Assembly (NCBI GenBank): GCA_002104535.1
Contig: NBOG01000002.1
Location: 1-64,000, forward strand
DNA: 64,000 nucleotides
Direction: 5' to 3'
Source of the DNA: Cognaticolwellia sediminilitoris
GTDB taxonomy: Bacteria; Pseudomonadota; Gammaproteobacteria; Enterobacterales; Alteromonadaceae
Below are positions 1 to 64,000 of this stretch, one piece after another (within the stretch, counting starts at the first letter, position 1; the number at the start of each line of letters is the position of its first letter). Both the position numbers and the translations under genes were made by a program. Below the pieces are notes generated by a model. It was given only the letters and a program-made list of their open reading frames with translations, made no database searches and was not told the DNA's origin.

Positions 1-59
1 TTTTTTGGTGAAAGTATTTTAAATAATAAACAAGCACTTATCTTCTATATTTGTGGGGA

Positions 60-265
60 TACTTCAGAATAAATTCGCCCCTACGGTGATTAATATCTTT
101 TAGGGGGAATTAGGTTTTGAACTTAATTACTCGTAGGTCGGGCTTCAGCCCGACAAAAGAAAATGGTTACGTAGTGTCGGACTTTAGTCTGACAAAAGAT
201 AAACAAAAAAAATAAATTACAGGTTCTGTAATGTTTAATGTAGGTCAGGCTTTAGCCCGACAAAT
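60..265. repeat. Cluster of REP-like palindromes in the leader region
   Basis: The 469 bases before the first gene hold no gene I can support but contain several short palindromic units. GTCGGGCTTCAGCCCGAC lies near 137-154. A diverged copy, GTCGGACTTTAGTCTGAC, lies near 176-193, and a third, GTCAGGCTTTAGCCCGAC, near 244-261. Each is preceded by GTAG and followed by AAA. At about 66-84 there is an AATAAATTCGCCCCTAC half-unit of the kind seen again near 30.46, 33.51 and 45.58 kb. The copies are degenerate relatives of one REP-like family; no transposase is nearby. Confidence 0.75.
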
Positions 266-469
266 AAACTAACAAGGCATAAATGAAACAGGCCTTGTAA
301 TATTAAACTTTTGACAACACGAACGAGTTAATTTACATTTTATCTTGAGTTTCAAAGTATTAAAGTATCACACGATAAGGAAGTTTTTTGCATCCCAACT
401 AAATTAAGTCTATAAATATAAAGCGTCTGTATAATAAAAGCCATAATAATCAATGAAGTAAGTTAATAA

Positions 470-3259
470 ATGAAATCATTCTTCAAAAAAATCATATTAA
501 GCTCTACCCTCGTATTTGTGAGTTACTTCACAACTGCAGCTGAAATAAGCCAAGCACAAATTGAACAATTCAAAAAAATGTCGCCAAGCCAGCAACAAGC
601 GCTAGCGAGCAGCATGGGCATCGACTTATCGTCAATTAATATTCTGGGAAATAAAGGTGTTAGCAATACACAACAACACTCTCCTTCGATGAATGACTTA
701 GTACCTGTTCGAAATAACGCAACCAATAATCTTAATGAAACGCAGCAAAGCGAAACTAAACCAACGGTTGAAGCGAATAGCTTACAATTTAGTGCCAGTG
801 AAGATACCTTTAAACTTAAACCTTTCGGTTATGATCTTTTTGCCGGCGAACCTTCAACATTTGCTCCTGTATCTGACATACCTATTCCTGCTGAGTATAA
901 AGTGGGCCCTGGTGACAGCTTATCAATTCAACTTTACGGTAAAGAAACGGTTTCGTATAACTTAGCAATAAACCGTCAAGGCAATATTGATATTCCACAA
1001 CTTGGTCCTGTGAACGTAGCAGGACAAAGCTTTAGTGAAGTGAAAAACTTAATCACCAGTATTATTCAAGAGCGTAAAATTGGCGTTAAAAGTAATATAT
1101 CAATGGGCGAACTGCGCTCAATTAGAGTGTTCGTATTGGGCGAAGCTTACCGCGCAGCTTCTTACACCTTAAGTTCTTTAGCGACAGTAACCCAAGCAAT
1201 ATATGCTGCTGGCGGCATCAATGAAATTGGCTCTCTACGTAATATTCAAGTAAAACGCCGCGGTAAAGTGGTTGCAACGCTCGACTTATATCAGTTGTTA
1301 TTAGCTGGCGATACTTCAGGTGATATTAGCTTAATGGCAGGGGATGTCGTTTTCATCCCTACTGTAGGTAAAACCGTTGGCATTAAAGGGGAAGTAAGTC
1401 GCCCAGCCATCTACGAACTTAAAAATGAGCAAACTATTGGCGAAGTTATAAGTTTAGCCGGTGGCGTAACCGCTACAGCGTTTGAAAAAATAGGCAAAAT
1501 AGGCCGTATAAACAACTCAGGTTTACGCTCCGTTATCAGCGTAAATTTAAATACAGCACAAAACAGTAAAGTTAAAAATGGCGATGTAATTGAAGTGGGC
1601 TCGGTGCTATCAGCGCTTGAACAAAGCATTACTGTAAAAGGCCATGTGCAACGCCCGGGTATTTACGGGTGGCATACAAACAGCAAGTTAAGCGATATTC
1701 TTAATAGTATTAACGACTTTAAAGCCCAACCTGATCTTGAATATATTTTAATCACACGTAAAAACCCGACGACAGGCAAGCTCAGCAGTTATAGCGTTAA
1801 CTACTCAAATTATATAAAAAACCAACAGCAATCGGCAGACTTTGTATTAAAAGCAGAAGACACCATTTACGTATTTAACAAACAACGCAATCGTAGTGAA
1901 AGCTTAACACCGTTGTTAAATGTTTTAAAAGCGCAAACCGAATTGGCGGAAGCCGCAAAAGTTGTCAGTATCAATGGTGCAGTGCGCAACCCTGGTGAAT
2001 ACCCTTTAACTAAGAATGCTAGTGTTAAAGACTTATTAAATGCAGGCATGGGCTACACGCAAAATTCAGAATTAGAATTTGCCTTATTAGCGAGAAAAGA
2101 CCAGCAATTAAATACTCAAGTTCTCTATCTCGACTTAGCTAATCAAGTTGCATTAGATAAACCTTTAGCAGCATTAGACAGACTTTATTTATTCGAACGT
2201 GATAAGCCACGTACCGATTTATTAAAAGACTTAATTGCTGAGTTACGCCAACAAGCGGATAAAAGCTTAGCACAAAACATAGTTACTGTTACTGGTGATG
2301 TGCATTTTCCAGGGCTATACCCTTATGTTGTTAACATGACCAGTAGCGAGTTAGTTAACTTGGCCGGTGGTTTAAAAGAGTCAAGCTACTTGGTAGACGC
2401 TGATTTAGTGCGTTTTAGTCACGACGGTTTAAAAAGTGCGGAAATAACTCATCAAAATATTAAACTAACCTCAGATTTTTTACTGCAATCATCAGATACA
2501 TTACACATTAAACGTATTCCAGAATGGCAAGATAAACGCGAAGTTAAGCTCGCTGGTGAAGTAGTTTTTCCAGGAAAATATACACTGCAAAAAGGTGAAA
2601 CCTTAAGTGAAGTTATAGCCCGTGCTGGTGGGCTTACGACTGAAGCCGATGCAACTGCCGCTATTTTTACTCGCCAAGCTTTAAAAAGACAAGAAGCAGA
2701 AAAAATAGCGCAATTACGAGAACAACTTGAAAATGAAACAGCGCAAATTAGTTTAACAGATGATAAAGCAAATGCCGGAAAACTGGCAGAGTCAACCACA
2801 TTAATCAGTAAATTAAATAATGCCGAGGCGGTTGGACGTTTAGTAATCGATTTACCTCGAGTGTTAACTGAAAATAGTGTAGAAGATATTCGCTTAGATG
2901 ACGGTGACGCCTTATATATCCCGAAAACTAAAGAATCAATTAGTGTATTAGGTGAAGTTCAATATGCGACATCACACCTTTATAAAAGTGGCTTTGATCT
3001 TGATGACTATATCGACCGTTCAGGTGGTTTAAAAACTCGTGCTGATCAAGAGCGTATTTATGTCATTAAAGCCGATGGCTCAGTACGACTAGCAAATGAT
3101 AATAATTGGTTTGCAAGCAGAGGTGAGCTTTTAGCGCCAGGAGATACTATAGTTATACCGCTCGATTTAGAATATAAAGACGGTTTAACACTCTGGTCAT
3201 CAGTCACACAAATTATATATAACACAGCAGTAGCTGTAGCCGCGATCGGCAGCCTATAA
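470..3259 (+). CDS. Multi-SLBB polysaccharide export protein (Wza-like)
   Basis: This is an exported 929-residue protein. It has a lysine-rich N-terminus and hydrophobic stretch (about residues 1-24, ending ...FTTAAE) typical of a Sec signal peptide. A Poly_export domain at about 138-215 (EYKVGPGDSLSIQLYG) is followed by at least five SLBB-type beta-grasp repeats, recognisable from recurring V.G.V..PG.Y and AGG elements. A charged coiled-coil insertion lies at about 745-785. The protein is far longer than E. coli Wza (about 380 aa) and matches the long SLBB proteins of marine gammaproteobacteria. Its role is probably as the outer-membrane/periplasmic conduit for the polysaccharide made by the downstream genes. 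A GAAGTAAG element 8 bases before ATG 470 is a plausible ribosome binding site. A 460-bp repeat-bearing gap separates it from wzz, so it may be transcribed separately. Confidence 0.87.
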   Translation: MKSFFKKIILSSTLVFVSYFTTAAEISQAQIEQFKKMSPSQQQALASSMGIDLSSINILGNKGVSNTQQHSPSMNDLVPVRNNATNNLNETQQSETKPTVEANSLQFSASEDTFKLKPFGYDLFAGEPSTFAPVSDIPIPAEYKVGPGDSLSIQLYGKETVSYNLAINRQGNIDIPQLGPVNVAGQSFSEVKNLITSIIQERKIGVKSNISMGELRSIRVFVLGEAYRAASYTLSSLATVTQAIYAAGGINEIGSLRNIQVKRRGKVVATLDLYQLLLAGDTSGDISLMAGDVVFIPTVGKTVGIKGEVSRPAIYELKNEQTIGEVISLAGGVTATAFEKIGKIGRINNSGLRSVISVNLNTAQNSKVKNGDVIEVGSVLSALEQSITVKGHVQRPGIYGWHTNSKLSDILNSINDFKAQPDLEYILITRKNPTTGKLSSYSVNYSNYIKNQQQSADFVLKAEDTIYVFNKQRNRSESLTPLLNVLKAQTELAEAAKVVSINGAVRNPGEYPLTKNASVKDLLNAGMGYTQNSELEFALLARKDQQLNTQVLYLDLANQVALDKPLAALDRLYLFERDKPRTDLLKDLIAELRQQADKSLAQNIVTVTGDVHFPGLYPYVVNMTSSELVNLAGGLKESSYLVDADLVRFSHDGLKSAEITHQNIKLTSDFLLQSSDTLHIKRIPEWQDKREVKLAGEVVFPGKYTLQKGETLSEVIARAGGLTTEADATAAIFTRQALKRQEAEKIAQLREQLENETAQISLTDDKANAGKLAESTTLISKLNNAEAVGRLVIDLPRVLTENSVEDIRLDDGDALYIPKTKESISVLGEVQYATSHLYKSGFDLDDYIDRSGGLKTRADQERIYVIKADGSVRLANDNNWFASRGELLAPGDTIVIPLDLEYKDGLTLWSSVTQIIYNTAVAVAAIGSL

Positions 3260-3284
3260 CCTAGACTATGTTTTGTAGGGGGAA

Positions 3285-3465
3285 TGTATTGACCTTGTAG
3301 GGGCGACTTCAGTCGCCAAATGAAACCCAAAGATTTCAGTGATTTCGTCGGGGCTTTGTTTTGACCTTGTAGGGGCGACTTCAGTCGCCAGATGAAACCC
3401 GCAGGTTTCAGTGTCTTTTGTAGGTGTGGCTTTAGCCGCAGAATGAAGCCAAAGGTTTCAAATAT
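3285..3465. repeat. Two near-identical direct repeats plus a degenerate third, each with a REP palindrome
   Basis: Copies starting near 3290 and 3362 share about 52 bp: TGACCTTGTAGGGGCGACTT, then CAGTCGCC, then a TGAAACCC...TTTCAGTG segment that is itself partly palindromic. A third, diverged copy begins near 3419 (TTGTAGGTGTGGCTTTAGCC). They sit just after the stop of the SLBB gene, in a 458-bp gap that otherwise holds only the promoter noted at 3625. They could work as REP-type transcript ends. An open frame running through them on the other strand (3058-3471) is a by-product of the repeats. Confidence 0.8.
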
Positions 3466-3624
3466 ATACACCGCTACTAACGTTGTAATTGACTATAATA
3501 ATTTGTAACACAATAAACATACTTAATTATTACCTGCAAACCGTTAAAAAACGAAAAACAAGGATAGTGCACAGTGTTTATTTATAATAAATTACCAAAT
3601 TGCTATTAAAAAAGGCATAACTCT

Positions 3625-3633
3625 TGTTATAAT
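3625..3633 (+). promoter_or_regulatory. Extended -10 promoter candidate for the polysaccharide operon
   Basis: TGTTATAAT at 3625-3633 is an exact extended -10 element (TGnTATAAT). It lies about 90-130 bp upstream of the possible wzz starts and is the best promoter-like sequence in the 3.26-3.72 kb gap. No -35 hexamer is found at the usual spacing, which extended -10 promoters can tolerate. I see no JUMPstart/ops element that would indicate RfaH control. Confidence 0.5.
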
Positions 3634-3718
3634 ACGTGCCCATTTGAGCATGCCAGTTATATTCTCGAAACAAATTCCGATAGGAATAGTTATTAAATGA
3701 ACATAAATGTGAGTTATT

Positions 3719-4717
3719 TTGAAAAATCATAGATTGCAAGGAAGTACTTCACAAGAAGTCAACGCAATGAATTCAAATGAATTTTATCAGCAACACCTTC
3801 CCGAAGACGACGAAATTGACCTAGCAGAGCTTTGGCATGCTATTTGGTCAGGTAAGTTACTGATCATTGCAATCAGTGCCCTGTTTGCTATCAGCTCAGT
3901 AATTTATGCCATCAATCAACCTAATATTTATCGTGCTACAACACTTTTAGCTCCAGCAGGTGAACAAGGTGGCGCGGGTGGCCTAGCAAAAATGGCTGGG
4001 CAGTTCGGCGGTTTAGCAAGCCTTGCTGGTATTAACCTTGGTGGTGGTGGAACCGATAAAACTGGTCTAGCATTAGAAGTACTAAAATCTCGCGTGTTTT
4101 TAGAAAAATTTATTAATAAACATCAATTGCTAGTGCCTTTGATGGCTGCTGAAAGCTGGGATTTAAATACCAGGACTCTAATATATAATGATGACCTTTA
4201 CGACTCATCAACTAAAACATGGTTAAGAGAAGTAAAAGCACCTAAAAAACCTGAACCATCGTCATGGGAAGCTTATAAAACTTTTAAACAAATACTATCT
4301 ATTACGACAGATAAAGAAACAGGTATGGTTACTTTAGCAATTGAACACTACTCACCCGAAATAGCTACGCAATGGTTATTTTGGTTGGTACGTGATATCA
4401 ATGCTGCCATGAGAGAACAAGATAAAGCAGATGCACAGCGTAGTATTGATTATTTAACCGTAAAATTACAAGAAACTCAGTTAGCGGATATGCAAACGGT
4501 ATTTTATCAGTTAATTGAGCAGCAAACTAAAACTATTATGTTGGCTGAAGTATCACAAGAATATGTATTGAGAACTATTGACCCTGCAAATGCACCGGAT
4601 GAAAAGGCTAAACCTAAACGGGCTTTAATTGTTGTTTTAGGCTCCATGCTCGGTGGTATTCTATCTGTGCTGATTGTTTTGGTTCGCTACTTCACCAGTA
4701 AAAAAAATCAGGAGTGA
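3719..4717 (+). CDS. Wzz/FepE-family chain-length determinant
   Basis: This inner-membrane protein would set polymer length for a Wzy-dependent polysaccharide. The layout is classical: an N-terminal cytoplasmic segment, a TM helix (about residues 50-70, LLIIAISALFAISSVIYAIN), a periplasmic Wzz domain and a C-terminal TM helix (about 305-325) before a short basic tail. A glycine-rich stretch at about residues 83-106 follows the first part of the domain. No Walker motifs or tyrosine-kinase domain are present, so it is Wzz rather than a Wzc-type kinase. The longest frame starts at TTG 3719; ATG 3767 (MNSNEFYQQHLPEDDEIDL) is a more natural start because the Wzz domain begins right after it. It is followed closely by wecA. 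Confidence 0.88.
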   Translation: MKNHRLQGSTSQEVNAMNSNEFYQQHLPEDDEIDLAELWHAIWSGKLLIIAISALFAISSVIYAINQPNIYRATTLLAPAGEQGGAGGLAKMAGQFGGLASLAGINLGGGGTDKTGLALEVLKSRVFLEKFINKHQLLVPLMAAESWDLNTRTLIYNDDLYDSSTKTWLREVKAPKKPEPSSWEAYKTFKQILSITTDKETGMVTLAIEHYSPEIATQWLFWLVRDINAAMREQDKADAQRSIDYLTVKLQETQLADMQTVFYQLIEQQTKTIMLAEVSQEYVLRTIDPANAPDEKAKPKRALIVVLGSMLGGILSVLIVLVRYFTSKKNQE

Positions 4718-4722
4718 ATATA

Positions 4723-5751
4723 ATGATAGTCGCTGCCTTAAGTGCCTTCTTTTTTGCGTTTTTAGCGATAAAGTTATTTAAGCCAATCGCTGTTGACGTT
4801 GGCTTGGTCGATAAACCTAACTCCCGAAAACGACATCAGGGACAAGTACCTCTAATAGGTGGTATATCAATATTTGTTGCAGTATTAGCGGCAAGCCTAC
4901 TTTGGTTGCCTAACACATTAGAACTGCGTATGTATTTAATTGCCTCAGCCATGATGGTTTTTATTGGCGCACTCGATGATAAATATGATTTAAAAGTTCG
5001 CATTCGCATAGTTGGTCAAATCATTATTGCCAGTTTGATGATATATGGAGTTGGTGGTTACATTGCTAATTTAGGTGATTTATTTGGCTTAGGAGAAATT
5101 CAACTTGGCCCTGTAGGGATTATATTTACTTATTTCGCAATTATTGTCGTAATTAACGCCTATAACATGGTTGATGGCATTGATGGATTAATCGGGAGTT
5201 TAAGCTTAAATACCTTTACTGCTATCGCGGTATTATTTTTAATGAGCGGAAATAATAGTTACCTAACTTATCCACTGATTATAGCAACTGCTACCTTGCC
5301 ATACCTTATATTTAACCTCGGATATTTTAGAAGCTACAGCAAAAAAATCTTTATGGGTGATGCCGGTAGTATGTTTATCGGCTTGAGTGTGATTTGGTTA
5401 TTAACCATTGGCACACAAGGTGAAAACGCCTCATTTAGACCAGTTACAGCCTTATGGATATGCGCGATCCCTTTAATGGACATGTTAGCGATAGTTATGC
5501 GCCGTTACCGTAAAGGTAAGTCTCCCTTTAAGCCTGACCGTGATCATTTACATCACATTTTACAACGCGCCGGTTTAACATCACGTCAAACGTTAGTGGT
5601 TATTACAGTATCTTCAGTAGTAATGTCGCTAATTGGAGTGTTAGGGGAGTATTTTAAAGTAGCTGAAAGTATCCAGTTAATTCTATTTATATTGATATTC
5701 ATTCTTTATAACAAGTATGCGCGTCATTTTAGTTGGAAGTATGTTGAATAA
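4723..5751 (+). CDS. WecA-type undecaprenyl-phosphate sugar-1-phosphate transferase
   Basis: This polytopic membrane enzyme of the MraY/WecA family starts glycan assembly by moving HexNAc-1-phosphate from the UDP-sugar to undecaprenyl phosphate. Visible family motifs are an early DKPNSRKRHQG (about residues 27-37), ALDDKYDLKVR, the NAYNMVDGIDGL catalytic aspartate region near residue 145, FMGDAGS near 208-214, and the C-terminal RRYRKGKSPFKPDRDHLHH histidine motif. A GTG at 4714 overlaps the wzz stop, but AGGAG at 4709-4713 fits ATG 4723 (MIVAALSAFF) better. No WbaP/PglC-type initiator is present in the window, so this is the likely initiating enzyme of the locus. Confidence 0.9.
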   Translation: MIVAALSAFFFAFLAIKLFKPIAVDVGLVDKPNSRKRHQGQVPLIGGISIFVAVLAASLLWLPNTLELRMYLIASAMMVFIGALDDKYDLKVRIRIVGQIIIASLMIYGVGGYIANLGDLFGLGEIQLGPVGIIFTYFAIIVVINAYNMVDGIDGLIGSLSLNTFTAIAVLFLMSGNNSYLTYPLIIATATLPYLIFNLGYFRSYSKKIFMGDAGSMFIGLSVIWLLTIGTQGENASFRPVTALWICAIPLMDMLAIVMRRYRKGKSPFKPDRDHLHHILQRAGLTSRQTLVVITVSSVVMSLIGVLGEYFKVAESIQLILFILIFILYNKYARHFSWKYVE

Positions 5752-5845
5752 AATAGAATACAAGCTTTTGTAAGTGATATGTTGAAATCCACTGTTCAAA
5801 GTTTTGTTCATTATATAAACTTTGTTTTCATTTTTTGCAGTTATT

Positions 5846-6352
5846 ATGAAATTATCACTAATTGACTTTAAAAAAATAGTTAAATCTACGCCATTAGCGT
5901 CTATTGATTTAATTATTAAAAACTCTCAGGGCAACGTCCTGCTGGGCAAGCGTAAAAATAAACCGGCCCAGAATAATTTGTTTGTCCCTTATGGTAGTGT
6001 TTTAAAAGATGAGCACTTTGAGAACGCATTCAAAAGGCTGATAAAAGAAGAGTTAGGAATTAGCAATATAAATTCAGGCTTTAAAGGTCTTTATGAGCAC
6101 TTTTCTGAGGATAACTTTTCAGGGGACGACTTTTCAACTCATTATATAGTACTAGCGTATGAAATAACATTTGAAGGCGACTTAGGTTTTTTACCTATTG
6201 AGCTGCATTCTAAGTACAAATGGTTTTCTCAACAAGAGTTAATTGCCGATGACAATGTTCATGAACACAGCAAGTGGTATTTTCAAGATAATAAACAAGC
6301 TGATGTATGTGTATATTCGAAAATAGGGAAGCTAAATAGTTATGGCATATAA
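5846..6352 (+). CDS. GDP-mannose mannosyl hydrolase (Nudix family)
   Basis: The enzyme cleaves GDP-mannose to GDP and mannose in the cytoplasm. The sequence has the variant Nudix box typical of Gmm/WcaH (about residues 50-75: a glycine, then KDEHFENAFKRLIKEELGI), in which the usual RE pair is altered. It also has the family hallmark EHFSEDNFSGDDFSTHYIVL. TTG 5822 opens the longest frame, but ATG 5846 (MKLSLIDFKKIV) matches the family N-terminus. The gene overlaps the next by 11 bases, suggesting translational coupling. manB and manC lie about 18 kb downstream in the same locus, consistent with tuning a GDP-mannose pool. gmd and fcl are absent. Confidence 0.9.
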   Translation: MKLSLIDFKKIVKSTPLASIDLIIKNSQGNVLLGKRKNKPAQNNLFVPYGSVLKDEHFENAFKRLIKEELGISNINSGFKGLYEHFSEDNFSGDDFSTHYIVLAYEITFEGDLGFLPIELHSKYKWFSQQELIADDNVHEHSKWYFQDNKQADVCVYSKIGKLNSYGI

Positions 6353-7328
6353 TGTTCGTTTATCTCCAAGTAAAATCGAATTTTCTGTACAGGATGGACA
6401 AACTATCCTTGATGCAGCATTAGCCGAGAATATTACTTTAGAATATAGTTGCTCAAGCGGCCAATGTGGTGAGTGTATAGCTACTGTACAATCAGGTAAT
6501 GTTGATAAAAAAGTTCATACTGCAGATGTAGAATTAAAAGAAGATCAGATACTAACCTGTATGTCATATCCTACTTCAGACCTAGTGCTTCAGGCCGAAT
6601 ACATTAAAGAATTGCAACACATAAAAAGAAAAACAATACCTGCAAAGGTTGATGAAATAAAACATATTTCAGATGATGTATTAATATTGAAATTTCGATT
6701 ACCACCAACAGCTAACTTTGAATATTTATCAGGTCAGTTTATTGACTTGATGTGGAATGGTCAAAAGAGAAGTTATTCGTTAGCATCAAATAAAGTAATC
6801 AATAACACATTAGAGCTTCATATAAAAAAAGTTGAAAAGGGTGTTTTTAGTGAGTTTCTATTTAGTGATCTAAAAGAAAATCAGCTCTTACGTTTTTATG
6901 GTCCGTTAGGTACATTTTTTGTTAGAGATAGCAAACAGCCAATTATATTTCTATGTACAGGCTCTGGTTTTGCACCCGTTAAATCTATGGTTGAGCAGTT
7001 AATTGGAAGTAAATCAGAGCGTCAGATCTATATATATTGGGGGGGGCGTTATCGTAAAGATTTGTATAGTCACCTTCCTAAGCATTGGGCAAAAGAATAC
7101 GGAAATATTAATTTTACTTCTGTTTATTCAAAAGAGACTGATTTAATTCATGGTGAAGCTAATGGCTATTGCCAGCATGAAGTCTTAAAACAGCATCAAA
7201 ATTTAAACGGTTATGAAGTATATGCATGTGGATCAGACGCAATGATCCATGATGCTAAAAATTTATTTATAAAGAATGGTTTACAGGATGATAAGTTTCA
7301 TTCTGATTCTTTTTTACCTTCAAATTAA
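6342..7328 (+). CDS. CDP-6-deoxy-3,4-glucoseen reductase (E3), iron-sulfur flavoprotein
   Basis: This is the electron-transfer partner of RfbH/E1 in CDP-3,6-dideoxyhexose synthesis; it passes electrons from NAD(P)H through FAD and a [2Fe-2S] cluster. The N-terminal plant-type ferredoxin domain has cysteines at 37, 42, 45 and 73 (CSSGQCGEC). The FAD site RSYSLAS is at 143-149, and a nucleotide-binding motif CTGSGFAPVKS lies near 207-217. The length (328 aa) matches AscD/RfbI/DdhD. It sits directly upstream of rfbF-rfbG-rfbH, so the assignment within the ferredoxin-reductase superfamily is firm. Confidence 0.93.
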   Translation: MAYNVRLSPSKIEFSVQDGQTILDAALAENITLEYSCSSGQCGECIATVQSGNVDKKVHTADVELKEDQILTCMSYPTSDLVLQAEYIKELQHIKRKTIPAKVDEIKHISDDVLILKFRLPPTANFEYLSGQFIDLMWNGQKRSYSLASNKVINNTLELHIKKVEKGVFSEFLFSDLKENQLLRFYGPLGTFFVRDSKQPIIFLCTGSGFAPVKSMVEQLIGSKSERQIYIYWGGRYRKDLYSHLPKHWAKEYGNINFTSVYSKETDLIHGEANGYCQHEVLKQHQNLNGYEVYACGSDAMIHDAKNLFIKNGLQDDKFHSDSFLPSN

Positions 7329-7353
7329 AATCAAAAAAATTAAGGATATGTGA

Positions 7354-8127
7354 ATGAAAGCAGTAATCTTAGCAGGTGGCCTTGGTACTCGTCTTAGTGA
7401 AGAAACATCATTAAAGCCAAAGCCAATGGTTGAAATTGGTGGTAAACCAATTCTATGGCACATAATGAAAACTTATGCAGAGCATGGTATTACTGAATTT
7501 GTAATTTGCTGTGGTTATAAAGGTTATGTGATCAAAGAATATTTTGCTAATTACTTTCTACATATGTCGGATGTGACTTTTGATATGAAAGATAACCAAA
7601 TGCATGTTCATAACCAGCGTGCAGAGCCATGGAAAGTCACTTTAGTTGATACTGGCGATGGCTCAATGACTGGCGGTCGTTTAAAAAGAGTTGCTGAGCA
7701 TATAAAAAACGATGAGGCCTTTTGCTTTACCTATGGTGATGGAGTTGGTGATATCGATATTGCTAAATCAATCGAATTCCATAAAAGTCACGGAAAACTA
7801 GCTACTTTAACAGCTACCTTCCCTCCTGGCCGTTTTGGTGCTTTAGATATGAGTGATGGGCAAGTAAAAAGTTTTCAAGAAAAACCCCGTGGTGATGGCG
7901 CAATGATCAATGGTGGTTTCTTTGTATTATCGCCCAAAGTGTTAGATTACATTGAAGATGACTCAACAACTTGGGAACAATACCCATTAAAGCAATTAGC
8001 TGAAGAAGACCAGTTGATGGCACATGAACATCATGGTTTTTGGCAGCCAATGGACACTCTTAGAGATAAAGTTCACCTTGAAGAATTATGGGAATCTGGT
8101 AAAGCTCCTTGGAAAATATGGAAATAA
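7354..8127 (+). CDS. Glucose-1-phosphate cytidylyltransferase
   Basis: This enzyme makes CDP-glucose from glucose-1-phosphate and CTP, the first committed step toward CDP-3,6-dideoxyhexoses. The nucleotidyltransferase signature [20 protein letters not shown] is at residues 6-25, and a metal-binding region [11 protein letters not shown] near residue 125. The 257-aa length is that of RfbF. An AAGGATATG element about 9 bases before ATG 7354 supports the start. Glucose-1-phosphate also feeds galU in this locus. The gene is followed by rfbG after 63 bp. Confidence 0.95.
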
Positions 8128-8190
8128 TCTAGTCGTTAGCATGAGTAGTTGTTTTAGTAACATTTAATAAATAGTTTTAGGAATAGTTGC

Positions 8191-9273
8191 GTGATTGATA
8201 AACAATTTTGGCAGGGTAAAAAAGTTTTTTTAACTGGGCATACTGGTTTTAAAGGTAGCTGGTTGTCTTTGTGGTTACAAGATATGGGCGCTGTCGTTAG
8301 AGGCTATGCATTAACTCCACCGACGACTCCTAGCTTATTTGATGTTGCTAATGTTGAACAAGGAATGGACTCAGTTATTGGCGATATTCGTGATTATGAT
8401 TTTCTGTATAAAAGCATTGCAGAATTTAAACCCGAAATTGTAATTCATATGGCTGCCCAACCGCTAGTTAGGTTGTCTTATGAGATGCCTGTTGAAACTT
8501 ATGATACCAATGTAATGGGTACCGTTAAATTACTCGACTGTATTAGAAAAATTGGTGGTGTAAAAGCTGTAGTTAATGTTACTAGTGATAAATGCTATGA
8601 GAATAAAGAATGGCCTTGGGGTTATCGTGAAGATGAGCCTAAAGGTGGTCATGATCCATACAGTAATAGTAAAGGCTGTGCTGAATTAGTTGCTGACGCT
8701 TTCAGAAAATCATATTTTAACACTGCAGATTATACCAAACATGGTTGCGGTATTGCCTCAGCTAGAGCCGGTAATGTAATTGGTGGGGGGGATTGGGCAT
8801 TAGATAGGCTAATACCTGATATGTTAAGTGCATTTGAAAGTGACAAAGCTGTAGACATACGTAGCCCGAACGCTATTCGCCCATGGCAACATGTATTAGA
8901 GCCATTGTCAGGTTATTTGCTTACCGCTCAAAAGTTATATGAACAGGGAGGGGATTTTGCCGAAGGCTGGAATTTTGGTCCCGCAGATGAAGATGCAAAA
9001 CCCGTTCAATGGATAGCTGAAAAGCTAGTTAGTATGTGGGGCGATGATGCTGCTTGGACTTTGGATGAAGGCCCACACCCGCACGAAGCACACTATTTGA
9101 AATTAGATTGTTCAAAGGCTAAAATGCGCATGCATTGGCAGCCAAGGTGGTCTTTAGAAACGACTTTATCTAAGATTGTCACTTGGCACAAAGCTTGGCT
9201 CGCAGGTGAAGACATGCATAAACATACATTAAATGAAATTAACCAGTACGTTAGTACTGAATATAAATGCTAG
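8191..9273 (+). CDS. CDP-glucose 4,6-dehydratase
   Basis: This extended SDR enzyme converts CDP-glucose to CDP-4-keto-6-deoxyglucose. The Rossmann motif GHTGFKGSWL is at about residues 16-25, the catalytic YSNSK (Y157, K161) follows, and TSDKCYENKEW near 131-141 is typical of RfbG. The start is a GTG at 8191, chosen because a TTTTAGGAATAG ribosome binding site lies just upstream and the product begins MIDKQFWQGKKVFLTG, as in homologues. Its length of 360 aa is normal. Confidence 0.95.
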   Translation: MIDKQFWQGKKVFLTGHTGFKGSWLSLWLQDMGAVVRGYALTPPTTPSLFDVANVEQGMDSVIGDIRDYDFLYKSIAEFKPEIVIHMAAQPLVRLSYEMPVETYDTNVMGTVKLLDCIRKIGGVKAVVNVTSDKCYENKEWPWGYREDEPKGGHDPYSNSKGCAELVADAFRKSYFNTADYTKHGCGIASARAGNVIGGGDWALDRLIPDMLSAFESDKAVDIRSPNAIRPWQHVLEPLSGYLLTAQKLYEQGGDFAEGWNFGPADEDAKPVQWIAEKLVSMWGDDAAWTLDEGPHPHEAHYLKLDCSKAKMRMHWQPRWSLETTLSKIVTWHKAWLAGEDMHKHTLNEINQYVSTEYKC

Positions 9274-9290
9274 AAATAATAGGTTAACAC

Positions 9291-10604
9291 ATGAATCAAC
9301 AAGAACTTCGTACAAAAATTAGTGAATTAGTCGCTCAATATTCTGAATTAGCTGATGCTCCAAAATTATTTCTAGCAGGTGAGTCAGTAGTGCCTCCTTC
9401 TGGCAAAGTGGTTGGTGCCAAAGAACGCCAATTAATGGTTGAAGCATCACTTGATGCTTGGTTAACTACAGGTCGCTTTAATGATGCTTTTCAAAAACGT
9501 TTAGGGGAATACTTAGGTGTTGAACATGTATTAACAACGGTATCAGGTTCTGCAGCTAATTTATTAGCACTTACTGCGTTAACATCACCTACATTAGGTG
9601 ACCGTCAATTAAAACCAGGTGATGAAGTTATTACTGTTGCGGCTGGTTTTCCAACGACTGTAAACCCAACAATTCAAAAGGGTTTAATTCCTGTTTTCGT
9701 CGACGTAGATATCCCAACTTACAATATCAACCCTGAGTTAATCGAAGCCGCAGTTAGTGATAAAACACGCGCGATTATGATAGCTCACACCTTAGGTAAT
9801 GCATTTGATTTAAAAGAAGTGCGTCGGATTGCTGACAAATACAACCTTTGGTTAATCGAAGATTGTTGTGATGCTTTAGGTACAACCTATGACGGAAATA
9901 TGGTGGGTACCTATGGCGATATAGGTACGGTTAGTTTCTACCCTGCCCATCATATAACTATGGGTGAAGGTGGAGCGGTATTTACTAAATCGAAACAACT
10001 TAAAAAAGTAATTGAATCATTCCGCGACTGGGGACGTGATTGTTATTGCGAACCAGGTTGTGATGACACTTGTGGTAAACGTTTTGATCAACAATTAGGC
10101 TCGTTACCGCATGGTTATGATCACAAGTATACTTATTCAGAGTTAGGTTATAACTTAAAAATTACCGATATGCAGGCCGCGTGTGGTTTAGCGCAAATGG
10201 ATCGCCTTGAAGGATTAGTTGAAGCTCGTAAAGAGAATTTCGCTTATTTAAAAAACGGTTTACAGTCTTGTATTGATTTCATGGAGTTACCTGAAGCAAC
10301 TCCTAACTCAGTGCCATCATGGTTTGGTTTTCCAATAACACTAAAAGAAGATAGTGGCGTTACTCGTAACGAATTAATTAAATTCTTAGATGAAGCTAAA
10401 ATTGGTACACGTTTACTTTTCGCAGGTAACTTAACGCGTCAACCTTATTTTGAACATGTTAATTACCGTGTTGTTGGTGAACTGACAAATACAGACAGAA
10501 TTATGAACCAAACATTTTGGATCGGTATATATCCAGGGCTTACTAAGCAGCATTTAGATTATGTTATTAGTAAATTTGAGGAAATTTTTGGCCTTAACTT
10601 CTAA
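9291..10604 (+). CDS. CDP-4-keto-6-deoxyglucose 3-dehydratase (RfbH/E1)
   Basis: This PMP- and [2Fe-2S]-dependent enzyme removes the C3 hydroxyl with help from the E3 reductase. The aminotransferase fold is intact, but the PLP lysine is replaced by histidine: H220 in [14 protein letters not shown], exactly the E1 hallmark. The iron-sulfur cysteines cluster at 251, 253, 257 and 261 ([11 protein letters not shown]). The length of 437 aa is standard. The gene follows rfbG by 17 bp, and its redox partner E3 is encoded 2 kb upstream, so the C3-deoxygenation pair is complete. Confidence 0.96.
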
Positions 10605-10613
10605 CTATTAATT

Positions 10614-11480
10614 ATGAAAATATTCATTTTTGGCGCTTCGGGCTACCTTGGAAGTAATCTTGTTAATTATCTTAAAAATAATCATGAAGTCTTTGCGTGT
10701 GTCCGAACGAAATCATCACTAAAACGATTGACTTGTGACAATAGTAAGATTATTACAGGTATTGATAACGCAGAGGTTTTAGATGATGCATTTATGACAA
10801 TAAAGCCGGATCTGATAATAAATGCAGCAGCGTTGTATGGTCGAAATGGTGAAGGTATTGATAAATTGGTTGATGCGAATATTTCATTTCCTTCTCAATT
10901 ATATGAACTTTGTAAAAAGTATGGAGTAGGGGGATTTTTAAATACAGGAACATCTTTACCTGATAATGTTTCACAATATGCATTAACCAAAAATACATTC
11001 GTTAGATTGGCGTGTAGCAAGAATGAAAGAAAGTTAAAATTTATTAATATTGCCCTTGAACACTTTTATGGCCCAAATGACGATGATAACAAATTCATAA
11101 GTTATGTCATTAAATCCTGTCTCGAAGGCAAGACACTCGAGCTAACAAATGGGAAGCAAAAACGAGACTTTATACACATTAAAGATGTTATTAGTGCTTT
11201 TGATGTGATTATTTCTCAATTGGATAATATTGAACACGGTGAAACTATTGCTTTAGGTTCTGGAGTTGCACTTTCAGTCAGGGAAATTGTTGAAATTATC
11301 GCTGTAGCGTCTAGAACAGAATCAATACTTAATTTTGGGACTGTAGCGGACAGAAAAAATGAACTTATGTACAGCTGTGCTGATGTATTTAGGTTGGCTT
11401 CATTGGGTTGGACTAGCAGTTTGAGCATTGAAGAAGGACTTTTAGATACAATTACAATAGAAAAGTCTACTCAGAAATAG
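10614..11480 (+). CDS. SDR reductase, probable CDP-abequose/paratose synthase
   Basis: This short-chain dehydrogenase has GASGYLG at residues 7-13 and the catalytic pair YALTK (Y122, K126). Its position directly after rfbH is where Salmonella-type loci place the C4-ketoreductase (RfbJ/RfbS) that finishes CDP-abequose or CDP-paratose. No RfbE-type CDP-paratose 2-epimerase is found, so tyvelose is not expected. Which C4 epimer forms cannot be read from the sequence. The gene ends 2 bases before the wzy start, and AT content rises here as the serotype-specific core begins. Confidence 0.8.
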   Translation: MKIFIFGASGYLGSNLVNYLKNNHEVFACVRTKSSLKRLTCDNSKIITGIDNAEVLDDAFMTIKPDLIINAAALYGRNGEGIDKLVDANISFPSQLYELCKKYGVGGFLNTGTSLPDNVSQYALTKNTFVRLACSKNERKLKFINIALEHFYGPNDDDNKFISYVIKSCLEGKTLELTNGKQKRDFIHIKDVISAFDVIISQLDNIEHGETIALGSGVALSVREIVEIIAVASRTESILNFGTVADRKNELMYSCADVFRLASLGWTSSLSIEEGLLDTITIEKSTQK

Positions 11481-11482
11481 CC

Positions 11483-12514
11483 ATGAATAAAAACTATATA
11501 TCTATCGTATCCACGTTCAATGCATTTTTTATTTGTACTTTAGCGTCACTTGTTATTTATAATCTTGAATTTATACATTTTGATGATTTTAGTAACTATA
11601 AGAATATCTATGATAGCATTTCAGACTTGCCTTTATATAAACTACATACCGTTTATAGAGAGCAAGGACTAGTATATATTTTTGCTCCTTTGGCCTACTT
11701 AGGCCTGGATTTTAAACTTGCACTAAAGATTAATTTTGTTTTTTTTTCAATTGGAACATTAATCATAATGTTGTTCTTCTCTGAGAGGAGATTGAAAATA
11801 GTTATGCTTTTAACTTTGTTTGCGTTTTTTATAACAAATCGACAATATATTGAAGGTGCATTTAATTATACCCGTTCTTGGATTGCTATTCACTGGTTTG
11901 CTTGGTCATTGTTTGTCTTTCATGGGAAGCAGTTAAGAAATATCAGATTGTTACTTTCCGTATTGTTTCTTTTTATCTCGTTTATTACCCATGCACAGTC
12001 TACTATTTTGATGCTTGCGATGATATTTCTACCACTGACAATAAATAAAGTTATATCGAATAGAATATTAAAGTATTTAATCTTAATTGTTGTATATAGC
12101 GTTGTTTTTCTGGTGATAAAAAATAGTGCTTTAGTTGAGATTATTGAGCAGTTCAGCACAAATACACAAGTGTTAGAAAACAATTCGCTTTCATTAAGTC
12201 TATTTTACCAAACAGTATTTCCATTTTTAGTGATAGTCTTAATGGCTAGTGTTAGCTCGGTGAAATCTAGGGGGTTAAGTAGTAAACGACATGATTTAAT
12301 TCAATTGTATTTAATTAGTATCGGTTTGTTTTTTATATTATTTTTATTTGTAATACCTTTAGCTATAAGATTTTCATGTTTGTTTTTATTAGTTGTTACT
12401 TTATTTCAATGTAGGTTATTATCTCCCTCATCCATAGTATTAATAACGATAAACTGTATTACATTATTAAACGTAATACAGCTTTTTAATTCTTCTCTTT
12501 GGACCGTATTGTAA
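11483..12514 (+). CDS. Wzy-like (EpsG-type) O-polysaccharide polymerase
   Basis: This 343-residue integral membrane protein has about nine to ten hydrophobic segments and few charged residues. It has the EpsG/Wzy-like pattern of an early periplasmic loop (HFDDFSNYKNIYDSI, about residues 35-49) and a REQG motif near residue 62. It would join lipid-linked repeat units in the periplasm. Wzy proteins have little sequence conservation, so the call rests on topology and on neighbours: Wzx, Wzz and WecA are all present and no other polymerase candidate exists in the window. The DNA is notably T-rich. Confidence 0.75.
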   Translation: MNKNYISIVSTFNAFFICTLASLVIYNLEFIHFDDFSNYKNIYDSISDLPLYKLHTVYREQGLVYIFAPLAYLGLDFKLALKINFVFFSIGTLIIMLFFSERRLKIVMLLTLFAFFITNRQYIEGAFNYTRSWIAIHWFAWSLFVFHGKQLRNIRLLLSVLFLFISFITHAQSTILMLAMIFLPLTINKVISNRILKYLILIVVYSVVFLVIKNSALVEIIEQFSTNTQVLENNSLSLSLFYQTVFPFLVIVLMASVSSVKSRGLSSKRHDLIQLYLISIGLFFILFLFVIPLAIRFSCLFLLVVTLFQCRLLSPSSIVLITINCITLLNVIQLFNSSLWTVL

Positions 12515-12528
12515 ATATAGAATGAACC

Positions 12529-13611
12529 ATGATTAATAAATTACGTAAAGTTAAATGTTCTCTAATGAGGAGTGGCAAGTTTAAAGCATCACTTACGCCA
12601 TTAGATCCTAAAACAGTTCATCCTGTATATTCAGCCCATGCAAGGGTACTTCAACCATTAACTCGCCCGATTGGTTTTAGTAAATTGGTACACGTAATAG
12701 GCCGGCCTAATCAGTATTTTTTAAATAATGATTATAGTTTTATTTCTGAAGTAGAGGGTGGTGCAGGTGTGGCACCTAAGAAGTTTTCTAAGAATTATTA
12801 TGATATAGAAGCCGCATCCCATTATACAAATAATCTAATTGAACAAGGCCGTTTAAAGTCAATAATTTACCAAAGTAAGCCAGCTTTGGAGTTACATAGT
12901 AAGCAAGCATCACCATTGATGAACTCAATATCGAAAGTCATAACACAAGTCCCCTATGAATACAGTTTTACTGAAAGCATTACAGTTAGAAAGAAGTTCA
13001 ATCTATTGGTTATAGCTTCAAACCCTAAAGCAAAGGGGGTTTTTCTTTATAAAAAACTATTGGATTATTTAAGTTTGCATAAATTTTATGTGAATCTAAA
13101 AATAGTGACTTCAAAACCATGTTCTTTTGAAGTCGATGAATTGCACTGTGTTGAATTTATGGTAATCCCTAGGTTGGGAGAAATAGATAAGTACCAATTG
13201 TTTGACTGGTGCGATTTTTTAATTAACCTTTCTCCAATGGATACGTTAGGTACATTTCTTGATTCATTAATGTACGGCAAGCCACTAATTACAGTTGAAG
13301 GTCAGCATGCAAGTTCTTATTTAAATAATAATATTACAGGTTTTTCTTTTCAATCACCCCTATTTTATTATGGCGATAAGCTTGGAATAAAATATCATGA
13401 TGTAAAAAAATCATTTGTGGATTATGTTTATAGTTTAGATGATGGCTTTTGGGATGATTTGATTATATCGGTTGGGAAGCAATTGCTTAATTTAGATGAT
13501 AGTGATGTAAGAACTATGACCAATAATCATAGAGAGTATATTACCGAGTGCCATAAAATTGAAAATTGGGTGTTGAAAAATCAAGAACTATACGAAGAGT
13601 GCAGTGTGTAA
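12529..13611 (+). CDS. Putative glycosyltransferase (GT-B-like), accessory locus gene
   Basis: This 360-residue protein has no N-terminal signal. Its C-terminal half resembles a GT-B nucleotide-sugar domain: a Rossmann-like KKFNLLVIASNPKAKGVFLYKKL near 163-185 and SPMDTLGTFLDSLMYGKPLITVEG near 237-260, the latter like the E-x7-E region of GT4 enzymes. The N-terminal half is not familiar. It is probably a glycosyltransferase building the repeat unit; its donor and acceptor are unknown. It lies between wzy and an O-acetyltransferase, with tight spacing. Confidence 0.55.
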   Translation: MINKLRKVKCSLMRSGKFKASLTPLDPKTVHPVYSAHARVLQPLTRPIGFSKLVHVIGRPNQYFLNNDYSFISEVEGGAGVAPKKFSKNYYDIEAASHYTNNLIEQGRLKSIIYQSKPALELHSKQASPLMNSISKVITQVPYEYSFTESITVRKKFNLLVIASNPKAKGVFLYKKLLDYLSLHKFYVNLKIVTSKPCSFEVDELHCVEFMVIPRLGEIDKYQLFDWCDFLINLSPMDTLGTFLDSLMYGKPLITVEGQHASSYLNNNITGFSFQSPLFYYGDKLGIKYHDVKKSFVDYVYSLDDGFWDDLIISVGKQLLNLDDSDVRTMTNNHREYITECHKIENWVLKNQELYEECSV

Positions 13612-13613
13612 TT

Positions 13614-14111
13614 ATGTTGTTAAATGAAAAATACAGAGCAATTGGAATTGGAACTTTATTTGTTAATTTTTTGGTGCAAAGAGTTTTTTGTGTCAATCGA
13701 AATTTTAAATATATGCTCCACTATACAAGTAGGGTTAACTGCCCCACTAAAATTAACATCGTTGGGGATAAAAAAAAATCAAGTTGTCTTATTAGTTTTG
13801 CGACGTCTCTAGGGTGTTATTTTCAAGCTAAAAATGGAATTATTATACATGAAGGAGTGATTTTTGCCCCTGGTGTTAAAGTTATTTCAGCTAATCATGA
13901 TATGGATAACTATAACCATCATGTTAAAGAGTTACCTGTCATTTTAAATAAAAATGTTTGGATAGGTGCTAATGTCGTTATACTTCCAGGTGTTGAGATA
14001 GGAGAGTCTTCGATAATAGGTGCGGGAAGTGTAGTAACCAAAAGTATGCCAGCAAATTCGGTATGTGCGGGTGTTCCTTGTAAGAAAATCCGAAGTTTGC
14101 ATGAATCTTAA
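13614..14111 (+). CDS. Hexapeptide-repeat (LbH) O-acetyltransferase, copy 1
   Basis: This cytoplasmic left-handed beta-helix acyltransferase of the NodL/WbbJ type would add an acetyl group to a sugar of the repeat unit. The hexapeptide turns are visible from about residue 75 on (IIIHEGVIFAPGVKVIS), with the catalytic-type histidine in SANHDMDN and the closing NVWIGANVVILPGVEIG / SIIGAGSVVTKSMPANSVCAGVP. ATG 13614 is 3 bases after the previous stop and is preferred over an in-frame earlier start inside that gene. It is clearly paralogous to the gene at 15512. Confidence 0.85.
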   Translation: MLLNEKYRAIGIGTLFVNFLVQRVFCVNRNFKYMLHYTSRVNCPTKINIVGDKKKSSCLISFATSLGCYFQAKNGIIIHEGVIFAPGVKVISANHDMDNYNHHVKELPVILNKNVWIGANVVILPGVEIGESSIIGAGSVVTKSMPANSVCAGVPCKKIRSLHES

Positions 14112-15402
14112 TAACATTAAAAGTTTGTTTAGATTAAAAGTCTTAACATCCTACGGCAATATAGCTAGTAATATCGCATTAGGTTTTGCTTGCTTATATT
14201 TCTTGAATAAATATGCGTCAGTTAGTGTTTATGGGCAGTTTATTTTATTTAAATCAACAGCTGGTTTGATGGCTGGTGTGCTATCAGTTAGAAGTAGTGA
14301 TGTAGTAATTAAGTTTTTTAAAGAGTTTGAGGCTTTAAATCAGTTTAGCTATTCTTTAGGTATTATTAGGTTAGGGCTTTTACTAGATGTAGTTACTTCT
14401 ATTCTTATTTACACATTTATATATTTTTCAGCAACTTTAGGAGCTAAGTTTTTAGAGCTTGATGCAACTACTCTTGATATATTTATTGTGTTTGGTTTAA
14501 CTTCTTTTTTTGCGTATTTAAGAGGTACGCCAATAGGGTACTTGCAATCAATAGGGAAGTTCACTACCGTAAATATCATAACAATGCTTGAGTCTGTTTC
14601 GATCTTGATAGTTATGGCGTATATAAGTATCATTCATAAAAAAATCACGCTAGAATTTATTGTATATCTACATGTAACGGCCTATTTTTGTACGTCAATT
14701 TTATTATATTACTTTTTTTATTGGTACCATAAGTCTAATGTTAATTTTAAAGGTCTTTCTTCCTCTTTACCCATAGGGTTTATGAAAAAGTTTATTAAAT
14801 ATACATCTGCCTTTTTTCTCTCTAGCATCTTTAAAGCCGTAAATCAAAATGGCGATAATTTGCTCATTGGTTATTTTCTATCTTCATTGGAAGTAGGGAT
14901 TTACCAAACGGTTAAAAAACTATATTCGTTAATAGAGATTGTCGTTCAGCCTTTAGCTATACTTATGTATCCTAAATTAGTTAGTATCTACTCGCGAGGT
15001 AAATACAAAGATTTTGTTAAGTGTATATTGTATCCTCAACGCTATATTCTTGTGATTTCATTAGGGTATATGTTTTTAATTTCTTTTTTCCTTAATGAAT
15101 TATTTGATTATTTTCAAATATCCTTTAGAGAAGAGTACTATTATATAAGTATTTTTGTTGGGCTAGGGTATGTGATTTCTTCATTGATTTGGTGGGCGAG
15201 AATCTTTTCAAATATCATAGACCCAATGATTTCTGTTAAAGCCAATGTTTTTACTTCAATCTACCTCATTTGTATATCAAGTGTGTTTCTTTTTTCGCTA
15301 AAATTGACAGGTCTCTCTATATCTTTTTTTATATTGAATCTACTTTTAGCTATTTATATTTTCTATCTTTTTAATGATCTAAGAGGGGAACAAAACGAAT
15401 AA
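14101..15402 (+). CDS. Wzx-like oligosaccharide flippase
   Basis: This 433-residue membrane protein has about twelve hydrophobic segments and belongs to the polysaccharide-transport (MOP/RfbX) superfamily; it would flip undecaprenyl-linked repeat units to the periplasm. Typical features are a basic start (NNIKSLFRLKVLTSYGNI), paired helices separated by short loops, and NGDNLLIGYFLSSLEVGIYQ near residue 256, which matches the conserved D-xx-xIG-xF segment of Wzx proteins. ATG 14101 overlaps the preceding acetyltransferase by 11 bases and starts the sequence MNLNNIKSLF. The T-rich codon use resembles that of wzy. Confidence 0.87.
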   Translation: MNLNNIKSLFRLKVLTSYGNIASNIALGFACLYFLNKYASVSVYGQFILFKSTAGLMAGVLSVRSSDVVIKFFKEFEALNQFSYSLGIIRLGLLLDVVTSILIYTFIYFSATLGAKFLELDATTLDIFIVFGLTSFFAYLRGTPIGYLQSIGKFTTVNIITMLESVSILIVMAYISIIHKKITLEFIVYLHVTAYFCTSILLYYFFYWYHKSNVNFKGLSSSLPIGFMKKFIKYTSAFFLSSIFKAVNQNGDNLLIGYFLSSLEVGIYQTVKKLYSLIEIVVQPLAILMYPKLVSIYSRGKYKDFVKCILYPQRYILVISLGYMFLISFFLNELFDYFQISFREEYYYISIFVGLGYVISSLIWWARIFSNIIDPMISVKANVFTSIYLICISSVFLFSLKLTGLSISFFILNLLLAIYIFYLFNDLRGEQNE

Positions 15403-15511
15403 AATGTATTTAAAATTTGTATTTTAAATAGAGCGTTTGTACAAAGCATATATTTATGTTTTGGTTTAAATTCGAATTCAAGTTATTCACCTCATTTATA
15501 GGAAGCAGTAT

Positions 15512-16009
15512 ATGGTCGAGCTTATGTATAGATTGATAAAAAAAGTAGGCGTTTCATGTTTTTTTATTAGTTTTATATTTCAAAAAATATTAAGGTATAA
15601 TGGAAAGTTTAGGTATTTCTATCACTTTACTTCTAGAATCAGGTGCCCTGCCGGGTTCTCTATTACTAATGAACCTGAGTCTATTATTTTAAAGTCGTGT
15701 CTATTATCTTCTGGCGGCTTATACCTTCAAGCTAAAAATGGAATTATAATAGATAGTACTGTCTTTATTGCTCCAGGTGTAAAGATAATTTCATCTAATC
15801 ACGACATAAATAATTTGCAACAGCATTCAGAATCAAGTCCAGTTACTATCCATGAAAATGTATGGATAGGGGCTAACTCAATAATATTACCTGGTGTTGT
15901 AATTGGACCTAATTCAATTATTGGTGCAGGTAGTGTTGTAACAAAATCAATCCCTCAAAATGTAATAGCTGTTGGTAATCCATGCAAAGTCGTAAAAAGC
16001 AAAAAGTAA
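15512..16009 (+). CDS. Hexapeptide-repeat (LbH) O-acetyltransferase, copy 2
   Basis: This is a second 165-residue beta-helix acetyltransferase with the same layout as the gene at 13614. Shared blocks include FYHFTSRIRCP, LQAKNGIIIDSTVFIAPGVK, SSNHDINN with its probable catalytic histidine, and IIGAGSVVTKSIPQN. AGGAAG 6 bases upstream supports ATG 15512. The two copies bracket wzx. They probably acetylate different positions or residues, but the sequence does not tell which. Confidence 0.85.
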   Translation: MVELMYRLIKKVGVSCFFISFIFQKILRYNGKFRYFYHFTSRIRCPAGFSITNEPESIILKSCLLSSGGLYLQAKNGIIIDSTVFIAPGVKIISSNHDINNLQQHSESSPVTIHENVWIGANSIILPGVVIGPNSIIGAGSVVTKSIPQNVIAVGNPCKVVKSKK

Positions 16010-17145
16010 CCTTAATTGTAATTAACTCTATCATAGGGCGAAAAGGAAATATTGGATTAAGATATAGTTATCTTTTAAGTAGTTTTTTGTCTGAGAATAT
16101 TGAATACTTTTGTATCGCAAGAGGCAATCAGTCGAAGTTACCGCACATATACTATTTTCCTTTTTTATCCTATGTACAAAGAGGAATAATATACTTATCA
16201 AAAAATTATTTTTTAAAATTGAATGGAAGAAAATTCGATTCTTTTTTGTTTAAAATTTATGCTGTCATTTTGTGCTTATTGTTCTTCATAAGGTATAGAA
16301 AACGCTCTGATATTGATGTTTTACTTGTAGAACCTTCAATATTTATGATGAAAATATTTAAAAGACTTAAATGTAACGTAATAGTTGATATTCCAATTGC
16401 TCCAGCAAATTATGTAAAACGATTAAATACTTCTTCTAAAAATAATGTTCTGATATTTAATGAATATATTGATAAAGTAGAAAAGTTTACCCTATTGAAT
16501 GCGGATGAAATTATCGTACCTTCTGCTTTTGTTGAGTCTGAAATCAGAGCTCTATGCCCAAATGCAAATGTACACTTAATACCTTTTGGTGTTGATCTCA
16601 AATTACTTGAAAAAAATAGAAGTATTTCTCGTGAATACAATAATGAAGGACTAAAATTTGTATTTGCAGGCAACTTATCAAAAAGAAAGGGAGTTGATTT
16701 ACTTATTAAAGCATGGGTAAAGGTAGCTTCTCCAAAAGATGAGCTTCATCTTTGTGGTAATGCAACACGTGAAATAGTTGCATTACTGGACGATGTTTCA
16801 AAAAGTAATATTATTACACCAGGGTTTGTTGATACGTTTCAATATTTTCAAAATTGTGATGTATATATTTTTCCTTCTTTATCTGAAGGCTCAAGTAAAT
16901 CCGTATATGAAGCGATGAGTTGTAAGTTACCTTGTATTGTCACTTATGAATCAGGGTCAATTGTTACTGATGGATTAGAAGGTCTAGTAATCGCATCTAA
17001 CTCTATATCAGCAATTGAAAATGCGATTACTAATATCAGAAATTCAAATTTAAGCGCTATGGGAGATAACGCTTTCATCACTGTCTCAAAATACAGTTGG
17101 AAGAAATATTGTCAGCAAGTTAAGGAGCTGATTTATGGAAGATAG
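15982..17145 (+). CDS. GT4-family glycosyltransferase
   Basis: This is a cytoplasmic or membrane-peripheral retaining GT-B enzyme. The C-terminal Glycos_transf_1 domain is clear: KFVFAGNLSKRKGVDLLIKAW near 224-244, then a PSLSEGSSKSVYEAMSCKLP block near 296-315 with the E-x7-E pair. The N-terminal half has a hydrophobic patch (about 90-105, IYAVILCLLFFIRYR). ATG 15982 overlaps the previous gene by 28 bases; no better in-frame ATG is found. It overlaps the next glycosyltransferase by 11 bases. Confidence 0.85.
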   Translation: MQSRKKQKVTLIVINSIIGRKGNIGLRYSYLLSSFLSENIEYFCIARGNQSKLPHIYYFPFLSYVQRGIIYLSKNYFLKLNGRKFDSFLFKIYAVILCLLFFIRYRKRSDIDVLLVEPSIFMMKIFKRLKCNVIVDIPIAPANYVKRLNTSSKNNVLIFNEYIDKVEKFTLLNADEIIVPSAFVESEIRALCPNANVHLIPFGVDLKLLEKNRSISREYNNEGLKFVFAGNLSKRKGVDLLIKAWVKVASPKDELHLCGNATREIVALLDDVSKSNIITPGFVDTFQYFQNCDVYIFPSLSEGSSKSVYEAMSCKLPCIVTYESGSIVTDGLEGLVIASNSISAIENAITNIRNSNLSAMGDNAFITVSKYSWKKYCQQVKELIYGR

Positions 17146-18142
17146 GTATTTACTTTTTTCTAGGAATTATCCTTATGCTATGGGAGGCGCTGAGCAAAGT
17201 CTGTACACTGAGTCCTCCTTAAAATATCGTAATAGCAATGTTATTTACCCTATTCAAAAGACAGCTTTACCTTTTGTGAAAAATCTTAATGATGTTCATG
17301 ATAATGTTACTGGTTTGGATTGCTTTAACTTATATCAACGCTTTTTTTACTACGAGTATTTAGCAAACAAGAAAATAATTTCGACAGTCCTAGAGGAATA
17401 TAAAGATTCATACGATGTTGTAGTAACTCAAAATCGTTGGGCACCAGCAATTATAAATAGTGCGAGTCTTTTACAAAAAGAGTCTGTGTACTACCTCAGA
17501 GACGAAACATCAATTGGAATTATCAATAATTACTATACTGGTTATAAATCACTATTAAAAAAAATTTACTCTAACATAGAGTATCCAGCAATGTTGCAAT
17601 ACTTTAAAGATAATATAATTGCTTTAAATAGCGCATCGGTTATATCAAACTCTAATTATATTGCGAATAGTCTTTATGATAAATACAAAATTGATTCAAC
17701 TGTAGTTTACCCCAAAATATGCCATGAAACTCTGAGGCTATCATATATTAATAACCTAAGTGATAGCATAGTGCAGGGTGTTGTACTAGTAGGCGATACT
17801 TTGATAAAAGGTATTGATATCTTTATTAAATTAGCTACTTTATTCCCTCATGTAGAATTTTATGCTTTTGGGAAAGGACGGTTGCCAAAAGCAGCACCAA
17901 CAAATGTGCATCATATGGGATGGACTAATGATTTGGGTTTACCTTACGCATATGCAAAAGTTGTATTGGTCCCATCTGTCATTGCTGAAGCATACGGAAG
18001 AGTGGCCGCAGAATGCCAATCTTTGGATGTGCCAGTTCTTGTTTCTAATATTGGCGGACTCCCTGAAGCCGTTAATTATGATTCAGATAAAATTGCAAAT
18101 GATTTTTCTGAATTTGTAACTAAATTACGAGTTATCTTATAA
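17135..18142 (+). CDS. Glycosyltransferase (GT4-like)
   Basis: This 335-residue GT-B glycosyltransferase has a donor-side glycine-rich start (SRNYPYAMGGAEQSLY, where GGAEQ is common in GT4 acceptor domains). The C-terminal block is VLVPSVIAEAYGRVAAECQSLDVPVLVSNIGGLPEAV, with the E-x7-E catalytic pair. An AAGGAG box 8 bases before ATG 17135 is the best ribosome binding site in this stretch. The C-terminus stops soon after the nucleotide-binding block, somewhat shorter than typical GT4 enzymes, but no clear frameshift is seen. Confidence 0.82.
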   Translation: MEDRYLLFSRNYPYAMGGAEQSLYTESSLKYRNSNVIYPIQKTALPFVKNLNDVHDNVTGLDCFNLYQRFFYYEYLANKKIISTVLEEYKDSYDVVVTQNRWAPAIINSASLLQKESVYYLRDETSIGIINNYYTGYKSLLKKIYSNIEYPAMLQYFKDNIIALNSASVISNSNYIANSLYDKYKIDSTVVYPKICHETLRLSYINNLSDSIVQGVVLVGDTLIKGIDIFIKLATLFPHVEFYAFGKGRLPKAAPTNVHHMGWTNDLGLPYAYAKVVLVPSVIAEAYGRVAAECQSLDVPVLVSNIGGLPEAVNYDSDKIANDFSEFVTKLRVIL

Positions 18143-18144
18143 CT

Positions 18145-19206
18145 ATGAAATTTTACTATATTTCTTTATATTATCGCACCTCTACAGTTACTGGTGCAAA
18201 CAAACGATTTGATGAGATAGGTAAGCGTCTGCTAAATTATTATGGAGATGACTTTATCTGTATTGTATCTAAAGGGGAACGGCCAAATTGGTGCCCAGAA
18301 AAGAACATTAGGGAGATCTTTAGATTCATAAATAAATTTGGGCGTGTTAGGTCTTGGTATGAATTAACTATTATGTTGAGGATACTACCAAAAGGTATTA
18401 TTTACAGTGACTTTATGCCATTACCATTAACAGCAAAAAAGCATCTGCATATACAGCTTATTCATGACCTACGTAATTTTCACCAATTTAGGCGTGGTGG
18501 TTTAGGCGCTCTTTCAAGTAGTTTTCAGAAGTTTCAGTTGAGGTTAGCTGATAAAATTGTCACAGTAAGTAAATTTACTGCTGAAGAAATTCACAAACTC
18601 TGTCTTATCTCAATGGATGATATAATTGTGTCTTATAATGGTATTGATGCATCAGTCAAAAGTGAAGAAAAAAACCGTAATATAGACATTTTGTACGTAG
18701 CTACATTTGAACCGAGAAAAAATCATGCAAATCTTCTTGAATCGCTTCAACATATAAACCGTCCCCTTACAATACAATTTATTGGTCAAAATCTGGGGTT
18801 GCAAGAAAGTATACAGTCCCAAGCTGAAGACTTACAAAGAACGACAAACCATTCTATTTCTTTTTTACCTTCTGTAACTGAGGACGAACTTCACGACCAT
18901 TATTGCCGTAGTAAAGTTTTTTGCTCTCCTTCTAAATATGAAGGGTTTGGCATGCCTTTAATTGAGGCTTATCAATTCGGGTGTGTTGTGTGTTGTTCAG
19001 ATATTGAAGTTTTTAAAGAAGTTACTCGCGGGAAAGCGCTATATTTTAATCCAAACTCAGTAGAGTCTATAGCTAACTCTTTATCTGTAGCTCTTTCCTC
19101 TTTTGAAGATAAGCTAAATGTGGAAGAGGCAAGACGACTAAGTAACGAAGTGGTTAAATATTATTCTTGGGATAGTATTTCTAGCCGTTTGATTGAGAGT
19201 TTCTAA
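18145..19206 (+). CDS. GT4-family glycosyltransferase
   Basis: This 353-residue glycosyltransferase has the full Glycos_transf_1 pattern: IVTVSKFTAEEIHKL near 138-152, YNGID near 166-170, VATFEPRKNHANLLESL near 184-200, and PSKYEGFGMPLIEAYQFGCVV near 257-277. That last block, EGFG-x4-E, is very like mannosyl/rhamnosyl transferases of the WbaZ/MtfB type, but substrate prediction is not safe. It starts 2 bases after the previous stop, as part of a tightly packed run of transferases. Confidence 0.86.
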   Translation: MKFYYISLYYRTSTVTGANKRFDEIGKRLLNYYGDDFICIVSKGERPNWCPEKNIREIFRFINKFGRVRSWYELTIMLRILPKGIIYSDFMPLPLTAKKHLHIQLIHDLRNFHQFRRGGLGALSSSFQKFQLRLADKIVTVSKFTAEEIHKLCLISMDDIIVSYNGIDASVKSEEKNRNIDILYVATFEPRKNHANLLESLQHINRPLTIQFIGQNLGLQESIQSQAEDLQRTTNHSISFLPSVTEDELHDHYCRSKVFCSPSKYEGFGMPLIEAYQFGCVVCCSDIEVFKEVTRGKALYFNPNSVESIANSLSVALSSFEDKLNVEEARRLSNEVVKYYSWDSISSRLIESF

Positions 19207-19240
19207 TTGTCGTATTTTAATGAATTGAGATGTAATTAAT

Positions 19241-20311
19241 ATGAAAATAGCTTATTTGACTTCTATAGATACAGATGGGCATAGCGCCGCATCTAACCAA
19301 GTAAAATCTATGTGTAGAGCGTTTAATGAAGAACTTAAAGATAGCTTTGTTGCTTTGTCTGTAACTAAAAACAAACTTAATTTTCCCTATATAAAAGGTA
19401 TACAGTTGTCAAAAATTAAGCATATTAAAAAGCTGTTGACTCCAATTGTATATTTGCCTTTTGTTTTAAAAGAAAATATTAAGTATGTTTATTGCAGAGA
19501 AATTGCAATTGCGTTTATTTATACTTTCATTGGTAAAAGGGTGATTTTCGAATTACATGAACTTAATGGACGAAAAAGCCAAAATTTTTTGCTTAATATA
19601 TTAAGTAGATTTAAAAACTTCACTGTTGTTACTGTCAGTGAAGCAGGAAAAGACAAACTTACTAAGGCCTATAGAAGAATAAGGTGTCAAGCTTTGCCTA
19701 ATGGCGTTTTTTTAAATGACTACGATAAATTGTTACCGAACCGAGACGCTTTACATCAACAATTGTGTACTGAGTATAATTGCGAATATATTTATATATA
19801 CACTGGAAGTTTATATAAGGGGCGAGACGCAGAAATAATATTTAAATGTGCACAAATTGATACAAAAATAACATTTTTAATTATTGGAGGGAAAGATTCT
19901 GAGTTTAAATCTTTACACGAAAAGTTTGGTTTATTAGCAAACGTCAAGCACATTCCTACGTTAGCACATACAGATATTATGAAGTATCAAGTTGCGGCTG
20001 ATGCATTGATATACCCTATAAGTAAAGAAAACAAAATTAGTGCATTCACTTCACCATTAAAAATATTTGAATACATGGCGGCTCGTAGACCTATCCTAGC
20101 AACTCGTATCGGTGCAGTGAATGAGTTACTTAATGATAAAGTATGTTATTTATTTAATGAGGACGATGATAGTACAGCTATTATGCAATTACTCAAAAAA
20201 GATTTAGAAATCGATGTAAACCAAAAAGTTAATGTCGCTTTTAAGCTAGTACAAGATAATTATACTTGGGGAGTGAGGGTTAAACGAATATTGAAATTAT
20301 TTAGAAGTTAA
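19241..20311 (+). CDS. GT4-family glycosyltransferase
   Basis: This 356-residue GT-B protein has a central FTVVTVSEAGKDKLTKAYRR and LPNGV motif (about 126-157), YIYTGSLYKGRDAEIIFKC near 178-196, and the C-terminal IFEYMAARRPILATRIGAVNELL near 277-299, all standard for GT4. It begins 34 bases after the previous gene. After it comes a 192-bp gap with no recognisable gene, so the next transferase may have its own promoter. Confidence 0.84.
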   Translation: MKIAYLTSIDTDGHSAASNQVKSMCRAFNEELKDSFVALSVTKNKLNFPYIKGIQLSKIKHIKKLLTPIVYLPFVLKENIKYVYCREIAIAFIYTFIGKRVIFELHELNGRKSQNFLLNILSRFKNFTVVTVSEAGKDKLTKAYRRIRCQALPNGVFLNDYDKLLPNRDALHQQLCTEYNCEYIYIYTGSLYKGRDAEIIFKCAQIDTKITFLIIGGKDSEFKSLHEKFGLLANVKHIPTLAHTDIMKYQVAADALIYPISKENKISAFTSPLKIFEYMAARRPILATRIGAVNELLNDKVCYLFNEDDDSTAIMQLLKKDLEIDVNQKVNVAFKLVQDNYTWGVRVKRILKLFRS

Positions 20312-20503
20312 CTTTCGATATTTACATATAGATATGATTAGAAATATTGGATGTTTTTTATTTTGGTTGTTAGAATTAACTTATGTAATTTGGTGACTCG
20401 CATCAAACTTAAGTAAATAATTATATAATACCCCCTAAGTGTAATTTGGAACGATCTTAAGGCGTTCATCAAATATACAAAGACTTCATAAGGTTTCATT
20501 CAT

Positions 20504-21574
20504 ATGGCGACCATCGCTATTAGTGCAAATACGAGCTGGTATTTGTATAACTTTAGAAAAAACACAATTATCGCTTTAATTAGTGAAGGATATAACGTCA
20601 TAGTAATAGCACCAGAGGACCAATATTCTCGTAAATTATTAGAGATAGGATGTAAATATATCGATGTTGATATAGATAAAGGTGGTACAAACCCTTTTAA
20701 AGATTTAAAAACTCTTTTTGACTTATATCGCATCTTTAATAAAAATCTAATTGATGTTGTTTTGAACTTCACACCTAAAAATAATATTTATAGTACATTA
20801 GCGGCGCACCTCAATAATGTTAAGGTTATTAATAATATTGCAGGACTGGGTATACTATTTATCAATGAAAGTATTCCGTCAAAAATTGCACGCTTGCTTT
20901 ATAAAATAAGCCAGTCAAAGGCTCATAAAATATTTTTTCAAAATGAAGAAGATAAAAATTTATTCTTGAGTAAAAATTTGGCGCCGAAGTATTTAACAGA
21001 TCGTTTACCTGGTTCGGGTGTAGATCTTAAGAGATTTGAGCTTCAAGAAGCTGATGATGATGGGCAAGTAACTTTTTTACTAATTGCACGTATGCTCTTT
21101 GATAAAGGTGTTGGTCATTATGTTGATGCTGCAAGAGAATTAAAAGCGAAATACGGTAACAAAGTTGAGTTTAGGCTCCTTGGCTTTCTTGATGTTGATA
21201 ATCCATCTGCGGTAAGTAAAGTGCAGATGAGTGAATGGGTTAATGAAGGTATTGTTAATTATTTAGGTACATCAGATACAGTAGAGCAAGAAATTGCAAA
21301 AGTTGATTGTATGGTATTACCTTCATTTTATAGGGAAGGTGTTCCTAAGTCATTATTAGAAGCCGGAGCAATGGGTAAGCCTATTGTTACCACAGATAAC
21401 GTAGGCTGTCGCGAAACAGTTGATGATGGCATTAATGGTTTTTTGTGCGATTTGCGCTCAACTGACAGTTTAGTTTTACAATTAGATAAAATGATTAACC
21501 TTACCCATGAACAGCGCTTGGAAATGGGCAGAGCTAGTCGAAAAAAATCGAGCGAGAGTTCGATGAAAAAATAG
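20504..21574 (+). CDS. GT4-family glycosyltransferase with a poly-A frameshift near its 3' end
   Basis: This glycosyltransferase resembles WbuB/PglA-like enzymes that act on Und-PP-HexNAc: NTSWYLYNFRKNTIIALI at the start, NFTPKNNIYSTLAA near 87-100, LPGSGVDLKRFEL near 168-180, FLLIARMLFDKGVGHYVDAA, and PSFYREGVPKSLLEAGAMGKP. The frame ends abruptly in a non-family tail after a run of seven A (21541-21547). Adding one A restores a natural tail (KKIEREFDEKIVIKKYLDAV) that stops at 21615. This may be a sequencing indel, a true mutation or slippage; the catalytic part is intact either way. Confidence 0.83.
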   Translation: MATIAISANTSWYLYNFRKNTIIALISEGYNVIVIAPEDQYSRKLLEIGCKYIDVDIDKGGTNPFKDLKTLFDLYRIFNKNLIDVVLNFTPKNNIYSTLAAHLNNVKVINNIAGLGILFINESIPSKIARLLYKISQSKAHKIFFQNEEDKNLFLSKNLAPKYLTDRLPGSGVDLKRFELQEADDDGQVTFLLIARMLFDKGVGHYVDAARELKAKYGNKVEFRLLGFLDVDNPSAVSKVQMSEWVNEGIVNYLGTSDTVEQEIAKVDCMVLPSFYREGVPKSLLEAGAMGKPIVTTDNVGCRETVDDGINGFLCDLRSTDSLVLQLDKMINLTHEQRLEMGRASRKKSSESSMKK

Positions 21575-21634
21575 TTATCAAAAAATATTTAGATGCAGTA
21601 AAAGCGTGTCTTTAAAATCATAATGGATGATAAA

Positions 21635-22801
21635 ATGAAAATAGCAATAGCCGGTACTGGCTACGTAGGTTTATCAAATGCAATGTTATTAGCGCAGCAC
21701 AATGAAGTGATTGCGGTTGATATAATTAAAGAAAAAGTCGATTTATTAAATCAAAAGAAATCTCCGATTGTAGATGTTGAGATTGAAGACTTCTTAGCCA
21801 ATAAAACGATCAACTTTAAAGCGACGCTTGATAAAAATTTGGCTTATTCAGATGCTGACTTTGTCATAATTGCAACGCCAACAGATTATGATGTTGAGAC
21901 AAATTACTTTAATACTTCTTCAGTTGAAGCTGTTATTAAAGATGTTTTGGCCGTTAACCCTAACGCTGTAATGATTATTAAATCGACGGTGCCTGTGGGT
22001 TACACTGAAAGTATTAAACAAGAGCTTAGCTGTGAAAACATCATGTTTTCGCCTGAGTTTTTACGCGAAGGTAAGGCGTTACACGACAACCTTTACCCGT
22101 CTCGCATTATTGTTGGCGAGCAAAGTGAGCGCGCTAAAGTATTTGCCAACTTATTAGTACAAGGTGCCATCAAAGAAAATATTGACGTATTGTTTACCGA
22201 TTCTACCGAAGCCGAAGCGGTTAAGTTATTTTCAAATACTTACTTAGCAATGCGCGTCGCTTATTTTAATGAGCTTGATAGTTACGCTGAGGCTCATGGT
22301 TTAGATGCAAAACATATTATCGAAGGTGTTGGCTTAGACCCTAGAATAGGCTCTCATTACAATAATCCGTCATTTGGCTATGGTGGTTATTGTCTGCCAA
22401 AAGATACTAAGCAATTATTGGCTAATTATAATAATGTTCCGAATAATATTATTCGCGCTATTGTTGATGCTAATACGACACGTAAAGATTTTGTTGCTGA
22501 TTCAATTATAAGTAGGAATCCTAAAGTGGTTGGTGTGTATCGCCTGATTATGAAAACAGGCTCTGATAATTTTAGAGCGTCTTCAATTCAAGGTATTATG
22601 AAGCGCATTAAAGCCAAGGGTATTGAAGTTGTCATTTATGAGCCGGTATTAGAAGAGAAAGAGTTTTTTAATTCTGCAGTGTATAACGACCTTGATGCGT
22701 TTAAAAAGATATCAGATGTGATTGTCTCTAACCGTATGGATATTGAATTAAACGATGTAAAAGACAAAGTTTATACCCGTGATTTATTTGGTAGCGATTA
22801 A
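21635..22801 (+). CDS. UDP-glucose 6-dehydrogenase
   Basis: This enzyme oxidises UDP-glucose to UDP-glucuronate with two NAD+. The Rossmann motif GTGYVG is at residues 7-12, [13 protein letters not shown] near 112-124, [20 protein letters not shown] near 137-156, and the catalytic cysteine sits in [14 protein letters not shown] near 245-258. ATG 21623 is also in frame, but ATG 21635 ([12 protein letters not shown]) matches the family N-terminus and has GGATGA upstream. The length from there is 388 aa. The next gene epimerises its product, and galU supplies its substrate. Confidence 0.94.
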
Positions 22802-22886
22802 TTAGTTGTACTAGTGTTATATTTAAAGGAATTGTCTGTTTGAAAATCAAGCCGGCTATAAATAAGGTTAAATTTAAAGGTTTTAA

Positions 22887-23921
22887 ATGAAGTATTTAGT
22901 TACCGGCGCTGCCGGTTTTATTGGTTTTCATGTGGCAACAAAGCTATGTAGCCAAGGGTATGATGTTGTTGGTATTGATAATCTTAATGATTATTATGAT
23001 GTTAACCTAAAGCTTGCACGTTTAGCTGAGTTGGATAAGTTCACAGCTAACAATACTTCTAATACTGCAGGTCTGTTTCAGTTTATAAAATTAGACCTTA
23101 CAGATCGCGAAGGTATGGCCGAATTATTTACTGAAGAGAAATTTGATCGAGTAATTCATTTAGCAGCCCAAGCAGGTGTTAGGTATTCAATTGAGAATCC
23201 GATGGCTTATGCTGACTCTAATTTAATTGGTCATTTAACTATTCTCGAAGGTTGTCGAAACAATAATGTTAAGCACTTGATCTATGCTTCATCTAGCTCA
23301 GTTTATGGCTTAAATAATAAAACCCCTTTTTCGACTAGTGATTCCGTCGATCACCCTGTTTCACTTTATGCCGCTACTAAAAAATCTAATGAGTTAATGG
23401 CGCATAGTTATTCTCATCTTTACGGTATTCCTACTACAGGTTTGCGCTTTTTTACTGTGTATGGCTCATGGGGCCGACCTGATATGGCGCCTTATATATT
23501 TACTAAAAAGATTTTAGATGGCGAGACTATTGATATTAACAATAATGGTGATATGTGGCGTGACTTTACCCACGTTGACGATATTGTTGAAGGTGTTGTG
23601 CGCATTGCTGATGTGATACCAACACGTGATGATAGTTGGAAAGTTGAAAGCGGTTCTCCGGCTTCTAGCTCTGCGCCTTATTCTGTTTATAACATCGGAC
23701 ATGGCTCGCCAATTAACTTGATGGGCTTTGTTAAAGCTATTGAAGATGAATTAGGTGTTGAGGCGAAGAAAAATTTTCGTGAAATGCAACCAGGCGATGT
23801 TTACCAAACGTTTGCTGAGGTTAATGACTTATTTGACGCTACGGGTTATAAATCAAAAGTGAGTGTTGCAGAAGGTGTTGCAGAATTTGTTAGTTGGTTT
23901 AAAAAGTTTTACCAAAAGTAA
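22887..23921 (+). CDS. UDP-glucuronate 4-epimerase-type NAD-dependent epimerase
   Basis: This 344-residue extended SDR has GAAGFIGFHVA at residues 7-17, VIHLAAQAGVRYSIENPMAY near 91-110, SSSSVYG near 132-138 and the catalytic YAATKK near 158-163. The sequence style (GIDNLNDYYDVNLK) is that of LspL/Cap1J UDP-GlcA 4-epimerases, which would give UDP-galacturonate. Its position right after ugd agrees. A short insertion near 240-260 (SWKVESGSPASSS) is unremarkable. Its 3' end was once duplicated: a diverged copy of the last codons lies in the relic at 27103-27255. Confidence 0.9.
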   Translation: MKYLVTGAAGFIGFHVATKLCSQGYDVVGIDNLNDYYDVNLKLARLAELDKFTANNTSNTAGLFQFIKLDLTDREGMAELFTEEKFDRVIHLAAQAGVRYSIENPMAYADSNLIGHLTILEGCRNNNVKHLIYASSSSVYGLNNKTPFSTSDSVDHPVSLYAATKKSNELMAHSYSHLYGIPTTGLRFFTVYGSWGRPDMAPYIFTKKILDGETIDINNNGDMWRDFTHVDDIVEGVVRIADVIPTRDDSWKVESGSPASSSAPYSVYNIGHGSPINLMGFVKAIEDELGVEAKKNFREMQPGDVYQTFAEVNDLFDATGYKSKVSVAEGVAEFVSWFKKFYQK

Positions 23922-24114
23922 CCGCTTTGTTTAAGTTGCCTTTACTATTATTAAAATATTAAAGGCGATTATTGGGCAGTTACTACTTAATAAGTGTGTT
24001 GTGGGATGTTTTTAATATCATTTTGTCAGCACGCACGATAAATTTACAATGTAATAATTAAAATGCTAAGCAAATATTATAAAGTATTTATTTAGTCTGT
24101 ACTTAAGGACAGAG

Positions 24115-25530
24115 ATGAATAATATGATTTTACCTGTAATTATGGCCGGTGGTTCAGGCTCAAGACTGTGGCCGTTATCACGTCAAATGTTTCCAAAGCA
24201 GTTTCTAACTTTGCATGGTGATTCATCCATGCTGCAAGCAACGGCGGAGCGCTTAGCTGATATTGAACACTCGCCTGCTATTGTTATTTGCAATGAAGAA
24301 CATCGTTTTTCTGTGGCAGAGCAGTTTCGCTTAAAAAACATCCCTAATAACGGGATAATTCTTGAGCCAGTAGGCCGTAACACTGCACCTGCTATAGCCT
24401 TAGCCGCTTTACAAGCAATGAAAAGCGGACAAGATCCTTTATTGTTAGTTCTGGCTGCAGATCATGTGATAAAAAATGAGCAAGCATTTGCTGAGTCAGT
24501 CGAGCAGGCTAAAGTACATGCCGAAGCTGGGAAGTTAGTAACTTTTGGTATTGTGCCTACCGCTCCTGAAGTGGGGTATGGTTACATCAAACGTGGTGAA
24601 GAACTTTCAAGTGCCGGGTATAGTGTTGCTGAGTTTGTTGAAAAACCTAATCAGGCTACTGCTGAGTCTTATTTATCTACCGGTGATTATTATTGGAATA
24701 GCGGCATGTTTTTGTTTAAAGCTAGCCGTTATTTAGCCGAACTAAAAATCCACCGTCCTGATATTTTAGCCGCATGTGAAAAAGCCATGACTGATACCCA
24801 AAGTGATTTAGACTTTATTCGTGTTGATAAAGTTGCTTTTGAGTCATGTCCTGATGATTCAGTTGATTATGCCGTGATGGAAAAAACAGCTGACGCGGTA
24901 GTTGTACCAATGGATTGCGGTTGGAGCGATGTAGGTAGTTGGTCTGCATTATGGGAAGTTAGCGACAAAGATGCTAATGGCAATGCCTTCATAGGTGATG
25001 TTATTGCGGTTGATACTAAAAATACTTTAGTACACGCACAAGAAAAATTAGTGGCGACTGTTGGTCTTGAAGATATAGCCATTGTGGAAACGAAAGACGC
25101 TATTTTAGTATCTAAGCTTTCAGAAGTGCAAAAAGTTAAGCAAATAGTAGAGCACCTGAAAGCCGAAGAACGTTCTGAATTTAAGCATCATCGAGAAGTA
25201 TATCGCCCTTGGGGAGCTTATGACTCGATTGATACGGGTGAACGTTTTCAAGTAAAACGCATTACTGTTAAGCCCGGGGCTAAATTATCTGTACAAATGC
25301 ATCATCACAGAGCTGAACATTGGATTGTAGTATCAGGTACGGCGAAAGTAACCAATGGTGATAAAGATATTTTATTAACTGAAAATCAATCAACGTATAT
25401 TCCGGTTGGCGTTATTCACGCATTAGAAAATCCAGGCAAAGTGCCTTTAGAATTGATTGAAGTACAATCAGGTTCATATTTAGGTGAAGATGATATTGTA
25501 CGTTTTGAAGATAAATATGGTCGCGTTTAA
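24115..25530 (+). CDS. Mannose-1-phosphate guanylyltransferase/mannose-6-phosphate isomerase
   Basis: This bifunctional ManC/CpsB-type enzyme makes GDP-mannose from mannose-1-phosphate and GTP. The N-terminal pyrophosphorylase motif [20 protein letters not shown] is at about residues 13-32 and [13 protein letters not shown] near 176-188. The C-terminal cupin (isomerase) domain has [19 protein letters not shown] near 384-402 with metal-binding histidines. AAGGACAG just upstream supports ATG 24115. It follows a 193-bp gap after the epimerase and is separated from manB by a hairpin terminator. Confidence 0.95.
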
Positions 25531-25562
25531 CTTTTAGGCGTGTATTAATAAATAAACATTTT

Positions 25563-25595
25563 AAAAGGTAATTTGATTTCAAATTACCTTTTTTA
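25563..25595 (+). terminator. Rho-independent terminator after manC
   Basis: A perfect 14-bp inverted repeat (AAAAGGTAATTTGA, a 2-base TT loop, then its complement) runs directly into a T tract. It lies between manC and manB and should at least attenuate readthrough, so manB may have its own promoter or be expressed at a lower level. Confidence 0.85.
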
Positions 25596-25622
25596 TAATT
25601 AGATTTAACTAAAGAGATAGTA

Positions 25623-27005
25623 ATGACTGATAAATTAACTTGTTTTAAGGCTTATGATATTCGCGGCAAATTAGGTGAAGAGCTTAATGTAGATATCGCC
25701 TATAGAATTGGGCGAGCGATGGGCGAAATATTATCAGCAAAAACTATTGTTGTTGGTGGTGATGTACGCTTAACTTCAGAAGAATTAAAGCTAGCACTTG
25801 CCGATGGCCTGCTAGATGCGGGAGTTAATGTTATCGACCTTGGTATGACAGGCACTGAAGAGATTTATTTCGCGACATCTTACCTTAAGGTTGATGGCGG
25901 CGTTGAAGTAACGGCCAGTCATAATCCTATGGATTATAACGGCTTGAAGCTTGTTAAAGCCGACTCAAAACCTATCAGTGGCGATACCGGGTTATTTGAT
26001 ATAAAAGCTTTGGCTGAAAGTGAAGATTTTGCTGATAAAGCAGAAATTCGTGGCACTTTAACAAATTCATCTACGTTAGAAGCATACGTAGAACATTTAT
26101 TTGAGTACATTACGCCAAGTAATATAAAACCAATGAAGTTAGTTGTTAATTCTGGAAATGGTGCCTCTGGCCATGTAATTGACGCAATTGAAGCACAATT
26201 TAAAGAACTGAATGTGCCGATTGAGTTCATAAAAGTACATCATCAGCCAGATGGCAATTTTCCTAATGGTATCCCTAACCCATTATTACCAGAGAACCGT
26301 CAAGATACTATCGATGCCGTGTTAGCGCATAATGCTGACATGGGCATTGCATGGGACGGGGATTTTGACCGCTGTTTTTTATTTGATGAAAAGGGACAGT
26401 TTATTGAAGGCTACTACATTGTTGGTTTATTAGCTGAGGCGTTTTTACAAAAAAATGCTGGCGCGAAAATCATTCATGATCCACGTTTAACATGGAATAC
26501 AATTGATGTGGTTGAAGCGGCAGGTGGTGAGCCTGTACTATGCAAAACAGGGCATGCATTTATTAAAGAACGTATGCGCAAAGAAGATGCTGTTTACGGT
26601 GGCGAAATGAGTGCACATCATTATTTTCGTGATTTTGCTTATTGTGACTCAGGTATGATCCCCTGGTTACTAGTAGCCGAGTTACTTTGTGTGAAAAACA
26701 TGAAGTTATCGGAAACTGTATCAGAACGAATTGCAGCTTACCCTTCTTCAGGTGAAATTAACTCAAAATTAACTGACCCAAAAACAGCAATTGAGCAAGT
26801 GCTTGCAGTTTATAAAGCTAAGGCCGTTGTTTTTGATCAAACAGACGGTATCAGTCTTGAATTTAACGATGCTGAAGGTCAGTGGCGCTTTAACCTACGC
26901 AGTTCAAATACTGAACCTGTTGTTAGGTTGAATGTTGAGTCAAAAAGCAATATTCGCTTGATGCAGGAAAAGACTAAAGAGATAATGACGATATTGACGG
27001 CGTAA
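25623..27005 (+). CDS. Phosphomannomutase
   Basis: This enzyme interconverts mannose-6-phosphate and mannose-1-phosphate, feeding ManC. The phosphoserine loop [15 protein letters not shown] is near residues 98-112, the metal site [15 protein letters not shown] near 241-255, the sugar-binding loop [10 protein letters not shown] near 327-336, and the phosphate-contacting [15 protein letters not shown] near the C-terminus. The length of 460 aa is typical of ManB/CpsG. It follows manC by 92 bp with a terminator between. Confidence 0.95.
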
Positions 27006-27102
27006 AATATATAGTTTGATTTAATTTTCTATCAAAGCAGTTGCTTTTTGATATTATGTTCGACATAAGTTATTAAAAATAAGTAAAATAATTAGGGACA
27101 AA

Positions 27103-27255
27103 ATGCCAAATAGAGTATAGAAAACCGTGATACCCGTCTCAGGTCTAGGTACAAGGATGTTACAAGCAACTAAAACAGGCTATAAATCACAAGTTAGTGT
27201 TGAAACAGGCGTGGCTGAATTTGTAAGTTGGTTTAAAGAGTTTTATAAAAAGTAG
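27103..27255 (+). pseudogene. Chimeric relic: 5' end of galU joined to 3' end of the UDP-GlcA epimerase
   Basis: This segment starts like the functional galU at 29450. Codons for MPN, then a decayed stretch equal to VIPVxGLGTRML..A(T)K, follow an ATG with GGGACAAA upstream. From about 27170 it switches to the last 27 or so codons of the epimerase at 22887 (GYKS..SV...VAEFVSWFK.FY.K), ending in TAG. The join is in frame, and codon 6 is a TAG where galU has AAA. It looks like the scar of a deletion between a galU copy and an epimerase copy, later diverged. It is non-functional. Confidence 0.85.
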
Positions 27256-27600
27256 GTAGTAGTCGTTAAATTTAGAACACATAAAAATAATGCTCAGCGG
27301 TATCATTTTTATTATTTACTGAAACTTAATACGCGGCATCGCCTCGCTGAACAAAAATTGAATCCTTAATATTGTACTTACCATGATGCTTTTCTTTATG
27401 CCATTAATATTAAGGGTTGAGTGGGCTTTCAGGCGACAAACCACAAAAAGTACAAATCAATATCACGCTTATAAAAAGCCTTTTCATCAAAAAGAGATAG
27501 AGTGCAATTTTTCTCTATCATTACAAAGTGTAGGGCTCGATAATCATTAAATAGAGAATATGGGTTTTCAGATGAAATACTCGCCTTAAAACCCCAGGTT
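27256..27600. other. Intergenic region downstream of wzi, no supported gene
   Basis: This 345-bp stretch lies between the galU/epimerase relic (+) and the end of wzi (-). It contains one perfect 10-bp inverted repeat, CCTTAATATT at 27364-27373 and AATATTAAGG at 27406-27415, with a 32-base loop; it has no T tract of the usual kind. A 62-codon frame on the - strand overlapping the wzi end has no coding character I can defend. The region may be further decay of the rearranged galU/epimerase segment. Confidence 0.5.
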
Positions 27601-29103
27601 CTAGAGGTTATATTCAATAGTCAGTGAAATATTCAAATCGTTACTATTAGGTAACTTATCAGTGTAAGTTGAACGACTGATATCAGTACCTAAAGTAAAG
27701 CGCCAGTTTTGCTTGTCATGTTGAATACTAGCTGAAATTATCCAAACCTGTTCGGCGATACTAGACACTGTATTGCCAATTATTGAGTTATTAGGAGCTT
27801 TGTCTTGATTATCATAATTGAGATCTAAATAACGCAAACGTGTTGTCATATGAGTATTGATATCAAGTTGTGAAATGGTGCCAATTACATAGGTTTTTGC
27901 ATCATTGTCGTAGCTACTGCCAATGGCACGTCCTTCGTAACGCATGCCGGTTTCATAATTTGAATGCTCATAATAACAGTTGCCAATTTTATCTCGTTCA
28001 CCACAATCTGCAAGACTATCGGCCCACTCAATGTAAACCGTACTTGGCTTACCAAAAACATTGAGATGTAAATCAAAACCTAGTTGAGGTTGTGCTTTAG
28101 TTAAATATTGTAAAGTGCCTTCTTTACCATCTTCAGCAAATTTTTGCCCATAAAAACTCAACGGAAAATCAAAAATATTCATGGTATAGCGTAAATCATA
28201 TCCGGCTTGTTGGTTTGCAGGATTCAGGGTGTTACCTTCGCAAACAACTCCGTCAATACCGCAATTTGTTTTGCCAATTAGTATATCCCCAAAAGTAGAT
28301 AAACTTTGTTCCCGGCCTTTTCCTCCCCATTGGGCTAAACGCGTGACACCTAGCTCTAGATTCTTAAATGGTTTTAAATTAAGCCTGAACCCCCACAGTA
28401 AAGTGTTTTTTACTATTCGGCTATCGTCCATTTTTCCCATGAATGTTGTAACAGTCCACGGTATATCTACTTTGGTGAAAGGGATAGTAAATGGTTCGGC
28501 CGACTTTCGAGTCAGCGCAATTGCAGGTATCGGACTAGCGTTGTTGGATAAGCTTAAGCTTGTATCCCAAGTTGGACCATACCATCTATTTTGTTTACCT
28601 AATGAAATCACCCAGTTGCCGATAAAAGCAGCAATATAACTTTCCTCGAAATTGCTACTATTTGTATCGTTTCGTGAATTACTAAAACTAGGAGAAAGCT
28701 TAGCGGCAAAGTTATCCGCAACCATACTAAATTGAACCTGTATGCTATTTTTATCACGAAAAGTATCACCAAAGGTGACAAATCGATTGTCGTTTTTCGA
28801 TGTTTGCGCTTTTATACGTATTTGGTTTTTGCTCGCTAATTGAAATTGATATTTTATATAGTGATAAGCGTTTAACTGGTTAGGAGTTAAGTTGTTAAGT
28901 TCTATATTTTTAATATCTCGTATAATATCATGCCACATTAATGGGTAGGTTGTGACTGGTGTTATAATGTGGCCAGTATCTGCTAGTAGTTGAATATTAG
29001 CTTTTAAGTATATGTTAGAGGTATTGACCCAAGGATCAGCTTGAGTGTTTTGATGTAACATAAAAATTGTTAGAGTGATGAATATTGAAATTAATTTTTT
29101 CAT
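27601..29103 (-). CDS. Wzi-family capsule assembly outer-membrane protein
   Basis: This 500-residue exported protein has a signal peptide (MKKLISIFITLTIFMLHQNTQA). An N-terminal alpha-helical part (about 30-100) is followed by an outer-membrane beta-barrel of alternating amphipathic strands ending in a terminal aromatic-type strand (ISLTIEYNL). FIGNWVISLGKQNRWYGPTWDTSLSLSNN near 160-190 is the family's recognisable core. Wzi binds or organises surface polysaccharide. It is the only gene of the locus on the - strand, lying between the relic and galU, so it must have its own promoter near 29.1 kb. Confidence 0.88.
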   Translation of the reverse strand: MKKLISIFITLTIFMLHQNTQADPWVNTSNIYLKANIQLLADTGHIITPVTTYPLMWHDIIRDIKNIELNNLTPNQLNAYHYIKYQFQLASKNQIRIKAQTSKNDNRFVTFGDTFRDKNSIQVQFSMVADNFAAKLSPSFSNSRNDTNSSNFEESYIAAFIGNWVISLGKQNRWYGPTWDTSLSLSNNASPIPAIALTRKSAEPFTIPFTKVDIPWTVTTFMGKMDDSRIVKNTLLWGFRLNLKPFKNLELGVTRLAQWGGKGREQSLSTFGDILIGKTNCGIDGVVCEGNTLNPANQQAGYDLRYTMNIFDFPLSFYGQKFAEDGKEGTLQYLTKAQPQLGFDLHLNVFGKPSTVYIEWADSLADCGERDKIGNCYYEHSNYETGMRYEGRAIGSSYDNDAKTYVIGTISQLDINTHMTTRLRYLDLNYDNQDKAPNNSIIGNTVSSIAEQVWIISASIQHDKQNWRFTLGTDISRSTYTDKLPNSNDLNISLTIEYNL

Positions 29104-29449
29104 TAAATTTATGTTGCTCTGAAAGTTAAGACGTAACTAAAAATTACAAAATATTGATTTATGGCTAAAGTAGCTTGAGTTGAAAATTAATTATATCTTT
29201 TTCGCTGTTGTATGAATAGTTGCGTTACTTAAAATGCCCCTAACTCCACGAAAACATAAAGTTAATTTTACAGTGGTGAACAAAGATATTAACGACCTGC
29301 ACTGTTGTGCTGTGGGGGCAATACTTAAGCTGAGTTTAGATCTTGTTTTTCGTAATTTAAAGTATATATTCATATTTTTATCTATAAAGTCCATGACAAC
29401 TAGATAAACAAGCCATACAATTAGTAAAGAATTGCAATTAAGGAAAAAA
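29104..29449. other. Divergent intergenic region between wzi and galU
   Basis: These 346 bp separate two divergent genes and must carry both promoters. I cannot name a convincing -35/-10 pair. A + strand frame from ATG 29231 (MPLTPRKHKVNFTVVNKDIN..., about 57 codons) runs through it, but has no ribosome binding site and no similarity I recognise. The galU ribosome binding site AAGGAAAAAA is at about 29440-29449. Confidence 0.45.
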
Positions 29450-30349
29450 ATGCCAAATAAAATAAAAAAAGCCGTAATACCTGTAGCAGGTTTAGGCACT
29501 CGGATGTTACCGGCCACTAAAGCTATTCCAAAAGAAATGCTGCCTATTGTTGATAAACCGCTTATTCAATACATCGTAAATGAGTGTATATCTGCGGGTA
29601 TTAAAGAAATTGTATTAGTTACCCACTCTTCTAAAAATGCTATCGAAAACCATTTTGATAAGTCGTTTGAGTTAGAAACTACTTTAGAAAAACGTGTGAA
29701 ACGTCAACTACTTGATGAAATTCAAGCTATTTGCCCGAAAGACGTGACTATATTGCATGTGCGCCAAGGTGAAGCAAAAGGTTTAGGCCATGCAGTATTA
29801 AAAGCTCGCCCAATCATTGGAAACGAACCATTTGTTGTTGTACTACCTGATGTTATTTTAGATGATGCGACTGCGGACTTAAAAACTGAAAACTTAGCAG
29901 CGATGTTAACACGATACAACGAAGTAGGTGGTTATAGCCAAATTATGGTTGAGCCTGTACCTATGGAGCAAGTAAGTAGTTATGGTGTTGTCGATTGTGG
30001 TGGTGTTGAGCTTTCACCTGGTGAGTCAAAAGCTATGACAGCGATTGTTGAAAAACCACCTGTTGACGAAGCACCTTCTAATTTAGCAGTAGTTGGCCGT
30101 TATGTGCTTTCAGAAAAAATTTGGGATTTATTGAAAATAACGCCTCCTGGCGCTGGTGATGAAATTCAATTAACTGATGCTATTGCCATGCTTATGGAAA
30201 GAGAAACAGTTGAAGCATTTCATATGAGCGGTAAGTCACACGACTGTGGGTCTAAGCTTGGTTACATGAAAGCGAATGTTGAATATGGTATGCGCCATCC
30301 TGAATTGGCTGAAGAGTTTACGGAATATTTGAAGCAGTTGAAAATTTAA
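29450..30349 (+). CDS. UTP-glucose-1-phosphate uridylyltransferase
   Basis: This enzyme makes UDP-glucose from glucose-1-phosphate and UTP, feeding ugd and galE in this window. The N-terminal signature [20 protein letters not shown] is at about residues 9-28, [11 protein letters not shown] near 123-133, and IVEKPP near 197-202. ATG 29450 is chosen because AAGGAAAAAA precedes it and [14 protein letters not shown] matches GalU starts; an in-frame TTG at 29432 is rejected. The 5' end of this gene is mirrored in the relic 2.3 kb upstream, showing that the locus once had a second galU. Confidence 0.95.
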
Positions 30350-30356
30350 GAGAAAG

Positions 30357-30650
30357 ACATAGCTATCAGTAGCGAGCTGTCAGCTTTCAGTTCAAACACA
30401 ACCATTATAGTGGTGTTTGTAGATGTATTTGGGGTTATATTTAAGTTGGTGCCACGGCGAATAAATTCGCCCCTACGGCAGAGAAAAATATAGCTATCAG
30501 CTTTCAGCTTTTAGTAAAAGAAAAGACATAGCTGTAAGCTCTCAGTTTTGAGCTTTCAGTAAAAGACTAAAAACCAAGCTATCAGCTTAGAGCTTTAAAC
30601 TGTCTCTTGTCTGACAGCTGATAGCTTTAAACTTAAAACTTTTTTTAGAG
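30357..30650. repeat. Array of AGCTGTCAG/CTTTCAG palindromic repeats with one REP unit
   Basis: The 306-bp gap between galU and pgi is filled with imperfect copies of AGCTnTCAGCTTTCAGTTTT and its complement (for example GAGCTGTCAGCTTTCAG near 30373 and GACAGCTGATAGCTTTAAAC near 30612-30631). In the middle lies GGCGAATAAATTCGCCCCTAC at about 30458-30478, a unit of the family also found near 33.51 and 45.58 kb. No gene is present. Confidence 0.8.
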
Positions 30651-30656
30651 ATTTAT

Positions 30657-32300
30657 ATGGATATTGGATATTTAACAAAGCTTGGTGCTAATGCTAAGTC
30701 ACGTAAGTTGTTTTCATTGTTTGATGATGAAATGCGTAGTGAGAAATATTCTTTGTCTGCTGCGGGTTTGTTTTTAGATTATGCCAAGCATAATATTACT
30801 GATGATGAGCTTAGTGGCTTATTTACCTTAGCTAAACAAGCGACCCTTGCTGATAAAATATCTGCGCAATTTTCTGGTGAACAATTAAATAATACTGAAC
30901 AGCGTTCTGTTTTACACACGGTTTTACGTGCCTCTGATGATGTTAAAAAATCGGTATTAGGCGAGCAAGCACAAGTTGTTATCGACACTGAAGCCAAAAT
31001 GGCTAAAATTGTCGATGATGTACAGTCAGGTAATGTTCGCTCAGTTACGGGTGAAAAGTTTACAGACATTTTAGCTATAGGTATTGGCGGCTCGTATTAC
31101 GGCGTTAAAGTCGCACTTTCAGCATTAGTGCCTTATCATCAACCCGGCTTAAAAGCGCACGTGTTGGCGAATGTTGATGGTGATGCTGCGCAAGAAAAGT
31201 TCGCTAAACTTAATGCCAATACCACGCTTGTTGTCGTTATATCTAAAACCTTTACTACGCAAGAAACTCTTTTAAATGCCACTATAGTTAAACAGTGGAT
31301 GCTTAACGCCAATTCCGACAATAACTCATCAAAAGATATAATCTCTCAGCATTGGTATGCCGTTAGTACTAATATTGCTGCCGCGACGGCTTTTGGTATT
31401 AACGCTGATAATATTCTGCCGATGTGGGATTGGGTTGGCGGACGATTCTCGCTATGGTCAGCTGTTGGCTTGCCGTTAGCGTTAGTGATTGGTAATCAGC
31501 ACTTTAATGATTTAAAAGCGGGCGCTTTTGCAATGGATCAACATTTTCAACAAGCGCCGTTTGAACAAAATATGCCAGTAATTATGGCGATGTTAGGTAT
31601 TTGGAATCGTAATGGCTTGGGCTACCCAAGTTTAGCTATTTTGCCTTATAACCATGCACTGCGAGCTTTGCCTGGTTACTTGCAACAAACCGATATGGAA
31701 AGTAACGGTAAGTCGGTAGATAATAACGGTAACACGCTTAATTATTTAACTGCACCGGTAGTATTTGGCCAAGAAGGTACTAATGGTCAACACGCTTTTA
31801 TGCAATTAATGCATCAAAGTGCTGATATTATTCCCACTGACTTTATTTTATCTCTTGCACCTACTAGTGAGCATTTAGCGAATCATGATGCTTTAGTGGC
31901 TAATTGCTTTGCGCAAAGTGAAGCGTTAATGCAGGGTAAAACTTTGGCACAAGCCGAAGCTGAACTGCGCTCAAGTGGGGCTAGTGAGACTGAGGTGACA
32001 AGGGTAGCCAGTCATAAAACCATGAAAGGCAATACGCCAAGTAATACCTTGTTAATGCAACAACTTGACCCGCAATCGTTAGGGGCAGTATTGGCGCTTT
32101 ATGAGCATAAGATATTTGTTCAGGGCGTTATATGGCAAGTTAACTCTTATGATCAATGGGGCGTTGAGTTAGGTAAACAATTAGGTAAAGAAGTACTTAA
32201 TGTTATGGCAAAGCCGATGAGCGATATTGAGAGTGAAACACTGTCATCTTCTTCTTTGGCGTTAATTCGTCGCTACAAAAATAATTTAGTGCAAAGGTAG
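30657..32300 (+). CDS. Glucose-6-phosphate isomerase
   Basis: This cytosolic enzyme interconverts glucose-6-phosphate and fructose-6-phosphate, linking glycolysis with the mannose and glucose nucleotide-sugar branches made here. It has 547 residues, the family's normal length. Signatures: DILAIGIGGSYYGVK near 138-152, VVISKTFTTQETL near 192-204, GGRFSLWSAVGLPLAL near 260-275, the active-site region TDMESNGKS near 340-348, and SYDQWGVELGKQLGKEV near the C-terminus. It is isolated from galU by repeats, so it is probably its own transcription unit. Confidence 0.95.
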   Translation: MDIGYLTKLGANAKSRKLFSLFDDEMRSEKYSLSAAGLFLDYAKHNITDDELSGLFTLAKQATLADKISAQFSGEQLNNTEQRSVLHTVLRASDDVKKSVLGEQAQVVIDTEAKMAKIVDDVQSGNVRSVTGEKFTDILAIGIGGSYYGVKVALSALVPYHQPGLKAHVLANVDGDAAQEKFAKLNANTTLVVVISKTFTTQETLLNATIVKQWMLNANSDNNSSKDIISQHWYAVSTNIAAATAFGINADNILPMWDWVGGRFSLWSAVGLPLALVIGNQHFNDLKAGAFAMDQHFQQAPFEQNMPVIMAMLGIWNRNGLGYPSLAILPYNHALRALPGYLQQTDMESNGKSVDNNGNTLNYLTAPVVFGQEGTNGQHAFMQLMHQSADIIPTDFILSLAPTSEHLANHDALVANCFAQSEALMQGKTLAQAEAELRSSGASETEVTRVASHKTMKGNTPSNTLLMQQLDPQSLGAVLALYEHKIFVQGVIWQVNSYDQWGVELGKQLGKEVLNVMAKPMSDIESETLSSSSLALIRRYKNNLVQR

Positions 32301-32352
32301 AGTTAACATTAAGTAACAAGTTTATTCTATTACCACTTATCTTTATATCATT

Positions 32353-32382
32353 TTGATATAAAAAATCTTTTACTTATATAGA
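32353..32382 (+). promoter_or_regulatory. Possible promoter of cysD
   Basis: TTGATA at 32353-32358 and TATAGA at 32377-32382 are separated by 18 bases and lie about 65 bp before the cysD start. The -35 overlaps a small palindrome, ATATCATTTTGATAT (32345-32359), that could be a regulator site. This is pattern matching only. Confidence 0.35.
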
Positions 32383-32445
32383 TAATACTTGATTGCTGTG
32401 GCATGATATTAGCCAATATTATGTCACCACCTTTAGTGAACAGCG

Positions 32446-33345
32446 ATGCCTTTAACACATTTACAAAAGCTTGAAGCCGAGTCTATCCATATTATGCGTG
32501 AAGTAGCCGCAGAGTTTGATAATCCTGTAATGCTTTACTCAGTAGGTAAAGATTCAGCGGTATTATTACACTTAGCGCGCAAAGCGTTCGCGCCTGGAAA
32601 AATCCCTTTTCCACTTCTTCATGTTGATACCAACTGGAAATTCAAAGAGATGATCGCTTTTCGTGATCAAATGGCGAAAGAGTATGGCTTTGAATTGCTC
32701 GTGCATAAAAATCCTGAGGGGTTGGCGATGAATATCAGCCCTTTTGAGCATGGAAGTGCTAAGCATACCGATATCATGAAAACCCAAGGGCTTAAGCAGG
32801 CGCTTGACCATTATGGTTTTGATGCGGCTTTTGGCGGCGCACGTCGTGATGAAGAAAAGTCTCGTGCGAAAGAGCGTGTGTATTCCTTCCGTGATAAAAA
32901 TCATCGTTGGGATCCTAAAAGCCAACGTCCAGAGCTGTGGAATGTTTACAACGGTAAAGTAAATAAAGGCGAAAGCATTCGTGTATTCCCATTATCGAAC
33001 TGGACCGAGTTAGACATATGGCAATATATCTATTTAGAAAGTATTCCAATTGTTCCGCTTTATTTAGCTGAAAAACGCCCAGTAGTTGAGCGTGACGGCA
33101 CATTAATTATGGTTGATGACGACCGTATGCCAATTGGTGATGATGAAGAAGTGCAAATGAAAAGTGTGCGCTTTAGAACCTTAGGCTGTTACCCATTAAC
33201 AGGCGCTGTTGAGTCAACAGCAACAACGTTACCAGAAATTATTCAAGAAATGCTGTTAACAAAAACCTCTGAACGACAAGGCCGCGTGATCGATCACGAT
33301 TCAGCCGGCTCGATGGAGAAAAAGAAAATGGAAGGATATTTTTAA
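32446..33345 (+). CDS. Sulfate adenylyltransferase subunit 2
   Basis: This is the catalytic ATP-sulfurylase small subunit, forming APS from sulfate and ATP together with the GTPase CysN. It is a PP-loop ATPase with [17 protein letters not shown] at about residues 31-47, [21 protein letters not shown] near 129-149 and [30 protein letters not shown] near 183-212. Its length of 299 aa is standard. Unlike in E. coli, cysN is not immediately adjacent: 254 bp with a MITE-like element and REP units separate them. Confidence 0.96.
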
Positions 33346-33347
33346 AA

Positions 33348-33448
33348 GTAGGGTCAGATACACTTTAATTAGGTTACTAGTTAACTATGTTTATTAACAC
33401 TAACCTCTTTTGGTGAGGTAGTTGAAATTTAATGTGTATCTGACCCTA
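33348..33448. repeat. MITE-like element with TAGGGTCAGATACAC terminal inverted repeats, copy 1
   Basis: This 100-bp element begins TAGGGTCAGATACACTTTAA and ends with the complement of TAGGGTCAGATACACATTAA, giving 20-bp terminal inverted repeats with one mismatch. It is non-coding and lies directly after cysD. A second complete copy with similar interior (GGTTAC...CATTAAC or TATTAAC...GAACCT/CTAACCT) is at 37959-38058. Half-copies are at 36998 and 37097. No transposase is in the window. Confidence 0.85.
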
Positions 33449-33458
33449 TTTTTAAAAA

Positions 33459-33545
33459 TGTAAGAGGTGGCTTTAACCGCCTTTATTAAGAAATATTTAG
33501 GTTGGTGCCCTGGCGAATGAATTCGCCCCTACATTAGGCACCAAC
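33459..33545. repeat. REP-like units before cysN
   Basis: GGTGGCTTTAACCGCC (about 33466-33481) is a relative of the leader-region REP palindromes. GGCGAATGAATTCGCC (about 33514-33529), continuing CCTAC, is nested between GTTGGTGCC (33502-33510) and its complement GGCACCAAC (33537-33545). Together these form a long hairpin in the 254-bp spacer between cysD and cysN. Confidence 0.75.
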
Positions 33546-33599
33546 TAAGACACAATTTTAAGTTTGAAGCTGAAAGCTTTAATTTATTTAGGAATAAAA

Positions 33600-35027
33600 A
33601 TGATTGATTCACCCGTGAAAGATGTTTCTCAGAGCGATATGCTTGAAACTGACATTGAGTCATATTTAAAGCAGCATGAAAATAAAGAAATGGTGCGCTT
33701 TTTTACCTGTGGCAGTGTTGATGACGGTAAAAGTACGTTAATCGGTCGCTTATTACATGACTCAAAAATGATTTTTGAAGATCAATTAGCTGCGATTGAG
33801 AACGACAGTAAGAAGTCGGGCACTACTGGTGAAGCGATTGATTTAGCGTTGTTAGTTGATGGTTTGCAGTCTGAGCGTGAGCAGGGCATTACCATTGATG
33901 TAGCGTATCGTTATTTTGCTACCGACAAACGCAAATTTATTATTGCAGATACTCCTGGCCATGAGCAATATACTCGAAATATGGCTACTGGCGCTTCTAA
34001 CTGTGACTTAGCGATTATTTTGATAGATGCCCGCCATGGTGTGCAAGTTCAAACTCGTCGTCATTCTTTTATCTGCTCTTTGCTAGGTATTAAGCATGTA
34101 CTGGTAGCGGTTAATAAAATGGACTTGGTTGATTACAGCCAAGAACGTTATCAAGAAATTAAGAAAGAATATCGCAAATTTGCTGACGATTTAGCGTTTG
34201 ATGATGTTCGTTTTGTGCCTATTTCGGCGCTTAATGGTGACAACGTTGTTGATGAAAGTGTCAACATGCCTTGGTACCCAGGCGCGACTATGATGAAGTT
34301 GCTTAATACCATTAAGGTTGATGACCAAAAAGGCTTCACGCAGTTTAGATTACAAGTGCAATACGTTAATCGACCTAATCTGGACTTTAGAGGTTTTGCT
34401 GGCACTGTTGGCTCAGGCCATATTCGTGTTGGTGATGAAGTTGTAGCATTGCCATCAGGCAAAGAAAGCATTGTTGAATCGATTGTGACTTTTGAAGGTA
34501 ATATTGAACGTGCTGATCAGGGCATGGCAATTACGCTGACTTTAGAAGATGAAATAGACATCAGCCGCGGCGAAATGATTGTTAAAAAAGGTCATTTACC
34601 ATCTTCAGCTAAAGAGCTAAGTGCAACTGTTGTTTGGATGCATGAGGATGAGCTTGAGCCCGGCCGTGAATATTACATTAAACAGGGTAGCAAACTTACT
34701 ACTGGCCATGCGTTAAATATTAGTCATCGTATTGACGTTAATACGCTAGAAGAATCAAACGTTGACCAATTAGCGCTAAATGAAATTGGTGTAGTGAATT
34801 TTGAAGTGGCTGAAACATTGCACTTTGATGCTTACAATGACAATAAAGCCACGGGTGCTTTTATTATTATTGATAGGCTGAGCAATATCACCGTTGGTGC
34901 AGGTATGATAAATGGCGCATTAGACGCGCAGCAAGAACACCAATATTCTGAATTTGAAAAAGAGTTGAATACTTTAGTGCGTAAACATTTTCCGCATTGG
35001 GGCGCTCGTGACTTGTTCAAGAAATAG
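33600..35027 (+). CDS. Sulfate adenylyltransferase subunit 1 (GTPase)
   Basis: This GTPase subunit drives APS formation by CysD. It is an EF-Tu-like protein with G1 [19 protein letters not shown] at about residues 37-55, the switch region [15 protein letters not shown] near 92-106, G3 [20 protein letters not shown] near 118-137 and G4 NKMD near 172. Beta-barrel domains follow. ATG 33600 ([11 protein letters not shown]) is supported by AGGAATAAAA; an in-frame TTG at 33564 lacks this. There is no fused APS kinase domain; cysC is separate, after the permease. Confidence 0.96.
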
Positions 35028-35035
35028 CCATAGGA

Positions 35036-35252
35036 AAAGCTGTCAGTTTAAAATTTGCAGTATATAAAGCTATAAGTTTTAAGCTCTCAGCTTTCAGTTA
35101 AAATCGAGAGACTAGCTCGGAGCTCTTGTTTTGTGTTCTTTGAAATCATCGAATTGACTGCTATGTTTTTAGCTGCGATGAAATCAAGTTTAATACTGAT
35201 GTTTTTAGGTTTTACTGAAAGCTTTATACTGAAAGCTTACAGCTGTTTTTTA
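35036..35252. repeat. AGCTGTCAG-family palindromic repeat array between cysN and the permease
   Basis: AAAGCTGTCAGTTTAAAATT opens the spacer, followed by AAGCTCTCAGCTTTCAGTTA near 35080. At the far end come TTTTACTGAAAGCTTTATAC and TGAAAGCTTACAGCTG in the opposite orientation, so the spacer can fold as one large stem. It contains no gene. Confidence 0.75.
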
Positions 35253-35262
35253 GGTTGATATT

Positions 35263-36990
35263 ATGTTGTTTATGCAGTGGTTATTTGTGTTGATATTTCT
35301 GTCAACATTAATAGCGCTTGTTCGTTTCCCGAGTATCCCTGAGCGAGTTTTTGGCAGCGCTACTTTAGCGTGTTTAGCTGCATCGTTTGTTTCTACAGAT
35401 GAAATTTTAGATAACGCAGTAAACCCAGGACTGGTAACTTTATTGTTATTAGTCTTGTGCTCATTCGCATATGAACGCACCAGTATTTTAAGACGTATTT
35501 CGGCATTTTTACTCAGTGGAAATGAAAAAACAGCTAGTGCCAAAACCTTAGCATTCACCGCGTTGAGTTCAGCTTTAATCAGTAACACCGCGGTTGTTGC
35601 AACATTAATTTCTACCGTAAAAAAGAACACTCTAGTTAATCCTGGAAAACTACTTTTACCGTTATCTTTTGCTGCTATTTTAGGTGGCACACTGACCTTA
35701 ATTGGCACTTCTACTAATTTGATTGTTAATTCTTTATGGATTAAACAAGGCCAACAAAGCTTTGGTTTTTTTGACTTTACGATTGTTGGTTTAGCCGCGT
35801 TAATTGTTTGTTTAGTGGTTATTCTTGTTCGACAAAATAGCCTCAAAGACATGAAGAAAGACGATTTAGCCGTTAAAGAATATTTAGTTGAAGCTAGGGT
35901 TAATGAAAATTCAAAACTGATCGGCAGAAGTATTGAAGATAATGGCTTACGAAATTTAGACTCATTGTTCCTTGTGGAGTTAGTACGTTCTGGACGATTG
36001 ATTTCTCCGGTTGCGCCCGATGAAGTGATTCAAAAATTTGATCGGTTAATTTTTAGTGGCGATATTAGCAAGGTATTGGTTTTACAACAGTTTGATGGTT
36101 TAAGCTTATTTGCTGAAAAAAATGGCTTATTGCGTGATAACTTAACCGAAGTATTGATTAAACCTGATTCTGCTATTGTCGGTAAAAGCTTAAAAAACGC
36201 AGGGTTTAGAGCTCGCTTTGACGCCGCTGTTGTCGCCATTCGCCGTGAAGGTATGTCACTATCAGGCAAGTTAGGTGATATAAAAATTCAACCGGGTGAT
36301 TTTCTGGTGCTGGCCGTTGGTAATGACTTTTCCTCGCGCACCAATTTAACGAAAAATTTCTATATACTTTCTGGCCATAAACCCGACAGCATGCTTTCAG
36401 GCTGGCGTGATTCGTTAGCTATATTTGGCTTTATGTTCGCGATTGCGTTAACGTTATTTACCCCAATAAGCTTACTTTCAAGTTTAATGTTTTATATCGC
36501 GGTGTTAATTTTAACCGGCTGCTTAACAGTTAATGAAATTAAACGTCGCTTTCCGATAGAAATTTGGCTGATTGTGCTCGGGGCGTTAACGTTGGCGCAA
36601 GCTTTTGAAAACAGTGGTGTTGCTGCTATATTTGCTGGAGAGATAGAACTATTACTGGCTGAGCAAAGTGCAATTATCGCCTTAGTCGTTATATTTTTTA
36701 TTACCTTGTTGCTCACTGAAGTGGTGACTAACAGCGCCGCGGCGGCATTGATATTCCCGATTGCCTATAATATCGCAATTGGTTTAGGCGTAAACCCATT
36801 ACCTTTAGTGATGGCAGTTGCCTTTGGCGCCAGTGGTAGTTTTATTAGCCCGTACGGTTATCAAACTAATATTATGGTATTTAATGCCGGCAATTATAAA
36901 ATATCAGACTTTGTTAAGTTTGGTTGGCCGATAACCGCAGCCTACAGCGCAGTGGTATTAACGTTGTTACCATTGGTTTATGCGTTTTAA
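35263..36990 (+). CDS. SLC13/DASS-type permease with two RCK_C domains, likely sulfate transporter
   Basis: This inner-membrane protein has 575 residues. N-terminal helices (about 1-190) include SNTAVVATLISTV (near 107-119) and GTLTLIGTSTNLIVNSLW (near 148-165), the sodium/anion symporter motif. Two soluble TrkA-C/RCK_C domains follow (about 205-290 and 293-370; EARVNENSKLIGRSIEDNGL and LIKPDSAIVGKSLKNAGF). The C-terminal helices carry EVVTNSAAAALIFPIA and FGASGSFISPYGYQTN. It lies between cysN and cysC, so sulfate uptake for PAPS synthesis is the natural guess; family members also move other anions. Confidence 0.86.
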   Translation: MLFMQWLFVLIFLSTLIALVRFPSIPERVFGSATLACLAASFVSTDEILDNAVNPGLVTLLLLVLCSFAYERTSILRRISAFLLSGNEKTASAKTLAFTALSSALISNTAVVATLISTVKKNTLVNPGKLLLPLSFAAILGGTLTLIGTSTNLIVNSLWIKQGQQSFGFFDFTIVGLAALIVCLVVILVRQNSLKDMKKDDLAVKEYLVEARVNENSKLIGRSIEDNGLRNLDSLFLVELVRSGRLISPVAPDEVIQKFDRLIFSGDISKVLVLQQFDGLSLFAEKNGLLRDNLTEVLIKPDSAIVGKSLKNAGFRARFDAAVVAIRREGMSLSGKLGDIKIQPGDFLVLAVGNDFSSRTNLTKNFYILSGHKPDSMLSGWRDSLAIFGFMFAIALTLFTPISLLSSLMFYIAVLILTGCLTVNEIKRRFPIEIWLIVLGALTLAQAFENSGVAAIFAGEIELLLAEQSAIIALVVIFFITLLLTEVVTNSAAAALIFPIAYNIAIGLGVNPLPLVMAVAFGASGSFISPYGYQTNIMVFNAGNYKISDFVKFGWPITAAYSAVVLTLLPLVYAF

Positions 36991-36996
36991 AAAAGT

Positions 36997-37213
36997 GGGG
37001 TCAGATACACTTTAATTAGCATTTAGTCTGAAGTTGTCAGTTGTCAGTTAAAAGAGAAGTTGGGAGTTTCGATTTTGCTTAAAGCTCAAAAAATTAGGGT
37101 CAGATACACTTTAATTAGCATTTAGTCTGAAGTTGTCAGCTGTCAGTTAAAAGAATAGTTTGGAGTTTCGGTTTTGATTTTGCTGAAAGCTCAGAACTGA
37201 AAACTTACAGCTT
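36997..37213. repeat. Tandem about 99-bp duplication carrying MITE half-ends and AGCTGTCAG repeats
   Basis: GGGTCAGATACACTTTAATT followed by AGCATTTAGTCTGAAGTTGT starts at 36998 and again at 37097. The following sequence (TCAGTTAAAAGA..AGTT.GGAGTTTCG.TTTTG...AAAGCTCA) also repeats, so the spacer holds two tandem copies of a composite unit. Each joins the left end of the MITE-like element to an AGCTGTCAG-type repeat, without the right terminal inverted repeat. No gene is present. Confidence 0.8.
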
Positions 37214-37233
37214 CTATTTATTTTAGGAATTAT

Positions 37234-37833
37234 ATGAAAACTGAAAATACGGTGTGGCATCCACAGCAGGTAGAAAAGCAACAGCGTGCTGAGCTAAAAC
37301 AGCAAAAGCCTTGTTTGCTTTGGTATACCGGTCTTAGTGGTTCGGGTAAATCAACCATCGCCAATGCCGTTGATGCGATGCTATTTGAACGTTCTAGTCA
37401 TAGTTACTTACTCGATGGCGACAATGTTCGTCATGGTCTAAATGGTGATTTAGGTTTTAGTGATGAAGATCGCGTGGAAAATATTCGCCGTATTAGCGAA
37501 GTCGCAAAACTATTTGTTGATGCAGGTTTGATTGTCTCTACCGCTTTTATCTCGCCATTTCGTGCTGACAGAGCATTAGCACAAAGTAAATTAGCACAAG
37601 GTGAGTTCATTGAAGTATTTATTGATACGCCTATCGAGATTTGCGAGCAACGTGATCCAAAAGGGTTGTACAAGCTTGCTAGAGCTGGTGAGATTAAAGA
37701 CTTTACCGGTATAGATTCAGCTTACGAAACTCCCGAAAACGCACAAATTCATATCAACACCGCAAACAAAAGTATTGAACAATGCGCGCAGCAGGTTGTT
37801 GATTATTTAATTACACATGGCTTTATAAAATAA
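37234..37833 (+). CDS. Adenylylsulfate kinase
   Basis: This enzyme phosphorylates APS to PAPS, the universal sulfuryl donor. The P-loop GLSGSGKSTIANAV is at about residues 34-47, LDGDNVRHGLNGDLGFS near 60-76 and the lid/effector segment DPKGLYKLARAGEIKDFTGI near 140-159 as in bacterial CysC. It has 199 aa, the normal length. With cysD, cysN and the permease it makes a complete uptake-to-PAPS set. I see no cysH and no sulfotransferase in the window, so whether PAPS is used for assimilation or polymer sulfation is open. Confidence 0.96.
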   Translation: MKTENTVWHPQQVEKQQRAELKQQKPCLLWYTGLSGSGKSTIANAVDAMLFERSSHSYLLDGDNVRHGLNGDLGFSDEDRVENIRRISEVAKLFVDAGLIVSTAFISPFRADRALAQSKLAQGEFIEVFIDTPIEICEQRDPKGLYKLARAGEIKDFTGIDSAYETPENAQIHINTANKSIEQCAQQVVDYLITHGFIK

Positions 37834-37950
37834 AGCTTTAAGCTTTAAGCTTTAAGCTTTCAGTTTTGAGCTTTCAGCAAAATCAGAAGTAGAACCAAGA
37901 GTGTGACGCTTGTTTTGACTGACAGCTGACAGCTTTAAACTAAAAACTTA
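37832..37950. repeat. 7-bp microsatellite and AGCTGTCAG repeats after cysC
   Basis: Directly after the cysC stop, the heptamer TTAAGCT is repeated about four times in tandem (37832-37860). It leads into CTTTCAGTTTTGAGCTTTCAG and, near 37920, the complementary GACAGCTGACAGCTTTAAAC. It is non-coding and belongs to the family that fills neighbouring spacers. Confidence 0.75.
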
Positions 37951-37958
37951 TTAAAAAG

Positions 37959-38058
37959 TAGGGTCAGATACACTTTAATTTAGGTTACCAATTGGCTATA
38001 TATTCATTAACTGGAACCTTTCTGTGGAGTCGTTGAAATTAATGTGTATCTGACCCCA
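37959..38058. repeat. MITE-like element, copy 2
   Basis: This is a second complete 100-bp element with ends TAGGGTCAGATACACTTTAA and GTGTATCTGACCCC. It sits immediately upstream of the DHH-protein gene, whose start ATG 38092 is just outside it. The interior is alignable with copy 1 at 33348-33448 but diverged. Confidence 0.85.
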
Positions 38059-38091
38059 CTTTTAAATTTAAAAACTTATTTAGGATTTTTT

Positions 38092-39048
38092 ATGCATTTT
38101 GATGTTTTTAATGGTGATGCTGACGGTATTATTGCGCTTTTGCAGTTGCGATTAGTTGAGCCAAAGTCTTCGACTTTAATCACGGGTGTTAAACGTGATA
38201 TTCAATTGTTAGCACAAGTCGATGTTGAGCAGGCCTCGTCAGTTACTGTATTAGATATTTCAATGGAGAAAAACCATCAGGCGCTTACCCACTTGCTCAA
38301 CAATAACATTGAGGTGTTTTACGTTGATCATCATCGCGCTGGCGATATCCCTCAGTCAGAGCATTTAAAAGCTATTATTGATACGGATGCTAACACTTGT
38401 ACCAGTTTATTGGTTAATCAGTACTTAGCAGGGCAATACGTTTTGTGGGCTATTGTTGCGGCGTTTGGCGATAACATGATGCAAGCTGCTGAAAAGTTAG
38501 CTGAGCAACAAGGATTATCTGAAACAGAACAAGCGCAGCTTAAAGCCTTAGGCATTTATATTAATTACAATGGTTATGGGCGTACGGTTGAAGATTTACA
38601 CTTTGCGCCAGACCAGCTTTTTAAAACGTTATTGAATTATCCAAACCCATTTACATTAATTGCTGAGCCTAATTCAGCTTTTGCTCAACTTGAACAAGCT
38701 TATAACGCTGATATGCAGCAAGCTAAAAACGCAAAAGTGCTGCATGAAAATGATGTATTACAAGTGATAGAGCTTGAAAATGCGTCATGGTCACGACGCG
38801 TTAGTGGTGTTTTTGGCAATGAGTTAGCAAATCAAGCGCCTGATAAAGCACACGCGGTTTTAACCTTAAATGCGGATAATAGTTATTTAGTTAGTCTGCG
38901 CGCCCCATTGAATAACAAACAAGGCGCAGGTGATATTTGTGTGCAGTTTGAAACTGGTGGCGGTAGGGCGGCGGCAGCAGGAATAAACAAGCTTTCACCA
39001 GAAAAACTTGGCAAGTTCATCGAGATAGTGTCAAAATATTATCAATAG
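38092..39048 (+). CDS. DHH-family phosphoesterase
   Basis: This 318-residue cytoplasmic protein has the DHH fold: DVFNGDADGIIALLQ at the N-terminus (residues 3-17), VLDIS near 60-64, VDHHRAGD (the DHH motif, near 82-89) and DTDANTCTS near 101-109, all metal-binding. The C-terminal DHHA1-type substrate domain ends in GGGRAAAAGI. Family members degrade nano-RNA or pAp, or other phosphodiesters. ATG 38092 with AGGA upstream is chosen; an in-frame earlier start would read through the MITE-like element. Placement next to cysC suggests a link to 3'-phosphoadenosine nucleotides, which is only inference. Confidence 0.82.
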   Translation: MHFDVFNGDADGIIALLQLRLVEPKSSTLITGVKRDIQLLAQVDVEQASSVTVLDISMEKNHQALTHLLNNNIEVFYVDHHRAGDIPQSEHLKAIIDTDANTCTSLLVNQYLAGQYVLWAIVAAFGDNMMQAAEKLAEQQGLSETEQAQLKALGIYINYNGYGRTVEDLHFAPDQLFKTLLNYPNPFTLIAEPNSAFAQLEQAYNADMQQAKNAKVLHENDVLQVIELENASWSRRVSGVFGNELANQAPDKAHAVLTLNADNSYLVSLRAPLNNKQGAGDICVQFETGGGRAAAAGINKLSPEKLGKFIEIVSKYYQ

Positions 39049-39069
39049 TTATTTATCTGTATTTTAGTG

Positions 39070-39098
39070 GCTGTTTGCTAGCTGTTTGCTAGCTGTTT
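39070..39098. repeat. Short tandem repeat before galE
   Basis: The 11-mer GCTGTTTGCTA is repeated about 2.6 times in tandem between the DHH gene and galE. It is probably of no functional weight, but it is unstable by nature and close to the galE leader. Confidence 0.6.
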
Positions 39099-39153
39099 TA
39101 CGTCTGTTAAAACAAGATAAATTAAATTTTTTGATATATATAAGGATTTTTAG

Positions 39154-40164
39154 ATGAGTTTGTTGATCACTGGCGGTACAGGATTTATTGGTAGCCACAC
39201 TGTAGTTGAGTTACTGGCTTTAGATAAAGACATTATCATTGTTGACAACCTTGCGAACTCATCTACGTTAGTACTTGATCGGATTAAACAAATCACCGGT
39301 AAAAGTGTCACTTTTATCAAAGCCGACATTTGTGACCGTGATGCAATGCAGCAAGTATTCTCACAGCACAATATTGAAGCTGTGGTTCATTTTGCCGGCT
39401 TAAAAGCAGTTGGCGAGTCAAGTACCATTCCACTTAGTTACTACCATAACAATGTCGCTGGTTCGATTACGTTACTGCAAGTGATGGCGGAACATGGCGT
39501 TAAAAACTTAGTGTTTAGCTCATCAGCGACTGTTTATGGTGAAAATAACCCATCTCCGCTAGATGAAACTATGCCAACTTCTGCAACCAATCCATATGGT
39601 CAAACCAAATTGATGATTGAAAATATATTATTTGATTTGGCAAAAAGCGATGACGAATGGTCAATTGCTTGTTTACGCTATTTTAATCCTATTGGCGCAC
39701 ATGAATCTGGCTTGATTGGTGAAAACCCTAATGGCATTCCTAACAATTTATTGCCATATGTATCCCAAGTTGCCGTTGGCCGTTTAGCTCAACTACAAGT
39801 GTTTGGTGCCGATTACCCAACAACTGATGGCACAGGTGTTAGAGACTACATTCATGTGGTCGATTTAGCACAAGGCCACGTAAAAGCATTAGAAAAACTT
39901 AACGAGATAAAAGGCTGCGTGCCAATTAATTTAGGTACGGGTAATGGCACATCGGTATTAGAAATTGTTAATACTTTCAAAGAAATTTCAGGGCAAGAAA
40001 TTCCCTTTAAAATTGTGCCTCGTCGTGCCGGCGACATAGCTACTGTTTACGCTGACGCGAGTGTTGCTAACAACCTACTTAATTGGCACGCAAAACGTGA
40101 TTTATCGACCATGATTACCGATACTTGGCGCTGGCAATCACAAAACCCGAATGGTTTTGAGTAG
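39154..40164 (+). CDS. UDP-glucose 4-epimerase
   Basis: This enzyme interconverts UDP-glucose and UDP-galactose (336 aa, extended SDR with bound NAD). GGTGFIGSHTVVEL is at residues 7-20, DNLANSS near 30-36, VVHFAGLKAVGESSTIPLSYY near 76-96, SSSATVYG near 122-129 and the catalytic YGQTK near 148-152. TAAGGA precedes ATG 39154. A strong terminator follows, so it ends its transcription unit. It supplies another nucleotide sugar for the polysaccharide locus or LPS core. Confidence 0.95.
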   Translation: MSLLITGGTGFIGSHTVVELLALDKDIIIVDNLANSSTLVLDRIKQITGKSVTFIKADICDRDAMQQVFSQHNIEAVVHFAGLKAVGESSTIPLSYYHNNVAGSITLLQVMAEHGVKNLVFSSSATVYGENNPSPLDETMPTSATNPYGQTKLMIENILFDLAKSDDEWSIACLRYFNPIGAHESGLIGENPNGIPNNLLPYVSQVAVGRLAQLQVFGADYPTTDGTGVRDYIHVVDLAQGHVKALEKLNEIKGCVPINLGTGNGTSVLEIVNTFKEISGQEIPFKIVPRRAGDIATVYADASVANNLLNWHAKRDLSTMITDTWRWQSQNPNGFE

Positions 40165-40230
40165 GTAGGAGAGTCAGGTAAGTCTTTCTCTATTGCACTT
40201 TCTAAACTGAAATAACAGAGTTTAAGTAAT

Positions 40231-40264
40231 AAAAAAACCTAATATGAAAATATTAGGTTTTTTT
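40231..40264 (+). terminator. Terminator after galE
   Basis: A 15-bp perfect stem (AAAAAAACCTAATAT, loop GAAA, then its complement) ends in seven T. The symmetric A and T tracts make it potentially bidirectional, serving both galE (+) and the convergent EAL-HDOD gene (-). Confidence 0.9.
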
Positions 40265-40300
40265 ATAAGTGCTTAACTATTATAGAAGTTGAATTTGACG

Positions 40301-41521
40301 CTAATAATTAGCTACAGATTGTTCGTCAGCCCAGGCTATCGCTTCGTTATAGTTTTTAATTACATGATCTTTTTCTAAACCGAGTTTTTCCATCACAACC
40401 GATGTTTTAGACCACTCCGCGTGCTCGATAAACTCTAATAACATAATTAATGCCGCTAAAACTCCTTTACGAGTTAGTAAGGTGTCTTTTATTTCTTGTG
40501 CAAGTGGCAGTTTAGCAAGAATACTTTCTAAATCTTCATCAACAATAGCGTCAATTAATGATAATAAGCCAGTTAAAAACGCAATTGAGCTATCAATTGG
40601 TGATTTAACTTCAGTTGCCATTAACTCACAAAATTTAGCTCTAGCCATAGCGGCGTTGATCAATTCAGAAGGCTTATCAGGATTTATGTTTGAGGCAAAC
40701 ATTAAGCCTAGAAAACGCTTTAATTCTGCTGAACCTAAGGTCACTAGTGCTTGTTTAATCGTTGATATTTCATTACGACGTTTGAATATTGCAGAGTTTG
40801 CATAACGAAGTAATTTATATGACAACGTAACATCACGTTCAAATACTGATGTGATGTTCGCTAAGTCTAAATCTTTTTGAGATGTCTCATAAAGCAATTC
40901 TGCCATAGCAATTTGTGAAGGTGATAAACTTTTAGTTTTTACCATTTCAGGTTTGGCAAAAAAGAAGCCTTGAAATAGCTCAAAGCCTAATTCAAGTGCT
41001 TGGTTATATTCTTCATAAGTTTCAACTTTTTCAGCAAGTAACTTAATATGCGGAAACTTTTCAATTGCTAACTTAACTTCATTGATGATATCGACAGAAG
41101 TATCGCGCCAGTCAATTTTTATAATATTAATAAAGGGGTAAAAATGATGCCAAACTGTTTGATGAATGTAATCATCTAAGGCAATGGTGTAGCCTTTTTC
41201 ATGGAGATCTTTGCATATTGCAAGTAATCTTTTGCCCGGTTTAACCGTTTCTAAAATTTCGACAACAACTTCGTCAGTCGTAAGAGTTTCAGGATAACCT
41301 TGAATGAGAGTTTCTAAGGTGAAGTTGATAAATGCGGGTTTGTTGCCAGTAAATTCACTAATACCTAAGTTAAAGTTACTCGCTTCAATCATTTTGGTAG
41401 TTGCTTCGTCAGCATCTACATCTGGAAAGACGTTTGTGATGCTATCGCGAAACAATAGCTCGTAGCCATAAAGTTTTTTTTCTTTATCTAAAATTGGCTG
41501 CCTAGCTGCATAAAAGTACAT
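40301..41521 (-). CDS. EAL-HDOD signalling protein with degenerate EAL domain
   Basis: This 406-residue cytoplasmic protein has an N-terminal EAL-like domain (about 1-200) followed by an HDOD domain (about 200-390), as in YuxH/CdgJ-type proteins. The EAL motif is degenerate: YGYELLFRD near residues 19-27 has ELL. The metal-binding set is also incomplete (ALDDYIHQ), so hydrolysis of c-di-GMP is unlikely. HDOD is visible as SYKLLRYANSAIFKRRNEISTIKQAL..LG near 232-260. Homologues act in motility or surface regulation. It is transcribed alone and convergent with galE. Confidence 0.87.
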   Translation of the reverse strand: MYFYAARQPILDKEKKLYGYELLFRDSITNVFPDVDADEATTKMIEASNFNLGISEFTGNKPAFINFTLETLIQGYPETLTTDEVVVEILETVKPGKRLLAICKDLHEKGYTIALDDYIHQTVWHHFYPFINIIKIDWRDTSVDIINEVKLAIEKFPHIKLLAEKVETYEEYNQALELGFELFQGFFFAKPEMVKTKSLSPSQIAMAELLYETSQKDLDLANITSVFERDVTLSYKLLRYANSAIFKRRNEISTIKQALVTLGSAELKRFLGLMFASNINPDKPSELINAAMARAKFCELMATEVKSPIDSSIAFLTGLLSLIDAIVDEDLESILAKLPLAQEIKDTLLTRKGVLAALIMLLEFIEHAEWSKTSVVMEKLGLEKDHVIKNYNEAIAWADEQSVANY

Positions 41522-41705
41522 AAAAATTCCTGATTATTCCGATATTGTTGCAGATAAATTTTTAATCTTGCTTGTTATTGTTGTCCGGAAAAATAAATTT
41601 TAACATTAGCTTACTTATTTATAACACAATTAAATGTTTTTACTCACGAAAAAACATGGAAAGCGTTATTAAGTCAGCTTATTATACTCATTCAGGTTTA
41701 ATTTT

Positions 41706-41753
41706 ATAGCAAAGTGCTATTAAATTGAACGGTTTAGATACCAAAGCGTTCAA
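41706..41753 (+). promoter_or_regulatory. Paired inverted repeats upstream of putP
   Basis: ATAGCAaagTGCTAT (41706-41720) and TTGAACG (41725-41731) with its complement CGTTCAA (41747-41753) lie 45-95 bp before the putP start in a 277-bp divergent spacer. They are candidate binding sites for a regulator of putP. The functional claim is weak. Confidence 0.35.
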
Positions 41754-41798
41754 ATCTGTTAAGTTAGTCCGCTTGGTGAATTTCTTTTTGGAGGTTAA

Positions 41799-43286
41799 AT
41801 GGCTGTTGGAACAATGATTTCATTAGCACTATATTTTTTAGTTATGTTAGGGATAGGCTTATATGCCTACAGAAAATCGACCAGTGATGTTTCTGGTTTT
41901 ATGCTTGGGGGACGAAGTTTGGGCCCTGGGGTTACAGCGCTTTCAGCCGGAGCCTCTGATATGAGCGGCTGGATGTTAATGGGTGTGCCTGGCGCAATGT
42001 TTTTGTCTGGTTTAAGTAGCGCTTGGATTTCATTCGGTTTAGTGATTGGTGCTTTTTTAAATTACATTATTGTTGCACCAAGATTAAGAACTTACACAGA
42101 GCTGGCTAAAGATTCGATCACACTACCTGATTTTTTTGAAAATCGCTTTGCCGATAGCTCGCGCGCACTTCGCATTACCTCTTCTGTTGTTATTATTTTA
42201 TTTTTCACCCTGTATACATCTTCTGGCATTGTTGCTGGCGGTAAGTTATTTGAAAGCTCATTTGGTTTGAGTTATGAAATTGGCTTATATATTACGGCAG
42301 GTGTTGTTGTGCTTTATACGCTTTTTGGCGGCTTTTTAGCGGTGAGTTTGACCGATTTTGTGCAAGGCTGCATTATGTTTGTTGCTCTAGTATTAGTGCC
42401 CATTGTTGCAATAAATGATGTCGGCGGAACAAGCGCGATGTTAAATACTATCGAACAGATAAACCCTGAATTTTTAGATTTATTCAGTGGTGGTAGTGTT
42501 ATCGCTATATTTTCAGCATTGGCTTGGGGGTTAGGGTATTTTGGTCAACCGCACATTATTGTTCGTTTTATGGCAATTCGTTCAGTAGACGATATACCTA
42601 AAGCTAGGTTAATTGGTATGACATGGATGATTGTGGCTTTATTTGGCGCGATGGCAACCGGTTTTGCTGGTGTAGCTTATGTGGCCAAAACAGGTATGGC
42701 GATTGATGATGCAGAAACTATCTTTATTTTATTAGGGCAGATACTGTTTCACCCACTTATTGCTGGCTTTTTATTAGCGGCGATACTTGCGGCAATTATG
42801 AGTACAATTTCTTCGCAATTATTAGTGACATCAAGCTCATTAACAGGTGACTTTTATCAAGCATTTTTAAATAAAGATGCCAGCGAGAAACAATTAGTTT
42901 TTGTTGGACGAGTATCAGTGGCTTTAGTCGCGCTAGTAGCTGTTTTTCTTGCTTATGATAGAGAGAGTTCAATTCTTACTTTAGTGAGTAATGCTTGGGC
43001 TGGTTTTGGTGCTGCATTTGGTCCGTTAGTTATTTTAAGCTTGTATTGGAAGAAGATGACTCGACATGGTGCTTTAGCTGGCATGGTAACAGGTGCATTA
43101 ACCGTTTTAGTGTGGATTTATGCGCCAATTACTATTGGTGGTGAATCGTTAAGTTCGGTGATGTATGAAATCGTCCCTGGCTTCATCGTGGCCACTATTG
43201 CGATTGTTGTAGTTAGTCACTTAACAGCGAAAGACCAACCAGAGTTAGAAGCGGTGTTTGACGCAGTTGCTGCAAAGCATAGTTAA
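41799..43286 (+). CDS. Sodium/proline symporter
   Basis: This inner-membrane SSS-family (SLC5) transporter takes up proline with Na+. It has 495 residues and about 13 TM helices. Family marks: GGRSLGPGVTALSAGASDMSGW near 37-57, the sodium-site segment GLGYFGQPHIIVRFMAIRS near 244-262, and AAILAAIMSTISSQLLVTSSSLTGDFY near 327-353. TTGGAGGTTAA gives a strong ribosome binding site for ATG 41799. It is followed by a hairpin terminator, so it is monocistronic. Confidence 0.93.
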   Translation: MAVGTMISLALYFLVMLGIGLYAYRKSTSDVSGFMLGGRSLGPGVTALSAGASDMSGWMLMGVPGAMFLSGLSSAWISFGLVIGAFLNYIIVAPRLRTYTELAKDSITLPDFFENRFADSSRALRITSSVVIILFFTLYTSSGIVAGGKLFESSFGLSYEIGLYITAGVVVLYTLFGGFLAVSLTDFVQGCIMFVALVLVPIVAINDVGGTSAMLNTIEQINPEFLDLFSGGSVIAIFSALAWGLGYFGQPHIIVRFMAIRSVDDIPKARLIGMTWMIVALFGAMATGFAGVAYVAKTGMAIDDAETIFILLGQILFHPLIAGFLLAAILAAIMSTISSQLLVTSSSLTGDFYQAFLNKDASEKQLVFVGRVSVALVALVAVFLAYDRESSILTLVSNAWAGFGAAFGPLVILSLYWKKMTRHGALAGMVTGALTVLVWIYAPITIGGESLSSVMYEIVPGFIVATIAIVVVSHLTAKDQPELEAVFDAVAAKHS

Positions 43287-43337
43287 ATATAGCTATAATC
43301 TGTCAGTTTTAAGGTTTGAATTGGCAGTTAAAACAAT

Positions 43338-43371
43338 AAAAAGTCGCTAATAAAAGTTAGCGACTTTTTTT
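43338..43371 (+). terminator. Terminator after putP
   Basis: A 13-bp stem (AAAAAGTCGCTAA, loop TAAAAG, TTAGCGACTTTTT) with a run of T ends the putP unit. Just before it, at about 43297-43331, is a fragment of the AGCTGTCAG repeat family. Confidence 0.9.
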
Positions 43372-43418
43372 ATGCCAGCAAGATACTATTATTATGTTAG
43401 AGCATATGTTTTTATTAA

Positions 43419-44048
43419 TTCACAGGGAGAAAAGAATGAGAAGTGAAGGAGTTTTTTAGCAAAATAATTATTTTTGCTTTCTCTTTCTCTTGCTCTTGCT
43501 CCCATGGCTTATCTCAGTGGTTACTTTCCAAACAGCAAGTATACAAATTGGAGTTTTAACAACATAAAGGAATAAATATATGGAAATGGATTTGACGGGT
43601 AAGGTTATTGGCTGTGCGATTGAAGTACATAAACAATTAGGACCAGGATTATTAGAGTCAACTTATGAGAAATGTTTAATGTATGAGTTGTATTTGAATA
43701 ACATTACTGCATATTCTCAAGTCACTTTGCCAATAAATTATAAGAATATTGATATTGAGGCCGGATATCGTTTAGATATATTGTTGCCTCAAGAGTTAAT
43801 AGTAGAACTTAAGTCGGTAGATAAAATTATGCCAGTTCATTCAGCTCAACTGTTAACTTATATGAAGTTAAGTCATATCACAAAAGGTCTATTAATTAAT
43901 TTCAATGTAAAAAATTTAACGGATAGTTTACGTCGACTTAATTTAACTTTTTAGTCATTTTATTAATAGGGCCCGAGAAGTGAATAACTTATATTGAATA
44001 AATATCGGCGATTCTCTCTTTTAGTCCTCATTGTTTCCTCCCTGTGAA
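43419..44048. mobile_element. Possible cassette: 11-bp inverted repeats flanking the GxxExxY gene
   Basis: TTCACAGGGAG at 43419-43429 and its exact complement CTCCCTGTGAA at 44038-44048 bound a 630-bp segment that contains one gene (GxxExxY), a leading polypyrimidine stretch (CTTTCTCTTTCTCTTGCTC) and nothing else. A third related copy (TTACAGGGAG) lies at 44063-44072. The arrangement resembles a small inserted module, but no recombinase is present and no target duplication is evident. Confidence 0.4.
43580..43954 (+). CDS. GxxExxY protein (PD-(D/E)xK-like)
   Basis: This 124-residue protein is of the GxxExxY family (PDDEXK_3 type), whose biological role is not established. The naming motif [11 protein letters not shown] is at about residues 23-33. 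The nuclease-like core [21 protein letters not shown] (about 63-83) keeps the D and ExK residues, so catalysis is possible. AAAGGAAT upstream supports ATG 43580. It stands alone between the putP terminator and the convergent sigma operon, flanked by inverted repeats. Confidence 0.85.
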
Positions 44049-44072
44049 ATACATTATGAATTTTACAGGGAG
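44038..44072. repeat. Inverted repeat between convergent genes
   Basis: CTCCCTGTGAAAT and ATTTTACAGGGAG form a 13-bp stem with one mismatch and a 9-base loop. It lies between the GxxExxY gene (+) and the anti-sigma gene (-). Without a T tract it is not a canonical terminator. Its left arm matches the outer repeat at 43419. Confidence 0.65.
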
Positions 44073-44100
44073 CGGAAAATGAAAAAGGTTTTAATTAAGG

Positions 44101-44814
44101 TTAAATTGACCAGGTGATGTTTTTATTAACCCGCTCTTGCCATTGCTGGATTGGTTCATTTTTATCACCAACAACTATGATATTTGATTGGTTAAAGTTT
44201 AATGAATTACCTTGTAACTTCTCATTGGCAAAATTAGCAATAAACTCCATATCTTCGTCACTTGGTAAGATAAATATGTTTACTGGGCTTGATTCACCTT
44301 GAAACACTAAATGCAGGCTGTTGCTTCCACTGAAACGACAGTAATCAGCGAAAAGTAATTTTCCTAAAGTGCTGTCAAAGCTGCCATGAAATAATGCCAT
44401 TTTCTCATTTAAAGACGCTAAACTTACTGATGCAGTTGCATCATTGGAGAAATGTTTTGCCTCATGGTTTACATGAGCGATAGCGTAATCACCTAAATTT
44501 TTATAGGTATTGGAAAACATCATAAAGTTAATCGTTAAGCCCATAACAAAAGCCACTGATGCAGCCATCGCTAATCGAACTCGTTTCTTACTTTTGTGCT
44601 GCTGATGACTAGCTAAAGTTTGTCTTAATATCAGTTTATTTGCTAAGTCGTCAGGCACAGATACATTGACCGCTTTGGAAATTTCATTGTTTAAAGCATC
44701 AATTTCATTGGCAAATTTTTGTTTCGCCGGATCATTATTGATAGCGGCATTCGTCGCATCATCACGACTTTTAGGGTCGGCTAATATGCTACGTCTAAAT
44801 TGCAAATCATCCAT
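44101..44814 (-). CDS. DUF3379-type anti-sigma factor
   Basis: This 237-residue single-pass inner-membrane protein has a cytoplasmic N-terminal region (about 1-80: MDDLQFRRSILADPKSRDDA...), one TM helix (about 83-102, LAMAASVAFVMGLTINFMMF) and a periplasmic C-terminal domain. The layout and the N-terminal sequence are those of DUF3379 proteins paired with ECF sigma factors. It overlaps the sigma gene by 8 bases, which fits translational coupling and an anti-sigma role. The inducing signal is unknown. The periplasmic part mentions no catalytic motif. Confidence 0.82.
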   Translation of the reverse strand: MDDLQFRRSILADPKSRDDATNAAINNDPAKQKFANEIDALNNEISKAVNVSVPDDLANKLILRQTLASHQQHKSKKRVRLAMAASVAFVMGLTINFMMFSNTYKNLGDYAIAHVNHEAKHFSNDATASVSLASLNEKMALFHGSFDSTLGKLLFADYCRFSGSNSLHLVFQGESSPVNIFILPSDEDMEFIANFANEKLQGNSLNFNQSNIIVVGDKNEPIQQWQERVNKNITWSI

Positions 44815-45322
44815 TTTGTAGACCTCTTAAAGTTGGCTCGTTGTCTACGGCCTCTTTCAATTGATTGCGAGCACGAAATAATCGTGTCATCACAGTATTT
44901 TTATTTAATGACAGCATGCTGGCAATTTCTTCACCACTAAAACCGCCAATTACTTGTAAAACTAAAGGTTCTCGATACTCTTCAGGCAACTTGGCTATTT
45001 TATCTCTAAGCCAATGGTTTTCGATATCTTGTTCACTACTGGTTGCCATTACATCGGTAATTGTAGCCTCTTCATATTCGCTCATTTCAAAGCGCTTGCG
45101 TTCAAAACGACGAGCGTTTTCTCTGCGCAAAATTGTAATTAACCATGACTTTGCCGCCTTTTCGTCTTTCAACGAGTCAAGCGCGCGCCATGCACGTAAA
45201 AATGTTTCTTGCACCAGGTCTTCAGCAATATGCTTATCGTGACATAGCCAGTAGCCATATCGATATAAATCAGCATGTAATGCTTTAACGAGTGCTTCGT
45301 ATCTAACTTGTTTTGTCGCCAT
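44807..45322 (-). CDS. ECF-family RNA polymerase sigma factor
   Basis: This 171-residue sigma-70-family factor has region 2 at about 12-85 (YRYGYWLCHDKHIAEDLVQETFLRAWRALDSL) and region 4 at about 110-160 (LPEEYREPLVLQVIGGFSGEEIASMLSLNKNTVMTRLFRARNQL). Regions 1 and 3 are missing, as in ECF factors. It is the first gene of a two-gene operon with its anti-sigma. The target regulon cannot be told; the sigma gene's own upstream region has no motif I can firmly name. Confidence 0.93.
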   Translation of the reverse strand: MATKQVRYEALVKALHADLYRYGYWLCHDKHIAEDLVQETFLRAWRALDSLKDEKAAKSWLITILRRENARRFERKRFEMSEYEEATITDVMATSSEQDIENHWLRDKIAKLPEEYREPLVLQVIGGFSGEEIASMLSLNKNTVMTRLFRARNQLKEAVDNEPTLRGLQNG

Positions 45323-45426
45323 GTTTTAAAAGACCTGAGGCTTTAGAATTAAATTTCGAAATATTTTATCTTTTTCGACTATAGCCTGATTTTTAGTTTA
45401 ATCGTTAAAAATATGAAGAAAGCATA

Positions 45427-45745
45427 GTTATTAGTTTGAAGCTGTCAGCTGTCAGTACAAAAACAGAGCGTTCAGTTTAAAGCTATCAGTAAAGGCTAAA
45501 AACTAGAGGATAGTTGAGGGGGGTTGTGCTTTTACTGAAAGCTCAAAACTGACAGCTTATAGCTGATTTTTGTGCCATGGCGAGTAAACTCGCCCCTACG
45601 AATGAAGCAAAACTATCAGTTTGTAGCTGTAAGCTGTCAGTACAAAAACAAAGTTATTAGCTGCTTTTGTGTTTTACTGAAAGCTCAAAACTGAAAGCTT
45701 ACAGCTATGTTTGGTTTTACTGAAAGCTCAGAACTGACAGCTTAA
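45427..45745. repeat. Two AGCTGTCAG-family hairpin units around a REP unit
   Basis: This 430-bp spacer between the divergent-ended sigma and Bat operons is filled by two long imperfect hairpins. Each runs from an AAGCTGTCAG(CTGTCAG)TACAAAAACA left arm (near 45437 and 45628) to a TTTTACTGAAAGCTCAAAACTG right arm (near 45530 and 45673), with a further right arm near 45718. Between them is GGCGAGTAAACTCGCC (45580-45595) with its CCTAC tail. No gene is present. Confidence 0.8.
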
Positions 45746-45753
45746 AGCTCTGT

Positions 45754-47430
45754 TCAACTAGGGTTAATACTAAATGTCGTTTTGGTGGTTTTGATAGCGA
45801 TATTTTTATTCACCGCTTGAATGGCGTTGAGTAAGTTTTTACCTGACCATTGGTTTGGATTTTTACCATAATAACTTTGCTGTAGTTCAACGATAGCCTC
45901 AGACAATGCTTGGTCGTTAAAATAGTCATGTAATGAGTCTAATGTTGTCAGTGACTCTTTTTCGCTAGTGGGTGATGCTTGTGAACGCGCCCATGGCACT
46001 AATGCGGTTAATGCTGCTTCACCATTGTTTTGTTTACATGCGGCCATTAGCTCAAGTTGGTCATGATTGGCTTTTACCTGTCGAGACTTGCTTTTCTGTT
46101 GGCGACTGAAAGGACGTTTTGCAGAAATAAACCAAGCTAATGATGTTAATAACCAAAGGCTTAAAAATAGCCACTGCCAAACATTCGTTTGTTGCACGTA
46201 GACAGTTTCAACAACAGGTGAAGTTGTTGGATTTTCAATACTAACAGGGTTAGATTTTATTGGTGTCGTTGGCGCTAGATCAGCATTGGCTAAAATGGTG
46301 ACAGTTTGGGCAGGAATTGTCGCTATTTCAGCTTTATTAGTGATGGTATTCCACCATGGAATGCTAATTTCAGGTAATTGAAACTCTCCTGCTTTACTGG
46401 CAACAATAGCAAAGTTAATCACTTTTTGGCTGACTAAACGTTCATTGTTTAAGCCCGTATGTAGCTCGGCTTGATCAGGGTAAACTTTCAGCCCTTGTGG
46501 CACATCCATGGTAATTTCTGGTAACTGTTCTTCAGAAAGGCCCGCTGCTGTGAGTGTGATGGTGCGAGTGATAGGCTCTCCTACTTTGAATTCAATCGGT
46601 TCAGGTTGCCATTCTTGATGTAATGCTAACAGTTCACTTGGTAACCAAGCACCATCGACCTGTGTTGGGATAGCTTTAACCGTTAATTCAATATCATCGC
46701 CGACAACGCTGACGGGCTTGGTATCAGCAAAGCTTAAAAAGTTCGAACGTCTTGATGATTGCAGGATGATTTCACCTGAAAATACTGGAGACTTTAAAGT
46801 AACGTCACCACTTTCTTGCGGACTAATGGCATAAACTCGCTCGATAATACGGTAGCGTTTGCCATTAATAATATTTTCTGACTCTTTGTCTTTTCCTACT
46901 TGTAAAATATTGGCACCAGCTAATGATGGCTCGGTCAAACTGCCGCGCTTAAGTTCTGCTGCGAAGTGTAATTTTACCGTTAGGGTTATTTGTTGTTGCA
47001 CATAAATGTCAGTGGCAGAAACATCAGTGGTAATAAATAAGTCTTGCTGGCTGGAGGCTGGTAACTCATTAGCTGCTAGTGCTTTTATGGCAATAGGTTG
47101 GGTTTTAACACCGTCGATATCAAAGGCTGGAATAGTTAAATCACCCGGCTTACGTGCGATTAAAACTGTCGTCCACGTGGTGCTTCGCGAAGTTTTAAAG
47201 TTCACCATACTGGTTTGTGAACTGACCGACGTTCGACCGACAATAAAGTCGCGTAATAGCGCGGAAGTATCGAGTGCGTTGCTAGCAACATCGTCGTCGG
47301 CAGTTACCGTTAATACTAAGGATTCATTAACCACTACCGGGTTTTTATCAACGGTGGCTCTGACATTAGTTAACGCGTAGCTATTGAGTGAGAATAAAAC
47401 AGCTAATAATGAAATTATTACTCTTACCAC
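45754..47430 (-). CDS. BatD-family protein
   Basis: This 558-residue membrane-anchored periplasmic protein has a signal peptide (MVRVIISLLAVLFSLNSYA). The oxygen-tolerance (BatD) beta-sandwich region spans about 25-390 (VRATVDKNPVVVNESLVLTV at its start). A TM helix lies at about 418-438 (VWQWLFLSLWLLTSLAWFI) and a cytoplasmic tail follows. It is the last gene of the MoxR-Bat operon and overlaps BatB/C by 7 bases. Bat proteins are thought to support envelope integrity under stress; the exact role is unknown. Confidence 0.88.
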   Translation of the reverse strand: MVRVIISLLAVLFSLNSYALTNVRATVDKNPVVVNESLVLTVTADDDVASNALDTSALLRDFIVGRTSVSSQTSMVNFKTSRSTTWTTVLIARKPGDLTIPAFDIDGVKTQPIAIKALAANELPASSQQDLFITTDVSATDIYVQQQITLTVKLHFAAELKRGSLTEPSLAGANILQVGKDKESENIINGKRYRIIERVYAISPQESGDVTLKSPVFSGEIILQSSRRSNFLSFADTKPVSVVGDDIELTVKAIPTQVDGAWLPSELLALHQEWQPEPIEFKVGEPITRTITLTAAGLSEEQLPEITMDVPQGLKVYPDQAELHTGLNNERLVSQKVINFAIVASKAGEFQLPEISIPWWNTITNKAEIATIPAQTVTILANADLAPTTPIKSNPVSIENPTTSPVVETVYVQQTNVWQWLFLSLWLLTSLAWFISAKRPFSRQQKSKSRQVKANHDQLELMAACKQNNGEAALTALVPWARSQASPTSEKESLTTLDSLHDYFNDQALSEAIVELQQSYYGKNPNQWSGKNLLNAIQAVNKNIAIKTTKTTFSINPS

Positions 47431-49307
47431 TTTTTCTTAACTCCTACATTTCGGCGATCTTGGCGACGCTTTTGATATTCTAACTGCATTTTATTTCTGA
47501 GTAGCATATAGGGATCATCCGTTACTTTATTGAGTAACTGCTGATGTTTTTGTTCGGTTTCTTTGGCTAATTGTTCAGCCATCGCTTGCGCTTCAGCGCT
47601 TTGTTGCTCATTTTTTTCGTCCGCGTTTTCAGCTTGTTCCGCAGCTTTAGCCTGCTGTTCTTTTTGCTCTTGTTCTTGCGCTTCATTTTCTTGCTGCTGT
47701 TGCTGCTCGCTTTGTTCTTGCTGCTTGTCGTTCTCTTGTGAAGCGTCGCTTTGCTGGTTTTGATCTTGTTGTTCAGAGCTTTGCTGCGGCTGATTTTGCT
47801 GCTCGCTTTCTTCGCTTTCACCATTTTGGCTTTCGCTGTCTTGGCTATTACCGTCTTGGTTTTCGCCTTGCTGCTCTTGATCTTGTTTTTGTTCTTTATC
47901 CTTGTCTTGTTGCTGATCGTCACCGGATTGCTGCTGCTGGTTCTCTTGTTGTTGCTTTAATTGCTCAAGAATTTCCTTGTTCTCTTTAGCATCAGCTAGA
48001 TTAGGATCTCGTTGTAGCGCTTGCTCATAAGCTGCAATGGCTTCATCAAGTTTCTGCAATTTTGCTAAAGCATTACCTTGGTTATAAAGTGCTTCAGCGC
48101 TATTTTGTGTTTTAAATGCGGCTAATGCTTGTTCATAATCACCGGCTTTATAGTGCGCGCTACCTTGCCAAAGTGGGTCTTTAAACTGTTCTGCTGCTTG
48201 TTGGTATTCTTGTTTAATAAAATGCTCTTGGCCTTGTTGGTCTTTAGTTTTCCATAAGTCTTGCCAAATATCGGCATGAACTTTGTGTTGAGGAAATAGC
48301 ATTAACGCAAAGGGAAGAGTGACTAAAAGTGCTCCGCGACGAAAGTAGCTAAGCAGCATAGGTAGTACTAAAAATAGTAAGTAAGGACCAAATTCTTGCC
48401 ATTGATCCCCGGTATTTTCACTTTCTTTGGTTTGTTCTTTACCGGTATTTAACGGATGAACCGTAAGACGTTCAATATCTTTATTATCATGGGTTAAGGT
48501 GGTGTAGTTGCCTTTACCACGTTTCGCTAACCCTCTTAAAGCCTGCTCAGTTAATTTCGGCACTATGATGGCGCCGTTATCATCTTTCATTAATTCGCCA
48601 TTAATCAGTTTAATCGGCGCGCCTGCTTTAGTGCCAATGCCAAGAATATTCAGGCGATAAGGGTGTTCCCGTGACCATTCGGTAATATCTTGAATATCAA
48701 TATTATCAATGCCGTCAGTAAACCAATAGATGTCACCGCTGATATGACCGGCATTTACTAACATTTCATCGGCTAAGGTTAATGCTGCAAAAGGATTGCT
48801 GCCAAGCACAGGCATGAGTTCAGGGCTTAAAGAGGGCAACAGTAATTTGATATTATTAGTGTCATCGGTCAGTGGACTAATACTAAATGCGTCACCGGCA
48901 TAGGCGATAAGACCAATTTCACCGTCTTTAATACTATCGAGTAGATCAATGGCTTTGTAACGTGCACGAGTTAAGCGATTAGGCGCCACGTCGGTTGAGT
49001 ACATAGAATAAGACATATCCATGATCAATACTGAACCTTGTGCTACTTGGTAAACCGGTTGTGGTAATTTTTGCCAGCTTGGCCCTGCCATGGCAATAAT
49101 TGATAATAATCCAATCAAAAATGGCAAAATTAATGAGCTCGATTTTGCTTCGCTATTACCTTGAACTAATACTTTAGCAAGATGCGCAGGTATAAGTTGT
49201 TGCCAACCCGATTGTTTAACTCGTAGTCTTTTGAGTAAAAATAACATAAAAATTAACACGACAATGGCTAGTAGCCAAAGTGGTCGAATAAAATGAAAGT
49301 CAGCCAT
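47424..49307 (-). CDS. BatB/BatC fusion: VWA domain plus TPR repeats and glutamine-rich tail
   Basis: This 627-residue inner-membrane protein has two N-terminal TM segments (about 8-25 and 55-75). A VWA domain carries the MIDAS DxSxS in IMDMSYSMYSTD (near 95-106). A TM helix at about 310-325 is followed by TPR repeats (about 355-455, AEALYNQGNALAKLQKLDEAIAAYEQAL). A long Q/E/D-rich low-complexity region (about 458-590) precedes a basic C-terminus. In other species BatB and BatC can be separate; here they are fused. The Q-rich part makes spurious open frames on both strands. Confidence 0.9.
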   Translation of the reverse strand: MADFHFIRPLWLLAIVVLIFMLFLLKRLRVKQSGWQQLIPAHLAKVLVQGNSEAKSSSLILPFLIGLLSIIAMAGPSWQKLPQPVYQVAQGSVLIMDMSYSMYSTDVAPNRLTRARYKAIDLLDSIKDGEIGLIAYAGDAFSISPLTDDTNNIKLLLPSLSPELMPVLGSNPFAALTLADEMLVNAGHISGDIYWFTDGIDNIDIQDITEWSREHPYRLNILGIGTKAGAPIKLINGELMKDDNGAIIVPKLTEQALRGLAKRGKGNYTTLTHDNKDIERLTVHPLNTGKEQTKESENTGDQWQEFGPYLLFLVLPMLLSYFRRGALLVTLPFALMLFPQHKVHADIWQDLWKTKDQQGQEHFIKQEYQQAAEQFKDPLWQGSAHYKAGDYEQALAAFKTQNSAEALYNQGNALAKLQKLDEAIAAYEQALQRDPNLADAKENKEILEQLKQQQENQQQQSGDDQQQDKDKEQKQDQEQQGENQDGNSQDSESQNGESEESEQQNQPQQSSEQQDQNQQSDASQENDKQQEQSEQQQQQENEAQEQEQKEQQAKAAEQAENADEKNEQQSAEAQAMAEQLAKETEQKHQQLLNKVTDDPYMLLRNKMQLEYQKRRQDRRNVGVKKKW

Positions 49308-49308
49308 T

Positions 49309-50328
49309 TTAGTGCTTTGCTCCCATAAACTTATTTCTGTTAAAGACGGTTTGGTTATTACTTGTGCTGTAAAAAATTAAGGCTAGCAAACTGATTAATA
49401 ACGCTAAACCTAAGGGCCAGTAAAATAATGCCGTTAGTGGCCGCATTTGTTGTTGCTCTTGTTCTACGGGTTCAAGTTCATCAAGCAGTTGATAAATTTT
49501 GCTCATGTCTTCACTTGCGCGAGCGCGGAAGTAATAGCCGCCGGTTTCATCTGCGATACGTTGTAATGACTCTTCATCAAGTTCACTTGAAGGGTTAACG
49601 CGGCGAGAGCCAAATAAAGAGTTTTGGATCATCACATCTGCGCCAATACCAATCGTGTAGATGGTGATATCTTTTGCCACCGCTAATTCAAGCGCTTGTT
49701 CAGGTGTGATTTTTCCGGCGGTATTTTGGCCATCGGTAAGTAACAATAATACCCGGTTTGAGTCTTTTTTCTCATCAAAACGTTTAACGGCTAGGGCAAT
49801 AGCGTCACCAATAGCCGTTTGTTTGCCAACTAAACCTAGCACCGTTTCATCTAGCATTTGTTGCACGGTTTTTCTGTCGAAAGTCATTGGCGTTTGCATA
49901 TAGGCGTCATCACCAAATAAGATCAAACCGAGTCGGTCGCCACTGCGGCGCTCGATAAACTCTCCAAGCAATACTTTTAGCATATCAAGGCGATTAACGC
50001 TGCGCCCATTGAGGGTCATGTCTTCGACTTGCATACTGCCAGATAAGTCAACGGCGATCATCATCTCACGGCCTTCAGTTGGTACATTGACGGCTTCACC
50101 TAACCACTGTGGTTGTGTGCTAGCTACTACCAGTAAACACCAAATGATGCTGAGGATAAACAGTGATGTTTTTTTCTTTCTTGGCGCAAACTCTTGTGTT
50201 TGCACGCTTTTAATGATGGTTGGCATTCTTAACGGTGCCGCTTGTACTTGCTTTTTAGCAGGTAACCAATAAACCAGAAGGGGCAGTGGTAGGGCAACTA
50301 GAGCCCAGATAAAGTCAAAATGGATCAT
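49309..50328 (-). CDS. BatA-type VWA membrane protein
   Basis: This 339-residue inner-membrane protein has an N-terminal TM helix pair (about 5-22 and 55-75), a VWA domain at about 85-285 with the intact MIDAS IAVDLSGSMQVEDM (near 91-104) and LLLTDGQNTAGK near 196-207, and a C-terminal TM helix (about 305-325). It overlaps the DUF4381 gene by 4 bases (ATGA) and ends 1 base before BatB/C begins, so the operon is tightly coupled. Confidence 0.91.
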   Translation of the reverse strand: MIHFDFIWALVALPLPLLVYWLPAKKQVQAAPLRMPTIIKSVQTQEFAPRKKKTSLFILSIIWCLLVVASTQPQWLGEAVNVPTEGREMMIAVDLSGSMQVEDMTLNGRSVNRLDMLKVLLGEFIERRSGDRLGLILFGDDAYMQTPMTFDRKTVQQMLDETVLGLVGKQTAIGDAIALAVKRFDEKKDSNRVLLLLTDGQNTAGKITPEQALELAVAKDITIYTIGIGADVMIQNSLFGSRRVNPSSELDEESLQRIADETGGYYFRARASEDMSKIYQLLDELEPVEQEQQQMRPLTALFYWPLGLALLISLLALIFYSTSNNQTVFNRNKFMGAKH

Positions 50329-50855
50329 GAGACGACTCCATCATTGTTATCATTTTTAGATGATTCAGTGCTCATTTCAGTTGAGTCATTATTTACTTTT
50401 GAAGTTTGTTGCGGTGGTAGCGCATGCTTTAGCCATAACTGCGCCGCTGCAGAAAAATCTTCGACGTTGGTATTAACGCCATCACTTTCATAAACAGAGG
50501 TAAAGTTCGCTGCACTTAAGTCAGTAAATGTTGCCTGGTATTTAGCAGGTAAAGTGGCAATTAAAAAGGTTTTAAAACCTTCGCCGGTTATATGTGCGAC
50601 TTGCTCGCGAGGAAAGTATTTTAGCGCTGCCCATTTTAACAAGGCGACAATATCGCTCGCTTGAGTTAACGCGGTTAACTGCTTTAATGCTATTTTTTGT
50701 GATTTACGCTTTACAAGATATTGGCGTAGCTTAACTAAAGCATAAACAATAAGTGCTAGCATCAGCGTTGCTAAAATCCACCAACCTGGCGCAATTGGGT
50801 AACTGTGTACATTTGCAGGTAAGTGAATGTCGTTTAATTGGGCTAACGGATCCAT
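50325..50855 (-). CDS. DUF4381 membrane protein of the Bat operon
   Basis: This 176-residue protein has one TM helix near the N-terminus (about 26-45, GWWILATLMLALIVYALVKL) after a short periplasmic segment with LNDIHLPANVHSYPIAPG, the typical DUF4381 start. A cytoplasmic helical domain follows and a polar, asparagine-rich tail ends the protein. It is always met between the DUF58 and VWA genes of MoxR-Bat operons. Its molecular role is not known. It overlaps both neighbours by a few bases. Confidence 0.86.
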   Translation of the reverse strand: MDPLAQLNDIHLPANVHSYPIAPGWWILATLMLALIVYALVKLRQYLVKRKSQKIALKQLTALTQASDIVALLKWAALKYFPREQVAHITGEGFKTFLIATLPAKYQATFTDLSAANFTSVYESDGVNTNVEDFSAAAQLWLKHALPPQQTSKVNNDSTEMSTESSKNDNNDGVVS

Positions 50856-51847
50856 GAGGCTACTCCGCGATTTAATTGTCTTTCAAGTGCTTCACTGGCA
50901 CAAAAGTGCAGTAAGCGTGCCCCGGCTTTGGCTAACTTCTGTTCTAAAGCGCTATTTAAACTCATGGCTTGTTGGTGATATTTTTCTGCCAGTACTTTAT
51001 CGCCTAAAATCAATTGTTGACGTTCGACACCATCGGTAACAGTAACACTAATTTTTTGCTGACTATCAGGCAATTGTTGCTCTAAAGGATCGCTGATCAA
51101 ACAGACCACTAACTCACAATGTTGAGTAATATTAGCCAAATGTCGTACCGCTTCATCAGTAAGACTAAAGGCATCGGTGATTAAATAGACTAAGCTGCCA
51201 GGTTTTGCGAGCTGGCGTAAACGGGCACAATTTTGTTCAAAAGCTAAACTCGCTTGTTCATGATCTAAAGGCTGGTTAGCGGCAATCGCTGATTCGGCAT
51301 GACTTTTTACTAAGGCATGTAAGTAATGCAAGACACCTTGTTGTCGGCTACGTGGCTTTAATTCATTATGGCTATGTTGATTAAATACCACGCCACCAAT
51401 ACGATCGCCTCGTGATTTTGCATGCCAAGCCACTAAAGAAGCGACATGTGCAGCTTGCACAGATTTAAACAGCAATTGGCTACCAAAAAACATGCTGGTA
51501 CTTAAATCAGTGGCAATGAGCACGGGACGCTCGACTTCTTCTCGAAATAATTTTGTGTGTGTTGTGCCGGTACGTGCAGTGACGCGCCAGTCAATAGCAC
51601 GAATATCATCACCATTTTGATAATGACGAACTTCATCAAACTCCATGCCTCGACCTTTACTTCGAGCTAGGTAATTACCAGACATTTTGCCACGTAAACT
51701 TTTTGATGCTGCTAGATTAATCAACGAGCTTTTAGTTTGATAACGAATTAACTCTTCAATGGTTAATTCGATACCATTACTAGAAATTTCGTCGAGCAAA
51801 AATTGCGCGTCGATTTGTTCGGCTGATTTTTTCGGGTTAAACCACAT
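50843..51847 (-). CDS. DUF58 protein of the MoxR-Bat operon
   Basis: This 334-residue protein has the DUF58 signature GRGMEFDEVRHYQNGDDIRAIDW (about 66-88; GRG..F...R.Y..GDD.R.IDW) followed by a VWA-like fold (LIATDLSTSMFFGS near 110-123, keeping DxSxS). It has no TM segment, so it is cytoplasmic. It starts 14 bases after the MoxR stop and probably acts with MoxR as chaperone-like partner of the VWA proteins, which is family knowledge, not seen here. Confidence 0.9.
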   Translation of the reverse strand: MWFNPKKSAEQIDAQFLLDEISSNGIELTIEELIRYQTKSSLINLAASKSLRGKMSGNYLARSKGRGMEFDEVRHYQNGDDIRAIDWRVTARTGTTHTKLFREEVERPVLIATDLSTSMFFGSQLLFKSVQAAHVASLVAWHAKSRGDRIGGVVFNQHSHNELKPRSRQQGVLHYLHALVKSHAESAIAANQPLDHEQASLAFEQNCARLRQLAKPGSLVYLITDAFSLTDEAVRHLANITQHCELVVCLISDPLEQQLPDSQQKISVTVTDGVERQQLILGDKVLAEKYHQQAMSLNSALEQKLAKAGARLLHFCASEALERQLNRGVASWIR

Positions 51848-51861
51848 AACTTAACTTACGC

Positions 51862-52818
51862 CTAGGCAACCGCCACTAAACTGAGTAAGTGATCAAGTAG
51901 CTGATTACTACTGATACCTTCTGCTTCAGCTTGATAAGTCATTAATATACGATGACGAAGCACATTATGAAAAACTGCTTGTACATCTTCAGGGCTGACA
52001 AAGTCACGATTATTTAGCCAAGCGCGTGCACGGGCACAGCGATCTAATGCAATAGTGGCACGTGGACTCGCGCCATAGGCAAGCCACTGTTTTAACTTGT
52101 CGTCATATTTTTCAGGGTTACGGGTCGCCATGATCAAATCAACAATATAGTTTTCTACCGCTGGCGCCATATGAATTTTCATTACTTCATCACGGGCAGC
52201 AAAAATATCCGCTTGGCTAATTTCTTTTATTGGCTGTTTTTCTACTTTTAAAGCTTCACCACGATTGAGCTTTAAAATTTCTAATTCACTAGCGGCATCG
52301 GGGTAGTCAATTTCAACGTGCATTAAAAAACGATCGAGTTGAGCTTCAGGGAGAGGGTAAGTACCTTCTTGCTCAATCGGGTTTTGTGTAGCCATTACTA
52401 AAAATAGATCTGGCAATGGGTAAGTATTGCGACCGACAGTGATTTGTCCTTCTGCCATTGCTTCTAATAGAGCCGATTGTACTTTCGCAGGAGCACGGTT
52501 AATTTCATCCGCTAACACTAGGTTACGAAATAGTGGCCCAGGTTGAAAAACAAAACTGCCATCTTCAGGGCGATAAATATCGGTACCGGTTAAATCTGCC
52601 GGTAATAAGTCAGGAGTAAATTGCACACGGTGAAAGTCTGCTTCTATACCTTGTGCTAGCGCATTAACGGCACGTGTTTTTGCTAAACCCGGAGGACCTT
52701 CTACAATTAAGTGGCCATTAGCTAAAAGTGCAATGAGTAAGTTTTCTACCAGTGCGTGCTGGCCGATAATTTGTGAAGATAAATGTTCTTTTAATGAGGA
52801 AAAGTGTTCAATAGCCAT
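51862..52818 (-). CDS. MoxR-family AAA+ ATPase
   Basis: This 318-residue AAA+ ATPase is the first gene of the Bat operon. Walker A GPPGLAKT is near residues 40-47, Walker B LVLADEINRAPAKVQSALLEAM near 95-116, sensor 1 MATQNPIEQEGTYPLPEAQLDRF near 142-164, and a C-terminal lid with YGASPRATIALDRCARA near 248-264. MoxR proteins act as chaperones for VWA-containing partners, three of which are encoded directly downstream. A 240-bp divergent spacer separates it from fadI. Confidence 0.94.
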   Translation of the reverse strand: MAIEHFSSLKEHLSSQIIGQHALVENLLIALLANGHLIVEGPPGLAKTRAVNALAQGIEADFHRVQFTPDLLPADLTGTDIYRPEDGSFVFQPGPLFRNLVLADEINRAPAKVQSALLEAMAEGQITVGRNTYPLPDLFLVMATQNPIEQEGTYPLPEAQLDRFLMHVEIDYPDAASELEILKLNRGEALKVEKQPIKEISQADIFAARDEVMKIHMAPAVENYIVDLIMATRNPEKYDDKLKQWLAYGASPRATIALDRCARARAWLNNRDFVSPEDVQAVFHNVLRHRILMTYQAEAEGISSNQLLDHLLSLVAVA

Positions 52819-52974
52819 AGTTTATCTTTCTTATTGATTATGAAAATTTAAGTCAGCAACTCTGACCCTGAAATTGATATAAGGTTCAGGTTTTAAAAAA
52901 CAACCTTTAGAGCAAAATTGTCCGGCTTTTTTCGCAACATTTTTAATGTCTTGGTGATTGTTTACTGATAAACA

Positions 52975-53002
52975 TTGAATTTTTTCTATATAACGTTAGA
53001 AT
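52975..53002 (+). promoter_or_regulatory. Sigma-70 promoter candidate for fadIJ
   Basis: TTGAAT at 52975-52980 and TAGAAT at 52997-53002 are separated by 16 bp, a good sigma-70 match, about 57 bp before the fadI start. The expected transcription start (about 53009) lies just before the palindrome at 53016-53032. Confidence 0.6.
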
Positions 53003-53015
53003 CATGGTAAATCCG

Positions 53016-53032
53016 AAGAGGTCAGACCTCTT
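53016..53032 (+). promoter_or_regulatory. FadR/GntR-type operator palindrome before fadI
   Basis: AAGAGGTCAGACCTCTT is a perfect 17-bp palindrome with the GGTCnGACC core of FadR-subfamily operators (the E. coli FadR consensus is AGCTGGTCCGACNTGTT). It lies just downstream of the predicted start of fadIJ transcription, the place for a repressor. This would put the genes under fatty-acid control. PdhR/LldR-like regulators bind related cores, so the identity of the factor is not certain. Confidence 0.65.
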
Positions 53033-53058
53033 GAGTTTGCAACAAGATGGAAATAAAA

Positions 53059-54366
53059 ATGACAAAATCAAAATTAGTTACAGGTAGTGGAGAGCGTATA
53101 GCAATAGTTGCTGGTTTGCGTACACCTTTCGCAAAACAAGCGACTGCTTTTCACGGTGTTCCTGCTGTCGATTTAGGCAAAATTGTTGTTAATGAATTAC
53201 TTAAAAAACACGATGTTGATCCCATGATTATCGACCAATTAGTGTTTGGACAAGTTGTACAAATGCCAGAAGCTCCAAATATCGCTCGTGAGATTGTGCT
53301 AGGAACCGGCATGAATGTGCATACGGATGCATATAGTGTGTCTCGTGCGTGTGCGACTAGTTTTCAATCAACAGTGAATGTAGCTGAGTCAATTATGGCT
53401 GGTTTTGTTGATGTTGGTGTTGCTGGTGGTGCTGATTCCTCTTCTGTTGCGCCAATTGGCGTGTCGAAAAAATTCGCTCGAACTTTATTAGATTTGAGCA
53501 AGGCTCGATCATTTGGACAAAAGCTGGCGCTAATTCGTCAACTTAACTTTAAAGACATATTACCGGTTCCTCCTGCTGTGGCAGAGTTCTCTACGGGGAT
53601 TTCTATGGGGCAAACTGCTGAGCAAATGGCAAAAACTCATAATATCAGTAGGGAAGATCAAGATGCACTAGCACATCGCTCACATACGTTGGCGACAAAA
53701 AACTGGCAAGAAGGCAAGCTTGATGGCGAAGTAATGACTGCCCATAGTGAACCTTATAAGTCATTTATTTCAAAAGATAACTGTATTCGAGAAAATTCTG
53801 AGTTAGCGAGTTACGCAAAATTACGTCCGGTTTTCGATCGTAAACACGGCACAGTAACAGCGGCAACTAGTACGCCATTAACGGACGGTGCGTCAGCAAT
53901 ATTAATGATGCGTGAAGGCCGAGCTAAAGAGTTAGGCTACAAACCACTAGGTTATATTCGAAGCTACGGTTTTGCTGCTATTGATGTTTGGGAAGATATG
54001 TTAATGGGACCAAGCTATGCAACGCCAATTGCGTTAAAGCGTGCAGGTATGAATTTAGCCGACTTAGACTTAATTGAGATGCATGAAGCATTTGCTGCAC
54101 AAGCCTTAGCGAACGTTAAAATGTTTGCCAGTAATAAATTTGCTCAAACACATCTTGGTCAAGATAAAGCAATTGGCGAAATTGATATGGACAAGTTCAA
54201 TGTTATGGGCGGCTCGTTAGCTTATGGCCATCCATTTGCTGCAACAGGTACGCGTTTGATAGTACAAACTTTGAATGAATTGAATCGTCGTGGCGGCGGT
54301 TCAGGCTTAACCACAGCTTGTGCGGCTGGTGGCTTGGGCGCGGCTATGATTGTGGAGACTGACTAA
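53059..54366 (+). CDS. Acetyl-CoA C-acyltransferase FadI (3-ketoacyl-CoA thiolase)
   Basis: This enzyme carries out the last step of the fatty-acid beta-oxidation spiral, cleaving 3-ketoacyl-CoA with CoA. The nucleophilic cysteine is in [19 protein letters not shown] (near residue 99), the histidine pair in [12 protein letters not shown] and [16 protein letters not shown], and the second cysteine in [13 protein letters not shown] near the end. ATG 53059 is preferred (GGAAATAAAA spacing) over ATG 53047. The length is 435 aa from there, typical of FadI rather than FadA. The stop overlaps the fadJ start (TAATG). Confidence 0.94.
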
Positions 54367-56525
54367 TGACTGAAGTAAAAGAAGCAAAGAAAACAAAAAA
54401 GCAAGAAACTAACAATACCTTTAGTTTAGTTCGTCATGAAAATGGCATTGCACATTTGATCATGGATGTTAAAGGCGATTCCATGAATACACTTAAAGCC
54501 GCATTTGCTGATGAAATAGCAAAGATTTTAACTGAGATCCGTGATGATAAGTCAATTATTGGCTTAGTGTTAGCGAGTGGTAAACCTGACTCATTTGTTG
54601 CTGGCGCTGATGTTCACATGTTGGCGAAATGCACAACAGCTGCGGAAGCCACGGCGTTGTCACGTCAAGGCCAAGTTATTTTTGATCAATTAGAAAACTT
54701 ATCTATTCCTGTTGTAGCTGCTGTTCATGGCGCTTGTTTAGGTGGTGGTCTAGAGCTCGCTATGGCTTGTCACGCTATTGTTTGTAGCGATAGTACTAAA
54801 ACAGCATTAGGCTTACCTGAAGTGCAATTAGGCTTGTTGCCTGGTGGTGGCGGAACGCAACGATTACCAAAGCGTGTTGGCATTCAAAAAGCATTAGATA
54901 TGATGCTCACAGGTAAACAATTACGCGCTAAGCAAGCATTAAAAGCTGGATTGGTTAGCGATGTAGTGCCAAACAGTGTTTTACTACAAACGGCCGAGCA
55001 ATTAGCGCTTTCTGGCAAAGTAAAACCTAAAGCACGTAAATTATCATTTATGGATAAAGCACTTGAAGGTAATGGCATTGGTCGCAGTATTTTATTTAAT
55101 CAAGCGACAAAAACAGTATTAAGCCAAACTAAAGGTAATTATCCTGCGCCATTGAAAATTATCGATTGTGTACGCGCTGGTGTTGAACAAAGTCCTGCGA
55201 AAGGGTATCAAGTTGAAGCTGATCTTTTTGGTCAGTTAGTGATGAGCAATGTTTCAGCACAACTTCGCCAATTATTTTTTGCAACGACTGATATGAAGAA
55301 AGAGCAGGGCGTTGAGGGTGTAGCTCCTGAAAAAATTGAGAATGTAGCTGTACTCGGTGGCGGCTTGATGGGCGGTGGTATCGCTTTTGTAACTGCAACA
55401 AAAGCAAAGTTACCAGTACGCATTAAGGATATTTCTCATAAAGGTATTAGTGCCGCGCTTAAATATGGTTATGACTTACTAAACAAGAAAGTTAAACGTC
55501 GATTTATTCGTCACAGTGAAATGCAAAATCAACTTGCATTAATCACAGGTACCACTGACTACACTGGGTTTAAAAATGTTGATATTGTTGTTGAAGCAGT
55601 ATTTGAAGATCTAACCTTGAAGCAAAACATGGTGGTAGATATTGAAAGTAACTGTAAAGAATCAACAATTTTCGCCAGTAACACTTCTAGCTTACCTATT
55701 GGTCAAATCGCTGAAAAAGCTTTACGCCCTGAAAATGTCATTGGACTGCATTATTTTTCACCGGTGGACAAAATGCCACTGGTAGAAATTATTGCTCACG
55801 ACAAAACCTCAGACAAAACTATTTCTACCACGGTAGCTTTTGCTAAAAAACAAGGCAAAACACCGATTGTTGTAAAAGACAAAGCTGGCTTTTATGTTAA
55901 CCGTATTCTAGCGCCTTATATGAACGAAGCTGCAATACTGTTACTTGAAGGTTGCTCTATTGAAGCGCTTGATAAAGCAATGGTTAAATTTGGTTTTCCT
56001 GTAGGGCCAATGCAATTGCTTGATGAAGTCGGTATTGATATAGGCGCTAAAATTGGACCAATATTGCAAGCTGAACTAGGCGACCGATTTGCACCGCCAC
56101 CGGCATTTTCAAAGTTGATAGATGACGGTCGTTTAGGTAAAAAAGCTAGCAAAGGCTTTTACCAATACAATACCAACAGTAAGCAGAAATTAGTCGACGA
56201 TAGTGTCTATACATTATTAGGGTTACAAGTTTCTAATACTTCAGTAACTGATGCTCAAGTAGAACGTTGTATCTATATGATGTTGAACGAAGCGGCACGC
56301 TGTCTAGATGAGAAAATTATTCGTAATGCTCGTGATGGTGACATTGGCGCTATTTTTGGTATAGGCTTTCCACCTTTTATTGGTGGGCCATTTAGATATA
56401 TGGATAAAATAGGCGCTGCAACCTTAGTCAGTAAATTGACACAGTTACAATCTGAGTTTGGCGAACGTTTTGAACCTTGTGATGCATTAGTGAAAATGGC
56501 AGAAAAAGGTGAAAGCTTCTATTAA
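54366..56525 (+). CDS. Fatty-acid oxidation complex alpha subunit FadJ
   Basis: This multifunctional enzyme of 719 residues has an N-terminal enoyl-CoA hydratase (crotonase) domain with [20 protein letters not shown] near 119-138 and [19 protein letters not shown] near 150-168. A 3-hydroxyacyl-CoA dehydrogenase has the Rossmann motif [12 protein letters not shown] near 329-340, followed by [17 protein letters not shown] near 458-474 and a C-terminal helical domain. It partners FadI. The one-base overlap with fadI indicates translational coupling. A terminator follows at 56581. Confidence 0.95.
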
Positions 56526-56580
56526 GCTTATCACTATAAGCGGTGCTTATTTGCCGTGAAGGTGGCAACACTTGACGAGA

Positions 56581-56607
56581 GAAGGGGCAATTTATTGCCT
56601 CTTTTTT
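56581..56607 (+). terminator. Terminator after fadJ
   Basis: A 10-bp stem (GAAGGGGCAA with TTGCCTCTTT, two G-T pairs, loop TTTA) is followed by a T run. It closes the fadIJ transcription unit. Confidence 0.85.
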
Positions 56608-56774
56608 ATACGCAATTCTAAAGTGAAGTCCGGAATGAAGTATTGAAAGTGGCTATTTAAAATAGAGGAATAAAAAGCTTATTTATTTTTTGAATATTTA
56701 CTCTAAACTTGATAATATGCGCGTGTTTAGTCAATCTTCTTTTGTAAGTATAATGTTTTCGTAGTGAGCAGAGC

Positions 56775-56978
56775 ATGATTTTATTACTTGTTGTTACTTT
56801 AGGTGTTGTTTTTTCTTTGTTTTTTTATTGCCAGGCAATTAGCAGCGGTTTAGGTGCTAAGCGTTGGGCAACGGCAGGTTTGATGTTTGGCCCATTCGTA
56901 TGGCCGATGTTTTGTATGAAGAAGCGCGTGAAAATATATCAGCGTTTTGGGTTTGATTGTTTATTGTTTTCTGCATAA
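56775..56978 (+). CDS. Small hypothetical membrane protein
   Basis: This 67-residue protein has one strongly hydrophobic N-terminal segment (MILLLVVTLGVVFSLFFYC) and a second weaker one (about 30-47, WATAGLMFGPFVWPMFCM), then a basic tail (KKRVKIYQRF). I do not recognise a family; the AGLMFGPFVWP segment resembles short uncharacterised membrane proteins of Alteromonadales. A GTGAGCAG stretch before ATG is a weak ribosome binding site. It stands alone downstream of the fadJ terminator. Function unknown. Confidence 0.6.
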   Translation: MILLLVVTLGVVFSLFFYCQAISSGLGAKRWATAGLMFGPFVWPMFCMKKRVKIYQRFGFDCLLFSA

Positions 56979-57093
56979 TAGGTAACTATTCCCTGTTTCT
57001 AACTTTCGTCTTTCATTCATAAAGATAAAGACGCTAACTTCCTTGTAGCGAAGTGTCCAATACTCAAATAGCTGTTCAGTTTGCTATTAGAGC

Positions 57094-57198
57094 TTAATTC
57101 CACCACGTGCTTGCAGGCATTTCTTTTATTTCAATGCTTGCAGCGATAGTGTTTTCTGTGTTTTCAACAATAAATAATGATTTAATTAAGTTGATCAT
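57094..57198 (-). CDS. 34-residue peptide gene downstream of the nonapeptide-repeat gene
   Basis: This short frame starts at ATG 57198, directly after a textbook TAGGAGG ribosome binding site (57201-57207) that overlaps the stop of the upstream repeat-protein gene. The peptide begins MINLIKSLFIV, has a polar middle (ENTENTIAASIEIKE) and ends MPASTWWN, with two tryptophans at the C-terminus. It has no cysteine and no clear signal peptide. I recognise no family. The ribosome binding site, spacing and position argue that it is translated as the second gene of a two-gene unit. Confidence 0.6.
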   Translation of the reverse strand: MINLIKSLFIVENTENTIAASIEIKEMPASTWWN

Positions 57199-57206
57199 AT
57201 AGCCTC

Positions 57207-57488
57207 CTAGATGCGAACTTGGTCTTTACGAGTACCGATGCGAACTTGGTCTTTACGAGTACCGATGCGAACTTGGTCTTTACGAGTACCGATGCGAACT
57301 TGGTCTTTACGAGTGCCGATGCGAACTTGGTCTTTACGAGTGCCGATACGAACTTGGTCTTTACGAGTACCGATGCGAACTTGGTCTTTGCGAGTACCAG
57401 TTACTTCAGTGTTAGAGCTAAATTCATTTAAGTTGGCTACTGCGGGTGTACCTGACATTACTAAAGATAGAATTAACGAACTAAGCAT
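57207..57488 (-). CDS. Predicted secreted protein of seven TRKDQVRIG nonapeptide repeats
   Basis: From ATG 57488 (AGGAAG 4 bases upstream) the product has 93 residues: a Sec-like hydrophobic start (MLSSLILSLVMSGTPAVA, likely cleaved after AVA), a short linker (NLNEFSSNTEVT), then seven identical GTRKDQVRI units up to the stop. Each unit is cationic (R, K, R against D), so the mature protein would be strongly basic. An in-frame ATG farther upstream would put charged/polar residues before the signal and lacks a ribosome binding site. I know no described family with this repeat. Function unknown; alternatives include a surface or ice/ion-binding repeat protein or a precursor of repeated peptides. 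Confidence 0.7.
   Translation of the reverse strand: MLSSLILSLVMSGTPAVANLNEFSSNTEVTGTRKDQVRIGTRKDQVRIGTRKDQVRIGTRKDQVRIGTRKDQVRIGTRKDQVRIGTRKDQVRI
57210..57398. repeat. Seven tandem 27-bp repeats
   Basis: The unit GATGCGAACTTGGTCTTTAC followed by GAGTACC is repeated seven times without spacers. Only scattered single-base changes are seen (for example GAGTGCC in two copies, GATACG in one, TTTGCG in the last), and all are synonymous in the - strand frame. The repeat length is a multiple of three, so other frames stay open as well, which explains long meaningless frames on the + strand. Confidence 0.95.
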
Positions 57489-57530
57489 ACTACTTCCTAT
57501 TAGATTATTATTATATTCGATAATGTATAA

Positions 57531-57545
57531 GCTAGAAGTGTGCCA
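57531..57545 (-). promoter_or_regulatory. Sigma-54 (RpoN) promoter candidate for the repeat-protein gene
   Basis: On the - strand, TGGCACACTTCTAGC matches the sigma-54 consensus TGGCACG-N4-TTGC at 9 of 11 fixed positions with the exact GG-to-GC spacing. Its position puts transcription start near 57519, about 30 bases before ATG 57488 with its AGGAAG. A sigma-54 promoter needs an enhancer-binding activator, which is not encoded next to it. Confidence 0.6.
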
Positions 57546-57548
57546 AAA

Positions 57549-57579
57549 GTTCAAGGCCTTTATTTATAAGGCTTTGAAC
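57549..57579 (-). terminator. Hairpin between the sensor gene and the repeat-protein promoter
   Basis: GTTCAAaGCCTT and AAGGCcTTGAAC form a 12-position stem with one mismatch and a 7-base loop, followed on the - strand by TTTT. It can end transcription of the large sensor gene that stops at 57629. Because it sits 4 bases upstream of the sigma-54-like element it could instead be a regulator site. Confidence 0.6.
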
Positions 57580-57628
57580 TTGGTCTGTAATGGAGGTTTA
57601 TGAGGCGCCAGAAAGTCGACACCTATTA

Positions 57629-60600
57629 TTAAAGGTTATTTGAACCAAACGAGGTTGATTTATTGGTAATTTGAAATGACAGTAAATATTTTTGAAAATC
57701 GTTTTCTGGGAGTGGTTTACTGTATAAGTAACCTTGTAGTTGCTCACAGCGTAACCCGGATAGAAAACTCAGCTGTTGATTGGTTTCAACCCCTTCTGCG
57801 ACTACTTGCATACCTAAGTTATGTGCGATAGTGACTATCGTAGCTACCATGTTACGGCCTTGCTCAGAGGTTTCTATATCATCAACAAAGGCTTTATCAA
57901 TTTTAAGCGTATTCAATGGGAATTTCTTCAAATAAGCTAGCGAAGAATAACCAGTACCAAAATCATCAAGCGATAAGTGGATACCCATGGCGCGAATTTG
58001 TAACATGGTATCAATGGCTTTTTGAGGTGAATCCATCACCGTACCTTCTGTGATCTCTAGTTCAAGGTATTTAGCCGGTAAACCGCTTTCTTTTAGAATA
58101 TCTGCAATCATCGCCACTAAGTTAGGCTGAGTAAATTGTACTGCCGATAAGTTCACTGCAACGCGACCGTCAAACAGGCCAGCATCAACCCATTTTTTTG
58201 TCGCAAAACAAGACTTTCTTAACACCACTTCACCGATGTCAATAATTTGTCCTGTTTCTTCTGAAACCGGGATAAATACCACAGGACTTATGATGCCTTT
58301 ACTAGGGGTTTCAAAGCGTACCAGTGCTTCCATACCTGCAATTTTACCCGTTGATATTTCAATTTTTGGCTGATAGAACACTGAAAATAAATCTTCTTTT
58401 AATCCGTGACGAATCAAGCTCTCAATTTGTAACCTTTTAACTGCAGTTTTGTTCATTGAGTCACTAAAAAATTGATATTTATTACCACCTGAATTCTTCG
58501 CATGATACATGGCGGTATCTGCATTTTTTAAGAGTTCGTGCGAGTTAGCTCCATCTTCAGGGTAAAGTACGATACCTATACTGCTATACAGAACAATTTC
58601 TTGGCTTTTTAACTTAAGCGGCAAAGCGATAGATTTTAAGACGCTTTTGGCAATTGAGGTGATGGTATGGATGTCGTTGGTGTTTTCAATAATTAAACTA
58701 AACTCATCGCCACCTAAGCGGTAAACTGTGTCTTGATTACGGCCTAATCCTCTAATGCGTTCAGCTACTTTACATAAGAGTGCGTCGCCAACCTCATGAC
58801 CGAGTGAGTCGTTAACTTTTTTAAAGTTATCTAAATCAAATACTAGTAAAGCATGAGGTATTTTACTTTTAACTAACCTTTGCTGGTTAGCTTGAAAATA
58901 CGCGCGATTTGGTAACTCAGTTAAAGTATCAGTGTTTGCAAGTTTACGTAGCTCTGCTTCAGTTTCTTTACGCTTGGTAATATCAGAAAACACACCGACA
59001 AAGTGCGATATATTGCCACTTTCATCACGAATGATATCAATGTTTAAGTCTGTTAGATAAATAGCCCCATTAGCACGTCTATTTTCAATTTCACCGTGCC
59101 AATTGCCTTTGGTGATTAAATGCTTTTTGACGTTTTGATTAAAGCTATCTGGGTATTGCTCAAACTTAAGCAATGTGCCGCGCATTTGTTGCTTACTTCT
59201 ACCGGTAATGCGCTGGAACGCTTTATTGACATCGACAACAGTAAATTGACGATCGTAAATAACAATGGCATCTGAAATGTTTTCGATACACTTTGCGAAC
59301 AGTTTTAACCGCTCATCAGCACGTTTTATTTGACTGATATCTTTTAGTGTTCCAGTCATTCGACTTGGGTTGTCTTTTTCATCTCGTTCGACAATTTTTC
59401 CGCGATCGAGGATCCAAATCCATTTATCGTCTTTGTCTTTTACTCGGTAAGTCGCTTCAAAATGCTCACTGCTATCTTCAAAGTGCTTGTTTAAGGCTTC
59501 GCGTACGCGTGGTATGTCATGATGGTGAATATTAGTTTGATCAGCTCCAACATTACGTTTACCGTCTTGTGGAAATTCTAAAATCCCCCAAATGTTAGAA
59601 CGAAATATTTTTCCACTCTTAATATTCCAATCCCACATTTCATCACCACTACCCCAAAGTGATAATTTTAAGCGTTCTTCACTGAGTTTGATTTGTAAAT
59701 GGTAAAGGCGCTTATGACGCATTTGCTGTAAGAAATAAGCAATAATCAGAAGTGTAACAAGTCCGTAAACTAATAATGCGCTCGTAGATAACCACCAAGG
59801 CGGCATGATGGTTAAATTTAACGGCTTAATTTTGCTTTGTTGGTTGTTTTGTAAGTCATAGGCTTGTACTTCAAAAGTATAATTCCCTGAGCTTAAATTT
59901 GTATAAGTCGCTCGAAGGTTATTCTTACCTGCATCAATCCAGTTTTGATCTAAGCCGATTAGTCGGTAGCGGTATTTTACATGATTAGGAAACTTAGCAT
60001 TCGGAGAAATAAATTCTATACTGAATTGTGACTGCTCGTGAGCTAAAGTTAATGTTTTAAGCGAATTAGGATTACGCTTCAAATGAAAAGAATTAATACC
60101 ATTTTTTGAAACCGGAACCTCTTTATTGGCGACTAGTATATTTGAAATATAGGGGGTTGGTAAACTTTGAGTAATTTGAAGGATATCTTGTGGTGAAAAT
60201 GCATGAAAACCATTAAAACCGCCAAAATAAATCACTTGTTCTTTAGTGATTAAAGAGCTGTCACTAATAAATTCATTGTCGTATAGCTTTAAGGCTTCAT
60301 TAAATGAACGTACTGCTTTCGTATTTGGATTAATTGTATTAATACCTTTATTCGTTGAAATCCAGGCATTTTCTGAGTTATCTGTTTGTATTGCCGCGAT
60401 AAAGTTATTAGATAAGCCTGTAGTCTCATCTATATTAATTTCATTTAAAGAGGTTCTATTTAGTAGAGTTATACCTTGATCTCTAGATCCAAGCCAAATC
60501 CAATTCTTTGATATTGAAATGCTTGAAATAAACTTTAAGCTGTTAATTTTTGATTTTAAAGTTGTTATTTTTTTAAATATTTTATCTTTGATATCAAACT

Positions 60601-62263
60601 TAATAATTTGATTACTATCGCTTGATAACCAAATATTTTGTTCAGAATCACTGGTGAAAGCAGTAAATTGTGAGTTTAATTCACTTTGATAAATGGAAAA
60701 CTCTCGACTGTCAGTATCATAGCTCGATAATTGACCTGATTTATCAAGGTACCATATATTTTTATCCGCAAATAAAAGCTTGCTATTGTCTCTCTGAGTA
60801 GACTTTTTTTCCCATTCTTTATGTTCCGTTAATACTTTTAAATTAGTTTGGTAATAGTAAAGGCTACCCGGCTCTGAAGGGGTTTCGGGTTCTGCTTTTA
60901 ACCAAAGGTTATCACTATCTGCGAGTAGGTGGCTAAAAGGCCTTACATCAGGGAAGGATATTGTATTAACTTTACCATCTTGCTTAATATTACTAAGGTA
61001 GCCACTATCGGTAGTAAACCATGTTGTGCCGTCAGGTGTTTCTGCAAATGCATAAACAGCTTGCTCAGAGTTAGTATAACTAAAAAGTCCGTGGTTTACT
61101 CTTAGTTGAATTGGACTAAAAGTGTTAATACCCCCAGCATTAGTACCTAGCCATATACTTCCTTCTTTATTTTTATAGACTTTATAAATGACGTCACTCG
61201 CAAGTGCGTTTTTATGTTGGGAGCTTTGAAATGAATTGACTTTACCAGTTAATATATTAATGCTATTTAAACCGTTCTCGGTTCCTAACCAAATAGCAGA
61301 ATCGTTTATTTGCTCAATTGAGCGAACGGTTTTTGATAATACTTGTAAATTTACGTCAAGGGTGTCTTCCGTATAATGTTTTATAATTTTATAATTTTGT
61401 GAAATTATATATAACCCGTTACTAGTGCCCAACCAGTATTGGTTATCAATAAACTTTAGATCGTACAACGCACTTGCGTTTAGTTCTAAATTCCCTTTAT
61501 TTTGGTCACGCAACGATACCACTGAAGACATAGTACTATTAGTTAAGAAAATACCTTCATCATAGGTACCTAACCAATAATTACCTTTTTGATCTTGAAA
61601 AATAGTTTTAATTTCTTTCAGTGCGCTTTCGAAGCCACGAAAGCGAATACGAGTAAAGCTGGAATTGTCGGGGTTAAACTTTTGTAAACCTTCTTTCGTT
61701 GAAATAAACAGTGTGTTTTTTTTGTCTTGATAAATGTCCCATATTTCATTATCTTTTAATGAGTTACTGTCGTTTTCTTGGTGTTGAAAGTTATCAAAAC
61801 TATCAAATACTTCGTTATATCGACTTAATCCGTTATTAGTACCTACCCATAGATTGTTCTTATTATCGATAAATAGTTTGCGAATGAAATTATCAGAAAT
61901 TGAATCAGGGTTATTACTTTCATGCCGGTAAGCAACAAAATTTTTACCGTCATATCTGTTTAATCCATCTTGAGTCGCCACCCAAATAAAACCATTTTTA
62001 TCTTGAATAATATCGTAAACATGGCTTTGTGATAAACCTTGCGCAATAGAAAGCCGTTCAAACTTTAGGGGGGGGTGGTTGATATTATTTTCGAGCGCGA
62101 GGGTTTTGTGACTTGGAAATAGAAAAAGTAGAATAGCCAAGAAAGCAAAATTTGCTGAAAAATTAGAAAATAACTTATTTTTAAAAAAATGCAAAAGCAC
62201 AAATACAACCTTTTGGTAGTGAAGCCCATACCTTAAAAACTTGAGACAATAGAGGTATGCCAT
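57629..62263 (-). CDS. Very large sensor: beta-propeller, Y_Y_Y, PAS, GGDEF and EAL domains
   Basis: This 1544-residue membrane protein for c-di-GMP signalling has a signal/TM segment at about 33-57. Two-component-regulator propeller repeats (about 65-740) show recurring IWVGTNNGL-like units (WVATQDGLNRYDG, LWVGTNNGLSRYN, IWLGTENGLNSI). A Y_Y_Y domain follows (about 750-820, YRYRLIGLDQNWIDA), then a TM helix (about 830-855) and two PAS/PAC modules (about 870-1100). The GGDEF domain has an intact GGDEF near 1184, and the EAL domain has EAL near 1312 and DDFGTGYSS near 1433. Both catalytic motifs look complete. It would sense a periplasmic ligand. The exact start is uncertain; other in-frame starts lie closer to the TM segment. 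Confidence 0.9.
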   Translation of the reverse strand: MAYLYCLKFLRYGLHYQKVVFVLLHFFKNKLFSNFSANFAFLAILLFLFPSHKTLALENNINHPPLKFERLSIAQGLSQSHVYDIIQDKNGFIWVATQDGLNRYDGKNFVAYRHESNNPDSISDNFIRKLFIDNKNNLWVGTNNGLSRYNEVFDSFDNFQHQENDSNSLKDNEIWDIYQDKKNTLFISTKEGLQKFNPDNSSFTRIRFRGFESALKEIKTIFQDQKGNYWLGTYDEGIFLTNSTMSSVVSLRDQNKGNLELNASALYDLKFIDNQYWLGTSNGLYIISQNYKIIKHYTEDTLDVNLQVLSKTVRSIEQINDSAIWLGTENGLNSINILTGKVNSFQSSQHKNALASDVIYKVYKNKEGSIWLGTNAGGINTFSPIQLRVNHGLFSYTNSEQAVYAFAETPDGTTWFTTDSGYLSNIKQDGKVNTISFPDVRPFSHLLADSDNLWLKAEPETPSEPGSLYYYQTNLKVLTEHKEWEKKSTQRDNSKLLFADKNIWYLDKSGQLSSYDTDSREFSIYQSELNSQFTAFTSDSEQNIWLSSDSNQIIKFDIKDKIFKKITTLKSKINSLKFISSISISKNWIWLGSRDQGITLLNRTSLNEINIDETTGLSNNFIAAIQTDNSENAWISTNKGINTINPNTKAVRSFNEALKLYDNEFISDSSLITKEQVIYFGGFNGFHAFSPQDILQITQSLPTPYISNILVANKEVPVSKNGINSFHLKRNPNSLKTLTLAHEQSQFSIEFISPNAKFPNHVKYRYRLIGLDQNWIDAGKNNLRATYTNLSSGNYTFEVQAYDLQNNQQSKIKPLNLTIMPPWWLSTSALLVYGLVTLLIIAYFLQQMRHKRLYHLQIKLSEERLKLSLWGSGDEMWDWNIKSGKIFRSNIWGILEFPQDGKRNVGADQTNIHHHDIPRVREALNKHFEDSSEHFEATYRVKDKDDKWIWILDRGKIVERDEKDNPSRMTGTLKDISQIKRADERLKLFAKCIENISDAIVIYDRQFTVVDVNKAFQRITGRSKQQMRGTLLKFEQYPDSFNQNVKKHLITKGNWHGEIENRRANGAIYLTDLNIDIIRDESGNISHFVGVFSDITKRKETEAELRKLANTDTLTELPNRAYFQANQQRLVKSKIPHALLVFDLDNFKKVNDSLGHEVGDALLCKVAERIRGLGRNQDTVYRLGGDEFSLIIENTNDIHTITSIAKSVLKSIALPLKLKSQEIVLYSSIGIVLYPEDGANSHELLKNADTAMYHAKNSGGNKYQFFSDSMNKTAVKRLQIESLIRHGLKEDLFSVFYQPKIEISTGKIAGMEALVRFETPSKGIISPVVFIPVSEETGQIIDIGEVVLRKSCFATKKWVDAGLFDGRVAVNLSAVQFTQPNLVAMIADILKESGLPAKYLELEITEGTVMDSPQKAIDTMLQIRAMGIHLSLDDFGTGYSSLAYLKKFPLNTLKIDKAFVDDIETSEQGRNMVATIVTIAHNLGMQVVAEGVETNQQLSFLSGLRCEQLQGYLYSKPLPENDFQKYLLSFQITNKSTSFGSNNL

Positions 62264-62402
62264 GTTTTGTTATTATTGTTATTTTTAGGATGCCACGCAT
62301 CATTAAAAATGAAGTCGAGGGGTAAGTCAATCTTTGCCGATTGTATCGCAGCCCATATAAGTGCTATTACGACTTTTATCACTCATTACTGTATCGGCTA
62401 AA

Positions 62403-64000
62403 TCAATATTTTCTTTGACATTTTTTCAATAAAGTTTCGAATTTGTTATGTATTATTGGTTTTTGAGATATTTCTTCTATTTGGGCCTTATTTTCATAAC
62501 TTAATAAGGACAAGCGGTCTTTTGCTCCTATACCGTGAAAGTGATGTTCTAAAAACTCCGCTACATCATTTATGGTTAACCCTTCTATTATTGAAATCAG
62601 TTTATGCTTTTGATCAAAAGAAGCTTCTTTATTACAAATAGCGGCCCAATATCGTTGACTTTTAATTCTCAGACTTGAGTCTTTTTCTTGTAATTGACTT
62701 GCTAAACCAAATTGTAAATGTTGCCAATGCTCCGCAGGTAAATTTTCAATGTATTCATTTGATCTTGCAATGAACTCGTCCATCGCTTTTGTTAATGTCA
62801 CTGAGTCTGTATGCGGAGATTGAATATAAAGCGCGATACCGGGGTAACGGTTTATAGGAATAAAGCCGACACCGACTAAGTAACCATATTGTTTCTCTGT
62901 ACGCATTTCTTGGAAGAAAATGGGTGACAATAACTGATTTGTTAACATGGTTAATGCTACGGTGCGTAAATCTTTAGTGGGCATTGGATAGTAAAGTACA
63001 GCAGCATGGTCATGTTCTGGTAACTCTACTGGTATTGTGATTGTTCCTTGCCCCTGAATATCTAGACAAGGTATTTGTACTTCATTATTTGGCGATAACT
63101 TACCTTTAAATATTTGTTTAATATCATTAATGATCTTATCAGCGGAGTTTCTTGTCCAATTGCCATGGATTAACGCCTCTGCAGTAGCATTATTAAATAT
63201 TTTTGGTAGAAAGCGTTTAAATTCTTCAAACTCTATTTTTTCCAAGGCACTAATTAAGGTTTGGCTACTCGGACTTTTCGGTTGCATTGTTGAACTGAGA
63301 GTAGCGAATAACTGAGAAATAGATTTACTGTTCTTAGCATTCTGCCAATGGCTCAAAAGCTGTTGTTTAAACAATTCGAATTTTTGCTCTGTAAAGTCAC
63401 TTTCCATTAAGCTCGTCAACAGTAGGGGTAATAGCTTTTCTTGCTTGGTACTGATACCTGATATTTGTAATGTTAAACCACTTTGGTGAGAGTAAAGGTG
63501 ATAGTGAATACCAGCTAACTCGGCATCATAGTGCTCTTCAATTACTGCATCGCTATACAAATCAATAAATAACCTTGTCATAGCAATGGTGCTAGCGTTT
63601 TCGATGACAGCTGGCGAATCAATTGATAAGTAAATATAGCCCTTAGGCGTTTTAAAACTTGTATCTTGCTTAAACCAAACATTCAGCCCGTTTTTTTCAA
63701 GAATATTTTCCGGCGGAGTTAACGGTGAATTACTTTCATTATCATCCTTTACTAACTCTGGATTTGAAACTATGTATGGATTTTTCTTGGGTAAATATAA
63801 TTGCTTTAACTGTGGCGCATCTTGCCATTGTTCGATCTGATTTTTCTCTATATCTATCACCGAGTAAGGCACTTTATACCATTTGCTGGTATTGGTATGG
63901 GGTACTGGACGTGCATCTTTACTGATGGTGATAATGCGAACGTTATTCGCGGTCAAATAAGCTAATAATTTGCTGAGGGTTGATTGATTTTGCCCCTCCA
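62403..64000 (-). CDS. M16 insulinase/pitrilysin-like metallopeptidase, C-terminal part (cut by window)
   Basis: The frame is open to the window edge. Residues upstream of the TTG near 63956 (EGQNQSTLSKLLAYLTANNVRI) continue the protein, so this is the 3' part of a longer gene. It matches the second half of protease III/insulysin-type enzymes: a TSKWYKVPYSV segment, SPAVIENASTIAMTRLFIDLYSDAV, GLTLQISGISTKQEKLLPLL, the EKQYGYLVGVGFIPINRYPG block that binds substrate, and a C-terminal FLEHHFHGIGAKDRLSLLSY. The HxxEH zinc motif expected in the N-terminal half is outside the window. Probably periplasmic or cytoplasmic; the signal region is not visible. Confidence 0.88.
   Translation of the reverse strand, partial: EGQNQSTLSKLLAYLTANNVRIITISKDARPVPHTNTSKWYKVPYSVIDIEKNQIEQWQDAPQLKQLYLPKKNPYIVSNPELVKDDNESNSPLTPPENILEKNGLNVWFKQDTSFKTPKGYIYLSIDSPAVIENASTIAMTRLFIDLYSDAVIEEHYDAELAGIHYHLYSHQSGLTLQISGISTKQEKLLPLLLTSLMESDFTEQKFELFKQQLLSHWQNAKNSKSISQLFATLSSTMQPKSPSSQTLISALEKIEFEEFKRFLPKIFNNATAEALIHGNWTRNSADKIINDIKQIFKGKLSPNNEVQIPCLDIQGQGTITIPVELPEHDHAAVLYYPMPTKDLRTVALTMLTNQLLSPIFFQEMRTEKQYGYLVGVGFIPINRYPGIALYIQSPHTDSVTLTKAMDEFIARSNEYIENLPAEHWQHLQFGLASQLQEKDSSLRIKSQRYWAAICNKEASFDQKHKLISIIEGLTINDVAEFLEHHFHGIGAKDRLSLLSYENKAQIEEISQKPIIHNKFETLLKKCQRKY

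Follow-up and report, generated by a model that had tools for sequence, protein, structure and literature searches.

Two small genes lie between fadJ and the gene of a large GGDEF-EAL sensor protein on the minus strand of the Cognaticolwellia sediminilitoris DNA analysed here, and the question raised by this locus is what such a pair makes and to which regulatory circuit it belongs. By the window we mean the whole stretch of DNA that was analysed, 64,000 nucleotides in length. A first-pass annotation had described a sigma-54-type promoter followed by genes for a secreted nonapeptide-repeat protein (ORF1) and a 34-residue peptide (ORF2). All coordinates and minus-strand elements that it claimed were found in place, among them seven protein-identical GTRKDQVRI units and a TAGGAGG site overlapping the ORF1 stop. 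The layout of the locus is as follows.

57629..62263, minus strand: sensor gene (1544 aa), with a periplasmic propeller of the Reg_prop/Y_Y_Y type, PAS, GGDEF and EAL domains according to Pfam
57605..57622, minus strand: palindrome GTGTCGACTTTCTGGCGC 5' of the operon, from the sequence
57607-57620, minus strand: FleQ/FlrA-like core (GTCA-N6-TGAC, 2 mismatches) inside the palindrome, from the sequence compared with the published consensus
57547..57581, minus strand: inverted repeat between sensor gene and promoter, from the sequence
57531..57545, minus strand: sigma-54 -24/-12 core TGGCACACTTCTAGC, from sequence and conservation
57207..57488, minus strand: ORF1 (ATG at 57488), 93 aa, hydrophobic N-terminus followed by basic repeats, pI 11.6
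57210..57398, minus strand: array of seven GTRKDQVRI units of 27 bp each, from tandem-repeat detection
57203..57209, minus strand: TAGGAGG, which overlaps the stop codon of ORF1 and is the ribosome-binding site for ORF2
57094..57198, minus strand: ORF2, 34 aa, MINLIKSLF...IEIKEMPASTWWN, C-terminus MPASTWWN
57032..57050, minus strand: CGCTACAAGGAAGTTAGCG, predicted hairpin with ACAAGGA, a CsrA-like site 3' of ORF2
54366-56525: fadJ, convergent with the operon

The inverted repeat is possibly the terminator of the sensor gene. No terminator-like sites were listed in 56500-57800, and known RNA families gave no match at E<=1 in 56000-58500.

ORF1 homologues at E<1e-3 are present in 20 of 60 genomes: the window's own, all 16 others of the genus and three of other genera. 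Among the related named records are Cognaticolwellia mytili, Colwellia polaris and Colwellia species, and weaker matches alone in nine further genomes were taken as chance. ORF2 follows ORF1 in 18 of 18 uncut loci among the first 20, loci cut by a contig end being set aside. Among 295 genomes of the family, 89 have an ORF2 match at E<=1, 70 of these at E<=1e-3, all such counts being phylogenetically non-independent. Forty loci outside the genus were fetched (36 of 54 at E<=1e-3, and four weaker), and an ORF1-like repeat or basic gene lies 5' of ORF2 in each of the 36 that have upstream contig; L067, L072, L088 and L099 end at a contig edge, and the ORF1 start codon of L080 is uncertain. The earlier view that the two frames form a genuine gene pair, which had been tied to the presence of a homologous pair in relatives, is borne out, as ORF1 and ORF2 are conserved together across many genera of the family.

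The statement that no described family is involved also held: ORF1 and ORF2 of the window stay below every curated cut-off in Pfam and NCBIfam, have no match at all in PADLOC and have weak matches alone in PHROGs. In two repeat-rich relatives POMP_repeat, DUF7239 and Leader_Erm exceeded the cut-off on repeat stretches, hits that we judged to be chance. Cargo of a mobile element was considered and rejected, given chromosomal synteny and a tblastn search with ORF2 in which none of 50,697 phage and 72,556 plasmid records matched at E<=1. At the level of the order, the ORF2 profile matched 17 of 345 genomes at E<=0.1 and a profile of the short relatives of ORF1 (described below) matched 22 of 247 at E<=0.05; the matches outside the family (f1) are weak (best about 0.005) and mostly within long frames, and were taken as chance, while two of them sit in frames of 73-78 aa (G388, G493). 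Four peptide strings of the operon were found in no paper text of the open-licence library searched, and the listings of further literature searches showed nothing on the operon. The operon is without a family in the libraries searched and without a fitting known system, and its products may stand in databases as unnamed hypotheticals.

The array of ORF1 has a 27-bp period, 7.0 copies and 96% matches. The units are species-specific: within the genus we found GTRKDQVRI, GTRRGQVRI, GTKRNQVRI, GTRPGTVRI, ATRRGMIRI and GSRRGAKRI, and in other genera units such as ARRDVRI, GRKGIRI, SKRGLRI, SQKRRESRI and GDNRIRIQPA. Acidic spacers alternate with basic units in many species, and 51 of 55 ORF1 proteins contain a repeated 5-residue word. 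When neighbouring copies were compared over whole periods in 50 arrays (2298 comparisons), 404 codon differences were synonymous and 121 nonsynonymous, a ratio of nonsynonymous to synonymous changes that is ∼0.10 of the expectation under no selection. Picking units by protein identity gave 243 versus 9, counts that are biased by that choice, and 404 versus 121 is the fairer comparison. Synonymous sites account for most differences between the copies of one array, and the unit is therefore under selection at the protein level. The DNA of the copies drifts and the protein unit is largely kept, and between species the unit is swapped as a block. The C-terminus has the form Phi-[RK]-Phi in 35 of 52 complete ORF1 proteins, and net charge is positive in 50 of the 52. 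Structure prediction returned a mean pLDDT of 44 for ORF1 and 65 for ORF2, the low-confidence ORF1 model being as expected for disorder. Antisense frames over the array are open in the window (57211-57603 and 57219-57431, plus strand) because the 27-bp period is a multiple of 3; we rejected them as genes and regard them as shadows of that period, every ORF1 antisense frame having a stop in 36 of 55 loci.

The majority pattern of ORF2 over 37 sequences is MIxLIKxLF...IAAxIEIKEMPAxxWWx; a few of the sequences lack the WW. Against solved structures the ORF2 profile gave two weak lufaxin matches alone (E about 0.2). Two tandem ORF2-like genes are found in ten loci of genus g76 (L082-L086, L088, L092, L094, L096 and L098).

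Upstream of ORF1, the strict core TGGCAY-N7-GC occurs within 170 nt in 52 of 55 loci, compared with a shuffled mean of 0.05 per 55 regions, and the remaining three loci retain GG-N10-GC (5 of the 60 loci, in which the ORF1 start is uncertain or lies beyond the contig end, were omitted). The sigma-54 consensus has TTGC in its -12 part, and the second T is replaced by C or A in 44 of the 52 cores. With the strict core at the orthologous position across the family, the sigma-54-type promoter proposed at first pass stands. A further box was sought in 54 intergenic regions, each running from the stop codon of the sensor gene to the sigma-54 core. GTCA-N6-TGAC with at most one mismatch is present in 33 of them (11 of the 17 from the genus and 22 of the 37 from other genera), ten being exact; the shuffled values are 1.7 and 0.07. 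The box is specific to the N6 spacing, as half-sites 3, 4, 5, 7, 8 or 9 nt apart occur in 1-3 regions each, and three other palindromes at seven spacings occur in 0-10 regions, the highest being TGAC-N3-GTCA. It fits the FleQ consensus GTCaNTAAAtTGAC as given in excerpts of two papers (PMC6120874, PMC10723142), and would thereby point to a FleQ/FlrA-type activator; the same consensus is judged unreliable in P. fluorescens F113 in the excerpt of the former (PMC6120874). The box is present in the family at large and weak in the window, whose copy has 2 mismatches. The window's palindrome pattern was uninformative about a regulon, with 6 sites genome-wide at up to 2 mismatches, its own counted, and 4 for the reversed control. 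The genome carries one FleQ-domain gene and one csrA. Under FleQ-type control the operon would be expected to respond to c-di-GMP and to be expressed together with the flagellar genes.

A second element lies downstream. Of the 57 loci with sufficient sequence, 43 carry ACANGGA in the 130 nt following ORF2, where shuffles average 1.6; outside genus g76 the figure is 43 of 45. The other 14 loci (12 of 12 from g76, L081 and L087) lack it within 400 nt as well, and a covariance model found nothing at E<1 in them; the ten g76 loci with a doubled ORF2 are among those without the element. Excerpts of one study give the CsrA SELEX consensus as RUACARGGAUGU (PMC7652899), which the motif fits, making it a candidate CsrA site. 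Loci were selected on ACA and GGA, so that no variation can be seen in these columns of the alignment. Hairpin positions pair in 80% of cells versus 27-46% when slid, and covariation is not clearly above that of shuffles, 41 of 500 of which reach the observed count of double changes; RNAalifold predicted no pairs on the hairpin alignment, and L063 and L066 have no convincing hairpin at the element. Elsewhere in the window genome the hairpin model found no site at E<1 among 150 scored of 1344 candidates, the operon's own site being part of the model.

The neighbourhood places the operon next to a c-di-GMP enzyme. The N-terminus of the sensor protein is matched by PDB 4a2l, a hybrid two-component sensor, and its GGDEF and EAL motifs are both present. 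Across 60 loci (L061-L120) the sensor gene lies 5' in 55 and fadJ lies 3' in 56. Contig ends account for four of the five cases in which the sensor is missing and for three of the four in which fadJ is; the exceptions are L090 (G307), truly without the sensor there, and L100 (G194), with other genes instead of fadJ. In G307, ORF1 and ORF2 sit at fadJ and the sensor orthologue is elsewhere (G307:C1:1935058-1939611), with one in-frame TAA. Further members of the neighbourhood by Pfam are an M16 peptidase, a histidine phosphatase, Smr, a thiolase, a MoxR-type AAA protein, DUF58, DUF4381 and VWA; the neighbours scanned, out to about 9 kb, include no RiPP-type modifying enzyme or dedicated exporter.

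Several side observations concern the same DNA. Between fadJ and the operon lies a hydrophobic 67-aa ORF (56775-56978, plus strand) that no Pfam family matches at E<=1e-3. It has counterparts at E<=1e-3 in 55 of the 60 fetched loci and is a second small membrane protein without a name. In one relative (G001:C1:3820540-3822659) fadJ is in two overlapping pieces, a frameshift or a sequencing error. Other tandem repeats in the window are at 36989-37176 (99 bp x1.9), 37833-37878 (7 bp x6.6), 39070-39098 (11 bp x2.6), 45666-45754 (43 bp x2) and 47803-47867 (30 bp x2.1).

Genomes without a strong ORF2 match offered a comparison. From part of these we took 60 slots downstream of fadJ, 59 after exclusion of L171, which is too short. 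Here we found short relatives of ORF1, with the start MLKAYAxAL..., of 44-80 aa, mostly 44-57 aa, and with the same promoter core. They are mostly repeat-free and, in the slots examined, stand nowhere but beside the sensor gene. The short gene occurs in 25 of 35 slots with a GGDEF-EAL gene within the fetched 2.1-6.2 kb, and in none of the 24 without such a gene in the fetched DNA. All 25 genomes with the short gene have a sensor frame of at least 1474 aa, and 6 of the 10 slots with a GGDEF-EAL gene but no short gene have a frame of 678-760 aa alone; G018, G126, G153 and G067 have a long adjacent sensor frame yet no short gene was found there. In G133 and G030 the sensor gene is at a distance from fadJ, and it is the sensor gene that the short gene adjoins, together with its promoter. 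No short gene was seen beside shorter sensor-like genes of other genomes fetched, and no ORF2 beside the short relatives; G116 and G077 have no ORF2 match and a best match to the long sensor of at most 34%. The ends WKPGSVRI, GVRAGTVRF and GTRKDQVRI share the Phi-[RK]-Phi terminus, which is found in 10 of 27 short genes. Exact 7-residue repeats in 5 of the 27 suggest that repeat expansion may have arisen more than once. Net charge is near 0 in several short relatives, and ACANGGA is present at 3 of 27 short-gene loci.

Within the sensor the propeller diverges quickly, at 63% mean identity compared with 96% for EAL in 16 sequences of the genus. Coevolution of repeat unit and propeller as ligand and receptor was tested and rejected: with output domains corrected for, the distances gave a partial r of 0.12 (permutation p 0.12, 17 species). 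As a separate observation, propeller and output-domain distances are weakly correlated (r 0.21; 17 species, genus loci L101-L119), hinting that the sensor part may be exchanged or unevenly evolving.

The earlier claim that ORF1 is secreted is not established. A hydrophobic N-terminal stretch is present in 54 of 54 ORF1 proteins, where it is strongly conserved (MLSSLILSLxMSxTP), and in 27 of 27 short relatives. The basic n-region is absent, none of the 54 ORF1 proteins having K or R in residues 2-16, which is unusual for a Sec signal; in residues 2-6, K or R is found in 0 of 54 ORF1 proteins versus 27 of 27 short relatives in other genera. ORF1 is probably exported.

The combination of a sigma-54 core with a FleQ-like box, an adjoining c-di-GMP sensor enzyme and a CsrA-like site would place the operon in the circuit that governs motile and sessile life. 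We lean, tentatively and at somewhat less than an even chance, towards a FleQ/FlrA-driven sigma-54 operon of a probably exported, multivalent basic protein and a peptide, which shares its motile/sessile circuit with the propeller-sensor GGDEF-EAL protein next door. On this model a FleQ/FlrA-type activator would probably drive transcription, and ORF1, small, intrinsically disordered and probably exported, would work through a short basic motif ending in Phi-[R/K]-Phi, single in most short relatives and multiplied in tandem in ORF1. For ORF2 the model has a peptide of some 30-38 residues whose N-terminus is amphipathic and whose C-terminus mostly carries WW. The multivalent protein would work in the periplasm or at the surface, where the propeller of the sensor lies, and CsrA may add control through the hairpin 3' of ORF2 in most of the Colwellia-like clade.

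The same genes could be read in other ways. ORF1 might be secreted and, as a polycation, glue the matrix together by binding to acidic polysaccharide, extracellular DNA or LPS, independently of the sensor and with ORF2 as a membrane-binding helper; we find this conceivable but doubtful. Such a role would suit the almost uniformly positive charge, a structure model of the low confidence that goes with disorder and the acidic spacers between basic units, and adhesin and polysaccharide genes are FleQ targets according to excerpts of PMC10723142. The short relatives, mostly 44-57 aa long and several of them near neutral, fit it less well, and a tie to the sensor gene would be unexpected for a generic glue. 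If ORF1 were instead a multi-copy precursor from which identical short peptides are released (as signals, antimicrobials or modified products), units should be alike within a species and unlike between species, and both the selection that upholds unit identity within arrays and the species-specific units agree with this, as does an M16 (insulinase/PqqF-like) peptidase gene just past the sensor gene. That gene is there also in genomes without the operon, however, no tailoring enzyme or dedicated exporter is among the neighbours scanned, and most short relatives have a single motif; a precursor seems unlikely to us. Direct sensing of ORF1 by the neighbouring propeller as an autocrine ligand strikes us as distinctly unlikely. 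Linkage to the long sensor, co-absence with it and the fast divergence of the propeller are what this idea would explain, but unit and propeller distances are uncorrelated and fast-evolving sensor domains are common.

Two further readings dispense with the protein. The transcript itself might be the product, a CsrA-sequestering mRNA in which the small proteins are incidental. Despite the ACANGGA element at 43 of 57 loci, we think this very improbable in view of the strong purifying selection on the protein, the single strong site, and the distribution of the element, which is missing from all 12 g76 loci and from 24 of the 27 loci with the short gene. A neutral minisatellite with chance ORFs would account for a 27-bp period that is a multiple of 3 and for the antisense frames open in the window; it is contradicted by the conservation of ORF1, ORF2 and the promoter, by the codon differences within arrays and by the antisense stops, and its probability is close to nil.

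The operon matters in several respects. It comprises two orphan small proteins, and its promoter, upstream box and downstream element recur across genera; the family-wide box, the CsrA-like element and the repeat-free relatives by the sensor make it part of a c-di-GMP neighbourhood and not an isolated oddity. The evidence suggests a single small target on which three global switches converge, namely sigma-54/FleQ, c-di-GMP and CsrA. The array is a clean case of a unit that selection keeps near-identical inside one genome and that is exchanged wholesale from species to species. A real tie to the sensor would supply a candidate ligand or effector for the propeller-GGDEF-EAL architecture. A fuller autocrine peptide system, with many identical, exported copies of a species-specific nonapeptide read by the propeller of the adjacent sensor, whose domains make and break c-di-GMP, under sigma-54/FlrA and CsrA control, is a long shot; were it true, a self-homogenising repeat array would let Gram-negative cells take the measure of their own kind.

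Known systems resemble the operon in part. Curli are functional amyloids with short sequence repeats and a major/minor pair; ORF1 has short sequence repeats and might form such a pair with ORF2, but the neighbours scanned include no accessory secretion gene, the ORF1 model is of low confidence and ORF2 is not related to the repeats. Multicore peptide precursors are exemplified by RiPP precursors and yeast alpha-factor. ORF1 is like them in carrying tandem identical short units after a leader-like N-terminus, and unlike them in the lack of a modifying enzyme among the neighbours scanned and in its mostly single-motif short relatives. With mRNAs bound by CsrA/RsmA the operon shares ACANGGA in a predicted hairpin, although this candidate site lies 3' of the last gene and not at a ribosome-binding site. 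The sensor gene has the same kind of periplasmic part as the Reg_prop/Y_Y_Y hybrid two-component sensors (PDB 4a2l), joined to a GGDEF-EAL output instead of a kinase. The c-di-GMP-responsive sigma-54 regulon of FleQ/FlrA differs in that the operon genes are not recognisable flagellar, adhesin or polysaccharide genes, the window box is degenerate and binding is putative, but it is like the operon in the sigma-54 core, the GTCA-N6-TGAC box of the family, the c-di-GMP enzyme next door and the single FleQ-domain gene of the window genome.
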